Source: Oidiodendron maius Zn (lineage: Eukaryota; Ascomycota; Leotiomycetes; Myxotrichaceae). Taken from it: a DNA stretch of 64,000 nucleotides. The stretch is taken from positions 840,081-904,080 of the forward strand of contig KN832888.1 in the NCBI GenBank assembly GCA_000827325.1, read 5' to 3'. The notes beneath the pieces are model-generated. The model made no database searches. It was not told where the DNA came from and worked only from the letters and a program-made list of their open reading frames with translations. Shown piece by piece: positions 1 to 64,000 of the stretch. Position numbers and translations under genes: made by a program. Positions within the stretch are counted from its first letter, which is position 1; every line of letters begins with the position of its first letter.

Positions 1-1
1 G

Positions 2-367
2 GAGAACATCGTATTTAAGGCGCAAAGGCAGAGGGACGACACGTTGAAAAGTATTTGGCCGGGATTACCAAAATTGACTGGAAAGGGAGTGAAGAGAGTG
101 CTTGCTTGTGAGCTTTATAGATCACCGCCCGCAACGGATCGAGGTATTTCAAATGGGCTCATCGAGGTTGGGGAACATGTATTGGTTGTTGCAAAAGTTT
201 TATCTATCTTCCTAAATGAGGGATTAGAGCAAACAGAGGGCGATGTACAGTATGGGCTAAGCTATGTGGATGGGAGATACAGGACAGTGGGCAAGACTAT
301 TATGGCTCACGAGACAAAAAATGACACAGAAAGGAAAATGGATGAGCTTGTACGAAAGATGTTGTAA
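2..367 (+). CDS. Flavin reductase-like (FMN-binding split barrel) protein, 3' end only
   Basis: This is the C-terminal part of a gene that begins before the window; the frame is open from base 2 to the TAA at 365-367. Position 44 is a TTG leucine codon inside the frame, not a start. What is seen is a run with LACELYRSPPATDRGI followed by GEHVLVVAKVLSIFL and GLSYVDGRYRTVGKTI. That order (a product-like strand, then G-x-H followed by a hydrophobic strand, then GL.Y.DG.YR) is how fungal members of the flavin-reductase/DIM6-NTAB family end. These enzymes bind FMN and usually pair with an oxygenase or act as NAD(P)H:flavin reductases in the cytosol. The substrate cannot be inferred. The catalytic N-terminal half is missing, so the family call rests on about 120 residues. 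Confidence 0.6.
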   Translation, partial: ENIVFKAQRQRDDTLKSIWPGLPKLTGKGVKRVLACELYRSPPATDRGISNGLIEVGEHVLVVAKVLSIFLNEGLEQTEGDVQYGLSYVDGRYRTVGKTIMAHETKNDTERKMDELVRKML

Positions 368-1166
368 GATCTACATGAAAATATAGAATAGAACACGCAA
401 CTGTGCTCGGAGGAATCCCAGATGAATTGATCACCATTTACCCTTGATCGGATCATACGTGAAAGTTCACTTGGACTAGCTGCTTAGGGGGGATTGTTTT
501 CATATCCTGCCGTTGAAAGGCGTGCTCTTTAATCTAGTAGAAGCCCTGATCGTCCTAAGGGGCTTTTCGTCTGGGGCATTTATCAAAGAGGGCCCATTCA
601 AAATAAAGTGGTATTTAATGTACTCGAAGTAAAGCCCAGTATTGTACAGGCCTTTAGCTGCAATAAAAATGTCCATTATCCTAATGTACATTTACAGGTA
701 CGCTTCTTGCTGTCTGCCCGGTGCTTTCGCGACATTAAGTGCGACGCTCACCTGGCACGAAACTAAATATATGAAATAAAATTCACAATAACGATAGTTA
801 TATTGAGCGGTTAAAGCTAGCCCACAAAAATGAGTTGCCCGCGCAGAACAGAACCAGCCGGACAGCAGCCTAACTTCAAACCAAGGCCCAAAACTAACAA
901 GCGACAACTATCATATATTTCAATCTCCTCAATCCATCATGACCTTGGTAGTTGAATCGAAGAGGGCAAGTCAAGCCGATGACAGCGCACCGTATTGGCG
1001 AGGACAGGTGAGACAGACCACGGTACGATATCGAGTCAACGTACTAGCTGGAAGAGAAGTTGTCGTCATAAATCGAAATGAAAACCAAATACTGAGACCA
1101 ATGAGTGTAGTGGGGAGCCAGCAAGTACTTGCGCACTCTTAGCCACATAGTCCGGACTATGTGGGT
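368..1166. other. Intergenic, no supported gene
   Basis: Short open frames occur on both strands, but none has a recognisable domain or convincing splice structure. The right end holds the 22-bp palindrome listed separately. Confidence 0.5.
1143..1164. repeat. Perfect 22-bp palindrome
   Basis: The arm CCACATAGTCC is followed directly by its exact reverse complement GGACTATGTGG with no spacer. It lies 2 bases beyond the stop codon of the short minus-strand ORF, so it would sit at the start of that gene's 3' UTR. A spacer-free palindrome folds poorly as RNA. It could instead be a binding site for a dimeric protein, since the centre TCCGGA contains the CCG/CGG half-sites liked by Zn2Cys6 factors; that role is inference. 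Confidence 0.8.
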
Positions 1167-1304
1167 TTACTGCACAACGCAGCCGTTCTCGATGCCCTGG
1201 CGGGCGGGGTTGCGGATGGCGCTGTTCTGCTGGATGGCGCAGCCATTCTCGATACTGCCCTTCTTGTCCTGCTTGGTCTGAGTTGTGACTGTGCGTTCAG
1301 GCAT
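1167..1304 (-). CDS. 45-residue peptide with two CAAX-like repeats; candidate lipopeptide pheromone precursor
   Basis: The frame runs from ATG at 1304 to TAA at 1167-1169 and encodes 45 residues. It contains an eight-residue unit twice, exactly 20 residues apart: IENGCAIQ (18-25) and IENGCVVQ (38-45). The second copy is the extreme C-terminus, so the protein ends in CVVQ, a good CAAX prenylation box (Cys, two aliphatics, Gln). The first copy is an internal CAAX-like box. The N-terminus (MPERTVTTQTKQDKK) is polar, without a signal peptide, and includes a KK pair. The ATG context is CACAATGCC, preceded by a CA-rich leader and a CT-rich tract near 1400-1440 on the coding strand, typical of well-expressed fungal genes. 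Repeated GC-aliphatic-aliphatic-X boxes recall the hybrid (h-type) pheromone precursors known from Trichoderma/Hypocrea, and a single terminal box recalls a-factor-type precursors. The ORF is well supported; the pheromone role is inference. Confidence 0.55.
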   Translation of the reverse strand: MPERTVTTQTKQDKKGSIENGCAIQQNSAIRNPARQGIENGCVVQ

Positions 1305-2403
1305 TGTGATAGCTTGGTCCTTTGCGAATATAAGGATCAGTTTGTTTTGGATATGTGTTGATGAGTTTGTGAGATTGCTTATGTTGCCTCTGGTCAGACG
1401 TCAAATTCAGTTCGATCAAGCAAGGGAGAAATGAAAAGAGCCCAGGCATAGAAGAGAAGTGTTCTTATAGCACCGCGGGGGTTTCCATACGCAAGGATCA
1501 AAGGGTCCAGAACTATCGAGAGAAATGTACGTGGGTAGTTTCTCCTCCGAACTCCAATTATCTGATGGCATGGCCCGGGCGATGGCCCATGAACCCCTCC
1601 TTGCATCCCCAGAGATACTAGAACCAGGTATATAGAGAAGTTGTGTCTGTTGGGAAAGTCAAGGGTTGTCGCCGTCGTCGCGAGATTCGGTTTGCCACAA
1701 ATCAGGGGGCTCGGTTGCTGTTTGCCGAGCTCGCGAAGCTTAGTATTGTCTGCGCCTACTATTGTTCTTAAGCCGCCCCTTCACTTCCATCACGGATCGA
1801 CTAGCAGAAGTGCAAATTTAGGATAGTCGGATCGTTATCTGAGGCTCGATATCGTCATGCTGGTGCACGAGGCATGATCTTGCTGCAAGGGGTGAATTCC
1901 AGGGGGGGTATCTTTAAAAACGTCTGGGCTGTGTGATGCTTCAAGCCTCGTCCATTCACAGTTCTCAAAATCCTTCTTAGATGCCGTGTAAGGATATCAT
2001 CCAGGCCCCAGAATATAGTTCAAGCCCTTCTAGCATTCCTGGTCATCTCGATGTAGCTTCGCAGGATTGATAAGCTCTTTAGAACGCTGGTCAGGTACAG
2101 GTCCCATTCTTACACGTAGCGAAGTATCTTTTCGTGTGAAGGGAAACTGCAGGGGCAATAGTTGTGGACTTTCTCTTTGTATGGGTGGATGGAAGAATTG
2201 CAACGCCTCTAGCACCGCGAGTATATGAATTGTAACTTGATTTGGTTTGAAAAGTAAAGATCAGGATATCCCTCTTACATGCCTGTATGTACCTAATGCC
2301 CGCGAAACTAAACGCCAGGTATCAAATTCCACCGTTCGCCATATATAGAGTAATCCACCGGATTCCGAGTCATCGGTTTGGATAATAATATTAATTTTCT
2401 CTT
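1305..2403. other. Intergenic; upstream region of the short CAAX ORF
   Basis: On the minus strand it carries a CA-rich leader next to the ATG, a CT-rich stretch around 1400-1440 and a TATATA box-like sequence near 1630. No other coding frame is convincing. Confidence 0.4.
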
Positions 2404-3901
2404 CTACGTGGAATCGTAGAAACTGCCTTGGTGTGGCGGACTTGATGTTTCCTGGCGAAGGTGGTCGCTGAATCTTGATCCTGCAAGTTCGACAGGTGGG
2501 CTTGCCAGCTCATGCCGCGAGTACATATCATTGGTTCGAGTGTCAGCTAACTCGTAATTCTTCGTAGGGACTGGCGGTTTCGCCTCTCCCTGGGTATAAT
2601 ATTTATGCTCGGCAGCGTAGTGATCAATCCCGGCCCCAACCTCGTACGGTGGGGATGCAGCAAGAGCTTGCCGGCGACGGTGCATAAACAGTGCTCCCAA
2701 GGCTAGAGCGAGGACCAATGCAAAGACGATAACGCCGATGCTGACACCAATTTTAACACCTTTTGAGGCTCCTCCAGAGGACTTATTCTGTGCGGCTGCT
2801 GCAGACGCTTCTGCCACAGCTGCTCCTTGGAATTCAGCTTCCGTCTCGGTCGAGTTCGGGTTTAGCCCAAATGTCATGCCACTAGCACAATCGCTTTCTC
2901 CCTCGGAATAAAACCCTAGGTAATAGGTTAGAACAAGCCAATATGGTTATCCAGAGGGGCTCACATTGTGGATCAGAAGTATTTACTATCAGTGTGTAGG
3001 ATGGAAATGGAACCTGGTTGTTAAGATTTGGCATGAAACCCGATTCCGTGCCACCTGTAAGAGGCTCACATGGACTGTTGAAAGTAGATTGGGTTAATGA
3101 GTGGTTTCCGCTTTTAAATTGGAAGAGGATGCTATCGCCTGTTTGGGCATTTACAGTGTTCGGGGTGAAGGCATCGGCAGCAACGACCTGGCAATCGTGA
3201 GATGACTTCATGATTTTGGAATTAAAAGCTTACAGTATAAGTGGCTGCCGGAGCACTGCTTGATGAAGTGGTTGCCGCAGGAACAGATATGGGTGCAACA
3301 GCTTTACCTGCATACCCTTCAAACGGAATTGCATATGCCTGCATAGTCGAGGCGCTGACCGAGAATGCGTTTGTGTTGGAAAGACTCGACGAGCCATACA
3401 AGGTCATCTGAAGAGTCGATCCTGAAGGGAGATTTGTATAGCACTTTGCATTGTAGGCGGGCCGAGTAGAAGGGGCAGTATCATTCGGGGCTAGCCCGTA
3501 CGAACTGAATTTCATCGTTAGATACATATCAGCGCATGTAATCAAGCCACAAACCTAGGACAACAGGCAATGTAATTGCTGGCAGCCGGCCAAGAAGTTG
3601 AGACGGTAGTATATCCTCCAGGACAAACGAGAGGGCTGAAAGCAGCTTGTGTAGTGCCAGCAACCTCGTCCAAGAAGCTACTCATAAACTGACTCGGATA
3701 GCACGCAGAAAAGGTGCTCTGCGGAACCGGGAGGGGATAGTTGAGCCATATTTCGTATGCTTGGTTCTCTAGCATAGTTAATTTATTTTCTAGACATGTC
3801 GTAGCGGTCGGGGTGAAGGCGGTGGTCATTGCTGGCGTAATAGTACTGATGTGGTTGCTTGTAACGGCCGCGGCGGCCGTCGTTGCGGCCAGAATCCCCA
3901 T
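2404..3901 (-). CDS. Membrane-anchored extracellular protein with cysteine-rich module and cupredoxin-like domain
   Basis: Four exons join in frame: 3901-3555, 3504-3188/3187 boundary region (intron 3233-3188), 3187-2965 and 2915-2404, with introns 3554-3505, 3233-3188 and 2964-2916, each GT..AG with CTAAC or CTCAC branch-like sites. The N-terminal half has a cysteine pattern common in fungal surface proteins (ACYPSQF, SPLVCPGGYTT, ACCPSSYG, AKCYTNL). It is followed by a Ser/Ala linker and a plastocyanin/cupredoxin fold: ATYTVVAADAFTPNTV, GDSILFQF, NHSLTQSTFNSPCEP, ESGFMPN, then QWFYSEGESDCASGMTFGLN. A single membrane segment (IGVSIGVIVFALVLALALGA) is followed by HRRR and a Pro-rich cytoplasmic tail with YxxY-like motifs. 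The arrangement suggests a cell-surface sensor or adhesin. The start is not certain: a TAG lies in frame eight codons upstream, and an upstream exon ending at that point could supply a better signal peptide (KCRTALAMGILAATT). Confidence 0.75.
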
Positions 3902-5717
3902 GGCGAGAGCTGTTCTGCACTTCTAGATATCAAAGCCTCTCAACACACATGACATCTCACGATCAAACATCAACGAAGAATAGAAAAGTGTGCCGTCCGA
4001 AGTAATTAAATCGGCCACAGAACTAATCGGCCAGCACGAGGCCCCCCGGGCTTGCCTTACACAACGGCTATTCCAAGAACATTGCTGCAGGCACTATCCA
4101 GCCAGCACGACGCAAGGCCCACTAGCCCCGTAGCTCGTCGTCCAGACTCGCTGATACCAAGTATCGCTAGGCGGGGCGCAGTAGATGCCATTTCGATGGC
4201 GGCGTCTGCGCCGCACAATATATGCTTGAGGCCTCCTTAGTCGCGGGAGAACGCTACGACCTCCAATGATATCGCCGAATTGCCACCCCAGTGATCGATT
4301 TAGACGAAATCCTGTCCCAGATGCTTGCCACCCCATTTTGCTGACCTTGGGAGTATTCCACTGAAAGCAGCGGCGGCCGACGTACCCAGAATGCCCCGTA
4401 TGGTGGGCATCCAGAGGTATGATCAGCAATGGTCTTCGTATAACGTACAGTATGTACACTTCTGTACTAAGCGGAGTGATCGGTGATCTACAAGGTGTTG
4501 ACAATACCGTCCCAGTGCGTCAACGTTGTAATCGTTCGGACGTTGTCCCTGTCAGCTCCCCAACGCTCAGCGCGCTTAAGTTGCATTCTCGGTCCGGCTC
4601 AGGTTTAAGCTGAGCGTAGCTGGCGATGTGGATCTCATTGAAGCAGATGTTTCGAAACGGGGCAGGTCGAATCTGGCTGGAGGGTGTGAATCTCGGGGGG
4701 GAGTATTTTAGGGTGAGACGGCTGTGCCTCCCTCGCTGCAGGAGAAATGTATCAAGGATGACACGGGATTTACCTCAAGAGCTTATTCTCCTTCCCGGGA
4801 AAGAGGTAAAAGCACCCTTTCCACTTACATGGCAATCTAGCTCAAAAATAGCTTTCATTTCTCCATTGTACGTAGACTTATAGTACAGTATACAACGTAG
4901 TATGTGAGGGTTAAATTTTAGGTGATTAACACTCAGTCATGTTAGCATCACCCATCATAGAACTGTTCAACATGGAGAACCCAGGCACCATCTGGAAGGC
5001 TCAGCTGCGGAGGCGGCTTACCCAAAGCCCCCAGGCCCGTAAGACAGTATTATACTCGTTCAATTGGGGAAGCGACGAAAGCATGCCTTCTAATCATCTG
5101 CTGGTGGGAAATTAGTCTAAGAGGCTACAGAGTACTAATTGCCTAACCTGGCTAATGATCTTGGAAGCGGGGGCTTGAGGGTCGATACGAGCAGTCCCCT
5201 AGTCAGGCACGGCAAAGATTACAAGTAGAGCTGACAGTACACTGTACGACACAATTCATATATTGCCGATCGGCACTTGCGGGATATTGTGTGTGGCTTT
5301 AAATTACATTTCACTCGTGTCTCTATCTTGCTTATACTGCTGTAAAGGTGCGATATGTTGTGTCGTGCCACCTGACCACTATATCCAAAGGCTCCCCGCT
5401 CGATCAAGTGTTTCTGACTTTGCGTTGGACACTGAACTGACGCAACAGATGCAATATACTCCTCTTTGTCTCTTGCTCTGCGATGCCGGATGTGTCTATG
5501 TCGCTGGTCGATAGTTCCTCCATAGAGAAGGGTATCGCAGGGCAATTTTGTAAAGTTGCGACACTAAAGTGGTGCCGCTCCTCTTCCTGTCAGATAACTG
5601 TGAAGTGGCGAGGTGAGTGATTCTCTTTAATCGCCAGTAGCCAAGAGTGTCCTTACCAGCAACTACTCGCTGGCATACTGTAGAGTCTGGTGCTTCATCA
5701 CATCACATGACACAAGA
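3902..5717. other. Intergenic, no supported gene
   Basis: About 1.8 kb with short frames on both strands (for example 4094-4504 minus and 5219-5545 minus). None shows a domain, a signal peptide or plausible introns. The right end merges into the HSP90 promoter. Confidence 0.45.
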
Positions 5718-5730
5718 TTCTGGACGGTTC
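5718..5730 (+). promoter_or_regulatory. Heat-shock-element-like site upstream of HSP90
   Basis: TTC at 5718-5720 and TTC at 5728-5730 are in exact 10-bp phase, with GAC at 5723-5725 in the position of the inverted GAA. This is a TTCnnGAAnnTTC element with one mismatch, about 450 bp before the HSP90 start codon. Confidence 0.4.
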
Positions 5731-5777
5731 GAGCGACATCGATTGGTGCCTCAGGCGCAAGTATCCGTCGCTGTGGT

Positions 5778-5800
5778 GAATTCCATCGAAAGTGCTCGAA
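5778..5800 (+). promoter_or_regulatory. Gapped/step-type heat-shock element array upstream of HSP90
   Basis: Three GAA triplets stand at 5778, 5788 and 5798, exactly 10 bp apart, without the intervening inverted TTC units. Step or gapped elements of this kind are known HSF1 targets in fungi. A TTC at 5807-5809 extends the array. The location before HSP90 supports a regulatory role; binding is inferred. Confidence 0.45.
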
Positions 5801-6178
5801 TCGATTTTCGTTAGCGCCAAAACGAAGCTCTCCAAACGGGACCCCAAAGTTTCTTATTTCCTCCCTCCAACCGTCAACAGCTTCACTTTTCCCTCTCTCA
5901 ACTATCAATTCCCAGACAGATACCCTTCCGCTTCCTGGTGCATACGTACCGCTGTCTTCTCTCAATCTCACTGCGTTCTCTATTGTAAGTCCTCCATCCT
6001 AGGCATCTGCCGTGAGTGTGGCACCTAGCCTAGCCTTGCGGTCTGGTCTGATTCCACGACATTCTTTACCTTCAGCCTTCGCAATTTTGCACCTTCCAAA
6101 ACACATCTGCTACCTTCATCTTAATCATCACCCACTGACAACATCCTCAACATCTAGACACCCCGCAATACCTCAACC

Positions 6179-8329
6179 ATGGCTGGCGAGACCTTTGAGT
6201 TCCAGGCTGAGATCTCTCAGCTCCTCTCCCTCATCATCAACACCGTCTACTCCAACAAGGAGATCTTCCTGCGAGAGCTGGTGTCTAACTGTTCTGATGC
6301 TCTCGACAAGATCCGGTATGAGGCACTCTCCGACTCGAGTAAGCTCGATTCGGGCAAGGACCTCCGCATCGACATCATCCCCGACAAAGAGAATAAGACC
6401 CTCACTATCCAAGACACCGGCATTGGTATGACCAAGGCTGTAAGTCACCTGTAACCCTTTATGCACACTTCGCTAACATTGAGATAGGATCTTGTTAACA
6501 ATCTTGGTACCATTGCCCGATCTGGTACCAAGCAGTTTATGGAGGCCCTGACCGCTGGTGCCGATATCTCTATGATTGGCCAGTTCGGTGTTGGTTTCTA
6601 TTCTGCCTACCTTGTTGCCGACAGAGTCACTGTCATCTCAAAGCACAATGATGATGAACAGTACATTTGGGAGTCCAGCGCTGGTGGCACCTTCACCCTC
6701 ACTCCTGACCCAGACGGAGAGCAGCTGGGTCGCGGCACCAAGATGATTCTCCACCTTAAGGATGAGCAGACCGACTACCTGAACGAATCGAAGATCAAGG
6801 AGGTCATCAAGAAGCACTCGGAATTCATTTCATACCCCATCTACCTCCACGTTCAGAAGGAGACCGAAAAGGAGGTCCCCGATGAGGAGGCTGAGGAGAC
6901 CAAGGATGACGATGATGAGAAGAAGGCCAAGATCGAGGAGGTCGACGATGACGAGGAAGAGAAGAAGCCCAAGACTAAGAAGATCAAGGAGACCAAGATT
7001 GAGGAGGAAGAACTCAACAAGCAGAAGCCAATCTGGACCCGAAACCCTCAGGACATCACCGCTGAGGAGTACGGTTCCTTCTACAAGTCTCTCTCCAACG
7101 ACTGGGAGGACCACTTGGCCGTCAAGCACTTCTCTGTTGAGGGTCAGCTTGAGTTCCGTGCTATTCTCTTCGTTCCCAAGCGTGCTCCTTTCGACCTGTT
7201 CGAGACCAAGAAGACCAAGAACAACATTAAGCTTTACGTCCGCCGTGTCTTCATTACTGACGATGCCACCGATCTTATCCCTGAGTGGTTGAGCTTCGTC
7301 AAGGGTGTTGTTGACTCTGAGGATCTGCCACTCAACTTGTCTCGTGAGACCCTCCAGCAGAACAAGATCATGAAGGTCATCAAGAAGAACATTGTCAAGA
7401 AGGTCCTTGAGCTCTTCGGCGAGATCGCTGAGGATAAGGAGCAATTCGACAAGTTCTACACTGCCTTCAGCAAGAACATCAAGCTCGGTATCCACGAAGA
7501 CTCCCAGAACCGTGGTGCTCTTGCCAAGCTTCTGCGATTCAACTCAACCAAGTCTGGTGACGATATGACATCTCTCTCTGATTATGTCACTCGCATGCCC
7601 GAGCACCAGAAGAACATTTACTACATCACCGGCGAGTCTCTCAAGGCCGTTGCCAAGTCTCCCTTCCTTGACACCCTTAAGGAGAAGAACTTCGAGGTCC
7701 TGTTCTTGGTTGACCCCATTGATGAGTACGCCATGACGCAGCTCAAGGAGTTCGATGGCAAGAAGCTTGTCGACATCACCAAGGACTTTGAGCTCGAAGA
7801 GACCGAGGAGGAGAAGAAGACTCGCGAGGCTGAGGAGAAGGAGTTCGAGAGTCTTGCTAAGGCTCTCAAGAATGTCCTGGGTGACAAGGTCGAGAAGGTT
7901 GTCGTTAGCCACAAGCTCGTCGGCTCTCCTTGTGCCATCCGTACCGGTCAGTTCGGCTGGTCCGCCAACATGGAGCGTATTATGAAGGCCCAGGCTCTCC
8001 GCGACACCTCGATGAGCTCCTATATGTCCTCCAAGAAGACCTTCGAGATCTCTCCTAAGTCTCCCATTATCAAAGAGCTGAAGAAAAAGGTCGAGGCTGA
8101 TGGCGAGAACGACCGCACCGTTAAGTCGATTACTCAGCTCTTATTCGAGACCTCTCTCCTTGTTTCTGGCTTCACCATCGAGGAACCTGCTGGCTTCGCC
8201 GAGCGCATCCACAAGCTCGTCTCTCTTGGCCTGAACGTCGACGAAGAGCCCGAGACCGCCGAGGAGGCCGAGGCCGAGGAAGTCTCTGGCGATGCTCCGG
8301 CTGAGAGCGCCATGGAGGAGGTCGACTAG
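6179..8329 (+). CDS. HSP90: Cytosolic molecular chaperone HSP90
   Basis: Exon 1 is 6179-6439, the intron 6440-6487 (GTAAGT..GCTAAC..TAG), exon 2 6488-8329, giving 700 residues, the usual fungal HSP90 length. The GHKL ATPase domain opens with [20 protein letters not shown] and shows [14 protein letters not shown] (ATP-binding Asn/Asp), DTGIGMTK and [14 protein letters not shown] charged linker rich in E, K and D (about residues 215-265) precedes the middle domain ([32 protein letters not shown]). The C-terminus is MEEVD, the docking site for TPR co-chaperones. It is an ATP-dependent dimeric chaperone for kinases and transcription factors in the cytosol and nucleus. The heat-shock-element-like sites at 5718-5809 fit heat-inducible expression. 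The start ATG follows a CA-rich leader. Identity is secure. Confidence 0.98.
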
Positions 8330-8980
8330 ATTCATCATGTCTTTGATACCAGCAGCGGGAATTCGCGGAGTTTGGTTGGACGTTAATGAATTTTCCTTCG
8401 ATCTTGCATAAGCCTGTGCTTTCTCTCCTGCCTCTCTCTACTTGCGCCTACACGTCGCTGCCTTCGGTGGCATAATTCATAAGAAAGATTCACATCTGTA
8501 GTATCACGCGTCAAGAACTAGGTTAAGAGGAGCAAATAAAAAGTCATAGCTATAATTTGCCTTGCTGTGCTTCTTGTGATAACTGTGCCACGTGACCTAA
8601 TACCTTGCTTCGAACCCGTCGTTTGAGTACAATCCCACACTTACTGAACTATACATAGATTGATTAGTCTCCGCACTCCGTGTGAGTACTGTAATACTAT
8701 CGAATAATTCCGGGTATGAGAAGTATAGGCGAGTTCTATCGCGGAAAGGAATGACATCCGGAGACGTAGTGAAACAGTTCTGGCATTGAACTGTCTGATT
8801 AATTGTTATACAGTCTTAACCAAGTCCATTTAAACAGGCAAAAACATGATGGGATAATTTCATTTCCATTTCTTTCCTTGACGCCGGATATGCTTTTCTG
8901 CCATCTTCCCCTCTCTCGCCAGACAGTTCCCATGCCCTTTTCAACTTCGACTTGGTAGGTAAAACCTCGGCCCTCATCCA
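8330..8980. other. Convergent intergenic region between HSP90 and POB3
   Basis: It contains the 3' UTRs of two convergent genes. No other gene is supported. Confidence 0.5.
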
Positions 8981-10907
8981 CTAACCTGTTTTGGCCTTCT
9001 TCTTGGGCCGCGCTGCTTCCTCTTCTCCATCACTCCCGCCCCCATCTTCTTCACCGCTACCACTGCCACTGCTATCATGCGCACTGTCATACTCCTCAGC
9101 GACGTCACTCTCGCTACCCGTTTGGAAATCCTCGTCCTGGGACTCGCTATCCTCGTCTGCGCTTCCTCTATCCGCCCTTGCGGCCACAACGTCCTCGTCA
9201 CTGCTCGCCATATCTGGGTCGTCCCTCAGTGCAGCAGCAAGTAGCGCGCTTCCATCCTCATCCATCTCGTTCTTGACACGCAAACCTTTGGTCTTGAAGA
9301 AGTCCTCTAGAGGTTTCTGTTCTTCGCGATTGATGTTGGAAAATTGCGACTCGCCGGCCCCGCCTTTCATGTGAATAGTGATGTCGAAGGTACGGGAGGC
9401 GGAGATGGCGCCGCCAACGCGGGAGAAGGTGATGCTAGCTGTCTGTTCGTAGGAGATGTAGGTTGCAGGTTTCGGAACGAACATGAATGCCTTTTCGAGA
9501 CAGTAGAGGAAACCCTCGCTGGCTTTGATGGAGCACTTGATACCGAATTGCTGGTGGTGGCTACATATTGTTAGTCTAGTACGGGAAGAACGACGCTGAC
9601 CTTACCTGAGGAAGTCCTTTGCCGGTTGGTTGACCTTCTTCCCTGCAAGGCCGCGGAAGACTTGTGTTACCACCTGGTGCAACGGTTGCTCGTAACGAGG
9701 TAGTAGCTTATCTTTGTATTTCTCGTTCAGCAGCTCATCTGTCATATTCAGATCAATCGAGACCTCTTCATCCTTCTTGAACTGCATCACCAAGAACGGA
9801 TATCTCGTTTGACCTTGTCGAAGAGGAGGATCAAGACCAATACAGATCATGAAGTGCATTTCGTCCGGCTTTGGTAGGATCATAAATTTCTTGATGGCCT
9901 CATACTGGATCTTGTAGTCGTATGTCTTGCCACGTAGTCGGAAGGAGTTTTCGTACATGTCGATATCGAATCGTCCTCTGCATAAAATTAGAAAATTCTG
10001 AGGTTGAGCATGAGGACATACCTTGGAGTAAGATGAAGAACGTCAAGAAACGTGGCAAAAGTATCACCAGCGACTTCGCCAATTTCAGCCTTCTCCATCA
10101 ACGTGTCATAAAACAGATTCGCAGCATTCTGCTCCTCCTCTGGTTCTGCATCACTAGCTGCGTCCTCCCCTTCGAGCGCCTCCTTCTTCGTGGTGACTCC
10201 AGGGATGTAGAACCGCATTTCCACTAGCTGGTCCTTGCCCGCACCCGCTTTCTTGCCTTTCCCCCTCGCACCACCAAGCGCACCATTCGTGCCCGTGTCA
10301 TCACCATTGGCAGGTAACGAGAACTCAACCGCAACCTCGTTCTTGCCAGCCAAATTTGTATTCGATATCTCTGAATATGGAATCTCGAACGCCGGTCGAT
10401 TCTGGACGTTGAACGCTAACTCTGCCTTCCCAAATTCACCCTTGCCCCAATTCCATCCTCGCAGAGCATGCTCCTTGTGTTCAAGGTTCGTGCTGTACCA
10501 GTTCTTGAAGACCTTGCTCAGCCGCTCAAAGTCCTAGTCCATCGTTAGTAAATATATTTTGAGTATAGGAAATGCGCGCACCTCTAGCTGGAAGCCATCA
10601 AGTTGAACGATCCCAGAGCTACGGAGTAGAACCTTCACCTCGAACCCTTTCGATGCGCGACTCCATTGTGCGGCACCAATATTGCTGTGATCGAGGGTGA
10701 AGGTATCGCCGCCGCCTGACGGCTTCCACCCGAAGCCTGTCTCGGCGAATCTGCATTTGCCTGATTCCTTGGAGAGGTCGAGGTAGATATTATCGAAGCT
10801 TTCCCTGTAGAACAATAAATGTCAGTGACCTCACCACATTTTATATCCTCAAGTTATTATTTACGAGAGAGGAAAATGACAGAAGATAAAAATACTCACA
10901 ATGCCAT
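8981..10907 (-). CDS. POB3: FACT histone chaperone subunit POB3/SSRP1
   Basis: Five exons were reconstructed: 10907-10900, 10804-10582, 10533-10022, 9977-9606 and 9560-8981. All introns are GT..AG (44-95 nt) and the sum is 1695 nt, or 564 residues, in frame. The first coding exon is only 8 nt (ATG GCA TT). The protein begins MALESFDNIYLDLSKESGKC, the POB3 N-terminal signature. It continues through tandem PH-like domains (TPRGRFDIDMYENSFRLRGK, LPKPDEMHFMICIGLDPPLRQGQTRY) and ends in a long Asp/Glu/Ser-rich tail and a basic PKKKAKTG end. There is no HMG box, as expected of yeast-type POB3 rather than animal SSRP1. It partners SPT16 in FACT, which reorganises nucleosomes during transcription and replication in the nucleus. 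Confidence 0.95.
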
Positions 10908-11581
10908 CTTGCTGGTTGTGTGTTAGATGAAGAGAGAGGCGGCGCCGTTGACCGAAGAAAAAGATGATCGGTTTGGGGGTCGCGTTGGAGTTACACGCGT
11001 TCGCGCAATCAATTAAGGTTATGGTCACGTGCGAGATCTCACTCGGGGCCAACATGCAATGAAGATCAGGTACGACCTGGCATTTTTGTGAGACAAAGAC
11101 GAGATTTTGGTTTCAGCATAAGGGAGATGTTTGATTGATAGAAAGGGAGATCTTATTTTCGTCTATTCATGCAACTTTAAGGGTGCCTTCATATGCATAA
11201 CCCTTCTCCTCATGAGACGATGTAAATAAATTTATGAAGCTGCAGTATTATGTAGTTCATGCTCTGCAGTATCTAGAGTTTGCGCATTCCATGATCTCGA
11301 AATGGACGGGAGAAATCCGACCCAATCCCTGATGTGATGTCTCCCTATTCGAAGGACTCGAAATCAAAGAAAACATAAGCAATAACATTACCAGTCGCGC
11401 ATGGAGTGAGTCGTCAAGGAAATGGTATAACGGACAAGAGGCCAAGCAAAGGAAAATCAAACGCCAGATGCATGCCGGTATCACGGATCCTACTCTCCCT
11501 TCCAATCGCCAATTCCCGAGTCCGTCATGCCCGTGTGCACAGCTCGGTCGTGATGCCATCTACATGCCAGCCTTCTACCTC
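10908..11581. other. Intergenic, no supported gene
   Basis: Upstream of POB3 and downstream of the next minus-strand gene. Small frames only. Confidence 0.5.
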
Positions 11582-12090
11582 CTACGCAAGCGCAGCCTTC
11601 TCAGGATCGCTGGTCAGTGACTTCTCGTTGGGCGGGCTGACCGAGCCCTTCTTATTATCTCTCATGACGGCATCCTGGCCTCCCATTCGCCGACCAAGGG
11701 CTCTCTCTAACTTGGCGCCCAATGCGAGCTTGCTGAGGTTGTCGCTGCGCTCGGTACTCAGAACGAAACGCTGGCTGGCAAGCTTCTTGTCGTTTAACTT
11801 ATCCAGTCCTTCCTCGATGTCTTTGATCTCCTGCTGGGCGGACTCGGAGGTGAGGGAGGTCTTCACGGTGTTGGCGATGGAGGGCGCCTGGCTGTAGGTG
11901 CTGAAGCGGGTGGAGGCACGCTTGGAGGAGAGCTGCGGGTTCGCCATGGTCAGCGCAATGGTCAACACAGGTGCCAGGGAAGTGCTGGCGCTGGTGATGG
12001 AAGCAGGAGATGCGCAAGAGGGAGAGAGAAAGAGAGTGAGCAGCGAGTGAGAGGAGAGGGCGGGAGCGCGGTACTTACGCTGGGGGCCAT
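11582..12090 (-). CDS. Small charged protein of unknown function, 120 residues
   Basis: The favoured model has exon 1 12090-12079 (ATG GCC CCC AGC), intron 12078-11933 (GTAAGT..GCTGAC..CCGCAG) and exon 2 11932-11582, giving MAPSLSSKRASTRFSTYSQA and onward. The alternative is a start at ATG 11947 inside that intron, which yields MANPQLSSKR and otherwise the same protein (121 residues). Both ATGs have good context, so two isoforms are possible. Residues about 35-60 (EIKDIEEGLDKLNDKKLASQ) look like a short coiled coil, followed by a basic stretch (KLERALGRRMGG). No catalytic motif, signal peptide or membrane segment is seen and I do not recognise the family. Codon use resembles the conserved neighbours, which supports a real gene. 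Confidence 0.65.
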
Positions 12091-13140
12091 AATGGGCCGG
12101 GAAGATTCGAGTGATCGGCCCATCGCTCTGTCTGGGGCTGTCTGGGCGGGGGATGGCAGTGGTGAATGGTCGCAAGTTGTACAGTACACGAAAAGATCCA
12201 GGTGACTCTGTTGTGCGTGCAGCCGGAGCAGGAAGGTTGAGAGAGACGGAGGATGCCTGGTCTGGGACGTTTCAGATTGTCGAAGAGTCGCAGTCAGCGG
12301 GAGGTAGTAAAGCGGCTTGAGCTTTCCAACACGAGTCCGGCCTTCTCACTCTGAAGGAGGGAGATCCGGAGGCGGTTGGCTGTGTGCGAACGCTGCGACG
12401 AAATGCAGGCCGATGTGGTCGAGATGCGCTGATCGTGGTAGCGAGGTGGAACAAGACCGATCGCAGGTTGGGCGAGGTGTGTTTTTGGGTGGTTTGTGGG
12501 CTGAGGGCTGTGGGCTGTGGATTGCGGGCAAGCCGTGCTTGGAAGGACAAGAGTGAAAGTGAAGGCGAGGGTGAGGACGGGTTAGGTTCAATAGGTAAAG
12601 GAGCGGTCGGTGCTACTGGCGGCTGGCGATCAGGCGTGTTCGACGCATGAATCTCCATGAGATGGATGGGCCGCTAGGACCAACATCCGCCCTCCCACAG
12701 CGTCGGCAACGCACACTGTAGTCAGCGTCAATATCCATATACAACGCAAGGGCTGCTTTAATATCACTAGATTAAACTCCCATCCGATCAACCCATCCAC
12801 GCCCCAGGGAGAGCGAGCGCGAGGGCGACACCGAAACAGAAATCGAGAAACGGAGCAGCACGCATAAACAAACCTCCATCCTCCAGGCCCACTACGCAAA
12901 GTCCTTTCCTCCTTTCAGGGTCCTCTCGTGGCCGCCGCTCTCCTGCACTGTGTCAGGCCCCTGTTGCCATGACGGGGCTCTCGGTCCAGCCCGGCAATTC
13001 GACACAGTCCCCTCGCCAGATGCTCTCTCACAAGGAGGACCGAATACTCCCAGGGCCACTCTTCTTCCTCTGAATTTCCCCCGCGACCACCAGCGAGCCG
13101 TCGGCCATCCCCCACTGCGTCCGCACGCCCGCCAACGACC
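12091..13140. other. Divergent promoter region, no supported gene
   Basis: About 1 kb lies between divergently transcribed genes. GC-rich frames are open on both strands (for example 12272-12658 minus, 12892-13248 minus), with low-complexity, mutually shadowing translations. They look like chance openings in GC-rich sequence. Confidence 0.45.
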
Positions 13141-15094
13141 ATGCCCAAGCCCAAGCGCTTCCTCCACGATGCCGCGCCCAAGAAGAAGTCCAAACAGCCA
13201 CAGGTAGGGCGAGTTCAGCCTTCTGTTTGCCTCATCCCTGTGCCACATGGCTGCTTACAAAACCGCGTGCTGACCAGGATAGCCCCCCGCTACCGCAGAT
13301 GAGTATCTCGCAGGTATGGAGTAGTGCACCACGAGCGCGCCTCCGGGAGAGGGAGATGGTGCTCGCGGGCTGACACCTTTCGCTGACGTTGTGCTAGCCG
13401 GAGTGGACTTCGAAGAAGCTGGCGAGAAGTGGCGGGGCGGTGATGCCGCAAAGGCAGGTGCTCCTGCGGCCCTCACGTTTGTTTCAACTGACCCCAGGCC
13501 CCCCTAGTCAGCGCGTTTCTTCCTTCGTGCTATAGACTGCTATGACGAAGCCCTTAAGAAGTTTCCGGGTTCGTTTGACTTGGCATACAACAAGTGGGTG
13601 CGGTGAGACGATGTGCGTAGGTCGGGCTAACGGAACCGCAGAGCGCGTCTGCAATATGAGCTCACCCAGTATCAGAAGTTATTGGCGCAGCTTCCAGGAA
13701 ACTTAGTCGCCCTTCTGACCACGGCATTGGAGTCTAGCCGATATGCACTGGCTCTGAAGCAGGACAATGCAGATGTCTTATTGTAAGTGGTGTTTTGCTC
13801 TCCGATCCTGTATTGAACCGAAACTGCACCTCCACAGGCAGTCATCATTCCCTTCTCCTGTACTGTACAAGCCTTTACCCTTATTATCATATGATAGCCA
13901 TGCTGACCCTTCAGCAATACGGCTCAAACATTGACCAGTCTTGTCGAAGCTACTACCGACTCGGATTCAAACCCGGGTTCAGACTCCCTCTCGCTCCTGG
14001 AGGAGGCCCTGGGATTGTTCCAGCGATGTCTCGCCGTCCAAGAGTATCAATATACCGAGTCCCAAGCCCAAGCTGCTGCTGTATCGGAAGATGCCTCCAT
14101 GGACGATGCTGGCCTTCCAAACCCGGAAGATAGTGACACCTCTCTAGGTTCCGATGGGCCACAGGATGACCGCTGGGCAACCATCGTTGAACCTGTCACC
14201 AATAACACGCTGCTCGACACTGTCCTCGCTCAAGTAGAGACTCTGACGCTGCTGTGTAACCTAACTCCGCTCTCCTCAGAGCCTACTCTTCTTACCTTCA
14301 TCGCCGAATACTCCTCGAACCTCTTGAGTGAGTTCCATTCTATTCATCCTTTGTTATTGCTCCTCTGCCCAATCCACATGCTCCCCAATCTGATCTACTA
14401 ACTAACTGCTCAAGGCACTAATCTTCCCCTCTACATTAGAGATACTGGCCGTGATACGGAAGCTCACCTAACAGCAGCTAACTTCAAAGCCGCCCAGGCC
14501 GACCTCTCCTACCGCTGCCAAAAGCTTAATCAATCTTCTTATATCGCTTGCTTAACAGATGCCTTCGTTGCCCTCGATCTAGCTAACCACCCAGAAGGCC
14601 TTGTGAACAAAGCAGAAGCTCTTATATCCTTCAACGCTTCAATCCGTATCAACCCTCCGACAACCTCCCAAGAGCTAAATGAATCCCTCCCTGCACGGTG
14701 GCAAGCACTCACCACTGCTCTCGAGTGCCTTACAGCAGCCTCGAAGCTCTCCACCGCATCTAATCTCGCCAAGATCCACATCTTACGTGGTGATGCCGAG
14801 TTACTGCGTTACCAATTAGGCCAGGAGCAGCCACCATACGACGTTGCGGCCAAAAACGCACAGGTACTCTGCCGAAATGCAGGGAAATTCTATAGAGGTG
14901 CTGCAGTCCTCTGTGAAGACAAAGATGAGAAGTTAGAAGCGAGCGTTAAGGAGGCGTTGGCTAAAGCGTTTGGAGGGAATGCCTTGAGCATTGGAGAGTT
15001 TGCTCAGCAGCAGGCTTCTAGGAGGGTTCTTGAGGAAGCAATCGAAGAAGGGCTGGTTCGTGTGGATCAGTTCACCACTATGGGGATCCAGTGA
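13141..15094 (+). CDS. TPR-like repeat protein, seven exons
   Basis: The in-frame model joins 13141-13203, 13283-13313, 13398-13457, 13512-13593, 13642-13782, 13915-14327 and 14415-15094, 489 residues. Exons 2 to 4 are only 31, 60 and 82 nt. After a basic start (MPKPKRFLHDAAPKKKSK) come helical-pair units of TPR type: AAGVDFEEAGEKWRGGDAAK, AARFFLRAIDCYDEALKKFP, FDLAYNKARLQYELTQ, then NTAQTLTSLVEAT and LGLFQRCLAVQEYQ. An acidic linker follows (PEDSDTSLGSDG), then a second helical half (KAEALISFNASIRINPP, AKIHILRGDAELLRYQ). TPR arrays mediate protein contacts. The length and architecture are somewhat like the Rpl4 assembly chaperone Acl4 family, but I cannot establish orthology. No membrane segment is seen. 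Confidence 0.8.
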
Positions 15095-16338
15095 TTCAGG
15101 ACCTCTTGAAGAGTTTTGTATATGATATATCTCTGACCAATTCAAGGCATATCATCGAAGTCAATTCCTTCTAGTCAAAAAAATTGAATTGGCAAATGCT
15201 CTCCAGATATCTTAGAACATACGTCAAATCTCGAAAGGGACACCAAGTCGTATTTTGATATCTCAGCAGTGCACTCCAATTCCAGGCAATAAATATCTGA
15301 GCGGATAGTACGGAAAGGACTGTCATCTTGCTTTCTCCCATTATCATTGGTCTTTGGCCCAACTGGGAACCGGGTTCTCGCTTAGTTTACAGCCCCTGAG
15401 CTCGACCGTTAGACTCTCCGGCTGCGGTATAGCAATGAGAATGCCTTGCCATGTCTGAATATGCATAACACTAAACGTGGAGATGATTCTATGATTTCGT
15501 ATATATAAAACGTAAAATACCAGCAAAGCTCTTCATTCAAGCAATGTGAAAACTAGCAAACTTGCGTTAGCTCTATTACTTTGCATGCACATATAACACG
15601 TATCAAGTAATCGACTCTCTCACATATATAGCTAAAGACTTATCCATTGACGCAGCTAATCGTTATAGCAAACTTATCTTCTATTCTTACGACAATTCAC
15701 TCATGCAGACTGAAACTCACTACCACCGGCTTTGCCATCGACATATTGAGATGCCAGAGCCTCGTAGATCGGGATATCTAGCTTAATCCACATAGATTCC
15801 TTACTGCCAATGAAGTAGCTGCTATATAATGCTATCTGCTTAGAAAGTTGCCAACCTAAAAGTTATGCAGCGGTCTACGTCGGGTGCTGAACAAACGTCC
15901 AATGGATAAGTGATCCTGCCACTCTCAACTCAAAAGAGCGGAATGACATAGGCGCCGCAAGCGTGCGGTAGCAGATGCTCTCGATACTTACCCAAGACAT
16001 TTCATATTACAATATCCCCTCAGTGAGACTCCACTCTTTTCTGCTGAGTCACAAATTTTTGCAAAATTAGCAGTCTGAGATGAGACTGCATTGAAAACGG
16101 GTTCTCGGACTGAAGGATTTACTCCCACGAAGGCGATGGGAACTGGACTTGATGACAGCGTTCCAGTTAACAGCAGGACGTGCACTCTTGAATTCGACAG
16201 CACTAGGCTTGATCTCATCTTGTATAGTAATATGACAAGATATAACGCTTTTCATTCTCATGTTAGGAAGCACATTTCAGTTATCAATATCTAAGCTATC
16301 GACACGATTCAGATGGCCTTCTTGCTCCTCCAAGCCCC
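15095..16338. other. Intergenic, AT-richer, no supported gene
   Basis: No frame with domain content is visible on either strand. Confidence 0.45.
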
Positions 16339-16554
16339 ATGCTGAGTGAGAATCTTACTACGCAAGCCAATAGGACTCTGAAGATCTGGTGGCCGGAGTA
16401 TCTGGAATGTGTGGTTATAGAGGGGAGTCTGGAGAAGGTAGGTATGGAGCGGACGAAGCAATGGAATTACGTGTTTGAGAAGGCGCGATGGGATGGGACA
16501 TATAATGATAGCGTGCCTACGGTCTTAGACGAGCTTGCCCAGTTCATGGATTGA
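16339..16554 (+). CDS. Short ORF of 71 residues, possibly the remnant 3' end of a gene
   Basis: The translation (including WWPEYLECVVIEGSL, FEKARWDGTYNDSVPTVLDELAQFM) has the balanced composition of a real globular C-terminus rather than random sequence, and ends LDELAQFMD. I do not recognise the family. No upstream exon with similar quality is visible in the 1.2 kb before it, so it may be a relic or a chance ORF. Confidence 0.25.
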   Translation: MLSENLTTQANRTLKIWWPEYLECVVIEGSLEKVGMERTKQWNYVFEKARWDGTYNDSVPTVLDELAQFMD

Positions 16555-17265
16555 GCTATGCAGAATGGAATGTGACGAGCTGGACATGCAGGGCAAGAAA
16601 TGCGGTGGTGCAATATAAGACGAAGAGAAAAACACGCTATAATAATTGAAAGTGTGTATTATACTCTCAGGTTCAGATCATAGGTTCAGATCACAATAGG
16701 AGGATGAGCTGACAACAATAAGTTGACGTTATGGTGATTATTTAAAATAGTTACAGGTGACCATCCTATTACTACTCCTCCCACCTCCTCCTCATCCTTT
16801 CCCCCATCATCACTACCGCTCCCTCCATCCTATCCCTCCCCAAGTGACTGGCCAGAAATATGCTATGCAATTCGGACTAGAGAAAAGTGGTGTCATATAA
16901 AACTTTGTGACGCATTCAGAGCTAGCAAAAAGCCAAAGCCGTAGATTTTGATGGAAAATTCGTCAGATGAGATTCCGCCCGCTGCCATTCCTTGTCCCGT
17001 TTTATTGAAAATGCAAACCAGCGCGCGCGGCGCAGTGCAGAGCGTAAAAGCAGAAGACCATACTAAGGTATCTGCGCGTCGTAAATTCGAGAGTGCTGGA
17101 CTTTTCGCGAGGTGAAATGAAATAGAAGGTCAGGAAGCCAAGAGAGAAGGTAGAGTACAGTGTTTTTGGTATCGTCATGCCGTAGCGCGAGTATCATACA
17201 CTGCCGAGTTTGGCAGTCCTAGGAGAGAGGACAGGGGTCGGCGTCTTGCGATTGAGGGTGTGGAA
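16555..17265. other. Intergenic, 3' flank of the NTF2-RRM gene
   Basis: No coding signal beyond short frames. A CT-rich tract lies near 16775-16830. Confidence 0.45.
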
Positions 17266-19006
17266 TCAAGCGTTAGCGGCCTGACTGGCTCCACGGCCAC
17301 GAGGAGCACCTCCACGTCCTCGGTTCTGTCCGAAGGTACCGCGACCTCCTTGGCTGCCCTGGCGACCTTGTTCGAATCCACCACGGCCTCGTCCACTAGC
17401 TCCACCGCGCGCAGCAGCATATCCGTTTCCACCATATGCATTGGCCTTGGGTCGACGGGGCTCGACATGAATATCCTCGCCAGCTATTCTGTGGGGGTTT
17501 GCAGCAGCGGCGGCTTGATATCCCTCAATAGTAGCATATTCAACAAAAGCACAGTTCTAGATTGACCATTAGCATGAAGCAATTGAATGAGGGCTGACAA
17601 GAGCTTGCCTTAGACCGATTGATATCGAAATAGATGAGTTGGCCAAATGAGCTCAAGGCAGTACGGAGATCCTCAGTTGGGACCTTTTCAGTGACATTCC
17701 GGACATATCCCATAGTACCTTCCTTCTCAATGGGAGCAGAGATAGACTGGGGTCTGTTTTGTCTCTTCGTGTGATCACTTCCGACATTTTGCCACCCCCC
17801 TGATGGGCCGTTGTTTTCTTTATCCTTTTCAGGAGCAGCTGGGGCTGGGGCTGGGGCTGCTTGGGATGGAGCAGGCTTTGCGGGTTGGGCGGCGGGTGGA
17901 GCACGAGCTTGAGCAGGTGGGGTAGAGGTCTTGGGAGCAACAACGGGGACTGCCGGCTTAGGAGGACCTGCGGCTGCTGCCGCACGGCTAGCCCAAGTCA
18001 AAGGCTTTGCAGGCGCTGCCTGTTGAGCAGGGGCGGCTGGCTTAGAACTGGATGGAGGACGGGACGCAGAGGACGGGGTTGGTGCTGGCTCAGCTGGTGT
18101 CTCCGGTTGTTTCTCTTCTTGCACAGCCTTCTCCGCAACATCTGGGGCAACAACTGGCTCTTCAGTCTCTGCGCCAGCAACAGGAGCTGCCTCTGCCTCA
18201 GCAACAGCCTCCGAGATACCATTAGTGGCTGGAGCATCCGCAGCGGCAGGCTCAGTCTCGACCGTATCTACCAATTCCTTATCAACCTTGGTCTCATCCA
18301 AAGTAACTGCAGACGGTTCCTCGGCAGCGGGTTGAGCCTTTGGCATCTCAACATCCTCCATTAATGGACCAGCTGCAGACTCATCGTGGGGACCACCAGC
18401 ATCAACTGGCTCCTCCTCACCTTCTTCGTTGATGTAGCGGAAAATATCATTGAGAACAAAGTATCCGGTAGGCTGTTGGGCAAGGACAAAGGTCTGTACG
18501 AACTTTTTAAGCTCGGCGGACTTGTTGGATGTTTCACCGATGACTTGAATGACGATATTTTCGAAGGACGCTTGAGAATCGACGTTTGAAACGCGGACCT
18601 TGCAATCTTGGAAATCAAGCTCGCGGATGCGCTCTTGGATAGCCTGTCCCAATTAGTAGATGGAATTTAGTTCTTGGTTCCGCGACTTACACTTCGGCCA
18701 ACAGAAACTGGAGCCACTTCGGCTTCCAAGCCAGAAACAAACTGAGACCGCTTCCCGTAGAAGAGCTATAATGCATCAGTTACCAACTCTAGCAACAATA
18801 GTGGGTAGACTTACATGAAGCTTCTCAGGCGACTTGCTCAGTGTAGTGTAGTATTGCTCAACGAAGTACCAGCCCACTTCGTCCTTCGAAAGATCATTGC
18901 CAGATCCGTTTCCAGTAGAAGCATCAGCTGGGACAGAGGTGGCAGGGTATTGCTCAGCACCAGCTTTGTACTGATCCTGCTGGGTGAAGCTGCCATTGGT
19001 TGCCAT
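17266..19006 (-). CDS. NTF2-domain and RRM RNA-binding protein (G3BP/BRE5/Nxt3-like)
   Basis: Exons 19006-18815, 18765-18691, 18643-17609 and 17556-17266 total 1593 nt, 530 residues. The first two introns are GT..AG; the third (17608-17557) starts GCAAGC, a GC-AG intron with GCTAAT branch and CTAG acceptor. An NTF2-like fold occupies about residues 38-165 (VGWYFVEQYYTTLSKSPEKL, LFYGKRSQFVSGLE, FVQTFVLAQQPTGYFVLNDI). A long Pro/Ala/Glu-rich linker follows, then an RRM near 400-475 (MGYVRNVTEKVPTEDLRTAL, IYFDINRSKNCAFVEYAT) and an RGG-rich tail (GGASGRGRGGFEQGRQ, GRGGAPRGRG). This is the G3BP layout: such proteins partner a Ubp3/USP10-type deubiquitinase and enter stress granules in the cytoplasm. 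The role here is inferred from architecture. Confidence 0.9.
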
Positions 19007-21322
19007 CTTGGTCGACGAGGTGCGGAGACTGGAAGATTTTGCGCTGTCACAGACTCGGCAGGAACTGTTGCTCGTTGGTATGAGGAAATCGAAGATATGC
19101 TGCAACGGCAGTAGGGAATTAGATATCTCTGATAGAGGAAGATCTGAAGAGGATATCCTGTTCGCCGAGTCCTGTCACCGGATGTCGAACGCGTTTTTCT
19201 CGTAAAAGGGAGAGGGTGGCTTAGGTAAAATTTGAAGAGAGAAGAGCCGGGGCGAAGATCAATACAACAAGATTAGAAGGAAGCGAAGATCCGAACCGAA
19301 AAGGAGTTTGGAGAAGGACGTAAGGGCAGAAGGGGTTGAGGAGCCTGTGGGAACAATTCGATTGTGGTGGAGGAAAGTGGAGAGATGGCCAGTAGAGAAG
19401 TAAATTGAATTGTCGGCCGGAAATACACTAGCGGCGGCAAGGGTCAAGCGAATATCTATATCACGTGCCTGGACGCATTCTTCCGGTAACTCCGAAAGAA
19501 AGAAGTGTTTCTCACCATCTATAACAAAAGGAATGTTGGCAAAGTATATAATAATGTGAAAATAAAAGGACAACTGGGAGGTGAGAATCTTATTATTAAA
19601 CCCTGGTGGTCTGTTGAAAACTCCTCCACGACCAGCCATTTTGATATGTGTGCCCTGCAAGTATGCCCTGTAAATGATAATCTCCCGGAAGATCAGCGGC
19701 CTGTCTCTTACGATGTACATGGCCCGTGAAGCTGAGTTTGATCGGCAAACCCGCGCTATCAGATATGTAACGCTCCGGTCTTAAATGCCCTTCTGCTTTG
19801 CACGTCTCGCTGCCTCTTATTTAATCCTTTGAGGGATAGCAGAGGGAAGAATCCTCGCCATCTTTCCTATGACAGAGAAAAGTCAGACAGCATATAAGAT
19901 GAAACATTCTGGAAACCAAGATGATGACTTAGAAGAGCTCTAAGTCTCCTAGGAGGAAGATCATACAGCAGATCAGATATCAAACACAGTGATTCTCCGA
20001 GAATCATCTATTCTCCACCACCTGTTGAAGATTGCTCGAGTGCATTGAGAAAAGTCAAAATGAGACTCAAGTCAGCAAAGCATGTAGATGGAGCCAAAAG
20101 CTTGAGAATATAGTGGACCATAAAATTGCTGTCGTGAAAATTCAGGCGCCCAAGAACCAACAACGGTCATTGTGCAGTCAAGCAGGGGTGATGTTTATAT
20201 CTCGGCACACCTCGTGCCTTTATGAATCAGAGGATGCGTGAAGGCATATCGGGCGTTCGCTTGTATGAAAATAAATGCTACTTGTCGTATACTAACACCT
20301 GGCCATACACAAGAAAGCGATATGTGATTGTCTGCTTTCTGTGCTACCCGTTCCGCAACTATTTCCAGCATCCGTGCATCCTCTTGGTATGTTTGGGTTC
20401 ACTTGGGGGGCATTTCCTGCCACTGGAGTTCCTGTCTTCGGGAGACAGAGCAATTGCATGCCAACCCTCTCCATAGTAGTTGACATTCTTAACTGGAAGT
20501 CGGATGGAGGAGGTTGTACCACTTGCTCAACCACCTTTATTGCACCTCCCCCCGGTCGAGTGCCCAGGACGAGGGTGACGCGGCGGTGTGAGAGTCACCG
20601 TAAGAGCTGAAAAAGAAAATAAACAGAATAAAACAGCGAGAGAGGAATTGCGGCAAAAGATATGCCCCGAAAACTTCCCATGTAATGTGACGCTTCGACA
20701 CGTATAAGTGTTGCTGCAAAGAAGCGTCGAAGAAGATTGCAGCCCTCGATGGTGCGAGGCTGGAATGGACACAACAGACGGTGAGAGCAATCACTGCATC
20801 CGCCGAGTTGGGCCGCTCTGAGGCTTTTTGCCGATCCCTGACGGTTGTCTGGACACTCTCAGTGGATGAAGCTGTCAACATCCACCCACTTAGAGCTGCA
20901 GCTCTCCCACATAACACCTCATCACCCCGCGAACCAATCCGCCCACAACCCGAGCGGAACATGACAACTGATCCTACCACGGTCGTCGTTCTGTCTGAGG
21001 TACACAAAGATTTTATCAAAAGCTTCATCCATCTCCATCGTCGAGACATCCTACGCATTCCTCGCGATCGAGCAGTCGCCGTTGCTCGGCGAACCACGGC
21101 GATAAAGATTTGTTGACCCCCGATAAGGCAGTCACCAAGCCTGTTTTCTGTCCGCAACAGTTCCGAGGAATTCGCAACGATCAAACCTGGGGACAACGAA
21201 GACAGACGAGCGCATTATCGCATTCCGCATTCCTCAACAATCCCACTAATTGGTAGCATCAGTACCGGCGATAGCGACCCGGCGCATTTTGAGCTGCCTC
21301 TAGGCGGCCTCTCGCCGTCCCC
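19007..21322. other. Divergent intergenic region, no supported gene
   Basis: It separates the minus-strand NTF2-RRM gene from the plus-strand cytochrome b561 gene. CT-rich pieces on the minus strand between 19200 and 19420 look like the NTF2-RRM promoter. Frames at 19259-19720 minus, 20537-21196 minus and 20781-21116 plus were examined and not accepted. Confidence 0.45.
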
Positions 21323-23944
21323 ATGGCGCCCCAAGATGGCCTGTCTCCCGCCGGTTCAAGTACCTACTCCTCGAACACATTGTATGTCGGCGATGGGACA
21401 TGGGACTCGACTCGCAATGATTTCCTGCTACCGAATCTTGTAGGACTGAACTTTGAAACTATGCGATATAATGGTATGTCTGCCCCTCCGTCACTTCCAT
21501 TGCACAAACCAAAAGCGTCAGCTACGACGATGGAACCGCTACTAATGAAGGTCACAATAGGAATGGGCAACCGATTCGCTGGAGTCGCCGAATATCACAC
21601 TCTCGTAAAGGGCCATGGCATAGTAGCCGTCATCACATTCCTCTTTATTGTCCCTGCCGCCATCATGTACGCCCGATTCTTCGGAAGAGACGTTGGCCGA
21701 GCTCGGCACGTCCACATCTACCTAAACGTTATGGCCCTTCTTTTATCCACTGTAGTTCTTGTGCTTGGCTGGTTTGCTGTGGGCCCAGCTCGCTCACTTA
21801 CGAACCCGCACCACGGCCTCGGAGTCGCGATTTATGTCCTGATGTGGGTACAATCGATTGGCGGGAGATGGGTATACGGACGAGTGAAGGCCAGGGCCAT
21901 GAACAGGTTGCCACTCACTGGGGTTCTCCATCAGTGGGTTGGTCGAGCCACTGCTCTTCTCGGCATTATCCAGGTACCCCTTGGGTTGACGCTTTATGGG
22001 AGCCCGAAGTTTACATTCATTCTTTATACCCTTTGGATGACGGTTCTCTTATTTTTATACTTTGTCTTTAGTTATAGGGCACAGGGAAGTGTTGCCAGGA
22101 GGTCGAGCAGCGTCCGTCATGGTACCGTGATTGAAGAAAAGAAAAAGAGCAGGTTCGGAGGCTGGCTTGCCCCATTGGCTGCTGGCGCTGGCACGATGGC
22201 ATTACTCAGCTGGAGGAGGAATCGTAAGCGGAAAAATGAAGAGAGAGACGAAGTGGTAGCCTCTAGGAGAGGCTCCAGAAGAGGGAGCGGAAGCTACATT
22301 GAAGAGGAGAAATATGAAGTGAGAAAGCAAAAGGACGGAGGCGGCATAATGAGTACGGTTATTAAAGGTGCTGCAGTAGTTGGAGCTGGCGCACTGGCAA
22401 AGAGCTGGTGGGATAGACGGCAAGAGAAGAAGAAGCAAGAAGAATATTCGTCTGTGGCTCCGGACACACCTTCGAAGAGGCACAGACGACATGACTCTGT
22501 ATCCAGCGACGATAGCGAAGAAACCCATCGTCTAGAGGAAGGCCGCCGACACGGGAGACATTCTCTCCCGGGTCCAGTCGATGCAGCAGCAGCCGCAGCA
22601 GCTATTTCAGCAGCAGAACGGCCCATCACACCTCGTCCTGCTCGACATCATAGAACGCATTCCCATGGCTCCGAGTCTGGATTTACTCAACCCGACCCTC
22701 ATTCACCATCTAGACGACCGCAGTCGCCATCTCATGCTGTCCGCAATTCCATTATTGCAGGTCTAGGCATGGGTGCGTTGGCCAAGTGGTGGAAGGATCG
22801 TTCAGATAAGAAGGAGCAAGAGCGGCTAGACAAGCTCGCTGAAGAGGAACGTCTCGCCCGTCTTGGCCACTCCCACGGAGGCTCTCGATTCACAGGTGAT
22901 GGCATCCCTCCTCCTCGTCGTCACCGCGTGTCGCGAACACAGGAATCGTCTGAGCTCTCTTCAATTATCGACGATCCACATCATATTCGCCCTGGAGACA
23001 TACCTCCCATCCCAGCAGCCCTGGCTGGTGGAGCAGCTGGCGGAATTGCCGCCGCAGCTTTGGCCGGGCATTCGAGATCTCATCATGATATGCCGACTGC
23101 CCCCGCTCCACCTCCTCCGGAGCATGCCAACTATCCTCCTCCTCCTCCAGGTGGGCCGCCTCCGGGCCATGCCGCTTACGCGCCACCACACTCCGGGTTA
23201 CCACCAGGATCTGACATGGGCCCGGCTACAATGCCACCTGTCCCTCACGACCCTGTTGGAATTCTTCACGACGATAGCGGCACAGAATCCTATCTTTCCG
23301 CTGGAGCAGCACCTCATCGAAGACATTCCTCGAGACGCCGACGAGAAGGGGAAGCTGCTGCGGCGGCGGCTGTGGCTGGTGCAGCTGGATTAGCTGCCGA
23401 GGAGGCGGCTCGTCGACGTTCAAGGTCGAGATCGCAGAGTCAAGGTCCATCTGGTCCTTCTCAGCCTGTGAGCGTAAAGGTTAAAATGCACGGTGACCGT
23501 AACCAGAAGGTGACATTACGAAGATTGACGGAGCAGGAAGCTGCAGCTGAGAGAGAAGCCCGACGAAAGCCTAGAAGAAGAGCGGATTCTATGAGTAGTT
23601 TGAGTGGAAGCGAAACCACCGCGTCAAACCCACGGGGATACAGAAGAGATGAGAGAAAAGCGGAAAGGGTCGTCCAGGGCGGTCCGCCACCCTCCATGCC
23701 GCCACTAAGTCCACCAAACCCCGCGTTCGCAGGTGGGAAGAGGCCGAAGGATAGTGCATACTATAGTGGCAGGCCAGAAGGCTCGGGGACCGGACCAGGC
23801 GGGCCAGGTAGTGTAGGCAGCCCTTCCAGTCATGGCACATGGTCAGGAGTGAGCCCCTCTGGAAGTGGAGATCCGGCTGAGCGCAGACGCAGGCGGAGGC
23901 TGGAGCGGAATCAGAGGCCAAGTGGCACTGTTGAGTACTCCTGA
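21323..23944 (+). CDS. Cytochrome b561-domain membrane protein with long low-complexity tail
   Basis: Exon 1 is 21323-21473 and exon 2 21561-23944; the 87-nt intron (GTATGT..CTACTAATG..AATAG) is a multiple of three, so the frame is also open through it. The spliced protein has 844 residues. Five to six hydrophobic segments include VITFLFIVPAAIMYA, NVMALLLSTVVLVLGWFAVG and LYTLWMTVLLFLYFVF. Histidines in KGHGIV, VHIYLN, PHHGLG and LHQWVG are placed like the haem ligands of eukaryotic b561 domains, which move electrons across membranes. The cytoplasmic tail contains two related units, GAGALAKSWWDRRQEKKKQE and GMGALAKWWKDRSDKKEQER, with Ala-rich, Pro-rich and Arg/Ser-rich stretches reminiscent of fungal DUF3824-type sequence. 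No DOMON or FAD/NAD reductase domain is present. The electron acceptor is unknown. Confidence 0.85.
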   Translation: MAPQDGLSPAGSSTYSSNTLYVGDGTWDSTRNDFLLPNLVGLNFETMRYNGMSAPPSLPLHKPKASATTMEPLLMKVTIGMGNRFAGVAEYHTLVKGHGIVAVITFLFIVPAAIMYARFFGRDVGRARHVHIYLNVMALLLSTVVLVLGWFAVGPARSLTNPHHGLGVAIYVLMWVQSIGGRWVYGRVKARAMNRLPLTGVLHQWVGRATALLGIIQVPLGLTLYGSPKFTFILYTLWMTVLLFLYFVFSYRAQGSVARRSSSVRHGTVIEEKKKSRFGGWLAPLAAGAGTMALLSWRRNRKRKNEERDEVVASRRGSRRGSGSYIEEEKYEVRKQKDGGGIMSTVIKGAAVVGAGALAKSWWDRRQEKKKQEEYSSVAPDTPSKRHRRHDSVSSDDSEETHRLEEGRRHGRHSLPGPVDAAAAAAAISAAERPITPRPARHHRTHSHGSESGFTQPDPHSPSRRPQSPSHAVRNSIIAGLGMGALAKWWKDRSDKKEQERLDKLAEEERLARLGHSHGGSRFTGDGIPPPRRHRVSRTQESSELSSIIDDPHHIRPGDIPPIPAALAGGAAGGIAAAALAGHSRSHHDMPTAPAPPPPEHANYPPPPPGGPPPGHAAYAPPHSGLPPGSDMGPATMPPVPHDPVGILHDDSGTESYLSAGAAPHRRHSSRRRREGEAAAAAAVAGAAGLAAEEAARRRSRSRSQSQGPSGPSQPVSVKVKMHGDRNQKVTLRRLTEQEAAAEREARRKPRRRADSMSSLSGSETTASNPRGYRRDERKAERVVQGGPPPSMPPLSPPNPAFAGGKRPKDSAYYSGRPEGSGTGPGGPGSVGSPSSHGTWSGVSPSGSGDPAERRRRRRLERNQRPSGTVEYS

Positions 23945-24370
23945 AGGACGACGGATATGACATTTGAGAATTATAGCGGGCGTTTGGGTGTATCAACTCA
24001 TCTGTACTGGACTGTACAGTACAATTATATTGGGCGATGCATATGACATTGCCACTAGGGCATAATGATGTTCATAGATGATGATTTGGATCGTTAATAC
24101 AGTCCTCATAGCTACGAAGTCTTCTCACTACCTGCCGACCCCTGATTACATATCGCACGTCCGTCGTCCGTCGTCCGTAGTCTCTCGTCCTAGGAGTAGC
24201 CTATCGACCCTGAGGGGTTGTGTCAGCCTTGCGACAAGGCTGTCCACTCTCGCTCCAAGCGAGGAATTATCATAGCGCGTCAACAGCAGCGACGTAAACA
24301 TTCCACCTATCTCATTCTATGCAAACTTTGAACCACTGCCACCGTATCTAGACAATCATACACATTCGCA
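23945..24370. other. Intergenic between tandem plus-strand genes
   Basis: 3' flank of the b561 gene and promoter of NNF1. A short tandem repeat of CGTCCGT (three copies) lies at about 24158-24178. Confidence 0.5.
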
Positions 24371-25021
24371 ATGCCAGCGGCTTCGTCCTCTCATGAGGCC
24401 TCTCCATCCCCCCCCCCTCAAGCACCTATAGCCAGTACACCCGGTCCTCGCGCGGCGGCATTAATCCAACTCTATGAAAAGACTCTAAACAGCACGCTCC
24501 ACGGCATAAGCTACGAGTCTTTCAGCGCCTGCTTCCCCTCGATATCTGCCAGCGCGCCGGCATCCCTGCAGCACATGCACAGCGCGTTCATCTCGCGGCT
24601 CTCGGCCTTCGCCAAGGACGAGTTCAACACCATCCTCGAGGAGCGTCGTGTAATCGAGAATCTCAACCGTTTGGATGAGTTGATCGTCGATGCCAAAAGG
24701 CGAAAGGCCGCAGCGGGGGAGAAGAGTGACGACGCTATCCCGCCACATATGCAACCCGCGGCGAGTGTTAGGGATGCGCACCTAAATCCCATTTTGGCAT
24801 CACAAAGGAGTCAATTGAATGCGAGACTACAGACGATGCAGAGCCAGAATGCGGCACTGGCAGAGAAGTTGGTGGCGCAGAGGAAGGAAATGCAGCAGTT
24901 GCTAGGGGCGCTGGAGAGCATTGTTAAGGATTTGGAAGAGGGTGGAGAGTTATTAGGAAAGGAAAGTGAGGAGTTGGCGGCCAGTTCGAGGGCAGTCGAG
25001 GAGGAGATGCTCAACATCTAG
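24371..25021 (+). CDS. NNF1: Kinetochore MIND/Mis12 complex subunit NNF1
   Basis: An intronless 216-residue protein. After a Pro/Ser-rich start, the NNF1/PMF1 core reads GPRAAALIQLYEKTLNSTL, then FSACFP, then SAFAKDEFNTILEERRVIEN followed by LNRLDELIVDAKRR. The typical linker (IPPHMQPAASVRDAHLNPIL) precedes a C-terminal coiled coil (SQNAALAEKLVAQRKEMQQL to the end). In the MIND complex it pairs with Mtw1 and links inner-kinetochore CENP-C/CENP-U-type proteins to the Ndc80 complex at centromeres. Length and motif order match filamentous fungal NNF1. The gene is convergent with the PH-domain gene downstream. Confidence 0.9.
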   Translation: MPAASSSHEASPSPPPQAPIASTPGPRAAALIQLYEKTLNSTLHGISYESFSACFPSISASAPASLQHMHSAFISRLSAFAKDEFNTILEERRVIENLNRLDELIVDAKRRKAAAGEKSDDAIPPHMQPAASVRDAHLNPILASQRSQLNARLQTMQSQNAALAEKLVAQRKEMQQLLGALESIVKDLEEGGELLGKESEELAASSRAVEEEMLNI

Positions 25022-25309
25022 CCAGATGTTTATGACGTGCAAGGTTATATTAATGATTGGGTGTTTTGGGAGTCACAGGAGCATGGGTAGGGCCAGGCAC
25101 ATCATGGAATCAGAGGCGATGCTGCCAGGGAACTTCAAGTCGGCGTTCAGGATAAAGGTTCGTGGTAAAACTACAATATAAAACGACTCCCAATATGCTT
25201 CACTACCAAGTCTGACCTTTCTTAGCGCTCCGGTTTATCATGCATGAATCTTGTCTAACACTCTTCCAAAACGCCTCACTTTAAACCAAACACAATCAAT
25301 TCGTTATCA

Positions 25310-26513
25310 TTATGACCGCGCAGAATTTCTGTGCCGACGGCCGCTATTAATGCTGGATGCATCGTCGATTTCATTATAGTCGGGTGGTTCACGTCTAGTC
25401 AACTCGCCCGTATCCCAGTTCACAATCCACTGTTTGCCATTCATAATGATTATATTCGACTTTCTGGGGCTCTGCGATAATAGTATTGCCATGCAGTGCT
25501 TCGCATATATCATATCTTTTCTCGCAGACCAGCCATGCTCTGGCTGCCACTTCCCCGTTTCAGGAGAAATAGATGGCCTAACTGGACGTTTTCGAGGGAT
25601 GCTTGCAGTGACATTAGGTGCCGGCCGAGTCGAGACTGAGTCTATCGTTCCACTGCGTGGAGTTATCGAGTTAATGCTCTCAATAGAAGCCATATCTCTA
25701 AGACGATGTCTTGCCTCGTTTGTATCTCTACTAAATGTCTCTCGTGCTTCTATCTCGGGAGTAACATGCTCCGAGTTCTCCAAGCGTCGTTGATGCCTTG
25801 GGACAGATAGGTCGCGGGGTAACTCACGCTCATCCAGTGGAAGAGCCAAATCGATGGCTGTGGAGAGCGCATGAAGCCAGTGGATAAAGGTCTCGATCCG
25901 TTGGCAGGAGAGGATAAATTGGTCTGATTCTGCCCGTATCCTGATTACATGATTTTTTCTGTTCAAACCCATCAGCAAGTGTCTCGATAATCGGGCGGGA
26001 GACAAACTTCGTGTAATCAGCAGCAATACCAGCGTCGGCGAGATGGAGATTGTAGCTACACAGAAACTCCCCTTTCTTCGCTTCGACAGGCAGATCAGGG
26101 CAATCGTCCAAGAATTCGGGTCTTGTTCCGAAAACCCCACTACTTTTATACTTGTGAAACATCAAAGCAGTTCCTTGGAGAGTGGCGAAGACACGGGTCC
26201 AATTCCTGTCATCAGCTCGGTGAACCGCACCATCAAGTTCCATTTTCCTCATGAAAACGTTTTCCAGGGATATATCAGACGAATATGAAGGCAGCATTTC
26301 TTGCCCTTCATCTTCGCGTGGTTGGACGCTCAATTCTGGGTGTGGGTGGTAAGATTGCATTAGAGAACTATAGTCGGAAGGGTGTGTCTGTTGGGCTATA
26401 TAATATTGATCCATGGACATTCTTTTCTGATTGGAGATGGTGAGAGAAAGCTGATTGGCGCTATACTCATCGCCATCATGCTCTTCAGAAGTGGCATTCA
26501 TCTCGGGCTTCAT
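25310..26513 (-). CDS. PH-domain protein, 384 residues
   Basis: Exon 1 is 26513-26008, the intron 26007-25959 (GTTTGT..GCTGAT..CAG), exon 2 25958-25310; 1155 nt in frame. A PH domain spans roughly residues 85-210: a start near NVFMRKMELDG, then NWTRVFATLQGTALMFHKYK, then CSYNLHLADAGIAADYTKK, then HVIRIRAESDQFILSCQ and a C-terminal helix, ETFIHWLHALSTAIDLALPL. The remainder is disordered apart from a conserved-looking end (MIYAKHCMAILLSQSPRKSN, GKQWIVNWDTGELTRREPP). PH domains of this fungal class bind phosphoinositides or proteins at the plasma membrane. The function is not known to me. The start is the first good ATG; an additional upstream exon cannot be excluded. Confidence 0.85.
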
Positions 26514-28004
26514 ACGGTGATATGCTGTGAAGCCTGATGGGGCCGTTCACCATGCATGCCTCTCTTGGCCAAGGTTGTCGCCTCACAGACAGTCCGATGA
26601 TTCCAGTCTTGGACCGTAACTCTCAAGGCCGGTTGCCACTAGTAGTGGCATAAGATAGTAGTATAGATGGCATTGCTATTGGAAATATTAGCCATCTTTT
26701 CATTTGAAGCCCTTAGTGAGAGCCGGATACCTTGTGCTGGAAATGAGAAACGTCTTATATTGCTTCTTCAGGAACACGACAAGACCGGCCTTGTAAATAC
26801 AATGCCGTCGCTGCGAATGTTACTAAAAGCCCCTAGTAATCGCAAGCGTCAGTATCAAGTCCCTGGAGCAACGACATTCTCAAGACTTACCCCTTCGCAG
26901 CAATATCTGCCAAGCAATATGTGGCAAGCAGTATGATCAAGCTTTGGCCGGAGACAAGATATCTTGGCTTTAAGGAGTTCTGGACGCATCAGTCGGCATT
27001 CTTGTGAGTTCAATCCGGCGATGGCTAAACTTCGGGCAAATCGCGGCCGTCGGGGGAATTATTTGTGGCTAAAGATACCCAAAACGGAAGTGACACGAGG
27101 CCAATCGCGAGCCTCTTTCATCTACACCACATTTAGCCGGAGAGCTGGAGGCCTCTTGTTGCAATTGCATACGAGATGCCGCTAGCTTCGGAATCCATTT
27201 GAAGTCATCTATTCTCGCCACCCTCGCCTTCCGGGATAAGTGTGGTTCTTAAGCTCCTTTCAAGACGAGCCGCATGGACCCGGGTCCTTGTTTCGGTGGT
27301 GGTGGTATGATCACCTAGCTGCCACTTCAAGACCTCGGAGGTATATACTCCGCCGAGGTACACTATTGACAGGTTCGTACGTCCTATCACAGGACCAGAT
27401 GGTAAGTGGGCTTACTCGTCTCTTGCGGCCATCTCGGCTTCAAGTGCAATCTATGCAGAGATAATCATTTAATAGCCTGCCTGGTAAACTCGACGATACT
27501 GCGCTGTATGCCGTATTCCCGTCGTTCTAGACCCATCGATTTTCTGCGAGTACTTTCGTACCTGGAAGTCCTTGTATGAAGATCTACGATCTAACTATAA
27601 ACAGTTCGTAAGGATGCACACTCTCTTCCGCCACTACTGTACTGTGGCCAGGGTTTTGGAAGAATAGGTCCGTCCCCCAGCAACACTCATAAATCATTCT
27701 CTCTGCAACTTCCAAATTATTCCGTAATACCACTGCTTTCTTGTACATATAGAAGCGGGATTTTCGCCGCCGTCAAGATGGCGATATGAGTACCTCGAGC
27801 CATTTCTTATTGATCAAATGGTTGTGCGGTGGCATGTACACCTCCCAATGTAAACTTTCCTGCAATCGCATCCTGGCATGAGGCTGACACCTGTCACTGC
27901 ATATCTGGCATAAACTATCCAGAGGAGTTGCATGGCATAAGGCATCAATTTAAAGCCTCTTTCTCTCAATTTCAGCTTTTCATTTCTGTATTAATTACAG
28001 AATC
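26514..28004. other. Intergenic, no supported gene
   Basis: About 1.5 kb with short frames only. Frequent stops in all six frames and an AT-richer composition mark the start of the accessory pocket. Confidence 0.45.
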
Positions 28005-28918
28005 CTAATCCCTTATCGCGTGATCTCTTGCCCAAGCCTGGATCTTCTCAAAGTTTTTACATATATGTGTTGTCTGCGCATTAGCAATGGTCTTCTGTCT
28101 TGCTGTATCCCACTGCCAATAGATGGTACTGATATCCACAGAGCACATCAGAGATTGCCTGATGGAATCCACACAATGCTCTACGAATCCGTTAGGACTA
28201 CCATCAAATGGGGCATTTTGGACATCAAGAAGCAGACCTGTATGATCAATTGCCAGTGTCAAGTTTACACCAGTCAGATTGTCGAAGATGCGATAACGGT
28301 CTGGATATAATATCTTACGAAGATGGTTAAGACAGTGTAGTTGGTGGAAAACGTCAAGTCCAATCACATAGCCATTATCATCTCCCGGTATCCGAGTAGT
28401 GCGATTTAGCAACTGTACAGCCATTTCATCATCGATTTGACTGAGTCCAATGTCTAATATAGACTCGGCTCGATTGCATTGAGGCCAAATCCAGCCACCG
28501 AGGCCATACCGTCGTACAGGGCTTCCCAGCCGCGTCTACTTCATCATCAGTTGGCTCTTGATATGGAGTTCGGTCGCTACCGAAATTGGAATGAAAGACT
28601 TCTATTTTATACTCAACAGCATCTCGTGCAGGCGTTGTAGAGCAGGATTAGCTTAGAGAAATAACCGCTTGAAGGGCTGCCATCACAGTATATGTACGGC
28701 AATTCCGGCCCTTTCTGTAAAGATGCACGATACTGAATGGTACTTAGCATAAGAGAGATGGCCAGCAAACACGATGTGCCTATTCCGAGAGCCTTCCACC
28801 TCGTTGGAGACTTCGGCATGGAAGGTTGAGCCACACAATCCGTATAGCCCTCACGGCCATCATGGCTGCCTAGCAGTTTGTCTGCGACCACCTCGTCGTA
28901 TTGCCTTCGAGACGGCAT
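28005..28918 (-). pseudogene. UstYa-like (DUF3328) oxidase gene with a one-base frameshift
   Basis: The reconstructed exons are 28918-28687, 28622-28510 and 28453-28005 (introns GTGATG..GAG and GTATGG..TAG). The sum is 794 nt, one base short of a whole number of codons. An N-terminal cytoplasmic part precedes one membrane segment (LGIGTSCLLAISLMLS). The lumenal domain reads AVEYKIEVFHSNFGSDRTPY, then TDDEVDAA, then (next frame) WEALYDDIGLS and onward. It includes the two DUF3328 hallmarks HQLHCLNHLRK and VEHCVDSIRQSLMC. Family members such as UstYa/UstYb and CctR-type proteins catalyse oxidative cyclisation or halogenation in peptide natural-product pathways. The missing base lies in GCGGCTGGG near 28530, between codons for Ala and the conserved Trp. 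All other splice joins are clean, so this is a recent pseudogene or a sequence error. No precursor peptide gene is visible nearby. Confidence 0.7.
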
Positions 28919-30013
28919 TATGTTCGAACTGAGCAAGACCAGAAATTAAACTCACAGAAGAATGGCCTAGGAAAGAATGGGAAAAGAGGTTGGAATTGCG
29001 AGGTGCTGAGAGGACTGCACAGCATCCCGCCAGGTAACACAAATCTAACGCACAGTAACAATCAGATGCAGATCCACCTTCCTTATGTAGAATTCATTTT
29101 ACGGCATCATGCTCCGATTTGTCCCTTTATTGGAATTGTACGACAGCCCCAGTAAATGGTACGCAAAGGAACTGGCCCCAGTGCTAATTGTGTTATCACA
29201 TTCTCTACCACACGTCCCAAAACCCTCAAATTTGTAAAACTAGCGCAGTATAAACCTTCAATTACCGGATAACTACTTCCATGAATCTCTAAATCATCCA
29301 TATTAAGTATAATATTATCTTTCATGCCTGGTAATCAGCCTTCGCCCGGGAATACTAAAATTGCCTTGTTCTAGCCCTGGAATTGGAATCAAAACAAAAT
29401 TCGTTTGATAATCAGCTGAAGTATCGAAGATCAAGATACTTAATATTCCTATTTAAAGAGATCACTCTAACAGCCTCAGAGCATAGAAAAGATCCATTGC
29501 ATGCATCAGATCATGATCTGGATCACGTGCGCGTGGACGTTCCCTTCTATTACTTTAGAGATAGCCATAATTCTGAGTTTCCAGCTATCCAGGTATGATT
29601 TATAGTATATGATATCTGAATAACTTACAGATAAGTATATTAGAGTTACACAGGAAGAAAATTGGGAAGCAGAACTCAAGTTGGATGGATATCGCGTGCC
29701 TAGTTGGCTACGTGATGCAATATCCAAAAGCTGTCATTACCCCTGCCTCTATAATGAATCCCGATTCGCTTCTTTATTTCACATTATGGTTGATTCTAGT
29801 ATATGACCTATGTCATATGAACATGCTCTTTTAGTACGCAGGTATAAACTTGCGTTGTCAAGCGGGCGAGTACGGTTTTTATTGTTCAATATTGGGCTCT
29901 ACATTTTCTACCGCCCTACTTTACGCCGTTTATTATATATCAAAATGATAATCCATAAATTTAGTTTCATATTTAAAATTCTAAACGGTCAATTCCCATA
30001 TTTGTCCCCCAAG
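28919..30013. other. AT-rich intergenic region
   Basis: Rich in TA-containing stretches, especially 29380-30000, with no coding frame of quality. It lies between two frameshifted genes. Confidence 0.5.
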
Positions 30014-31070
30014 ATGAATAACTTGAGAGCTTTCACACGCCCACAGATTAAGTTAGGTATACTCTCGTCTCTTCAGAATGGACATCCAACAAGGTCTCTC
30101 ACCGGACAAACTTCAACAGCTCCATATCTTTTAGATGATAAAATCAATGGACTCGGCTTTATTCGCTCCAATCCACGGACCCCAAAACCTAGGAAACGTG
30201 GCGTCACGGAGATTAGAGGCCCATATTACTCGGCTTATGGCAAACGACATTGGCAAGACAACATGGATACCATCGGTCATCATGTGGATGGCTTAAAATT
30301 TGCTGGTGGTTCATTTTCGCTGACGCCAGAAGGGTCAGTTTCAGAGTTCATTGACATTGCCCACCAGAATGAAGTATATGTATCGACGGTAAGGTAATAA
30401 TCTATATTTCTCCTCGGCTCTATCTGACGAAAGCAAAGGGAGGCTTTATGGAACATGTCCTCACGCATCCGGATGTGTTACACGTCGTTGATAGGTATCT
30501 CCAAAAGTGTAAGGATGTTGGGTATGCATGTAAACCCTGAGTCTCCCTCATGTAATCTTGCTAAGAGTATATTCAGTTTTGACATTGTAGAGCTCTCGAG
30601 TGGCTTTCTTTCGTTCCCTCCAGATGACTGGCTGCGCCTCGTAGAGCGGGTACATAGCTATGGCCTAAAAGCCAAACCCGAGCTCGGCATTCCAATTCGG
30701 TGCTGGCGGCGACACTGCAGCCTCAGAGCTCGAAACGTCTGGTACCAGTGACCCAGCCAAAGTGGTAGATCTGGGGAAGCGATTCATTGAAGCAGGAGTT
30801 GAGATGATGATGATTGAATCAGAAGGGATTACGGAGAATGTAAAGACTTGGCGCACGGACATTATTCAATCTATACTAAAAGGCCTACCTATAGAGTCAG
30901 TTATGTTCGAAGCTGCAGATCCGGCAGTGTTCAACTGGTATGTTAGGGAATTCGGCATCGACGTGAATCTTTTCGTGGATCATAGCCAGATTGTGCAGTT
31001 GACCTGCCTAAGGTGTGGAATCTGGGGAAAGGCAGACACGTTTGGGAAAGTTGTCAGTTATAGGAAGTAA
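30014..31070 (+). pseudogene. Phosphosulfolactate synthase-like (ComA/HSA32 family) gene with a one-base frameshift
   Basis: Exons 30014-30388, 30439-30521 and 30577-31070 join with GT..AG introns of 50 and 55 nt, but the total (952 nt) has one base too many. The product is a ComA-type TIM barrel: KPRKRGVTEIRGPYYS, HHVDGLKFAGGSFSL, VYVSTGGFMEHVLTHP, FDIVELSSGFLSFPPDDWLR, KAKPELGI, then (shifted frame) FGAGGDTAASELE, DLGKRFIEAGVEMMMIESEG and ESVMFEAADPAVFNWYVREF. The archaeal and bacterial enzymes add sulfite to phosphoenolpyruvate; plant and fungal relatives (HSA32 group) have stress-related or unknown roles. The extra C lies in ATTCCAATTCGG at about 30691-30693, after ELGI. No other stop or shift is seen, so the event is recent or a sequence error. 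Confidence 0.7.
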
Positions 31071-31249
31071 AAGTTATTGGTAGCAGCAGTCAATTGTATT
31101 TCGTTTGTGAAAAGGATCGAATTGACAAGGTTCTTCCTGTTCCTTGTCACTTCTGTACCGCATACCGCTGTAAATAACCTTGCAATGTTGCCGACTTTCT
31201 TCGTATCCCGTCATATATGAATTTCCTAGTCACTGCTGCTCAGTGTCCC

Positions 31250-31708
31250 TCAGTTACTACCGTCGGAGTCATCACCATCGTCGTAGTCCTCTTTTCCCTG
31301 AGAGATTTCATTCTTCGCCTCACGTCCTCCATCCTCAACTTGCTCGTCATCGTCCCCTGTCTCATTGCTGCCCTTGGTGTCCAGCTTCATTTTCTTCTTC
31401 ATGGCCTTTCCGACAAAAGATTGACCAACTTCCTCACTCATCTCATTGGCGTCTCTCTTCTTGGCCGGAGCTTTGGCGCCTTTAGTCTGGGTCTTCTTAG
31501 GGGTGCTTGGAGCCGGCTTTCCCTTGCGGGAGGAATGGCCGAGCTTAAGCTTGAATCGGGACCAGCGCTTCTGCGCAGCTCCGATCTTTTCAAGACCGAG
31601 GGCTTTGGTAACATCCTCCCAGTTAATTGCGATGGTGGAGTTATCGAGGACGGCCTTGAGAAGAACCTCATTGGGAGTCAACTCCTCAACGTCACCGGAG
31701 ACCGACAT
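31250..31708 (-). CDS. Small SANT/Myb-like nuclear protein, 152 residues
   Basis: A single exon with ATG at 31706-31708. Residues 8-55 ([40 protein letters not shown] then WSRFKLKL) form three predicted helices with tryptophans spaced as in the small Myb/SANT-like proteins common in filamentous fungi. A Lys/Pro-rich basic segment follows ([20 protein letters not shown]), then an acidic Asp/Glu-rich end. The layout suggests a nuclear chromatin- or DNA-associated protein. The target is unknown. A CA-rich leader (ACTCACAAGCCACC) precedes the ATG. Confidence 0.75.
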
Positions 31709-33164
31709 GATGAGTGGTGGCTTGTGAGTTGTGTGTGAATTGGTGAGCTGTGAGTTGATGAGTAATTTGCGAATGTGCTTTGCTTAAGATCGATGACAAC
31801 AAATGCCAATGAGGAGTTTTGTTAAGCTTTGCTGTAAGAAAGCGATCAGAATCGAAAGTGAAAGGTGGTTTTCTAAGACTCGAAGCTCGAGTTAGTTCTG
31901 CCTTGTTTGCACTGTTTGTTTTTCGCTGCCCATACCTTCTCGCTTCTCAAGTGAATCTATCAAATTCAATTAAATAGCACAAACGGTCGTGACTATTCAT
32001 ATTCTTTTACAATGGACACCATAGCTGTGCTGTATAGAATCTTAGTTTCCAGGGCATCTCCTCGCCAGGAAAAATCTGTAGCTTCAGAGGCCGGCTTGGT
32101 GCAAGTCACGTAAATGCAAGAAGTTCAATATCAGAAGGTCTTGTTATCATATGGACAGTTTGCTGCCCAGAACGTTGGTCCTCCATTTGGTAGATTTCGC
32201 TTAGATTCGCCTAATGTGTCGCCGTTGTAATTTTGTTGTGAAGAAAGGATCGGCAATGACAAGAACTTCACCTACTACCCATTCGGCCATCATCATAATT
32301 TCGTTGTCAATAAAGAGTTATACATTATGATATTGTTACCCGGCAACAAAAAGGGGCTCGCTTCGCTACGGCTACGTTATTCCACGAACCAGAGTCACTC
32401 GCTTAATCTCGCCGTATTTTCGGTTCTTAAGATGGATGTGGAAAGTAAGGAGCTCATGTGCCGTGTGACTGCAAACATGTTGGTGTATATTAACAGACAT
32501 CATAGAAATGTGGAAATATTCTGCGACCAGGTGCTTTCAAGACAAGGGAACATAATTAGTTTTTCAACACTCTTCAACTCGCTTAGTGGATTCTAGCCAT
32601 TTAACTCGCCTAACAATTTGCCCCTTTTTGCATTTTACTTAAAAGCACCATCAAGTGAGTTTCCAGTGCTGTCCTCAGTCAATGGCAATTCTCGGTTATA
32701 ACCATCACAACAGCAAGATAGTAAAGTGTTTCATAGAGCATATAGGTCATTGTGTCTGCAACTATTTCATTATGTATAAATAAGGGTATCTATCACGCAC
32801 GCATGCTAAAATGAGCGTCAGACCATACGTACATAACCTCGTCACATCATCAACCATCGTCATTAGCCATGCGCCTCGCTCCACTTCTTAATCCCATACG
32901 CTAAATGCAAATGCAAATATTAAACAATATATCCCTAGCATAAAGATGCCATCCAGTGACTTTCCAATGCGCAAAAGAAGCGTAAATAAAAAATAGGACA
33001 TGGCAAATGCAATGTTCAGGCGTGAGCCTTGTTATCTTCCAGGACGAGGGCTGCGAACCTCGCTCCTCTTATGCAACGCAACGCTCAAATGCATCGACAA
33101 AAGATCTGTCATATCTCGTGAGAGAGGACAGTGGAGAGGTTAAATCATATAGGGAAAGAAACGA
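31709..33164. other. Intergenic, no supported gene
   Basis: About 1.45 kb. The left part is the promoter of the SANT-like gene and the right part the 3' flank of the methyltransferase gene. The frame 32327-32596 plus is not convincing. Confidence 0.45.
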
Positions 33165-36100
33165 TTAAACGCTAGCCGTCCTCCTTCGACCCTGGACCGG
33201 CTTCTGCGCATAAGCCACTGCGAGCTTAAAGTTTGCATTCCACTTCTCGCATTCCTGCAATAATGCCTCATCGTTGAGTATTGAACTCGAGACTTCTCCG
33301 TTTAAAAGAACAGCAGACTCGTAACAACGCGCGTACCACCATCGCCCCACCTTCGCAACCATCTTCGTGATCCCTTCATCTGAGGCCGGGGATTCGTCTC
33401 TCATCATGTCCGCCAATGACATCTCCTCTTCCTTGACTATAGCTTTATCTTTTGAATCCGAGTTGAGCTTAGATGACGCTGAGGAAGGAATGGCTGATGC
33501 GACTGGGACACCGACATTGCAACTCTTGACATCTATGAAGCCTCTCTTTGCCACTGTCTTCAATACGAGATCACTCGCACTTCCCAAGCTGAGGGCGGAA
33601 TCGGCAGTCTGGATTTGGACCTTCAGTCCTCGCACTGCTCGCCGCGTCCGGTTACCCATATTCATCATATCAAGATCCAAAATCGCCATCTCCAGGTATC
33701 CTGATGGTTTGAGCACCCGTTTAGATTCAGAGATGATATTCCGGTATGCAGCCTCAGACATCGCAGCTGGGAAGCGAAACACGACAACATTGAAGAAAGA
33801 GGAGGGGAAGGGGAATTTGTGGCTAGTCGAGAGATATTGGACTTGACGATGGTTAGGTGGGGTTAGCGGGAAGGAAGAGCTGATCGATTGGCGTTGAGAT
33901 GCGGACAAGGGACGTGTCGGCGAGAGGTTGTAAAATGTAGCTTTGGGATATGTCTCAGCTGCGTAGAAGGACCAATCATCTATGATTCGTTAGCGAGGTA
34001 CTGGACGGGAGAGATACATAGTATATACCATTGCCTAGCCCATCGATGACAAGGATAGATGGGGCATTTGTTGCATCCTCTGAGTTCATGATATCCTCCC
34101 GCACGGGACTGAAAAGTACATGTCCAAAGGTAAGCCATTTGCTAACGGTCATGGACCCAACACGAAGATTAACTTGGGATATAGGAGAGCTGTTGTCAGG
34201 TTCCCTAGCAGATATGGAAGCCGATCCCGGTCGGGTATGGCCGCTACCACCAGATTTCCTCGGACTACTCTGAGAAGGTCGCCGCTTCTTCTTCTTCACA
34301 GATTGGTTGTCTTGCTGTCGAGGGGTCGCATCTGTGAATGTACCCGATGCTTTGGGGCTCGGAACTGTAACCAACAAGGCTTTCATCCTCGTTGCCATCT
34401 CAAGACTGTGCATGCTAGATGTTGTGATCTGAGAGCTTCGGAAAGTGTCCTCAGTTGTTGGATCAGTAGTGCTCCCTTCTGCCAGTGCTTCTTTGACTGT
34501 GGAAGACTGTTGCGATGCTTGCCCCTCCTTGGACAGTGAATCGCTTTCACTCATCTTTCGGCTCTCATAGTTCTCATACTGGAAGGGCATGCCATGCGAT
34601 GACGTTGCGGATGGAGGCGGATTAGCTGTATTTGTATTTCCGATTAAGTCGTCGTACTCATCCCATACTTCGTCTACTTCAAGAGCAGCGTCTGCGGCAG
34701 GGATGACTGCAGTGGTACCCGCAAAACTCATTGCACCGGAGCTGCTAGTTGTAGCCTCTGAGTTCTTACGCGGAGAGAACGCAAGAAATTGCTTGTGGCT
34801 AGTGGAGTCCGTTGTGGAGCTTTTAGAGTCTTGCCGGGTTCGAGGAGCCTCGGCCAGAGCTCCAGCAGCAATATTTTCAAGGGCGGAAGTTTCTACTGGC
34901 CCCGTGCCGAGAGCAACAGAATCTCTATCCAAGGCAATAGGCCCTTGGATTGGCTGTAATGTGCTTAGACGAGCAAAAGGCCTCGAAAAGGATTTTGGAG
35001 AGGTCGTTTCTGGTCTAGCAGACATAACTTTGGGAATGCGGCCAACCTGCGGCAGTCGGCTGGGCCGCACGGGGGCTGTATTTTCCGTGAGGTGTAACGA
35101 CGGCTCATCAGCCTGGCCAGAAGGTGGAGTAGTTTCGTTACTGATCGACGGTTGCGCATGTGTCAACTCTGGAGTGGAATGCATCGGCTCAGGAGAGAAG
35201 AGCATGGGAGAGCGCTCCGGTAAGGACAAGGGCGGCTGAGTATCCATCTGAATCTTCAGGTCCTCTATACGTTTCAGATTCTCCTTGTAGTTGCCAAACT
35301 GGAGAGCGTCCAATTCGTCATCGTTTAGCTCGGTAACTTCAGCATCACGAAGGATCTCACCCAGATCCAATTGTTCGCCATCCAGTTGCTCATCCGAAGA
35401 ATCAAGCATTGCATAGTGTGGGACCGCTTTAACTGGCTGTATTCCAATAGTGACAGCCATGGTCTCTGCAACATGTGGTTCCCCCTTTGGCTGTGACCGA
35501 TGGAACAAATTCCACTTTCTGGGAGATTTGGTGCGTTTCTCCAACTTCCTCGGCTTAGACTTCAGGGCTTTCCGGCCTCTTGCTTGCTCCGCATTGACAT
35601 CCATTTGCGAATCATCAGACAAGATGCTAGATTCCATGACACTTGACTCCAAACTTCTCAGCGAAGGAGAAACGCCCATGCCTGTCAGGTTCAGAGGTCT
35701 TGGTAGGCTCAATTCACCAGTTGAATGATTAATCCGCTGCATCGATCGCCGGAACGCCAGTGACGACGGTTGGCTCATCCAGTCCTCACTGCTGTCGGAA
35801 GGACGTCTGCCCTTGGAAGCAGTTGTCGAAGTCCCCTTTATGGGTTCTTTTGGAAGTGCTGAAGGCCAGAGAGTTGTGCGAGACACCTCTGGGCCAAGAA
35901 AAGACGCGCCTCCGGATTCGATACTCTGGTTACTTAAAACAAGACTCGTACCACTCTCGGTTCGAGTGAGCTCCGAACTCGCATTTCTGTTTTCAAGTAT
36001 TCCTCCGCCTCCTGTGATAATGACCGGGCTTATGCGATTGAGGAGAAAAGGGTCATGAGTGCGAGTACTGCTAGCAACACTTTCCGCTGAACTTGCGGCA

Positions 36101-38028
36101 CTCATGCTTCTGTTATGATCGGCACCAGTCCCACCTATTATGCTACTTCTTCCCCGGTGGCCATATTTGCCGTATCCCTCATGTCCAGTTCCAGCTGCTG
36201 GGCCTTTTCTAGGGGTCTTTTCTTTGTTGCCAAGAGTTGGAATTTCGGCAGGCGCAGTCTTGGTTCGTCTTGAAAAGAGGCCAAATCGGTGTTTCGGATT
36301 CGCAACTGTAGGGCTTGGCGTGCGAGTTGCCGAGCTTCTAGATGTCGATGGATGTGTCTGAACTGGTCGTAAGTCGGGAATGATACCGAGACCGGAAGGC
36401 GCCGAGGGAGTCTGGCCTGCACCAAACTGTGCCGCTGCCGGGGATGGATCCCGAGAGGTGAACTTTGACCCTGTTTGACCTTGATATGCAGATTTGTTTT
36501 GACTTGGTGCCACTTTGTTCACGGAAAGAAGGCTTTGACGTTTACCTTTCTTATCTTGCAAGGTGACCAAGCCTGGGAGGTTGCTTTGTATGACGGGTAT
36601 CGACCCACCAAGCTGAGACTGGAGATTGGGTATTCCCTGTCTGCTTGGTCTTGCTGGAGGGGTGCTTCCATTGCTGGAATTACTTGTGGTCCGTTGATGG
36701 GAGAAAACACTAGGCGGATCCAGTGAAAGGGTCTCTACCGGTGAGGTCACAGAAGCCTGAGTCGGATTCTTAGTGGCTTTTGAAGGCGAGCGTCTATCCG
36801 TTGGTGATGACTCTGTGGACTTTTGGGATGACTTTCGAGGTGGCGGGCTTGGGGGCAAAGGAGAAAGTCCTTTCTTCTTCTTTTTCTTCTCGGTTGATTC
36901 GGGTGTCCTCGGCTTCCCACCCCCTTTCACTGTGGAATTCGAAGAGGAAGAAGTAACCGATTCCTGGAGCGATGGCAAGCCTTGAGTATCTGAAACAAGA
37001 CCCTCACCATCAGTGGAGGTGCTTCCAGCCCGTCTTCTCGTCACAGGCGGACGAGAGAGCACCGGGCTGCCTTGTCGTAGTCGCGGTGTATGCGACTTGG
37101 ATGGTGCCATAATACCCGGGGATTGAGATGCCATGGATGTTGGGGTTGTATCTCTGCTGTATGCACCGGGTCCGGGGGATTCAGAAAACCTTGTAGACGG
37201 ACTGGCGCTGTAGCCACTTCCGCTGTACCCGCTATATCCGCTATACCGGTTATAATTGCTGTTCATCACCGGATACGTGGGAGCCCATGATGGCCCTGAG
37301 CCCCCTGAGCCCCCTGACCCGCCAGATCCTCCTGATATTCCTGCTGTCCCGGAAGTTGCTGATGATGGAGTCGGCGGAGGAAGATCTTGGGTTGCTAGTT
37401 TAGGTACCTCATGGGATCGATAACTTTGTGCCGGAATATATTCTCGCCCAGTTCCATAGCGATCCAATTCTGGAATTATTCGCGGATTACTCCTGAGAGC
37501 TGGAGAGTTGGTGCCAGTCCTAGTGAAGATGTCATTGTACGCCTCCATCGATCTTATTGAGGCTTCGATGCTTGGGCGTTGTTCGGTAGACGTGGAAGTC
37601 CACTTCGTTGGGAAAGTAGAGTCGGATCGTTCCATCGCAGGGTTGGCATCTTCAGCTTGTTGCGATACCAAGGAAGGTTTTCTCCTCAGGACGTTGCGGG
37701 ACGTCTTGGTCCTCAACTCTGGAACTGCACCTTCAACCCTCGGATTAGGTTTCGCGAACCCAAATCTTGACGCCGTGCCTGCACGGGGCCCCTTCGATTC
37801 GGGCGAGTGTCCTGTGCTGGATAAGGGGTCTCTCATCCTGGGTCGTGGTAGCGACATCTGTTGCGACTTGCCACCCGTCTGCACACTTCTGGAATCTGGA
37901 AGAACCCCCAGTCTGCTCTCCTGCCTCCGACCGCTCGAGCCCGACTGTGCGTATAGCCCTGGTATTCTGCTTCCACTTCTGTCTCCTGTTCGAGATGGCG
38001 GGTCATAGCCCGAATTATAGGCGGCCAT
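33165..38028 (-). CDS. Very large disordered protein with C-terminal SAM methyltransferase-like domain, 1604 residues
   Basis: Exon 1 is 38028-34029, the intron 34028-33980 (GTATAT..GCTAAC..ATAG), exon 2 33979-33165; 4815 nt in frame. About 1250 residues are low complexity, rich in Ser/Pro/Thr/Arg, with GGSGGSGG repeats and several KKKKKK or RRP tracts. This suggests a cytoskeletal or signalling scaffold with many phosphosites. The C-terminal part has a class I methyltransferase look: MTVSKWLTFGHVLFSPVRED, then SILVIDGLGNDDWSFYAAET (motif I region, degenerate), then FPFPSSFFNVVVFRFPAAMS (motif IV/V region) and SESKRVLKPSGYLEMAILDL (post-motif region). The usual GxGxG glycine loop is reduced to DGLGND, so activity is uncertain. 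Orthologues of this layout occur in Pezizomycotina, but I know of no assigned function. Confidence 0.8.
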
Positions 38029-41000
38029 TGTGTCCTGCTTCTATCGCATTACTTCGAAAAGATGGGGGTGGCGCTAAAAAAACGTTACGAAGGCGAGTAG
38101 CGTGTATCCAACATGCCTAGAATGTGTGGAAGCGCCCAGAATCTGTGGAGATATGGTCGTGGATTAGGCAGCTGACTCTAGGGAAATCGACGACAGCGCG
38201 GGTTAATGATATCTGGTGTGATGTGTGGGGGAGGACGCCGGAGGGACGCCGGTAAAAGAGAATGCACCGCCAGGGCCGGTCGAAGGAAGTTTGGGCAAGC
38301 CAAAAGACGAAAATGCAAAGCGAAAAGTAATTAGTAGTGTACGCAAGTCAAGACGTAACAGAGGATGTAACAGAGAAACAGCGGAACAGAAGAAAAGAGT
38401 GAGGGAAGAGGGTTGTGGAGGCGATCGCGGTGTTTAAGGTAGGTGGGACGAGTCGATAACCGATGTGGGGACTGACAATCCTGGCTGCAAACGGGGACTG
38501 GGATCTAGCTGGAGGGGCGAGCCGCTGGGTCTTAGCAGCGCCAGCCGTACGTGGTGTGGGCAGAGTAGTGCTGATGTGCGGGATGGATGACCAGATAGGG
38601 CCGGAGGGGGAAAATCTGTCGCGATATAGAAACGCCAAAGGGTCCAACCTCGAGGATTCTGATGGGCTGTTTGTTGCTTTCGTTCTCCCGTCAGGCTCGA
38701 GGAAGAGAGAATATCCCCCTCCCTCCCCTCACCCCGTGGCGTTATATCTCTCCTTCCCCCTCGACCTTGTCTGGCTGCCTCTGGAGTCGCCGATCGTGCG
38801 TGCGACTGGAATAGAACATTTTGCAGTAGGACGGGGCCGGCCCTCCTGAGTGGTCGAGGCATCGCCCCGGGAAGACCAGAGCTGGGCCTCCGCAGAGAGA
38901 GGCAACTGTTGGGACGCGCAGAGGGAGAACTGCGCCGCCCTGCAGGTCCCTCGACGCTTGTGCGAGTTGCGCGAGGGAGTGCAGGAGGTTTGAGGCCTAT
39001 GAGATGCAGCAAGCGCGTCGTCATGGTATTATTCGTCGAGCGGCATGGGGCAGTCAAGGCAGAACCGCGTGCGATCTTCTCCGTCTGCATGCCGTGGCAT
39101 ATCAGTCGCGATCATTCGCCGCCTAACATGCCATGGCCACCGCCAGCCCGGCGTCGGCCGTGAGGGCGCTTGTCGACCAGAGCCTGGTCTGGGGCGACGT
39201 AAGGGAAGGCCCTGGGGAGCCGTCGTTCGGTGGACAATTCGCGGTAGTTTCTAGCGCAGCGATCATGTGTTGGCAGACGTCTCACCGTCGCTCATGCCCG
39301 AGCCTCTGCTCAGCTTCCAGCGGACCCCGGGCGCGCAGAATGCCCTCCCCTTTTGCAGAGATTAAATTTCCCAACCGCCTGCTGACAGACGACGCAGGCC
39401 CTGCGATTTGTCCTCTTGCGGTCTCCAACGGGTCGCATCTTCTGGTCTGCGGCGGCGAGACTCCAGAGATCCTCGCCATGACCGCCTGATTCGGCCGTTT
39501 GTGGCCATGCCCGGTCGATATCACGACACCCCGTGACCGGCTGAAGGCTCTTCGCACCGCCATTGGCCATCTGAGAAATATCCAGAGCCAATCGATTGGA
39601 GGAATTTTCTGTTTTGACGTGAACAGGACCCTGAAAAGGTGTCTTACACCCGTCTTCCACTCCCTTCCGCACATAGTGTCCGCGCCGCCGCGGCCAATGG
39701 CGACGGGCGCAGGTTATCAGGGCACAATATTTTCTCTTCTCTTCGGACAACCCAGAACGGGTAAAAGGGGCATGTCTCTTGTTGGTGCAGGCGTGCGAGA
39801 AACCCGACAGGGGCCGTGGCTGCTGCGCACACGAGAATGACCGATTCGATCTCCAGCAGCGAGCAAGAACCTCCCTCCCTCCCCATTCCGGCGCTGCTGC
39901 TCAATCAGAGTTTCACGGCACAATACAGAGTTACATCTGGTCGTATTGCGGTCCCTGAGGAGACGGCCCATCTGAAGTCAGCTTGCACACAGCTTGCAGC
40001 TGACTCCAAGGGCACACGACCGGCACCTGTGCTGGATCGTGACCAGCTGAACCGGGCGCACTGGCGATCAACCGCCGCGATGGCCGCAATGTGGCGAGTG
40101 TGCGTTGTCAGTGCTCTCGGGCGTGGCGCAGCCACGCAGGAGCTGCAATGCACCCGCCACATCTATGACATAAACCAGCAGCAAGAGAAGATTCCATATA
40201 GAAGCCTGATGTATTGACGTGGCATGCATTATTCTTTTGATGCCTTTGACAGCGGGCGGCCATGGCCATAGTTGGCCTCTAGCGGGCGGAAGCCATTCGG
40301 TGCAGGCCTGGGCCGAGCGCCCGTGAGCCCGCCCGCAGCCCCTCGACTTAGCTCTCGGAGACTTTCGCCCATTTGTGCGGTTGAAGGGGGGCGCCGCTGT
40401 CTGATTGGGCTGCGGTGCTTGGTGGCTCTCCTCCATGATCAGTCCGTTGGGACCGGAAATGGTAACGTGACGGCGAAGTGGTGTGCTCAACCTTGCCCTG
40501 CGAACCTCTTCTTCCTTCTGATGATCATGGGAGCGGCTTTCTTCACTGGGAAGTAAGTATCATATCCTCGTACCTGGGAGCTTCGGCTTCCGGGATGCCA
40601 TTATGGGCGATGATGTGCCGCTTCTCGTGTCAGCAGTCACCGCCCTGGGCCTATGAAGTCGGCCGAAGTGGCCTTTGCCTTATCATTCGTACCATCGATA
40701 AATATAAGCCAAGCAATCCTGAAGACGGGTCAGTATGCTTCTTACGAGTCCTGGAGGAGGTGCGGGGTTGGGAAATCGTTCGGTGTCACAGTCGATATCG
40801 TTCTAGAACTGGGGGCCTATAAGGTCGTTGATTTTCACTTCTGACATCTTATTCGCGAAGGCTGCCGCTCTGTAAACCTAGCGTGCTGTTCCACCAAAAA
40901 AATTTGAATCGTAGCCCCATGTGAGAATCCGGGAATTCACGCAATCACCCGCAAGAAAGTCAAGCGGCCAGTAGATCGTGTGTATCTACTGACCCTGTTC

Positions 41001-41704
41001 TTTGTTTCCTAGAGAATAGTTTCTTCAGCCGATACGAGTGCCCAGCTAAACCCCGTAGTCCTAATTATGTAGGCCTGTCGCATGTCCAAGTACCTCGTGG
41101 GTGGCCTTGAAGTCCGTGGACGAAGACAATACTGTGCACTGTTACTGGGTGCTATTGGTTTGAGGGCATAGCCTTGCCTCCTATCCGGAGTTAGATGGAC
41201 GCATGTCTATCGTCCTGCTACCATTGTAGAACTAGCATTATGAGTATATATGTGGATAGCGGAGTTAGACTTCCTTGCAAAGTCAATGAGAAGATTTTTG
41301 CCTTCTATCAAGATAACTCGAAAGATGAACGTAGATGAACTTGATATAATGCGGACCGCCTTCGCGTGCTTGGTATTAGTGATGAAGACATCTCTCTCCC
41401 TTAGGTAAGCATAACCAAGATGTGAAGGCTACTTTGCTGACTTACCACGAACAGCTAGTTGTAGTATAAGACCAGTAGGAAGTACTCGCTGTTTGAGGGG
41501 CTGATAGGCCTAAGCTTCCCTATTGCGAACGATTTGTGCAAAGCGTCATGCCACCTAGATCGTCCTCCGCCAATCAATTGCGGGTTTCAGTGTTGTTGCC
41601 TTGCTGCCTGTGTCGCCATTTCAAGCATACCCATTAATTCGCCTTCTACTAGGCTTCGTACTGTACCTACACAAGCATCTTGATCAAAACAAACAACCTT
41701 CATA
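38029..41704. other. Long gene-free region, GC-rich in its middle
   Basis: About 3.7 kb upstream of the large methyltransferase-like gene. Between roughly 38450 and 40560 frames are open on both strands (for example 38434-39090 minus, 39282-39674 minus, 39133-39489 plus), but they shadow each other and contain no recognisable domain, signal peptide or splice pattern. 40860-41700 is AT-richer with frequent stops. No gene is supported. Confidence 0.45.
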
Positions 41705-42646
41705 ATGCGGAGCGACGACCCTGAAGACATATTACTAGTTGAACAACTCTCTGAGGCGAGCGGCAGGGGCGATTTAGAACGAGCGAAAGCTGTGCTTGAG
41801 CAATGGAAGGCCCGAGACCATGGTCCTGTTAACCCAAATTACCCTATGGGTGTCCTATAGCCAGCACTCTACATCGCCGTATCTAACCAACAGGCCCTAG
41901 TTGTCTCTTATCTCCTTGAGCAAGGCTTATATGTCGATAAGACAGCCCTTAGGGATGCTGTTAGAGTAAAGGCTACAGATGTTCTCCAAGCCTATCTAGA
42001 CCATGGCTAGGATATAAATAAGAACCTAGGTCTAGGTTGTGGCCCTGGCCTAGTTATGGCGTTTGTCTCCCCAATCCTAGAATCTATTACGTACTCTCTC
42101 TTGCTCTCTACCCGTCTCCCTTAGTAGATAAATAGATGTTAATAAACTATGAATGATATCTAGTACTGTTCTTAATGACCAAGGCCTCCTTACATGGTTC
42201 CTAGCCCACGGCGCGTCCCCTAACGCCATAGGGACCGGTTACGGAACTGGTCTCGACCTCGCCGGGTGAATCTCCCTCCCAACGTCATTGAGCAGCTCCT
42301 CCAGCATGGCGGGACGATCAACTTTACTAATGCCCTACACATGGCCGTCCGGGCACCTAAGTCTGGGCGCTACCAGGTTATTGAGTACCTGCTAAAGGCA
42401 GGGGTAGATATTAACGCGATTGAATATGCTGGCACGGAGCGGTTCTCCTGGCATGCCGAACGCGGCGTCGGCACCGCGCTACATAGCACTGCTCGATATG
42501 AGTGTAAGAAAATGGCGCACTTTTTGCTAGATAATGGTGCGGACTCAGAGGTTCGGGATACATTGGGACGTACACCAGCAGAGCTTGCTAAGGAGGCGGG
42601 CCATCCTGAGTTAGTCCCGATATTGTCTGTGGCCAAGAAAGTATAG
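41705..42646 (+). pseudogene. Ankyrin-repeat protein pseudogene with RIP-type stops
   Basis: Reading from ATG 41705, an ankyrin protein is recognisable: QLSEASGRGDLERAKAVLEQ, ALYIAVSNQQALVVSYLLEQ, DAVRVKATDVLQAYLDHG. An intron follows at 42091-42163 (GTACTC..ATCTAG), then LLTWFLAHGASPNAIGTGYG, NLPPNVIEQLLQHGGTINFT, ALHMAVRAPKSGRYQVIEYL, ALHSTARYECKKMAHFLLDN and GRTPAELAKEAGHPELV. The frame is broken by TAG at 41858-41860 (probable CAG), TAG at 42008-42010 (probable TGG) and a one-base loss near 42264 that leads into TGA at 42267. Both TAGs fit CpA-to-TpA change on one or the other strand, the RIP preference. Ankyrin repeats bind proteins; such fungal genes are often heterokaryon-incompatibility or Het-associated accessory genes. 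Confidence 0.75.
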
Positions 42647-42914
42647 AGATCAGTACCATTGTCTATCGATTAATGAATAATAATAATATTCTTCTACCTA
42701 AGCTATAGAGCAAGTGGTACCTCTAAAATACGTGAAATCATATGGTAAACCCTTACAGAAAGCAGGATAAATATCCATATACTACAACTTCAGTATAACT
42801 AGGCGACGCCGGAGGGACACGGGGATCTCGACACTGCCCTGCTAGAACTTACGATGGAGACCCTGGATATATTCAAACGAGGGGCTAAAGCGCACTTCTA
42901 GGCTCCATTCAGGG
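42647..42914. other. Short intergenic stretch
   Basis: AT-rich, no coding signal seen. Confidence 0.4.
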
Positions 42915-43310
42915 TCAATCATCCCCGCCCTCTGACGCCGTCTCATAAAATTCGTTATCTATTTCCAAATCCCAATCCAGTTCTGCGTCAAAGAATTCGG
43001 CTCCTGAGCCCTGGATACTAGCTTCCACGCCAGACAAAGTCCCTTCAGTCATATCAAATGCACTCCCAGCTGCATCCACATTCATAGTCGCGCTCCATTG
43101 ACCATCAAGAACTATCGTCCAATCCTCACCAGGATATTGAATTGCTTGAGACCATCCAAAATTACCAGATACTGCGCTTGATTCACCCAAGGCAACGTCT
43201 TGTGTGAATCCTCCGCTCAATCCTTCTATTTCAAATGAATAAAGGTCTTGTTGAGTTGCTGCTTCATATACGGTCGCCCAGCTGCTTTGCAATTCAGTAT
43301 TGAAATACAT
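42915..43310 (-). CDS. Hypothetical acidic protein, 131 residues
   Basis: A single open frame from ATG 43308-43310. It is strongly acidic, with few Lys/Arg, ending DWDLEIDNEFYETASEGGDD. Repeated short amphipathic pieces such as YSFEIEGLSGGFTQDVALGE and GQWSATMNVDAAGSAFDMTE suggest a beta-rich fold. There is no signal peptide, membrane segment or known motif. I do not recognise it. It lies beside a RIP-damaged pseudogene, so it may be an accessory gene or a fragment of a longer one. Confidence 0.4.
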   Translation of the reverse strand: MYFNTELQSSWATVYEAATQQDLYSFEIEGLSGGFTQDVALGESSAVSGNFGWSQAIQYPGEDWTIVLDGQWSATMNVDAAGSAFDMTEGTLSGVEASIQGSGAEFFDAELDWDLEIDNEFYETASEGGDD

Positions 43311-44323
43311 AGCAGTCGCTTCGCCACAGACCGAGGTATGTAGGGTACCTGAGCTCTGAATTTAGCCATGAGCCGAGGAGTGAATTGTGAACACCATTTG
43401 TTGGATTGAAGTGTATTTGAGCATGGTTGATTGATTCTCCTCTAATCTCTCCGAGCCTCGTCGTACGAGTCCTCTAATATCCAGAAACTCCGACATCGCA
43501 AGTAAGGGATAGGTTTAAGGCAAGGAATGGTACACTAAATTGCAGTTATGAGGAGAGCGTTAAATAAAGGAGGGGAGAGCGATTTCTCATCACCCTTTTT
43601 TCCAGCCCATTATGAGAATGTTGGTACCAAATTAGCATAGTATTCTGGAATGTAGGGGAATCCTAAATCCTGTGGCTTAGTAGAATGATTGCATAAACTT
43701 ACAACAAGCCAGAGCCAGAGACGGCAGCCTTGCGATGCATTTCGATATACAGTAGTAAGAGGATTGCAATGCCTGCGCACGGACACATCCACTGCCGAGC
43801 CTTGCTGTGACAACCTCGCTGCAGGTAGGCTCAACGGTAGAGTCGCAGATGAAAAGTGCTGTATTGAGACGCGAATACTAAGCTAAAGAAAGAAGAAGAG
43901 GACTCGAGCCTAGAAGAGGACTCGAATATAAATATAGCTACCGGGCCAATATTAGTCCATAGCTATCCCGCTCGAGCCGTAACCTGGCGAGGGTTGACGT
44001 CCGCGATGATTGCTGGATTCGAAGCAATGAAATGCAATGCCGGGAGACCAAGCACTCTTTATGTCAAGTCACAACAAGCCATCCAATGTTTCGGGCATGC
44101 ATGTTGATGTATTTGGATGGGAGTGAGCAAAGACGACATGGATTTGAAGTCTAGACAAAGTTATTGCCCCCAACCCCTCATCTCTCCCTAGCTGTACTCC
44201 CAAGAACGCCTCGATTCCACCTTGATGTCCCTTAAATAGTATCAATTTTCTAGTATACAGTGAGACCCTCGGAATGCCAAGAAACAACAAAGGAAAATCA
44301 GCTCGTCAATATTCGTGATCACA
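43311..44323. other. Intergenic, no supported gene
   Basis: Short frames on both strands. Around 43890-43930 there is a near-duplicate of GAGGACTCGA separated by about 20 bp. Confidence 0.4.
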
Positions 44324-45141
44324 TTATGCCGCCTGTTGAAACCGCTTCGCCCGCGCCTCCGCCTTTGCTTTCTCGGTTGGATCGTCAAGAATTGATGTTG
44401 GCTTCTTTGTCTTGCCCGCGGCCGCTGCTTTAGGTGCTGGTTCCGTCCGACGATCCGGGGTCTGCCTCTTTGCGCTCCTTCCTCCATCCTTGTCCTCCCG
44501 TCCTCTCTTCTGCCTGCGTTCTGGTAGTGCGGAATCCAACCCCTCTACGATCGTCTCCTTTGCATCCACCCCAAACTTCTTTGCGCGCTCAGTTAACTTC
44601 TTCGCCTCCTCATCCTCAGCAATACCGAAACGTTTGGCTCGCGCGGCTCGCTTGGCGGCCTCCTTCTCTGCATCCGTCTGCTGAATACCAATGGAGAAAT
44701 CCTGCTTCGGTGCCTCTGCCGCAGGCGCTTCCTCTGCCGTTGTTGAGGCTGCCTGTGCAGTAGCTCCACTAGCCTGTGGTGGTGCACTAACCTTCAAGTC
44801 TGTGGTTTTGGACGGGTCGATATCGACCTTTTGGTTAGGTACTGCAGCCGGATTCGCGACCTGGCCCTCGCCGCCCGCAGCAGCGACGGCAGCAGCTGGT
44901 GCTGTGGTAGCTTTGTTGTCATCCTCGTCCCAATCGATCTCGTCCTCGCCAGCTGTGGCTACTGGTTAGTTTGATGCGACTCAGGGATCAGCACAGGGAA
45001 CTGTGCAAGCATACCAGCTGGTTTCTTATCATTCTCCTGGAGCCGAGCGATGAGATCGGCTTTGTTGCCCGAGATGGCGAGACCGCGCTCTTGAAGGAGC
45101 TTCTTCAGATCCGGGACTTTCAGCTGCGCGTAATCCGCCAT
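44324..45141 (-). CDS. THO1: SAP-domain mRNA-export factor, THO1/SARNP (CIP29)-like
   Basis: Exon 1 is 45141-45015, the intron 45014-44959 (GTATGC..ACTAAC..CAGTAG), exon 2 44958-44324; 762 nt, 253 residues. An acceptor six bases later (CCACAG) is also in frame. The N-terminus is a SAP domain: ADYAQLKVPDLKKLLQERGL followed by AISGNKADLIARLQEND. An acidic and Ala-rich middle (EDEIDWDEDD) leads to the duplicated RAKRFGI and RAKKFGV motifs, an RRQKRGREDK basic run and a final RAKRFQ. That RAKRFG repeat is the signature of the Tho1/SARNP family, which binds RNA and the DEAD-box ATPase Sub2/UAP56 and works with TREX in co-transcriptional mRNP assembly in the nucleus. Confidence 0.9.
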
Positions 45142-46977
45142 GGTTAGTAGCGCTCTATGATTGAGTCTACTAGTCTATGAATCGGGAAGCAACGAGGGTC
45201 CGTCGCGAGAAGACAGAGAAGGCACGTCGTTGATGAATGTGGAGGTGGGCTGTATTGATTCCATATTAGTACGCGATAGATATCGATTCGCGTTGGCATT
45301 GGCGACGTGCGCTAGTGGGTCTAAGCGAGATCCTGTCCAGACTTCATATTGCCCCCCTTGCTCTTAGGCAATCTATATTGCGTATTTTCAAGCATTCTCT
45401 GCTCTTCAGGCGGGGAATTGATAAATGCGACACTTCCGTACTACAAAGGAAGTGTTATCTTGCATTGGGTGCATATCGCTGAATAACAAAGGACCGTGTT
45501 TATGGCACGCTATATTCAGACGCAAATGATATTTCATTCTAAGGTATATTTTTTGAACAAGGAGGATTTTTTCTGCAATGAATACAAGATATGTTCCGTC
45601 ATAAGAGAATAATGACCACGTGACAAAATCCTACTCAGATGTTGCTAATTGGGGGTTGTTTCCTTTTAAGTTGATTTTGTCACCAATTTCGAGCGTGAAG
45701 GGGGGGGGGGGGTTTAGTCGGATGAAAGAGGAGCCCGGGAAAGCCTTGCTGAATAGTTCATGCATGAGTCCTTCGACTCAGGCGACGAAATCCACTCAAT
45801 CGACAAAGTCTAGAGTTACTTCTGGACCGCTTGATGGTCATATCAGCGCGGGGTTTAGGCCGAGTTATATTTACCACCTCGTGATGAGTGGTTAAATGAA
45901 AGCATATTGGGTCACATAGGAATCTAGGACCGTAGTAGTGGAACGGCAAAACACCCATGGCCCATTCTCAAGGGTGTGAAGTCTCTCCATATTCTGAAAT
46001 TTTGCTCTGTGCGATGGTTGATATCTGTTCTCAACAATCTCCCCACCAAGCCCTCTCAGTGTTTCAGTATTGAAATCGGAAGAAGTCGCAATACGCGATC
46101 CCTCCGAAGTTCTAGCTGGAGCCACACAGTATCTATTCATCGCATGTGGCCCCTGCGATTGCGGCCTTCGGTAGGCCTTATACATGTGGAATCCTATATA
46201 GAGTGTACGTCGGCAGGAATTGCTATTCTGATCTCGCTCTCGGGCTGCCAGTCCATCTTGTCGTCATTTAATATTGAGAACCCCTTCTGGATACAGTTGA
46301 TTTGTATGATGAAAGATCTGATTTATGAGATATTGCTCAACTGTTGCAAGGCAAAATTGATAGGGCCACAATAAACATGTCTGAGTGGGGAAGAGGGGAT
46401 TGAGGAGTAGGAAGGTTTTGCTCCATGATTCTAGTTCTGATGTCGAATGTCTCCCCCGATGTGAAGTTTGGGATTGCGAAAGTTGTTACGGACTCGTCTA
46501 GCGACTGTGTGTGGTCCCAAATTTTGTACCTCGGACGGATTTTTGGCCTTCTACGATAACCTACTGATTATCTCTTTCTTAGGAGAGTTGGGGATCGAAC
46601 TCATACTACCGCCTATTGTTTGACGTCTTTGCCCCCTTTCCATTGTAGAAGCTGGCGTCTGGCTGGAATAAAATTAGGGATGCCATACGGTATTAATACG
46701 AGTTGATATGGGCAACGACAGATTGCAGGTTGGCAGAAGGAATGACGGCCCTGTCCTTGCCCTTGCTTTTTTAAGAAACTATATGACCGTTCGATGACCT
46801 GGTTTCTTAGCTGAGGCATAGGGCGATAATGATGATGTGGGAAGTGCCATCACGCCCATCCATCGGCCAGCTGGTATGTATCTGCAAGCGAGGCGACGGA
46901 GGATCTTTATTCATTTTGATGGCGGTGTCAGTGCGTAATAGTGTCCGGTGAAACTCAATATAGCCAATCTCCCATAC
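45142..46977. other. Intergenic, no supported gene; contains a 13-G homopolymer
   Basis: A run of 13 consecutive G lies at 45700-45712. Frames such as 45892-46185 minus and 45976-46374 plus overlap each other and show no domain. A hairpin-like GAGTT..AACTC near 46584-46602 was considered as part of a tRNA and rejected. Confidence 0.4.
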
Positions 46978-49445
46978 TCATTCCTCATCCCATTTCCATT
47001 CGCGAAGCAGTTGCTTCACTCGATAATCAGTAGCCCATCCAAGATCTGCCTCGATACCACGCAAGAGAATCAGAACAGCATTTCGTTCCTTCTTGTCCGT
47101 CAGGCATTGTCCTGCAACAAAGAGAGGTTGTACTTGTTGGATTCTAACGCTGCCTTCGGGCCTCCCTAGTGCAATACCACAGATTTGAAAGCTATGGTGT
47201 CTGGTATCCGATTCAAGATCTCGATAGGAATGAAGCCTTGCAGTCAGCGTCGATCGGCGTGCTGTTGACTCGTGAGGTTTGTTCACTATAAGTATGATTC
47301 GAGCCATATGGTATAATTGCATTGCTGAGGCACAGATTGGATTGCTATACCATATTTCCCAGAAGATCGCCTTAGGTGAATGGGCTGAGATGCTTCCGTC
47401 TGAGATTGGATCAAGTTTGGCACAGGGCTTGAACGTCTCTGGAAGACCCTGATACCAAATGTCAAGCTCCCTCTCAAGCTCCTTCCATCTCTCAAGTAGC
47501 ACCATCTGATTTATGCCAATAATTCCGTTTGGGCTTGCGGGATTCTGAGGATAGATATTGTCGATGGAGTCACCAGAAGCGATGAAATTGATAATCTTGG
47601 AAAGCAACCATATCAAAGCATTTGCTATCATATCTTCTCGCATGACTATCAGTCGATCGGGATAGTGAAAATCTTCTGTGTTACTGGGCATGACAAAACC
47701 ATGTTCATCAATATGTAGACCAGCAGCTCTCCAAAGTTCTAGGTCCTCGGTGTTGAGTCTCGTTTGCCCTTCGTTGATAACTGTAAATTTCGATTAATAC
47801 CAAGCGGTATATTTTGTGGCTAAATTACAAAGTAGATGCAAGGTAAATGATACGGGAAGGAGCTTACAGGCTGCGAGGAAATCCTGGCGCGCAAAGTTCC
47901 AAAATGCAGCTTTACGGGCCCTTGACGGCTTGACGCGTTCCGAGATAGAACTGGCACTTGTAGGCGACCGCACTGGCATCATACCTTCATTCTCCGCCAT
48001 ATCGAACAAGGACTTCGTACCACTCAGATGTCGTGACCATGCAGTATTAGCGTTATCCAGAAATTCATAAACACACAAGATAGCGACAGCAGCAAGGGTC
48101 TCATCTGATTTATTTGTATTGGGGCTAGGCAGGTTGTGCCTGCGATGCACTGGGACATTTGGAGTGATCCGCGGAGAGTGGACAGCACTCTGAGGGGTAA
48201 AAGGTTGCTCTGCGATAGGTGTCACGGACATTTCTTGTGCTCTAGAGTTGGAAAGCTCTTCCATCAGAAGCTGTATCGCCTTATCATAATACTTCGCCCC
48301 GAGGTACTCCCAGTCAACAGTCTCTGGATTGGGAAACAGTTCCATTTCTGCTTGGTCAGTGACATTTCCCCCGACGACGGCTTTCCGTCCTTGTACACGG
48401 CCAAGCTGTTTGGCTGCATATGCGCAAGCGGAATATTTGAGGAGAGGATTCAGTAGGGCCTGAACTGGAACCAACTGCGCAAAGTAACATCCTTGATCAT
48501 AGAGATCCATCCTAGACTTTGTTAGATAATATACTTGAGGTACCTGTAACCCGATACATACCATTGCCCGGCAGTTTCTGAGAAATGGCGTAGCAGAAAC
48601 GCAATTTCGTGTTCGATGATTGGTTTTGCGGCACTGGAAACAGAGTAGGCGCTAGAGGGTAAGGTGAAGATGGGGTCAATCCAAGGCGGACGTTGTGCCC
48701 CTTCAAAAGAAAGGTTGTGTTAGCACTTGCCAGATTTGACTCAAACTGCTGTACATACCTATCACCCCTTCAGGGACTGCTGGATTAAGTATGAAATTAA
48801 GATTATTAGAAGATGGATGTGCGATAATTGTGCTCCCAGGCGCATGCGCCGTGGTTGAGAGTGGCCTTATATAGCCGTAATTACTTGTCGCCGCAGCAGA
48901 GAGGGCCTCTAGTCCTGGGGCATCATCGAAGGGGATTTGGGGGAAATTTTCTCCTTCCCTACCCTCAAATCCGGGCATATCCCTTGTTCTACTGGTATCA
49001 AGGCTATCAGGCTCCGGAGTTGCCTCCATGTTAAACGGATCGGTGATGTTGAGGAAGGTCACTAAGCCCTCTAGATTAGCATGTGTCTTTCCATCTTGCT
49101 ATATAGGAATAGATTGATCTACCATTTTTCGGTACATCCACCCACACGTTATCCTCGTTGAACGTATCCTTGTATGCGTAAAAGCTCCCGAGTCTGCCAG
49201 AGCTGTCTCCTGCCTCATCGTCCCTATTCCTGTTCATCGAAGCATTCTGCTGATGTCGGAACACAACGCCATCGCTGGGTCGGCATTCTCGAGAGCCTCT
49301 ACGACATTGGCCGCAAACAGGTTTCTCTTCGTCGCATTTGAGCTTTCGTTGGCGGCAGGTCTGGCTGTTGAGTACAGGTACGTCAGCTCATCATATTGCC
49401 GCGGAAACCACCCAATTCAGCATACCATCCCGTACGAGACCTCAT
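46978..49445 (-). CDS. Zn2Cys6 fungal transcription factor, 719 residues
   Basis: Six exons join in frame: 49445-49426, 49364-49123, 49070-48759, 48700-48562, 48511-47868 and 47780-46978 (2160 nt). All five introns are GT..AG. The binuclear zinc cluster is at the start, MRSRTGCQTCRQRKLKC, with cysteines 7, 10, 17, 24, 27 and 34 (C-X2-C-X6-C-X6-C-X2-C-X6-C). The intron between exons 1 and 2 splits the codon of Cys7. REC is followed by RPSDGVVFRHQQNASMN, a stretch I associate with the Acr-2-like regulator group, though I cannot confirm this. The rest is a helical fungal-specific regulatory region (PF11951-like): ETLAAVAILCVYEFLDNANT, ARKAAFWNFARQDFLAAFIN, WLLSKIINFIASGD, FWEIWYSNPICASAMQLYHM. 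It is probably a nuclear DNA-binding regulator; targets are unknown. An upstream in-frame extension without an ATG makes 49445 the best start. Confidence 0.88.
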
Positions 49446-52400
49446 CTCTTGATCATCGTAGCCAGCTTCTCCACGGCACCGTCCGCGCGATGTAGGAGAG
49501 CATCTTGTGGATGCTAAGGTTGAAAGGAAGGAAGAATGAGCAGGGTCTCCCCGCGCCACATCTGGAACCCGAAGACTAACTATGACGCTAACCGTCTTGG
49601 AGCTAAACAACACCACTTTATTATCAACAACTTATCGCTCTTCAAGCTTCGCTCTTGATACGTGGTCGTTTGCTCCATTCATGAAATTGGCCATCAGCAA
49701 ATAGTTTGTATACATAGGCTTGTGGCTCTTGCGTGATACTATACCCCGCGTGGTTGGTGTTATCTCAAAAGTACGTCTTCCAGCGATTTCCCTGTCTATT
49801 ATAACGCAAATATACGTTTTCTCAGAACATTTAATGCTGAGCATATCATGCCTTACTACCTGGATAGCATAGAACGACCTTATCAGTGAGATGCGGCCTA
49901 TCTTCAGGGATTAACTTCCATTGTAACAGGTGTCTTCCGCGTTCATGCCGTGAGAAAGCCGACATCTTTGGAATTGAAAGCGGTAGAGGGACCAAAGGTC
50001 GAGACTGAAGGCTTTGCCTCCGGTTTGCCAAGATCTTTGGGATTGACTTTCGACATCCTGATAAATGAGGCTCTATACCAGAGCCTTTTGGGCAGCTCCT
50101 TATAATTGGTCTGTTGATAAACCGCAGCTTCCAGTATTCCAAATTATGACATTACCATGCCGCCGACTCAGTATTTTGTTTTCTCTTTACATATAACAGA
50201 TCTATCCAGTGCTCAGAATCCGCAGCACTCGAGTCAGTTTTCCTGCTCTTGTCTCTCAAAAGGCTCTTAGAGCGGTGACGACGCTTGAGAGCTAACTCCA
50301 CGCTTAGTCTGTACAGTAACTCCACCACCTTCAGGAGGGCCTAAATCCAGTGGGAAATTAATGGAGGCAATGCGGGTCCGCGGATAGACTTGTCATAGCC
50401 GTGTCTCCACTTTGACCTTGATATAAGGGAAAAGACGCCGAGCCGAGGTTTTGTAAAATGCACACAAAAGAGGAGATGATTATTATCACCGACATTGAGG
50501 ACTGATGGCGAGATAGCCAAAGATGATACCCATTGGACAGCGAAGAGTGAGAGAAGATAAAAGATCGGGAAAAAAAAAGTTCTTTTTCGAGAAAGACGTT
50601 GATCCTTTGCTGGATACGGCTACTACTATGTTCCTAGTGGCAACTAAGCGTCGCCATTCCAAACTAACAGTGGTTCCCGATATCCAATTCCACTGGATCC
50701 CACATTTGTTTTTGTGCAGGTGTTGATGTGATTTACTAATCTACAAGAGAGGACCTCCTAGTTAAGAGACACATATTCACATGTCATGGTCTCACTTTCG
50801 AGCATAGCACCTGGAAGAAGTCTAGAACCTTCTCGGACAGGAATCCAGCTTGTGAGACATCGTACCATGGAATCTATAGATCACATGGTACTTCTTCTTG
50901 GGCTCTTCTGGCCATGGGCTTTGGGAAAACACTGATGATGCCAAGAGAATGTACAATTCGGAGATGAAAACAAGCAATATGCGAATGAGCTGGAATGCGA
51001 CCGAATCCGCTGGTTCGTGAGAAGAGAGATTGTATTGCTTCGTCATTGGCTTATAATATCCCGCAAAGAGGAGCAAAGTAAGCCGTTATTAATTCTCACC
51101 TGGTGGTGCTATTGATATCCTTGATTGTCACATTCTGATTTTGCACCAGCGGCTCGTTCAAGATTGCAATTGCCGTTATTCTACAGTAGCGGCAGAGTCG
51201 GAGATCTACCACTACCCTGGCTCTCCACACTCTCATATATTGGCGCTTTGACGCCAGACCCGAAAGGGCACAATAATCAAAGCGCAGAGCCGATGGGGGT
51301 TGGGTCTCGATTGGGGGGGAAGGGGCGAGTATAGCTTCACTAGGAAACGATATGCCTCGCTTTTGCGCAAAAAGATATTAGTTTGCTGGAGTCGGCAAGG
51401 CAGGTAGATGAAAAATTACCGCATGGGCGGCAGCTGGACGCACCGTGACGATGTCGGGCTAGGTTCCCTGTATAGCGATTAGAATTGGAGATTTCCATCA
51501 TTGCAGGCGTTCTGTGGATGTTCCTCAGGGGCAAGGCGTTTCAACTCCCTCTCATGTCTCGTCGAGCGTGCCTATGCTGGCGGGGCGGCCTGGTTTTGCT
51601 ATCTGGGTTGGGACGGACAGCTCCGAGCCGCAGTATCTGAGGGCAGCCGTCTTGGCCAAAGAGAAAGGCCGACCCACTGGGAGGCGAGTTGACAAGATAA
51701 CAAGATGCTAAAGGCCATTCCCCGTACGCTGGGTGGCACTGACGGGCTTGGGCCTCCAGTATGAGGTGAGCGCCGTTGAGCCCTCTGGTGGGGGCAATCC
51801 AGCTTACACGCCAGGCTGGACGCGTCGTCTTTCGTATCGAGAGGGATCGGCTCTCCCTTTAGAGTAGGGGGTTTGGTACTGTGCGTTCACCAAATCCTGT
51901 GCAGTCGAGTACCAGAGCAATGGCTGTAGGCACCATTGACGTGGCTCCTCGCGCCCGGTATCGGGTATCGTGGACGGTAATGAAGGTATTTCGCACATAA
52001 GTCGACGCTGTGCCTACCGGCAGACGATGTACCCCTCGAAGACGCCCTCAGCCCTGTTCCTGAGAGCTAGTGACCCCTTTCCATACCCCGTCATACCAGG
52101 CACCTCCTGGAACCCCACCCGACGCCCTGGAAGGGATACGGCAGGCCCGATCTGCACCGCTCGCTTCTGAATGTGGAGGATGGGCCGGGCAGGTCGATGT
52201 GAGAGGAAGTTCTCTCTCCCACGTACAATTTTCCCCTCTCCACAGCATGTCAAGCTCCGACGAACGAGCCAGGTCCCTGCAGACACCGCGCATGATATCG
52301 TCAATTTCCCCGTTCCTGCACGTGAAAGTATCCCCATTGACGTGGAGATGCTGTTGCAGCAAACCCAGAATGTGATACTCTCCATGACCCTCCCTCTGGA

Positions 52401-53931
52401 AGTTCTCCACCCCCAGGATCACGGCCAACGGCTATGCCAAGACTTCAGGAGTGAGTGTCTGACGGTCAAGACGAAATTGATGCCTTCTCTCTGCAGAAGC
52501 CAGGAGAGCGTTCAGGTCGCTTAGAGATGACCATTCTGCTCCTTGCCTGACTCCTCGTTCGCCCCGCCGACGACCCCGCCTGGTGAAATCTCGGATCGAT
52601 CCTCTCCCTGCCAATAGTGTCCAGCAAAGAAGGGCATCTATTCGAGCGGACAAGGCGCCCACACGGCAGGCGGCAGTGTGTATTCAGGTCTGGATCTCCA
52701 CCGTCCCAGGAGAGGATGGCAAGTCCCAGCGCCTCCCAGTGGCCATGTGCCCAGAAAAGCGCCTTTGGAGAACTCACACATGCTGAAGATCGCGATACTA
52801 CTTGTATCAAGACGGCCCAAGTCGCAATCTCCCCTGCAGCGGTCCCGCGGGTTTTGGGTCCCTCCTGACCAGTTAACTGTCTAAGGTCCTGCCGCAGTGA
52901 CATCCGCTGCCACCGGCCTGGTCAATACAGTACTTTTGTCCCGTTCTCCACTTGCAGACAATTTTACCCGTGGGTTCACTCGCGACGGCATCCAACCAAC
53001 AGCGTGGATAGCTGCCAGGCCCGGCCCGGGGGTGCTACCGTTTGCTGCTGCCTCTGCTTCCAGGGAAGCATTACTGAGAGTGGCGGTACGTACTCGTACC
53101 CTACCAGGAGAGTCCACCCTACCGGGTCCCCTCCACGCTAGAAACCCCACAAACGGCCTTTCCCAATTACACATCTAATGCGACCGTGATTCGTCTGCTT
53201 CGTCTATTGCATAAGGAGCCAGGACGGCCGGTCATGGGAAAGCGCTGGAGACGCGTCGAGCATGGAGGTGGACTTCCAGCCCTTCAGCCGTCTAGCTGAA
53301 ATCGGAGTGGCTGACTTCGAAGTGGCTGCTGGAGTATGTGGCCCCATCAGCCCAGTCTCCTCGTTTGCCAACATGCCAGGCATGTGAGTGCCCATGTCTG
53401 GACCGACTAGGACTAGAATCGAAAGAAAGGGCCGTGATCTGCAGGATTCCCCTGCTCTCATGAAAGATCTGAGGCCCAACCTTTCTCCTCATCACGGAGC
53501 ATTTACACTTTTCAATAGACCCTTCTGAGGCTCTAGTTCCCAGTCGATATTGTCTCATACTCCGACGATCTCCTGATGCTGGGAACAGTTGGGGTAACCG
53601 TGGACATGGGATGTAGATATCGGACTTCTGCATAAACATCGCCACCCTCCAACTTGGCCAGTTCTCAATCTCCAGCAAGAACCGGCCACCCGGTCTACCT
53701 GCTTTTGATATTGAAGAGGCGCCTGGCTCTTGCTAATAGCCTTCATTCTCCTCGACTTTCACACGTCTTGGTCGTCGAGTCGACTTCTTTCTGTCGAATT
53801 CACCTCATTCCTTTCCAACCTGTTGTCTCTTGACAATTCCTCCTCGCTCTCTCCTAGACGACAATAAGTGCGAACGGCATTCGCGCATCATCACCTCCTT
53901 TCAATCTCCAACCCTGCAAAGGAACTTCAAG
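49446..53931. other. Long gene-free region upstream of the GPCR gene
   Basis: About 4.5 kb. From roughly 51100 to 53750 both strands are poor in stop codons (for example 52466-52903 minus, 52171-52524 plus), but the translations are Pro/Arg/Ser-rich shadows without domains. The last 200 bases (53740-53880) are CT-rich and look like the core promoter and leader of the GPCR gene. Confidence 0.45.
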
Positions 53932-55401
53932 ATGACGCCAGAAGACCTTACTTCCAGCCAACTCCACACCATCTCCGTGATTGAGCGACTATGTTCAACT
54001 CTGTCCCTATTGGGATGTACTTTCATTGCTGTCACTTTCTTGGGCTCGACATCCTTCCGCAAGCCCATCAACCGGCTGGTCTTCTACGCTTGTTTCGGGA
54101 ATGTGTTCACAAATGTGGCCACCCTGATTGCCAGATCTGCTATTCCCCATCAACTTTCCTTTCTATGCCAGTTCCAAGCCTTCTTGATTCAGATGTGCGT
54201 CGTCAACCTCTCTTCTTCACTCTCGCTGACCCTTGACGCAGGTTTATGCCAGCAGATGCATGCTGGGCTTTTGCAATGGCCCTGAACATCTGGCTCACTT
54301 TCTACCGAAAGTATGATGCGGAACGTATTCGACGACTGGAGGTCGTCTACATCTTGGCGTGTTACGGCATTCCGTTTGTCCCGGCCTTTGTCTACGTGTG
54401 GGTCAAGACGGAAGCCAAGGGTCGATTGTACGGCAACGCCGTTTCCTGGTGCTGGGTGTCTAGTGAATGGGACCTCTTGAGGCTTGTGACTTTCTACGTG
54501 CCGGTCTGGTGAGACGAATCAATTCCCCCCAGCGTTGTCTTGCTAATTTTCCAGGGTGATAATTGGACTCACAATGGCAATCTATGTCCGTGCTGGAGGG
54601 GATATCTACTCAAACAGAAAGCGGCTACTGAAGATGAGCAACGAGTATACAACAAGCCATATCTCAACTATGGATAATCCATTCCACGCTAGCAAGACTA
54701 CAGAAATCTCCTTCGTATCCGAGGCCTTGGACAAGAATGCCGAGACTGGCATGTTCGACATAGGAATGCCAGGTAACCAGGTCTCCAAACCATCGCCGGT
54801 GGCCAAGACTCCGTACTCTGTTACTGTTTCAACTGGCCCGAACCCGAACACCCAGTTGGATATCGAGAATGCAGTTCCAAGTGACCATCCCAAGGCGGAT
54901 AATTTCGAACTGTCGCCAACCGTTCGCTTTCCGGACCCCGATGGCCAGCGACCAGTCCCGATGCAAGGGCATCGTGCTGCGACTCAATCCGACAATGCAA
55001 ACTGGGCATATGCTAAGGTTGCTGTCCTCTTCTTCGTCGCGCTGATGGTGACCTGGATCCCGTCATCAGCCAACCGAGTATATTCTTATGTCCACCCGGG
55101 CGAGCTCTCCCTTGGCCTTGAATTCGCTTCTGCCTTCGTCCTTCCCCTTCAGGGCTTCTGGAATGGTCTCATTTATGCCACGACCAGTATTCCAGCCTGC
55201 AAGTCTTTCTGGAGAGAACTCAGAGGGCGCAAGGTATTCACCACCAAACCCCTTCGGCGAGTCAGCACCAACTTCCCTCCTAACAATGAAACTCTACGCG
55301 GACCTCCCAGCAGCCGTGGTGGCATGTTCACCGAGATCGATAGTCTTACCACAAATGAGAGCCGACCTAATTCTAAGGACTCCAAATCTAGCCCCATTTA
55401 A
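53932..55401 (+). CDS. cAMP-receptor-like G-protein-coupled receptor, 458 residues
   Basis: Exons 53932-54194, 54242-54508 and 54555-55401 total 1377 nt; introns of 47 and 46 nt are GT..AG. Seven hydrophobic helices are visible. Five are before the third intracellular loop: LCSTLSLLGCTFIAVTFLG, INRLVFYACFGNVFTNVATL, MFMPADACWAFAMALNIWLT, VVYILACYGIPFVPAFVYVW and VTFYVPVWVIIGLTMAIYV. Two follow a long loop: AKVAVLFFVALMVTWIPSSA and LEFASAFVLPLQGFWNGLIY. The pattern matches the fungal Git3/CRL family related to Dictyostelium cAMP receptors, plasma-membrane sensors that act through G-alpha to cAMP signalling. The loop of about 130 residues and the Ser-rich C-terminus are likely phosphorylated. 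The ligand is unknown. Confidence 0.88.
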
Positions 55402-58400
55402 TATATATTCTTGTCGTGAGACGCCAGCTGGATCCCTGGCACTTCTGGTTGGCTATATTTGAGCGTTTGCGATGGCGTACGGGGTCGACCGGAAACGGAG
55501 TTGGAGAAACTTTGGCCCTCGTGCCTCCTTATATTCTTCGTGCGTTACTGTCACCATTTTGATCGGCAAAAAAAGCAAAAACGCGGATGCTGGGTTGATT
55601 GGAGTTACTCTGCAGTAGGGAATGGATTCCTAGGGCTGGGAGGATTTGGCTGGGACGGTGGTTACGATTAGATTCTTGCACATATTTGAAAAGCACCCAT
55701 ACTCCGGGTAGCTTCGTACGCTTGCTACGACACTCGTTATTAATAGTTATATAACAGCGAACTGCGGTGATCACTTGGCTGAGTGATTAATTTACTTATG
55801 CTGTACAGTACAATATTTAGACCGCAAAGCGTGGGCTGGTCGTTGGAGTGAAGAGAACTAGGAGGATTGGTATATGGAAAGAATAAAGCTCCATTCGACT
55901 CGCTTGCTAATCCTACATGCTGCGACAGTGATTTCTCCCATCTCTATCTAATTCTGGTTTTGCTCTGTTCATACCTTCCTCCCCTCTACAATTTAATGCC
56001 AAAGCCCTCCGAATCAATTGCAATTCATATTCAGTGGCAGAAAGATCCGTCGTCTCCATTAACTCACCTCCAACATGGTCAGTCGATCGACATCGCGTCC
56101 ACGCCGCACGATGCTACTCTAGAGCCCAGCTTGATCGGCGACCATACTACTCACTGTAACCCCCCTCTTGCACGCCTTTGCATGAACCATCTGACGTTTC
56201 CGGCTGCCGCGCACACCCCAGACTATATAATGGGCCTACTATAAATGAGGCAGACAATTTGTACCAAAACCAGAGAATGTCAGAACGGAGAAGAAGAAAC
56301 TGCGCACAGGTGATAAAACCTGGTCACTGTAGGGCAAGGGGGCACATTTCTTGATAATGCAGGAGATGACAAAAAGCTCCAAGCGAGGGACTGCGCGTGC
56401 ATACATTCTTACCAACTGTATTTACGATACAAAAGAGCTGTGCAGCTGGCATTGGGCTTGACTGGTGCTAGGTCGCACAACGCACGGACAGGTGACATGC
56501 AGGTCTTCCTATACGTAAGTGTTGTGATACAGCTCGCAGGACCCTGCATCGAGAGCCACCCTTCCACAGGCGCGCGTCGTCCGCATCGGGATCTCTGCGT
56601 CTGGCTGGTTGTGGGACCGAAATCTAGAAAGAGAGAAGAGGAATTGTGCGATGTTACAGAAGCTGGATCAGGGGGTTGAACGATGCGGTTGCTCGGGGGG
56701 GCAGCGCGGGGTTCTGTGATTACCCGGCAGCGGGGGGCCTGGTCGGGTGACGACGAATGCGGGATATAGAAGCGGTGGGCGGATGACTGAGATGAGCTTT
56801 GACCACGAAGTATTTGAAACTTGAAGTACAACGACCTGTGAGAGTGCCAGGGATGCACTATGGGCGCTGAGTGGGGGTGATTGTAGGCAATGATGGAAGA
56901 GCTAGAGGATGACGGAGTGAAGGAAACGAGGGAAAGGGAGCGCTAGACGAGTAGAGACCGGGAGGGACAGGGCTGGATGTTGGTTTGCGTGGCTTGATGC
57001 TCTCGTTTGCCAGATTAGCTTTCACATTTCATTTCTTGTGCTTTGCAATGACCGAGGCAAAAAAGACGGATTTTCGTATTAAGGTGGAGACGAATTTTTT
57101 GGTCTGTAACTCGAGTTCCCATAACGAACAAGCGAGGTTTGTTGCGTATAGTATAGGTTCAACTTTTTTGAGCTGCAGCAACAGGGTCTCCAGGGCAGCC
57201 GTTGCCCTATCCGGACTATAACACCGATCGAAACGTTTTCTGAAATTGTATTGAATTGCTACAGCGAAGCTTCCCGGGGCATCCGTTCTTCATTCAAGTT
57301 ATGAAACAAGCGTTTGAATAAGCCTCGTGGAAAAGCGTTGAGTGTCAATGACAAGATCATAGCTGATACCTTGGTGGGATATTCCAAGCTCCAACCTCAG
57401 AGGCTGGTATGGACTCGAAACTCTCCGGAGTAGGTTTGATTGCAGAAATTTATTTCCTGCCGTTGACATGATTGGCGCTGCTGAATATTCTCTTGGGCAT
57501 TTGATTTCGATTTCTCAAGTCCTAGATCATCTGGTACTATTCCTTCTACCTCTGTATCAACATTGATCTCTTCCTAGAGAGACAGTTCATTATCCTCAAA
57601 AATTATTCCTCTCGCAATTTTTGAAGAGACTAAAACTGATAATCGAAAAATTCAGTATAGTGACTAGGAATTTATATCGTGGTCTTCTTCCTTCCAAGGT
57701 TATCCCCACATATCATATCTTTTATTTCAAACATGTTGGCTCTCGCATACCATCCTCACTGCTTCGTTGCTTAAGCCTGACGAGTTGGCGTCAATTGAGA
57801 TGGAGGAAAGAATACTGACTAGCCCTAGGTGGTTGGAACAGAGACAGGAAACTGAGAATACCCCCTTGGCCCACAAGTTTTGGCCACGACATTTGATCTC
57901 AACTTGGTGCTGAGGCTGATTGTCGCTGATAGGCCTTATCGAGTCCATTACCATTAGGAATAGGCCAATTGCCTTACCGTTCGCCAATCCAATTGGAAAA
58001 TATCAAATGGAATAATAGATACGAGTGGCTGAGAGCGAAGGCTTCTAGTAGAGACTCTTTGTCCTCCTACATAATTCCCAGCTACCGTAGACTGAATTGT
58101 GGAAGTCAATTGACAATTGGGAATTCCAAGAACGTGGAATTAAGGAAAATGTGTATCCTACTCTCATCCCCATAAATCATTATATCCTGCTCACTCGAAA
58201 TAGGCTGAGGTCTGGCATGTACGACGGATGATCACTTCGCGGATCTGCCTCGCCTACTTGATATGCCGGAGCTACACCATCGTCTGTCTTGCAGCATGTC
58301 CGGCGCCGCCCGGATCCTCCATAATAATCCAGATGAGGCCCAGAGTGCGGTGCAATTTCATACTTTTGCAAGTTTTGTTGCAAGTCGCAGTCCGTGGGCG

Positions 58401-59784
58401 TTTTCCGCGGGCATTCTCCTCGGAGCCTCCGCCCTGGACAGCCTTGCGCATTTGCGGCATGGCAGAGGCTAGCTGAGGCTCTTCAGCAATGTAACGCAGG
58501 GTCGTATCACTGACCGAGTAGAGCCCAGGTGGTTTCACGCTGGCCAAATCGACCAACGTGATGGACGATGGTTGGCTGTCAGACTCTTGGGACTTAATTT
58601 TAATCTTTCATCGTCCACGGGGGAAAGAGGAAAGATTGGATGTCTCGCTTAGGATCGACTACCAATGGTTCTGGAAGTCCCGAGGAACAACGAAAACTAC
58701 AGTACGTACCTTCCCCCTTTCGAACAATGTAACGATGCAACAGGAAATGGCCATCTCGTATCACGCCGCCGAATTGTGAGATCTGATTAAAGTCCACAAG
58801 AGGCTACTGACTCATTAGAACCTGGTTTCCATGCTGCAAACAGCTAGCACCAGGACACCTCACTGCTCCAGCAATTCTCCAGTGGCATACCGCACGAGTC
58901 AGGGCCTCGTCGGTGGGCTCGCCTACGAGTCGCGACAAACTCCGAACAGAAAAGACTCGCAGCTTGAGAGGGAGGCGTCCTGCTGCAACAGCTCGACTGA
59001 CTCGGAACTCTGTTTTTGCGACGTGCAACAAACCCGCGCTCTTGGCGTCCCGACTCGTTGGGTCATGGGGAATGGCTCCTCGGCGCGCGTGCCTGTCTAT
59101 TTATACGTCGTAGGACCGAGTCCGTCAGCATCGGCGGCTATTTGCGTGAACTGAGTCCGGAAGAGTGGTTCACGCATGTACGTCGTAATACTCAAGGGAA
59201 GTGCCCCGGGAGTGGTGCGCGCCAAAGTGAAGGTGTCGGGCCGCCATCCGCGGCCACGAGGCTGACCACAGTGATTATGATATACTCCAGAGACTAGTGA
59301 TAGGCGTCGGGGGACATTATTGTTATGTTGGCGTCACTCCAAATATAAGCCATATTTACCACTCCCCTAGGGGAAGAGCGGCACGGAGATACGGGTAAGA
59401 AGCTAAATAGGCCTCATGTTGTTGGTTATTCCGGATGAGACGTCCCGATCACGTCACTTAGTTGATTGGCCCTATCTTATATTCCTTTTGTGGTACCACA
59501 CTAGTTGGCCATATCTACTATTTGGAATCGTCATGGTTGGGGGGCATTTCTACCCGCTGGTCTCTATCACTGGGTAGATTCATGCCCAAACATCACATAA
59601 TGACATTCTCTCTCTCTGTGTCAGGATTCAGAGCGCTTATAATCATTGATGTCTAATTCATAGTAAACAAACCCAGTATGTCCAGTCCTCCATCCTTCAT
59701 AAACGCCATACAATGCATCGGGTATCACAAACTCCCGCGACCCCGTCTCCCGGTTTTCTCAGTCCATCCACTCCCCAGTGCATT
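55402..59784. other. Long intergenic region, no supported gene
   Basis: About 4.4 kb. Frames such as 55867-56244 plus, 56409-56858 minus, 56985-57221 plus and 58272-58556 minus were read and lack domains, plausible introns or consistent composition. 57250-58150 is AT-richer. Confidence 0.45.
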
Positions 59785-61186
59785 TTAATATCCATCATAA
59801 CTTGGTGCAACAACTCCCTGCTGCGCATATTGCCTCTGCGCCTGGCTCAATGGTAGCTGCTGGCTGACAGGTGCCTGCTGCCGATGCATCATCTGGCCTG
59901 GGACTTGCAGGTCGTTGAACCATGGGTGATTCAAAGCGTCAGCGGCGCTGATCCGTAGCTCCGGCCTCAGCTGCAGCATCCGTTGGAGCAGGTCAATACC
60001 AGTAGGATCAATCTGTGGCAGGATCACCCTCAAGTCCTGGGTGGCATACATGGAAAAGTTCTGCTTGTACTCCGAATACTGCGAAATGCCAGGCCAAGTC
60101 CGCTCAGAAGGTGTGCCCATGATACGGAAGATCCTCACGAGCTGATCCTCGTTCGTCGTACCGGGGAATAAGGGGCGGCCCGTGTACATCTCGGCCATGA
60201 TGCACCCGGCAGACCAGATGTCGATGCTAGTATTGTAGGTGCGCGAGCCGAGGAGGACGTCCGGAGCTCGGTACCAGAGCGTGACCACCTCGTTTGAGAA
60301 CGTATTAACTGGGATGCCAAAAGCACGAGCCAGGCCGAAATCCGCTAGCTTGAGCTGGCCCTTTGTGTTGATGAGCAAGTTTTGAGGTTTGAGATCTCGA
60401 TGTAGGACTCTGTTAGCGTGGCAGAATTCGATGCCCCTCAGCAGCTGGTGCATGAATGACTTGATGGTGACGGGATTTAGGGCCCCACGATCACCTTGGG
60501 TGTCCATGTACCGCTTGAGGTCCTTGTCCATGAACTCGAAAACCAGCATGAGTTTATTTTCGGTATGGATAACATCATGTAGGGAGACAACATTCTCGTG
60601 CTTCAGCTCTTTCATCAGAGAGATCTCGCGGATGGCAGTGCTAGGGGTGCCTTCTTCGGAATCGAGGTGGATCTCCTTGAGAGCCACCAACTCGCCGGTT
60701 TGGCGGTTCCGTCCTTTGAATACCTGCTTAAGTCAGTCTGCTAGCCGTGAAAGATTTACAAAAGTGTTTGAATTTTAGAACAAATCATACCGTAGCATAG
60801 GTCCCCTCTCCCAGCTTCTCCAGTTGCTGGAACGAACTGGGGTGTCTCTTGTCCATTTCTTCGATATTATCTTCAGTCTCAAGGTTTTCTCCAACAATTA
60901 CTCGGGTTCTATGCACTGCCGGCGAAGACGAAGTCCGCAAAGGTGGCGTAAAGGAGGGGCGCTGTTGAGAGATGTGCCGACGGTCCCAGAGCAGCGAGGC
61001 CGGCGTGCAAATGCTGTTGATAAAGGCTTGCGTGTTGACGGACTCGTGCAGGGAAGCGGTAGAGTAGCAGGTAGAAAACTTGGGACAGCGTAGCGCAGGT
61101 GAAGGTGTTGATGAAGAAGACGCAGCCAGCGACTCAACAAGGGAGGATTGTCGCGGGTGCCGAGCGAAGGGAACCGCGGGTTTCAT
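59785..61186 (-). CDS. PHO85: PHO85/PhoA-type cyclin-dependent kinase, with possible N-terminal extension
   Basis: The core protein starts at ATG 60856: exon 1 60856-60791, intron 60790-60724 (GTATGA..AG), exon 2 60723-59785, 334 residues. It reads [20 protein letters not shown], then [20 protein letters not shown] (catalytic Lys and a PSTAIRE cyclin helix), [21 protein letters not shown] and [14 protein letters not shown]. These features identify the PHO85/PhoA subgroup, which controls phosphate sensing, cell cycle and development with Pcl-type cyclins. The same frame stays open upstream to another ATG at 61186, adding 110 residues rich in Ser/Arg/Pro; this would give 444 residues. Aspergillus PhoA is reported to have alternative starts, so this may be a real second form or an open 5' UTR. 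The C-terminus is Gln-rich. Confidence 0.93.
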
Positions 61187-61650
61187 TGGGGGAGAGGCGT
61201 CGAGGTGGGTCAGATTGTGGAGGATTCCATTGGCGGGATGTGAGGGCTGTGGCGCCTAGAGGATTAAGTAATATGCCTGAAAATAGAAGTGCAGGATCAC
61301 GGATGAGGATTAGGGCGGATGGAGGATGAATAGATTCTGGCTGTGCGTTGAGCACCCATAATCCTGAGGCAGAAACATAACTTCGTGCCCGTCGGATCAG
61401 GCACTAAATTCTCATTCTCGGCAGTCACGAGTCAGGCATAACGGGCTTTGGTTCCTCAGGCGGCGCGTCATCTGAGGCACCCACTGATAGCTGCGCGGGG
61501 TATTGGGCCCGTAATCAAAGACAACGTCAACGATTTGGCGTCAACACTTTCGGGCCCAGAAGTCACCCTTTTTCGATGCGCATGGTCCTAGCATAGCACC
61601 TCCGCTCTTTCATTTTTATTTATTTCTGTAATCTTATTCCTCCTTCCATC
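61187..61650. other. Divergent promoter between the CDK and septin-like genes
   Basis: A short bidirectional intergenic region. No other coding frame is supported. Confidence 0.5.
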
Positions 61651-63951
61651 ATGCGTCCCCTGTCTGGGGATGATGCCTTGGCAGCATCATCCCGGCCTTC
61701 CACCTTCTCCGATAACGACACACACCCACTGGCAGCACGCGGCCACGCCCCGCAGATGACCTGCTTCCTCGTAGACGAGAAATCCATAGGAGAGTCCCTC
61801 CCGTCGCCTTTCCTAAAGCCCAAGCAGCGGGATCCTAAGGATAGCACGTTTGGCGTCGAGAGCCTTGAGACGACGATAGGCTCCTTATCTCCCAGCCACG
61901 ACGAGCAGGAGCACCGGCGAGGTGGACGAAGACACATAAAGAATAGTGCAGAGGAGAGCATAGCGCAAGAAGACGAAGGAGAACTCACAGACGTCCCTTC
62001 AACAGATGTAAGCGGAAACGTCTCGCCGTTCCACACCCGCCGGGTCTCTCAGAGCACGATATCCAGACCATTTACGCCGCTATCTATAGGGTCACCGGCC
62101 CCACCATCGCTGTTAAGCAGTCCGGGATCCAGGAGGAACTCGGATGCTGTTTCGTTCGAGGACGACGCTGCGAGCCAGGCGATCATATCAAGCGGGGACG
62201 AGGATCGGGATATGGGATCGGGAATGATGGATAGCGGGAGTGCTCCGCAGCTCGTTATGCCCAGTATCAAGATGCCGAGTAGACGTCCTTTTACCGAACG
62301 AGGGAAGAATCTAGGGAGGCTCAAGATCCTCATCGCGGGTGATTCTGGTATGTTTAGGGATACTATAAAGGATTACAATCTGACTAAGCTAACTGTTGCA
62401 GGCGCTGGAAAGACCTCCTTGATCAAGGCTATCGTGCAGACATGTGAGGATATCGTGCATGTAGATCCTCTTACTACCACAACGGTGGCTATCCCGCAGC
62501 GGCGGAGGAGTAGCAAGTCGAAATCAAAGAGCGGGAGTACGGCATCGATTGCTACGACAGAGGTCACGGAGATCTATGCTAGTACGAGAGCATACCCGTC
62601 TTGGTGGTCTGATTTAGAAGAGAGTCGTATTCTGCGGAGGAGGAAGAGCCTGGGAGATTCTGTCTTGGAGAGAAATTTATGTTTTGTAGACACTCCTGGA
62701 TATGGGAGCAAGACTTCGGTAAGGACCCAGGCTCGCTCCTGATACCATGGCTAATTTGCACAGTGTCTTGAGGCCATCGTTCCAGTTGTGAACTATATCG
62801 AGTCCCATTTCAAGAAGGTCACATCTATGCAGGAAATGAGCGATTCGGAGAGTATAAATATGCTTAGTGGAAATGGTGGCACTCAGGTTGACCTCGTTTT
62901 CTATGTTTTTACCCAAAGTAAGTCGATATCCCTGATTAAGGACAAATTGTAACGGATCATAGGAGTAAAGCCAGTGGACGTGGAATATCTCCAACGTCTA
63001 TCGCGATTAACAAATATCTTGCCACTGATATCCCGTTCGGACCTGCTCACTGGAGAAGAGCTCGCCGCATTGAAGGCGAACATCATAAGCGCCTTTCAAA
63101 CCAATTCTATCAAGTCATTCAACTTCGATCAGCTCTTTAATAATCCTACTCACCCAGACGCCCCGTATGCAATATCATCAATGGCATCCAAAGACGAGGA
63201 GACCATGGACGCCTCGCTCCTAATGTCTCCAGATTATGTGCAGCCGTTGTTGGAATCCGAGCTCCCCTACCTCGTTTCGCATATATTTGAACGGGATGTG
63301 GTGTCTTGGCTCCGGCACTCCGCGGCAAAGAAGTTCGTCCAATGGCGCGAAGCCGCCTCGCCGCACACCAGACCCCAGGCTCTCTATCGGCCCCTTTCCC
63401 AGCTGTGTGCCGCCCCGCACCCCTCCGGCCTCACAGGTACGGTGACGACCAGCTACGCTCTAGCACGGGTGACAGATCATACACAACGGGAGGAGCGGAT
63501 CGCCCAGGTCAGGCTCGCGAACTGGGCAGCAGACCTGCAACGCAGCTTGGCAAACGAGCGGTGGCGCTTCGAGCAATTGGCGCATGGTGAGAGGGCGGTC
63601 TGGTTGACTGAGCGGCTGGGCGAGTGTGTCAAGGATGGGACCATCGTGCCTGTGTCTCGTGGCGCGCCATCGTCCTCGTCGTCAGCGGCACTATCATTCG
63701 AGGGGACGATGGTCAGGCAGGAGACGACGACATACTCACGCAAGAGGAGAGCCGCCGGCGTAGACCCGCACGACCCACTGGGCCTGCTGCAGCTCAACGC
63801 GGAGGTGAAGCGCAAGAGCTGGATCGCGCTGCAGGTAGTGAGTTCGCTCGGCGTGCTGGGAGGGCTGGCATATTACATCACGCGCAGCTGGCAGTCGGTG
63901 GGAGAGGGTGAGAGGATCGGGGTATGGGAATGGATTCTTGAGGCGCTTTGA
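61651..63951 (+). CDS. Septin-like GTPase with C-terminal transmembrane segment, 718 residues
   Basis: Exons 61651-62347, 62402-62718, 62764-62917 and 62963-63951 give 2157 nt in frame; introns are 54, 45 and 45 nt, GT..AG. The N-terminal 220 residues are disordered. The G domain follows: RLKILIAGDSGAGKTSLIKA (P-loop, its glycine codon split by intron 1), NLCFVDTPGYGSKTS (G3, near residues 329-334) and LTNILPLISRSDLLTGEE (SRSD as G4, near 413-416). This order and spacing resemble septin-type G domains. Unlike ordinary septins there is no long C-terminal coiled coil. Instead a hydrophobic helix (ALQVVSSLGVLGGLAYYI) lies about 20 residues from the end, suggesting a tail-anchored membrane protein. 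The cellular membrane is unknown. Confidence 0.82.
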
Positions 63952-64000
63952 GTGTGTCTAGGATGGGGAAAAGAGAGGAGTGGAAGGACGGATGAAAGCG

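Follow-up and report, generated by a model that had tools for sequence, protein, structure and literature searches.

The locus raises the question of what is encoded by a short open reading frame (ORF) that carries two near-identical CAAX-like boxes within 45 codons, and whether its product may be the precursor of a mating pheromone. The window, i.e., the whole 64-kb stretch of DNA analyzed here (C19:840081-904080), belongs to a genome of 45.9 Mb in 58 contigs, which was also the genome searched. The product of the ORF, which reads from 1304 to 1167 with an ATG start and a TAA stop, is MPERTVTTQTKQDKKGSIENGCAIQQNSAIRNPARQGIENGCVVQ. The features of the locus are as follows, with the basis of each in brackets.

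1167..1304, minus strand: CAAX-box ORF of 45 aa, the proposed two-box precursor of an a-factor-type pheromone (sequence, pattern counts, codon measures)
1230..1253, minus strand: internal box IENGCAIQ, residues 18-25 (sequence)
1170..1193, minus strand: C-terminal box IENGCVVQ, residues 38-45, with CVVQ as the CAAX at the stop codon (sequence)
1212..1223, minus strand: SAIR, residues 28-31, a possible decayed third box with Cys changed to Ser, speculative (repeat search and inference)
1260..1265, minus strand: KK dibasic, residues 14-15, a possible processing site ahead of box 1 (sequence and inference)
1305..1474, minus strand: putative promoter and 5' leader, with TATAA at -165, the start context CACAATGCC and no GTRNGT donor (sequence and inference)
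1143..1164, unstranded: perfect 22-bp palindrome CCACATAGTCCGGACTATGTGG, 3' of the stop codon of the CAAX gene (repeat search)

The two boxes start 20 residues apart, are identical at six of eight residues, and each carry their own CaaX-like motif, CAIQ in the internal and CVVQ in the terminal copy. The latter is followed directly by TAA, and IENGCVVQ ends the protein as a terminal CAAX box; on re-reading of the sequence, the arrangement described in the earlier note (two boxes in a 45-codon frame at this spacing, the second at the C-terminus) was exact. The 24-nt copies differ at five bases, three of them synonymous and two resulting in conservative replacements (A/V and I/V), and these changes keep the aliphatic positions, as expected of a duplicated box maintained at the protein level. 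The SAIR segment between the boxes lies within an 18-nt direct repeat (72%) in common with the internal box and may, speculatively, be a decayed third copy. Box 2 is preceded by a lone Arg (residue 35), compared to KK before box 1. The N-terminus MPERTVTTQTKQDKK is Thr-rich and hydrophilic by eye, and inspection by eye found no hydrophobic N-terminal stretch of a signal peptide. The architecture, a short protein with a terminal CAAX and a repeated box but no hydrophobic leader, is that of a lipopeptide pheromone precursor and supports the earlier proposal. The 45 residues had no match in Pfam or PDB, and no second copy was found in the genome by the C-terminal pattern or by a protein search, which returned only the ORF itself at E ≤ 10. 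A literature text search with the peptide gave, among the matches listed, only the loose term IENGC in unrelated papers.

The double box of this ORF exceeds chance expectation. ATG ORFs of 15-110 aa were counted when they had a CAAX-like end and an upstream 8-mer matching the terminal 8-mer at ≥5 residues, with the Cys in common. The 45-aa ORF was the only such case among the 701 short ATG ORFs of the window, and none occurred among 1517 ORFs from 140 kb elsewhere in the same genome (14 stretches of 10 kb) or in 60 Markov-2 simulated 64-kb windows (mean of 867 ORFs each). A CAAX-like end alone is common, with 11 of the 701 window ORFs and 7.4 per simulated window.

Codon usage points in the same direction as the earlier suggestion of an expressed gene. 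Of the 216 window ORFs that are 35-60 aa long, the 45-aa ORF has the highest codon adaptation (0.91, the same as that of Hsp90 in the window) and ranks second by log-odds relative to local intergenic DNA. When scored with a larger reference set, composed of stop-to-stop exon ORFs that may include some non-coding ends, its codon adaptation is 0.928 compared to 0.794 ± 0.027 for random synonymous recodings, none of which reached it in 20,000 trials; it is also the highest among 600 ORFs of 35-60 aa (the window and 14 loci), and 5 of 166 coding windows of equal length are as high. The score stays high across the thirds of the ORF (0.915, 0.946, and 0.913) and drops to 0.836 in the open frame ahead of the ATG, which extends for a further 32 codons (77 in all). 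A GTRNGT donor is absent from the ORF and from the 496 bases upstream of it. The step in codon bias at the ATG and the lack of such a donor support both the ATG assignment and the intronless structure. The start context is TATCACA before ATGCC (TATCACAATGCC), which we take to be similar to the filamentous-fungal consensus. Collectively, the 45-aa ORF is probably a real, well-translated gene that is intronless in appearance.

The hexamer AACAAT, which the cited passage reports from the a-factor promoter of Verticillium (PMC11077750), occurs once in 1.1 kb of the promoter side, at -462, which is about chance level by our own estimate. On the other side of the gene, the palindrome would form a 9-bp hairpin as RNA in the putative 3'UTR. 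The predicted fold of the hairpin region has a z of -1.91 (8 of 200 shuffles equally good), and that of the ORF plus hairpin has a z of -0.23 (80 of 200). No further copies were found in the window with up to three mismatches, and the palindrome could act as a hairpin in the 3'UTR or as a site for protein binding.

The ORF is flanked on the left by TAF5-like, Med11, Vps5, and bL31m ORFs, the first name being presumed from its Pfam domain, and on the right by ORFs without a Pfam match, followed by Hsp90, for which the best PDB matches are yeast chains, and a gene with a histone-chaperone domain. The flank genes named so far in this partial annotation differ from the a-factor neighbors in the cited portions of the literature. 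The h-type locus of Trichoderma, in the passages cited, lies near sec23 and 14-3-3 (PMC3068285), and a scan of five ORFs on the left flank and five in the window included neither gene. Further into the window, the ORF at 28005-28535 has a UstYa domain. Enzymes with this domain are of a kind found in fungal peptide natural-product clusters. The ORF at 30669-31070 has a match to ComA, phosphosulfolactate synthase, which is an archaeal coenzyme M enzyme, here matched in a fungus. Two ORFs within 53740-55401 have no Pfam match and appear by eye to be parts of a cAMP-receptor-like seven-helix receptor.

The genome encodes components of a mating system. A STE3 family match on contig C2 consists of two adjacent exon-like stretches, taken as one gene. 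A MAT1-1-1 alpha-box gene is located on contig C1 (C1:2540001-2560000), flanked on one side by an endonuclease-domain ORF, which we take to be APN2-like from its Pfam domain, and by an HMG-box-like ORF that scores just below the Pfam cut-off (24.3 against 25.4 bits). The flank on the other side is a gene with ANTH and I/LWEQ domains, presumably SLA2-like on the same grounds. The ORF between the HMG-box-like ORF and MAT1-1-1 has no Pfam match and is possibly, on our assumption, MAT1-1-2. From these genes, we infer that the sequenced strain is a MAT1-1 filamentous ascomycete. No tandem array of an alpha-factor was found, as two degenerate patterns gave 2 and 13 isolated matches; this negative is a weak one, with 8 of the 15 loci translated, in one fixed frame and on the wrong strand for reverse matches. 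The pheromone system is not fully mapped here because these two patterns identified no tandem alpha-factor gene.

Of the components of a fungal mating system, a-factor genes are the most difficult to locate, because the CAAX end alone is strictly conserved. The cited passages place the a-type gene of Neurospora, Fusarium, and others beside cyanate lyase and EBP2 (PMC3068285). The genome has three cyanate lyase family matches (C3:1932063, C21:154211, and C5:1488676), and EBP2 is ~25 kb from the one on C3; the 45-aa ORF is on C19. No convincing CAAX gene was identified in the 40 kb around EBP2 and this cyanate lyase, where one scan gave three CAAX ORFs and a looser one gave seven ORFs ending in C-x-x-X and two in-frame motif matches, none of them convincing. 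The 10-kb stretches at the other two cyanate lyase genes gave two unconvincing CAAX ORFs in one and none in the other.

The genome was also scanned for two patterns directly ahead of a stop-like codon, C-[V/I/T/A/M]-[V/I/M]-M and C-[N/S]-[V/I/M]-M. The scan covered uninterrupted ends with Met as the last residue, and Ser only as AGY. The first pattern gave 81 matches (43 for the reversed-pattern control) and the second gave 30 (control of 26). After removal of 20 matches ending in TGG, the remaining 91 of 111 were read, and no convincing conventional a-factor was found among them; an ATG ORF of 15 aa or more was present at 18 of these sites, and several of these ORFs look like the C-terminal ends of larger proteins, Ras-like ones among them. 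One of the 18 is a 25-aa ORF, MSLSKPASPLTYCNIKSSPAYCTVM, on the minus strand of C10 at about 1717875-1717952 (locus C10:1717875-1718139), located between two larger open frames. It has the size of a conventional a-factor, a Ser/Pro-rich start, and an AYCTVM end, and it scores lower in codon usage than any other of the 18 (0.736, compared to 0.925 for the 45-aa ORF on the same scale). We treat it as a weak rival to the 45-aa ORF as the a-factor. A 28-aa ORF on the minus strand at C19:732818-733082 ends in SGGCCAVM, has a good codon score (0.873), and could be either the last exon of a gene or a further small protein that is prenylated.

Our preferred reading, to which we assign a probability of roughly 60%, is that the 45-aa ORF is a real, intronless-looking gene for a lineage-specific, multi-box precursor of an a-factor-type (farnesylated) pheromone. 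By analogy with known a-factor biology, Cys42 in the terminal box would be farnesylated, VVQ would be cleaved off, and the new C-terminus would be methylated; the N-terminal part would then be trimmed and the lipopeptide exported, and partners of the opposite mating type would perceive it through their STE3-type receptor. A cut between the boxes would release a second, near-identical peptide from the internal box, as proposed for rhodotorucine A and the h-type, whereas without a cut after the first box the terminal box alone would be used and the internal box would be a relic. Since each box follows a basic residue, two 7-residue lipopeptides are possible given a cut after box 1, the candidate mature peptides being GSIENGC (after KK) and QGIENGC (after PAR). 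A tentative extension, which we consider rather doubtful, is that the new two-box, Gln-ending gene has replaced the ancestral a-factor by relocation, with SAIR in decay and both GSIENGC and QGIENGC supplied; it is raised because the usual EBP2-cyanate lyase neighborhood has no convincing CAAX gene.

The evidence for coding would fit equally well a farnesylated small protein that is not a pheromone, such as a membrane-anchored micropeptide or a non-mating lipopeptide, in which the internal box would be an unprenylated by-product of duplication. Ends with X=Q are known on non-pheromone farnesylated proteins as well, which counts in favor of such a protein. The Gly-Tyr of many a-factors is also missing, and the gene is away from the EBP2-cyanate lyase locus described in the cited passages. 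However, multi-box pheromone precursors, as the cited passages describe them, are typically short and leaderless with a repeated box, and the genome scans found no convincing alternative a-factor; we regard a non-pheromone protein as possible but doubtful. It is unlikely that the true a-factor is encoded elsewhere, be it MSLSKPASPLTYCNIKSSPAYCTVM, a gene with a non-Met X, or an intron-bearing gene, with the window ORF as an additional CAAX gene. The conventional size, start, and YCTVM end of MSLSKPASPLTYCNIKSSPAYCTVM would suit this explanation, as would the limits of the scan to uninterrupted C-[V/I/T/A/M/N/S]-[V/I/M]-M ends, but its codon score at the bottom of the 18 argues against it.

That the 45-aa ORF is a chance ORF or the terminal exon of a longer gene, with boxes that merely coincide with a short DNA duplication, could be proposed from its shortness and from the frame that continues upstream to 77 codons. 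The climb of codon bias at the ATG, the absence of an upstream GTRNGT donor, the favorable start context, the 0 of 20,000 recodings, and the lack of a double box in simulations all speak against this, and we consider it very unlikely. The UstYa-domain ORF in the window might likewise point to a precursor of a UstYa-linked ribosomal cyclic peptide with the repeats as core peptides, which is barely credible given that this ORF is 27 kb away and that the 45-aa product shows no signal peptide by eye, lacks Kex2-spaced repeats, and ends in an exact CAAX box. Precursors of UstYa-linked cyclic peptides are not known to need such a box.

The preferred reading of a multi-box a-factor precursor, if true, would add a new motif and a new location for precursors of this kind, as well as a pair of lipopeptides open to test, and it touches on the processing of internal CAAX boxes, which is an open question. 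The case also suggests that a repeated box together with codon adaptation can, without recourse to a relative, single out a candidate from among hundreds of short ORFs.

On our best reading, the known relatives in kind are the multi-box precursors of Trichoderma, Fusarium, Verticillium, and Ceratocystidaceae, to which the ORF can be likened by analogy. The hybrid-type (h-type) HPP1 of Trichoderma reesei and Fusarium relatives, as far as the cited passages describe it (PMC3068285), is similarly short, has a repeated G-C-x-x-x box of which one copy is the C-terminal CAAX, and has possible basic processing sites. The strict definition of the h-type is three copies of [LI]GC[TS]VM (PMC3068285, Schmoll et al., 2010; cited passages). 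The 45-aa ORF instead has two copies of IENGC[AV][IV]Q, at most one decayed third (SAIR), and a locus away from EBP2 and cyanate lyase (C19 versus C3), and the h-type identity considered in the earlier note is rejected in this strict sense. In the same passages, Kex2-type dibasic sites are missing from some h-types, mutants of the Kex2 sites are still fertile, and the cutting route is suggested by Schmoll et al. by analogy with rhodotorucine A (PMC3068285).

The rhodotorucine A system is that of a basidiomycete, Rhodosporidium toruloides, unlike the ascomycete host of the 45-aa ORF. Its precursors contain more copies than the two boxes here, with short spacers. Tandem copies, CAAX-like spacers, and several peptides per precursor are features described for them in the passages cited (PMC3068285).

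The single-box a-factors of Sordariomycetes and Leotiomycetes (PMC10569646, cited passages) are also under 100 aa, with a Ser/Thr-rich start and a terminal CAAX, but they have one box, and those of Leotiomycetes mostly end in Met and are often preceded by Gly-Tyr. This Gly-Tyr occurs in 87 of at least 111 Leotiomycete a-factor candidates and also in Sordariomycetes according to the same passages (PMC10569646), whereas the 45-aa ORF has Asn-Gly-Cys in its place. Among the a-factor motifs in the cited portions of the pheromone literature, IENGC and X=Q had no match, and the literature on pheromones of Colletotrichum, Diaporthe, and Xylaria gave nothing relevant among the matches listed.

The earlier view that the ORF stands apart from known kinds of precursor is not supported in view of the published multi-box precursors, which include those of Huntiella and other Ceratocystidaceae, some of them with two copies, and that of Verticillium with five repeats. 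The Huntiella/Ceratocystidaceae a-factors, in the passages cited (PMC10182648, PMC13037118), have one to five copies with lineage-specific motifs, mature peptides of 7-10 aa, and loci at laccase-1 and tubulin alpha. The 45-aa ORF shares with the multi-box description in the cited part of PMC13037118 the terminal CaaX/CpaX, a box of its own for each repeat, the similarity of the repeats, and, on inspection by eye, the absence of a signal peptide; the N-terminus, hydrophobic in that description, is hydrophilic here by eye, the motif is unlike those quoted (PMC10182648, PMC13037118), and a single copy of the gene was found in this genome. VdPpg2 of Verticillium dahliae (PMC11077750), likened here from its description in the cited passages and not from its sequence, is also leaderless with repeats, a terminal CaaX, and internal CaaX-like motifs, and has 66 aa with five 11-aa repeats compared to the two boxes of the 45-aa ORF. 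The ORF falls outside the h-type definition and lacks both Gly-Tyr and a hydrophobic N-terminus; we place it with the multi-box a-factors in the broad sense and not with the h-type. From its sequence, the 45-aa ORF is a probable member of the multi-box a-factor precursors, with a motif that is new compared to those in the cited passages.
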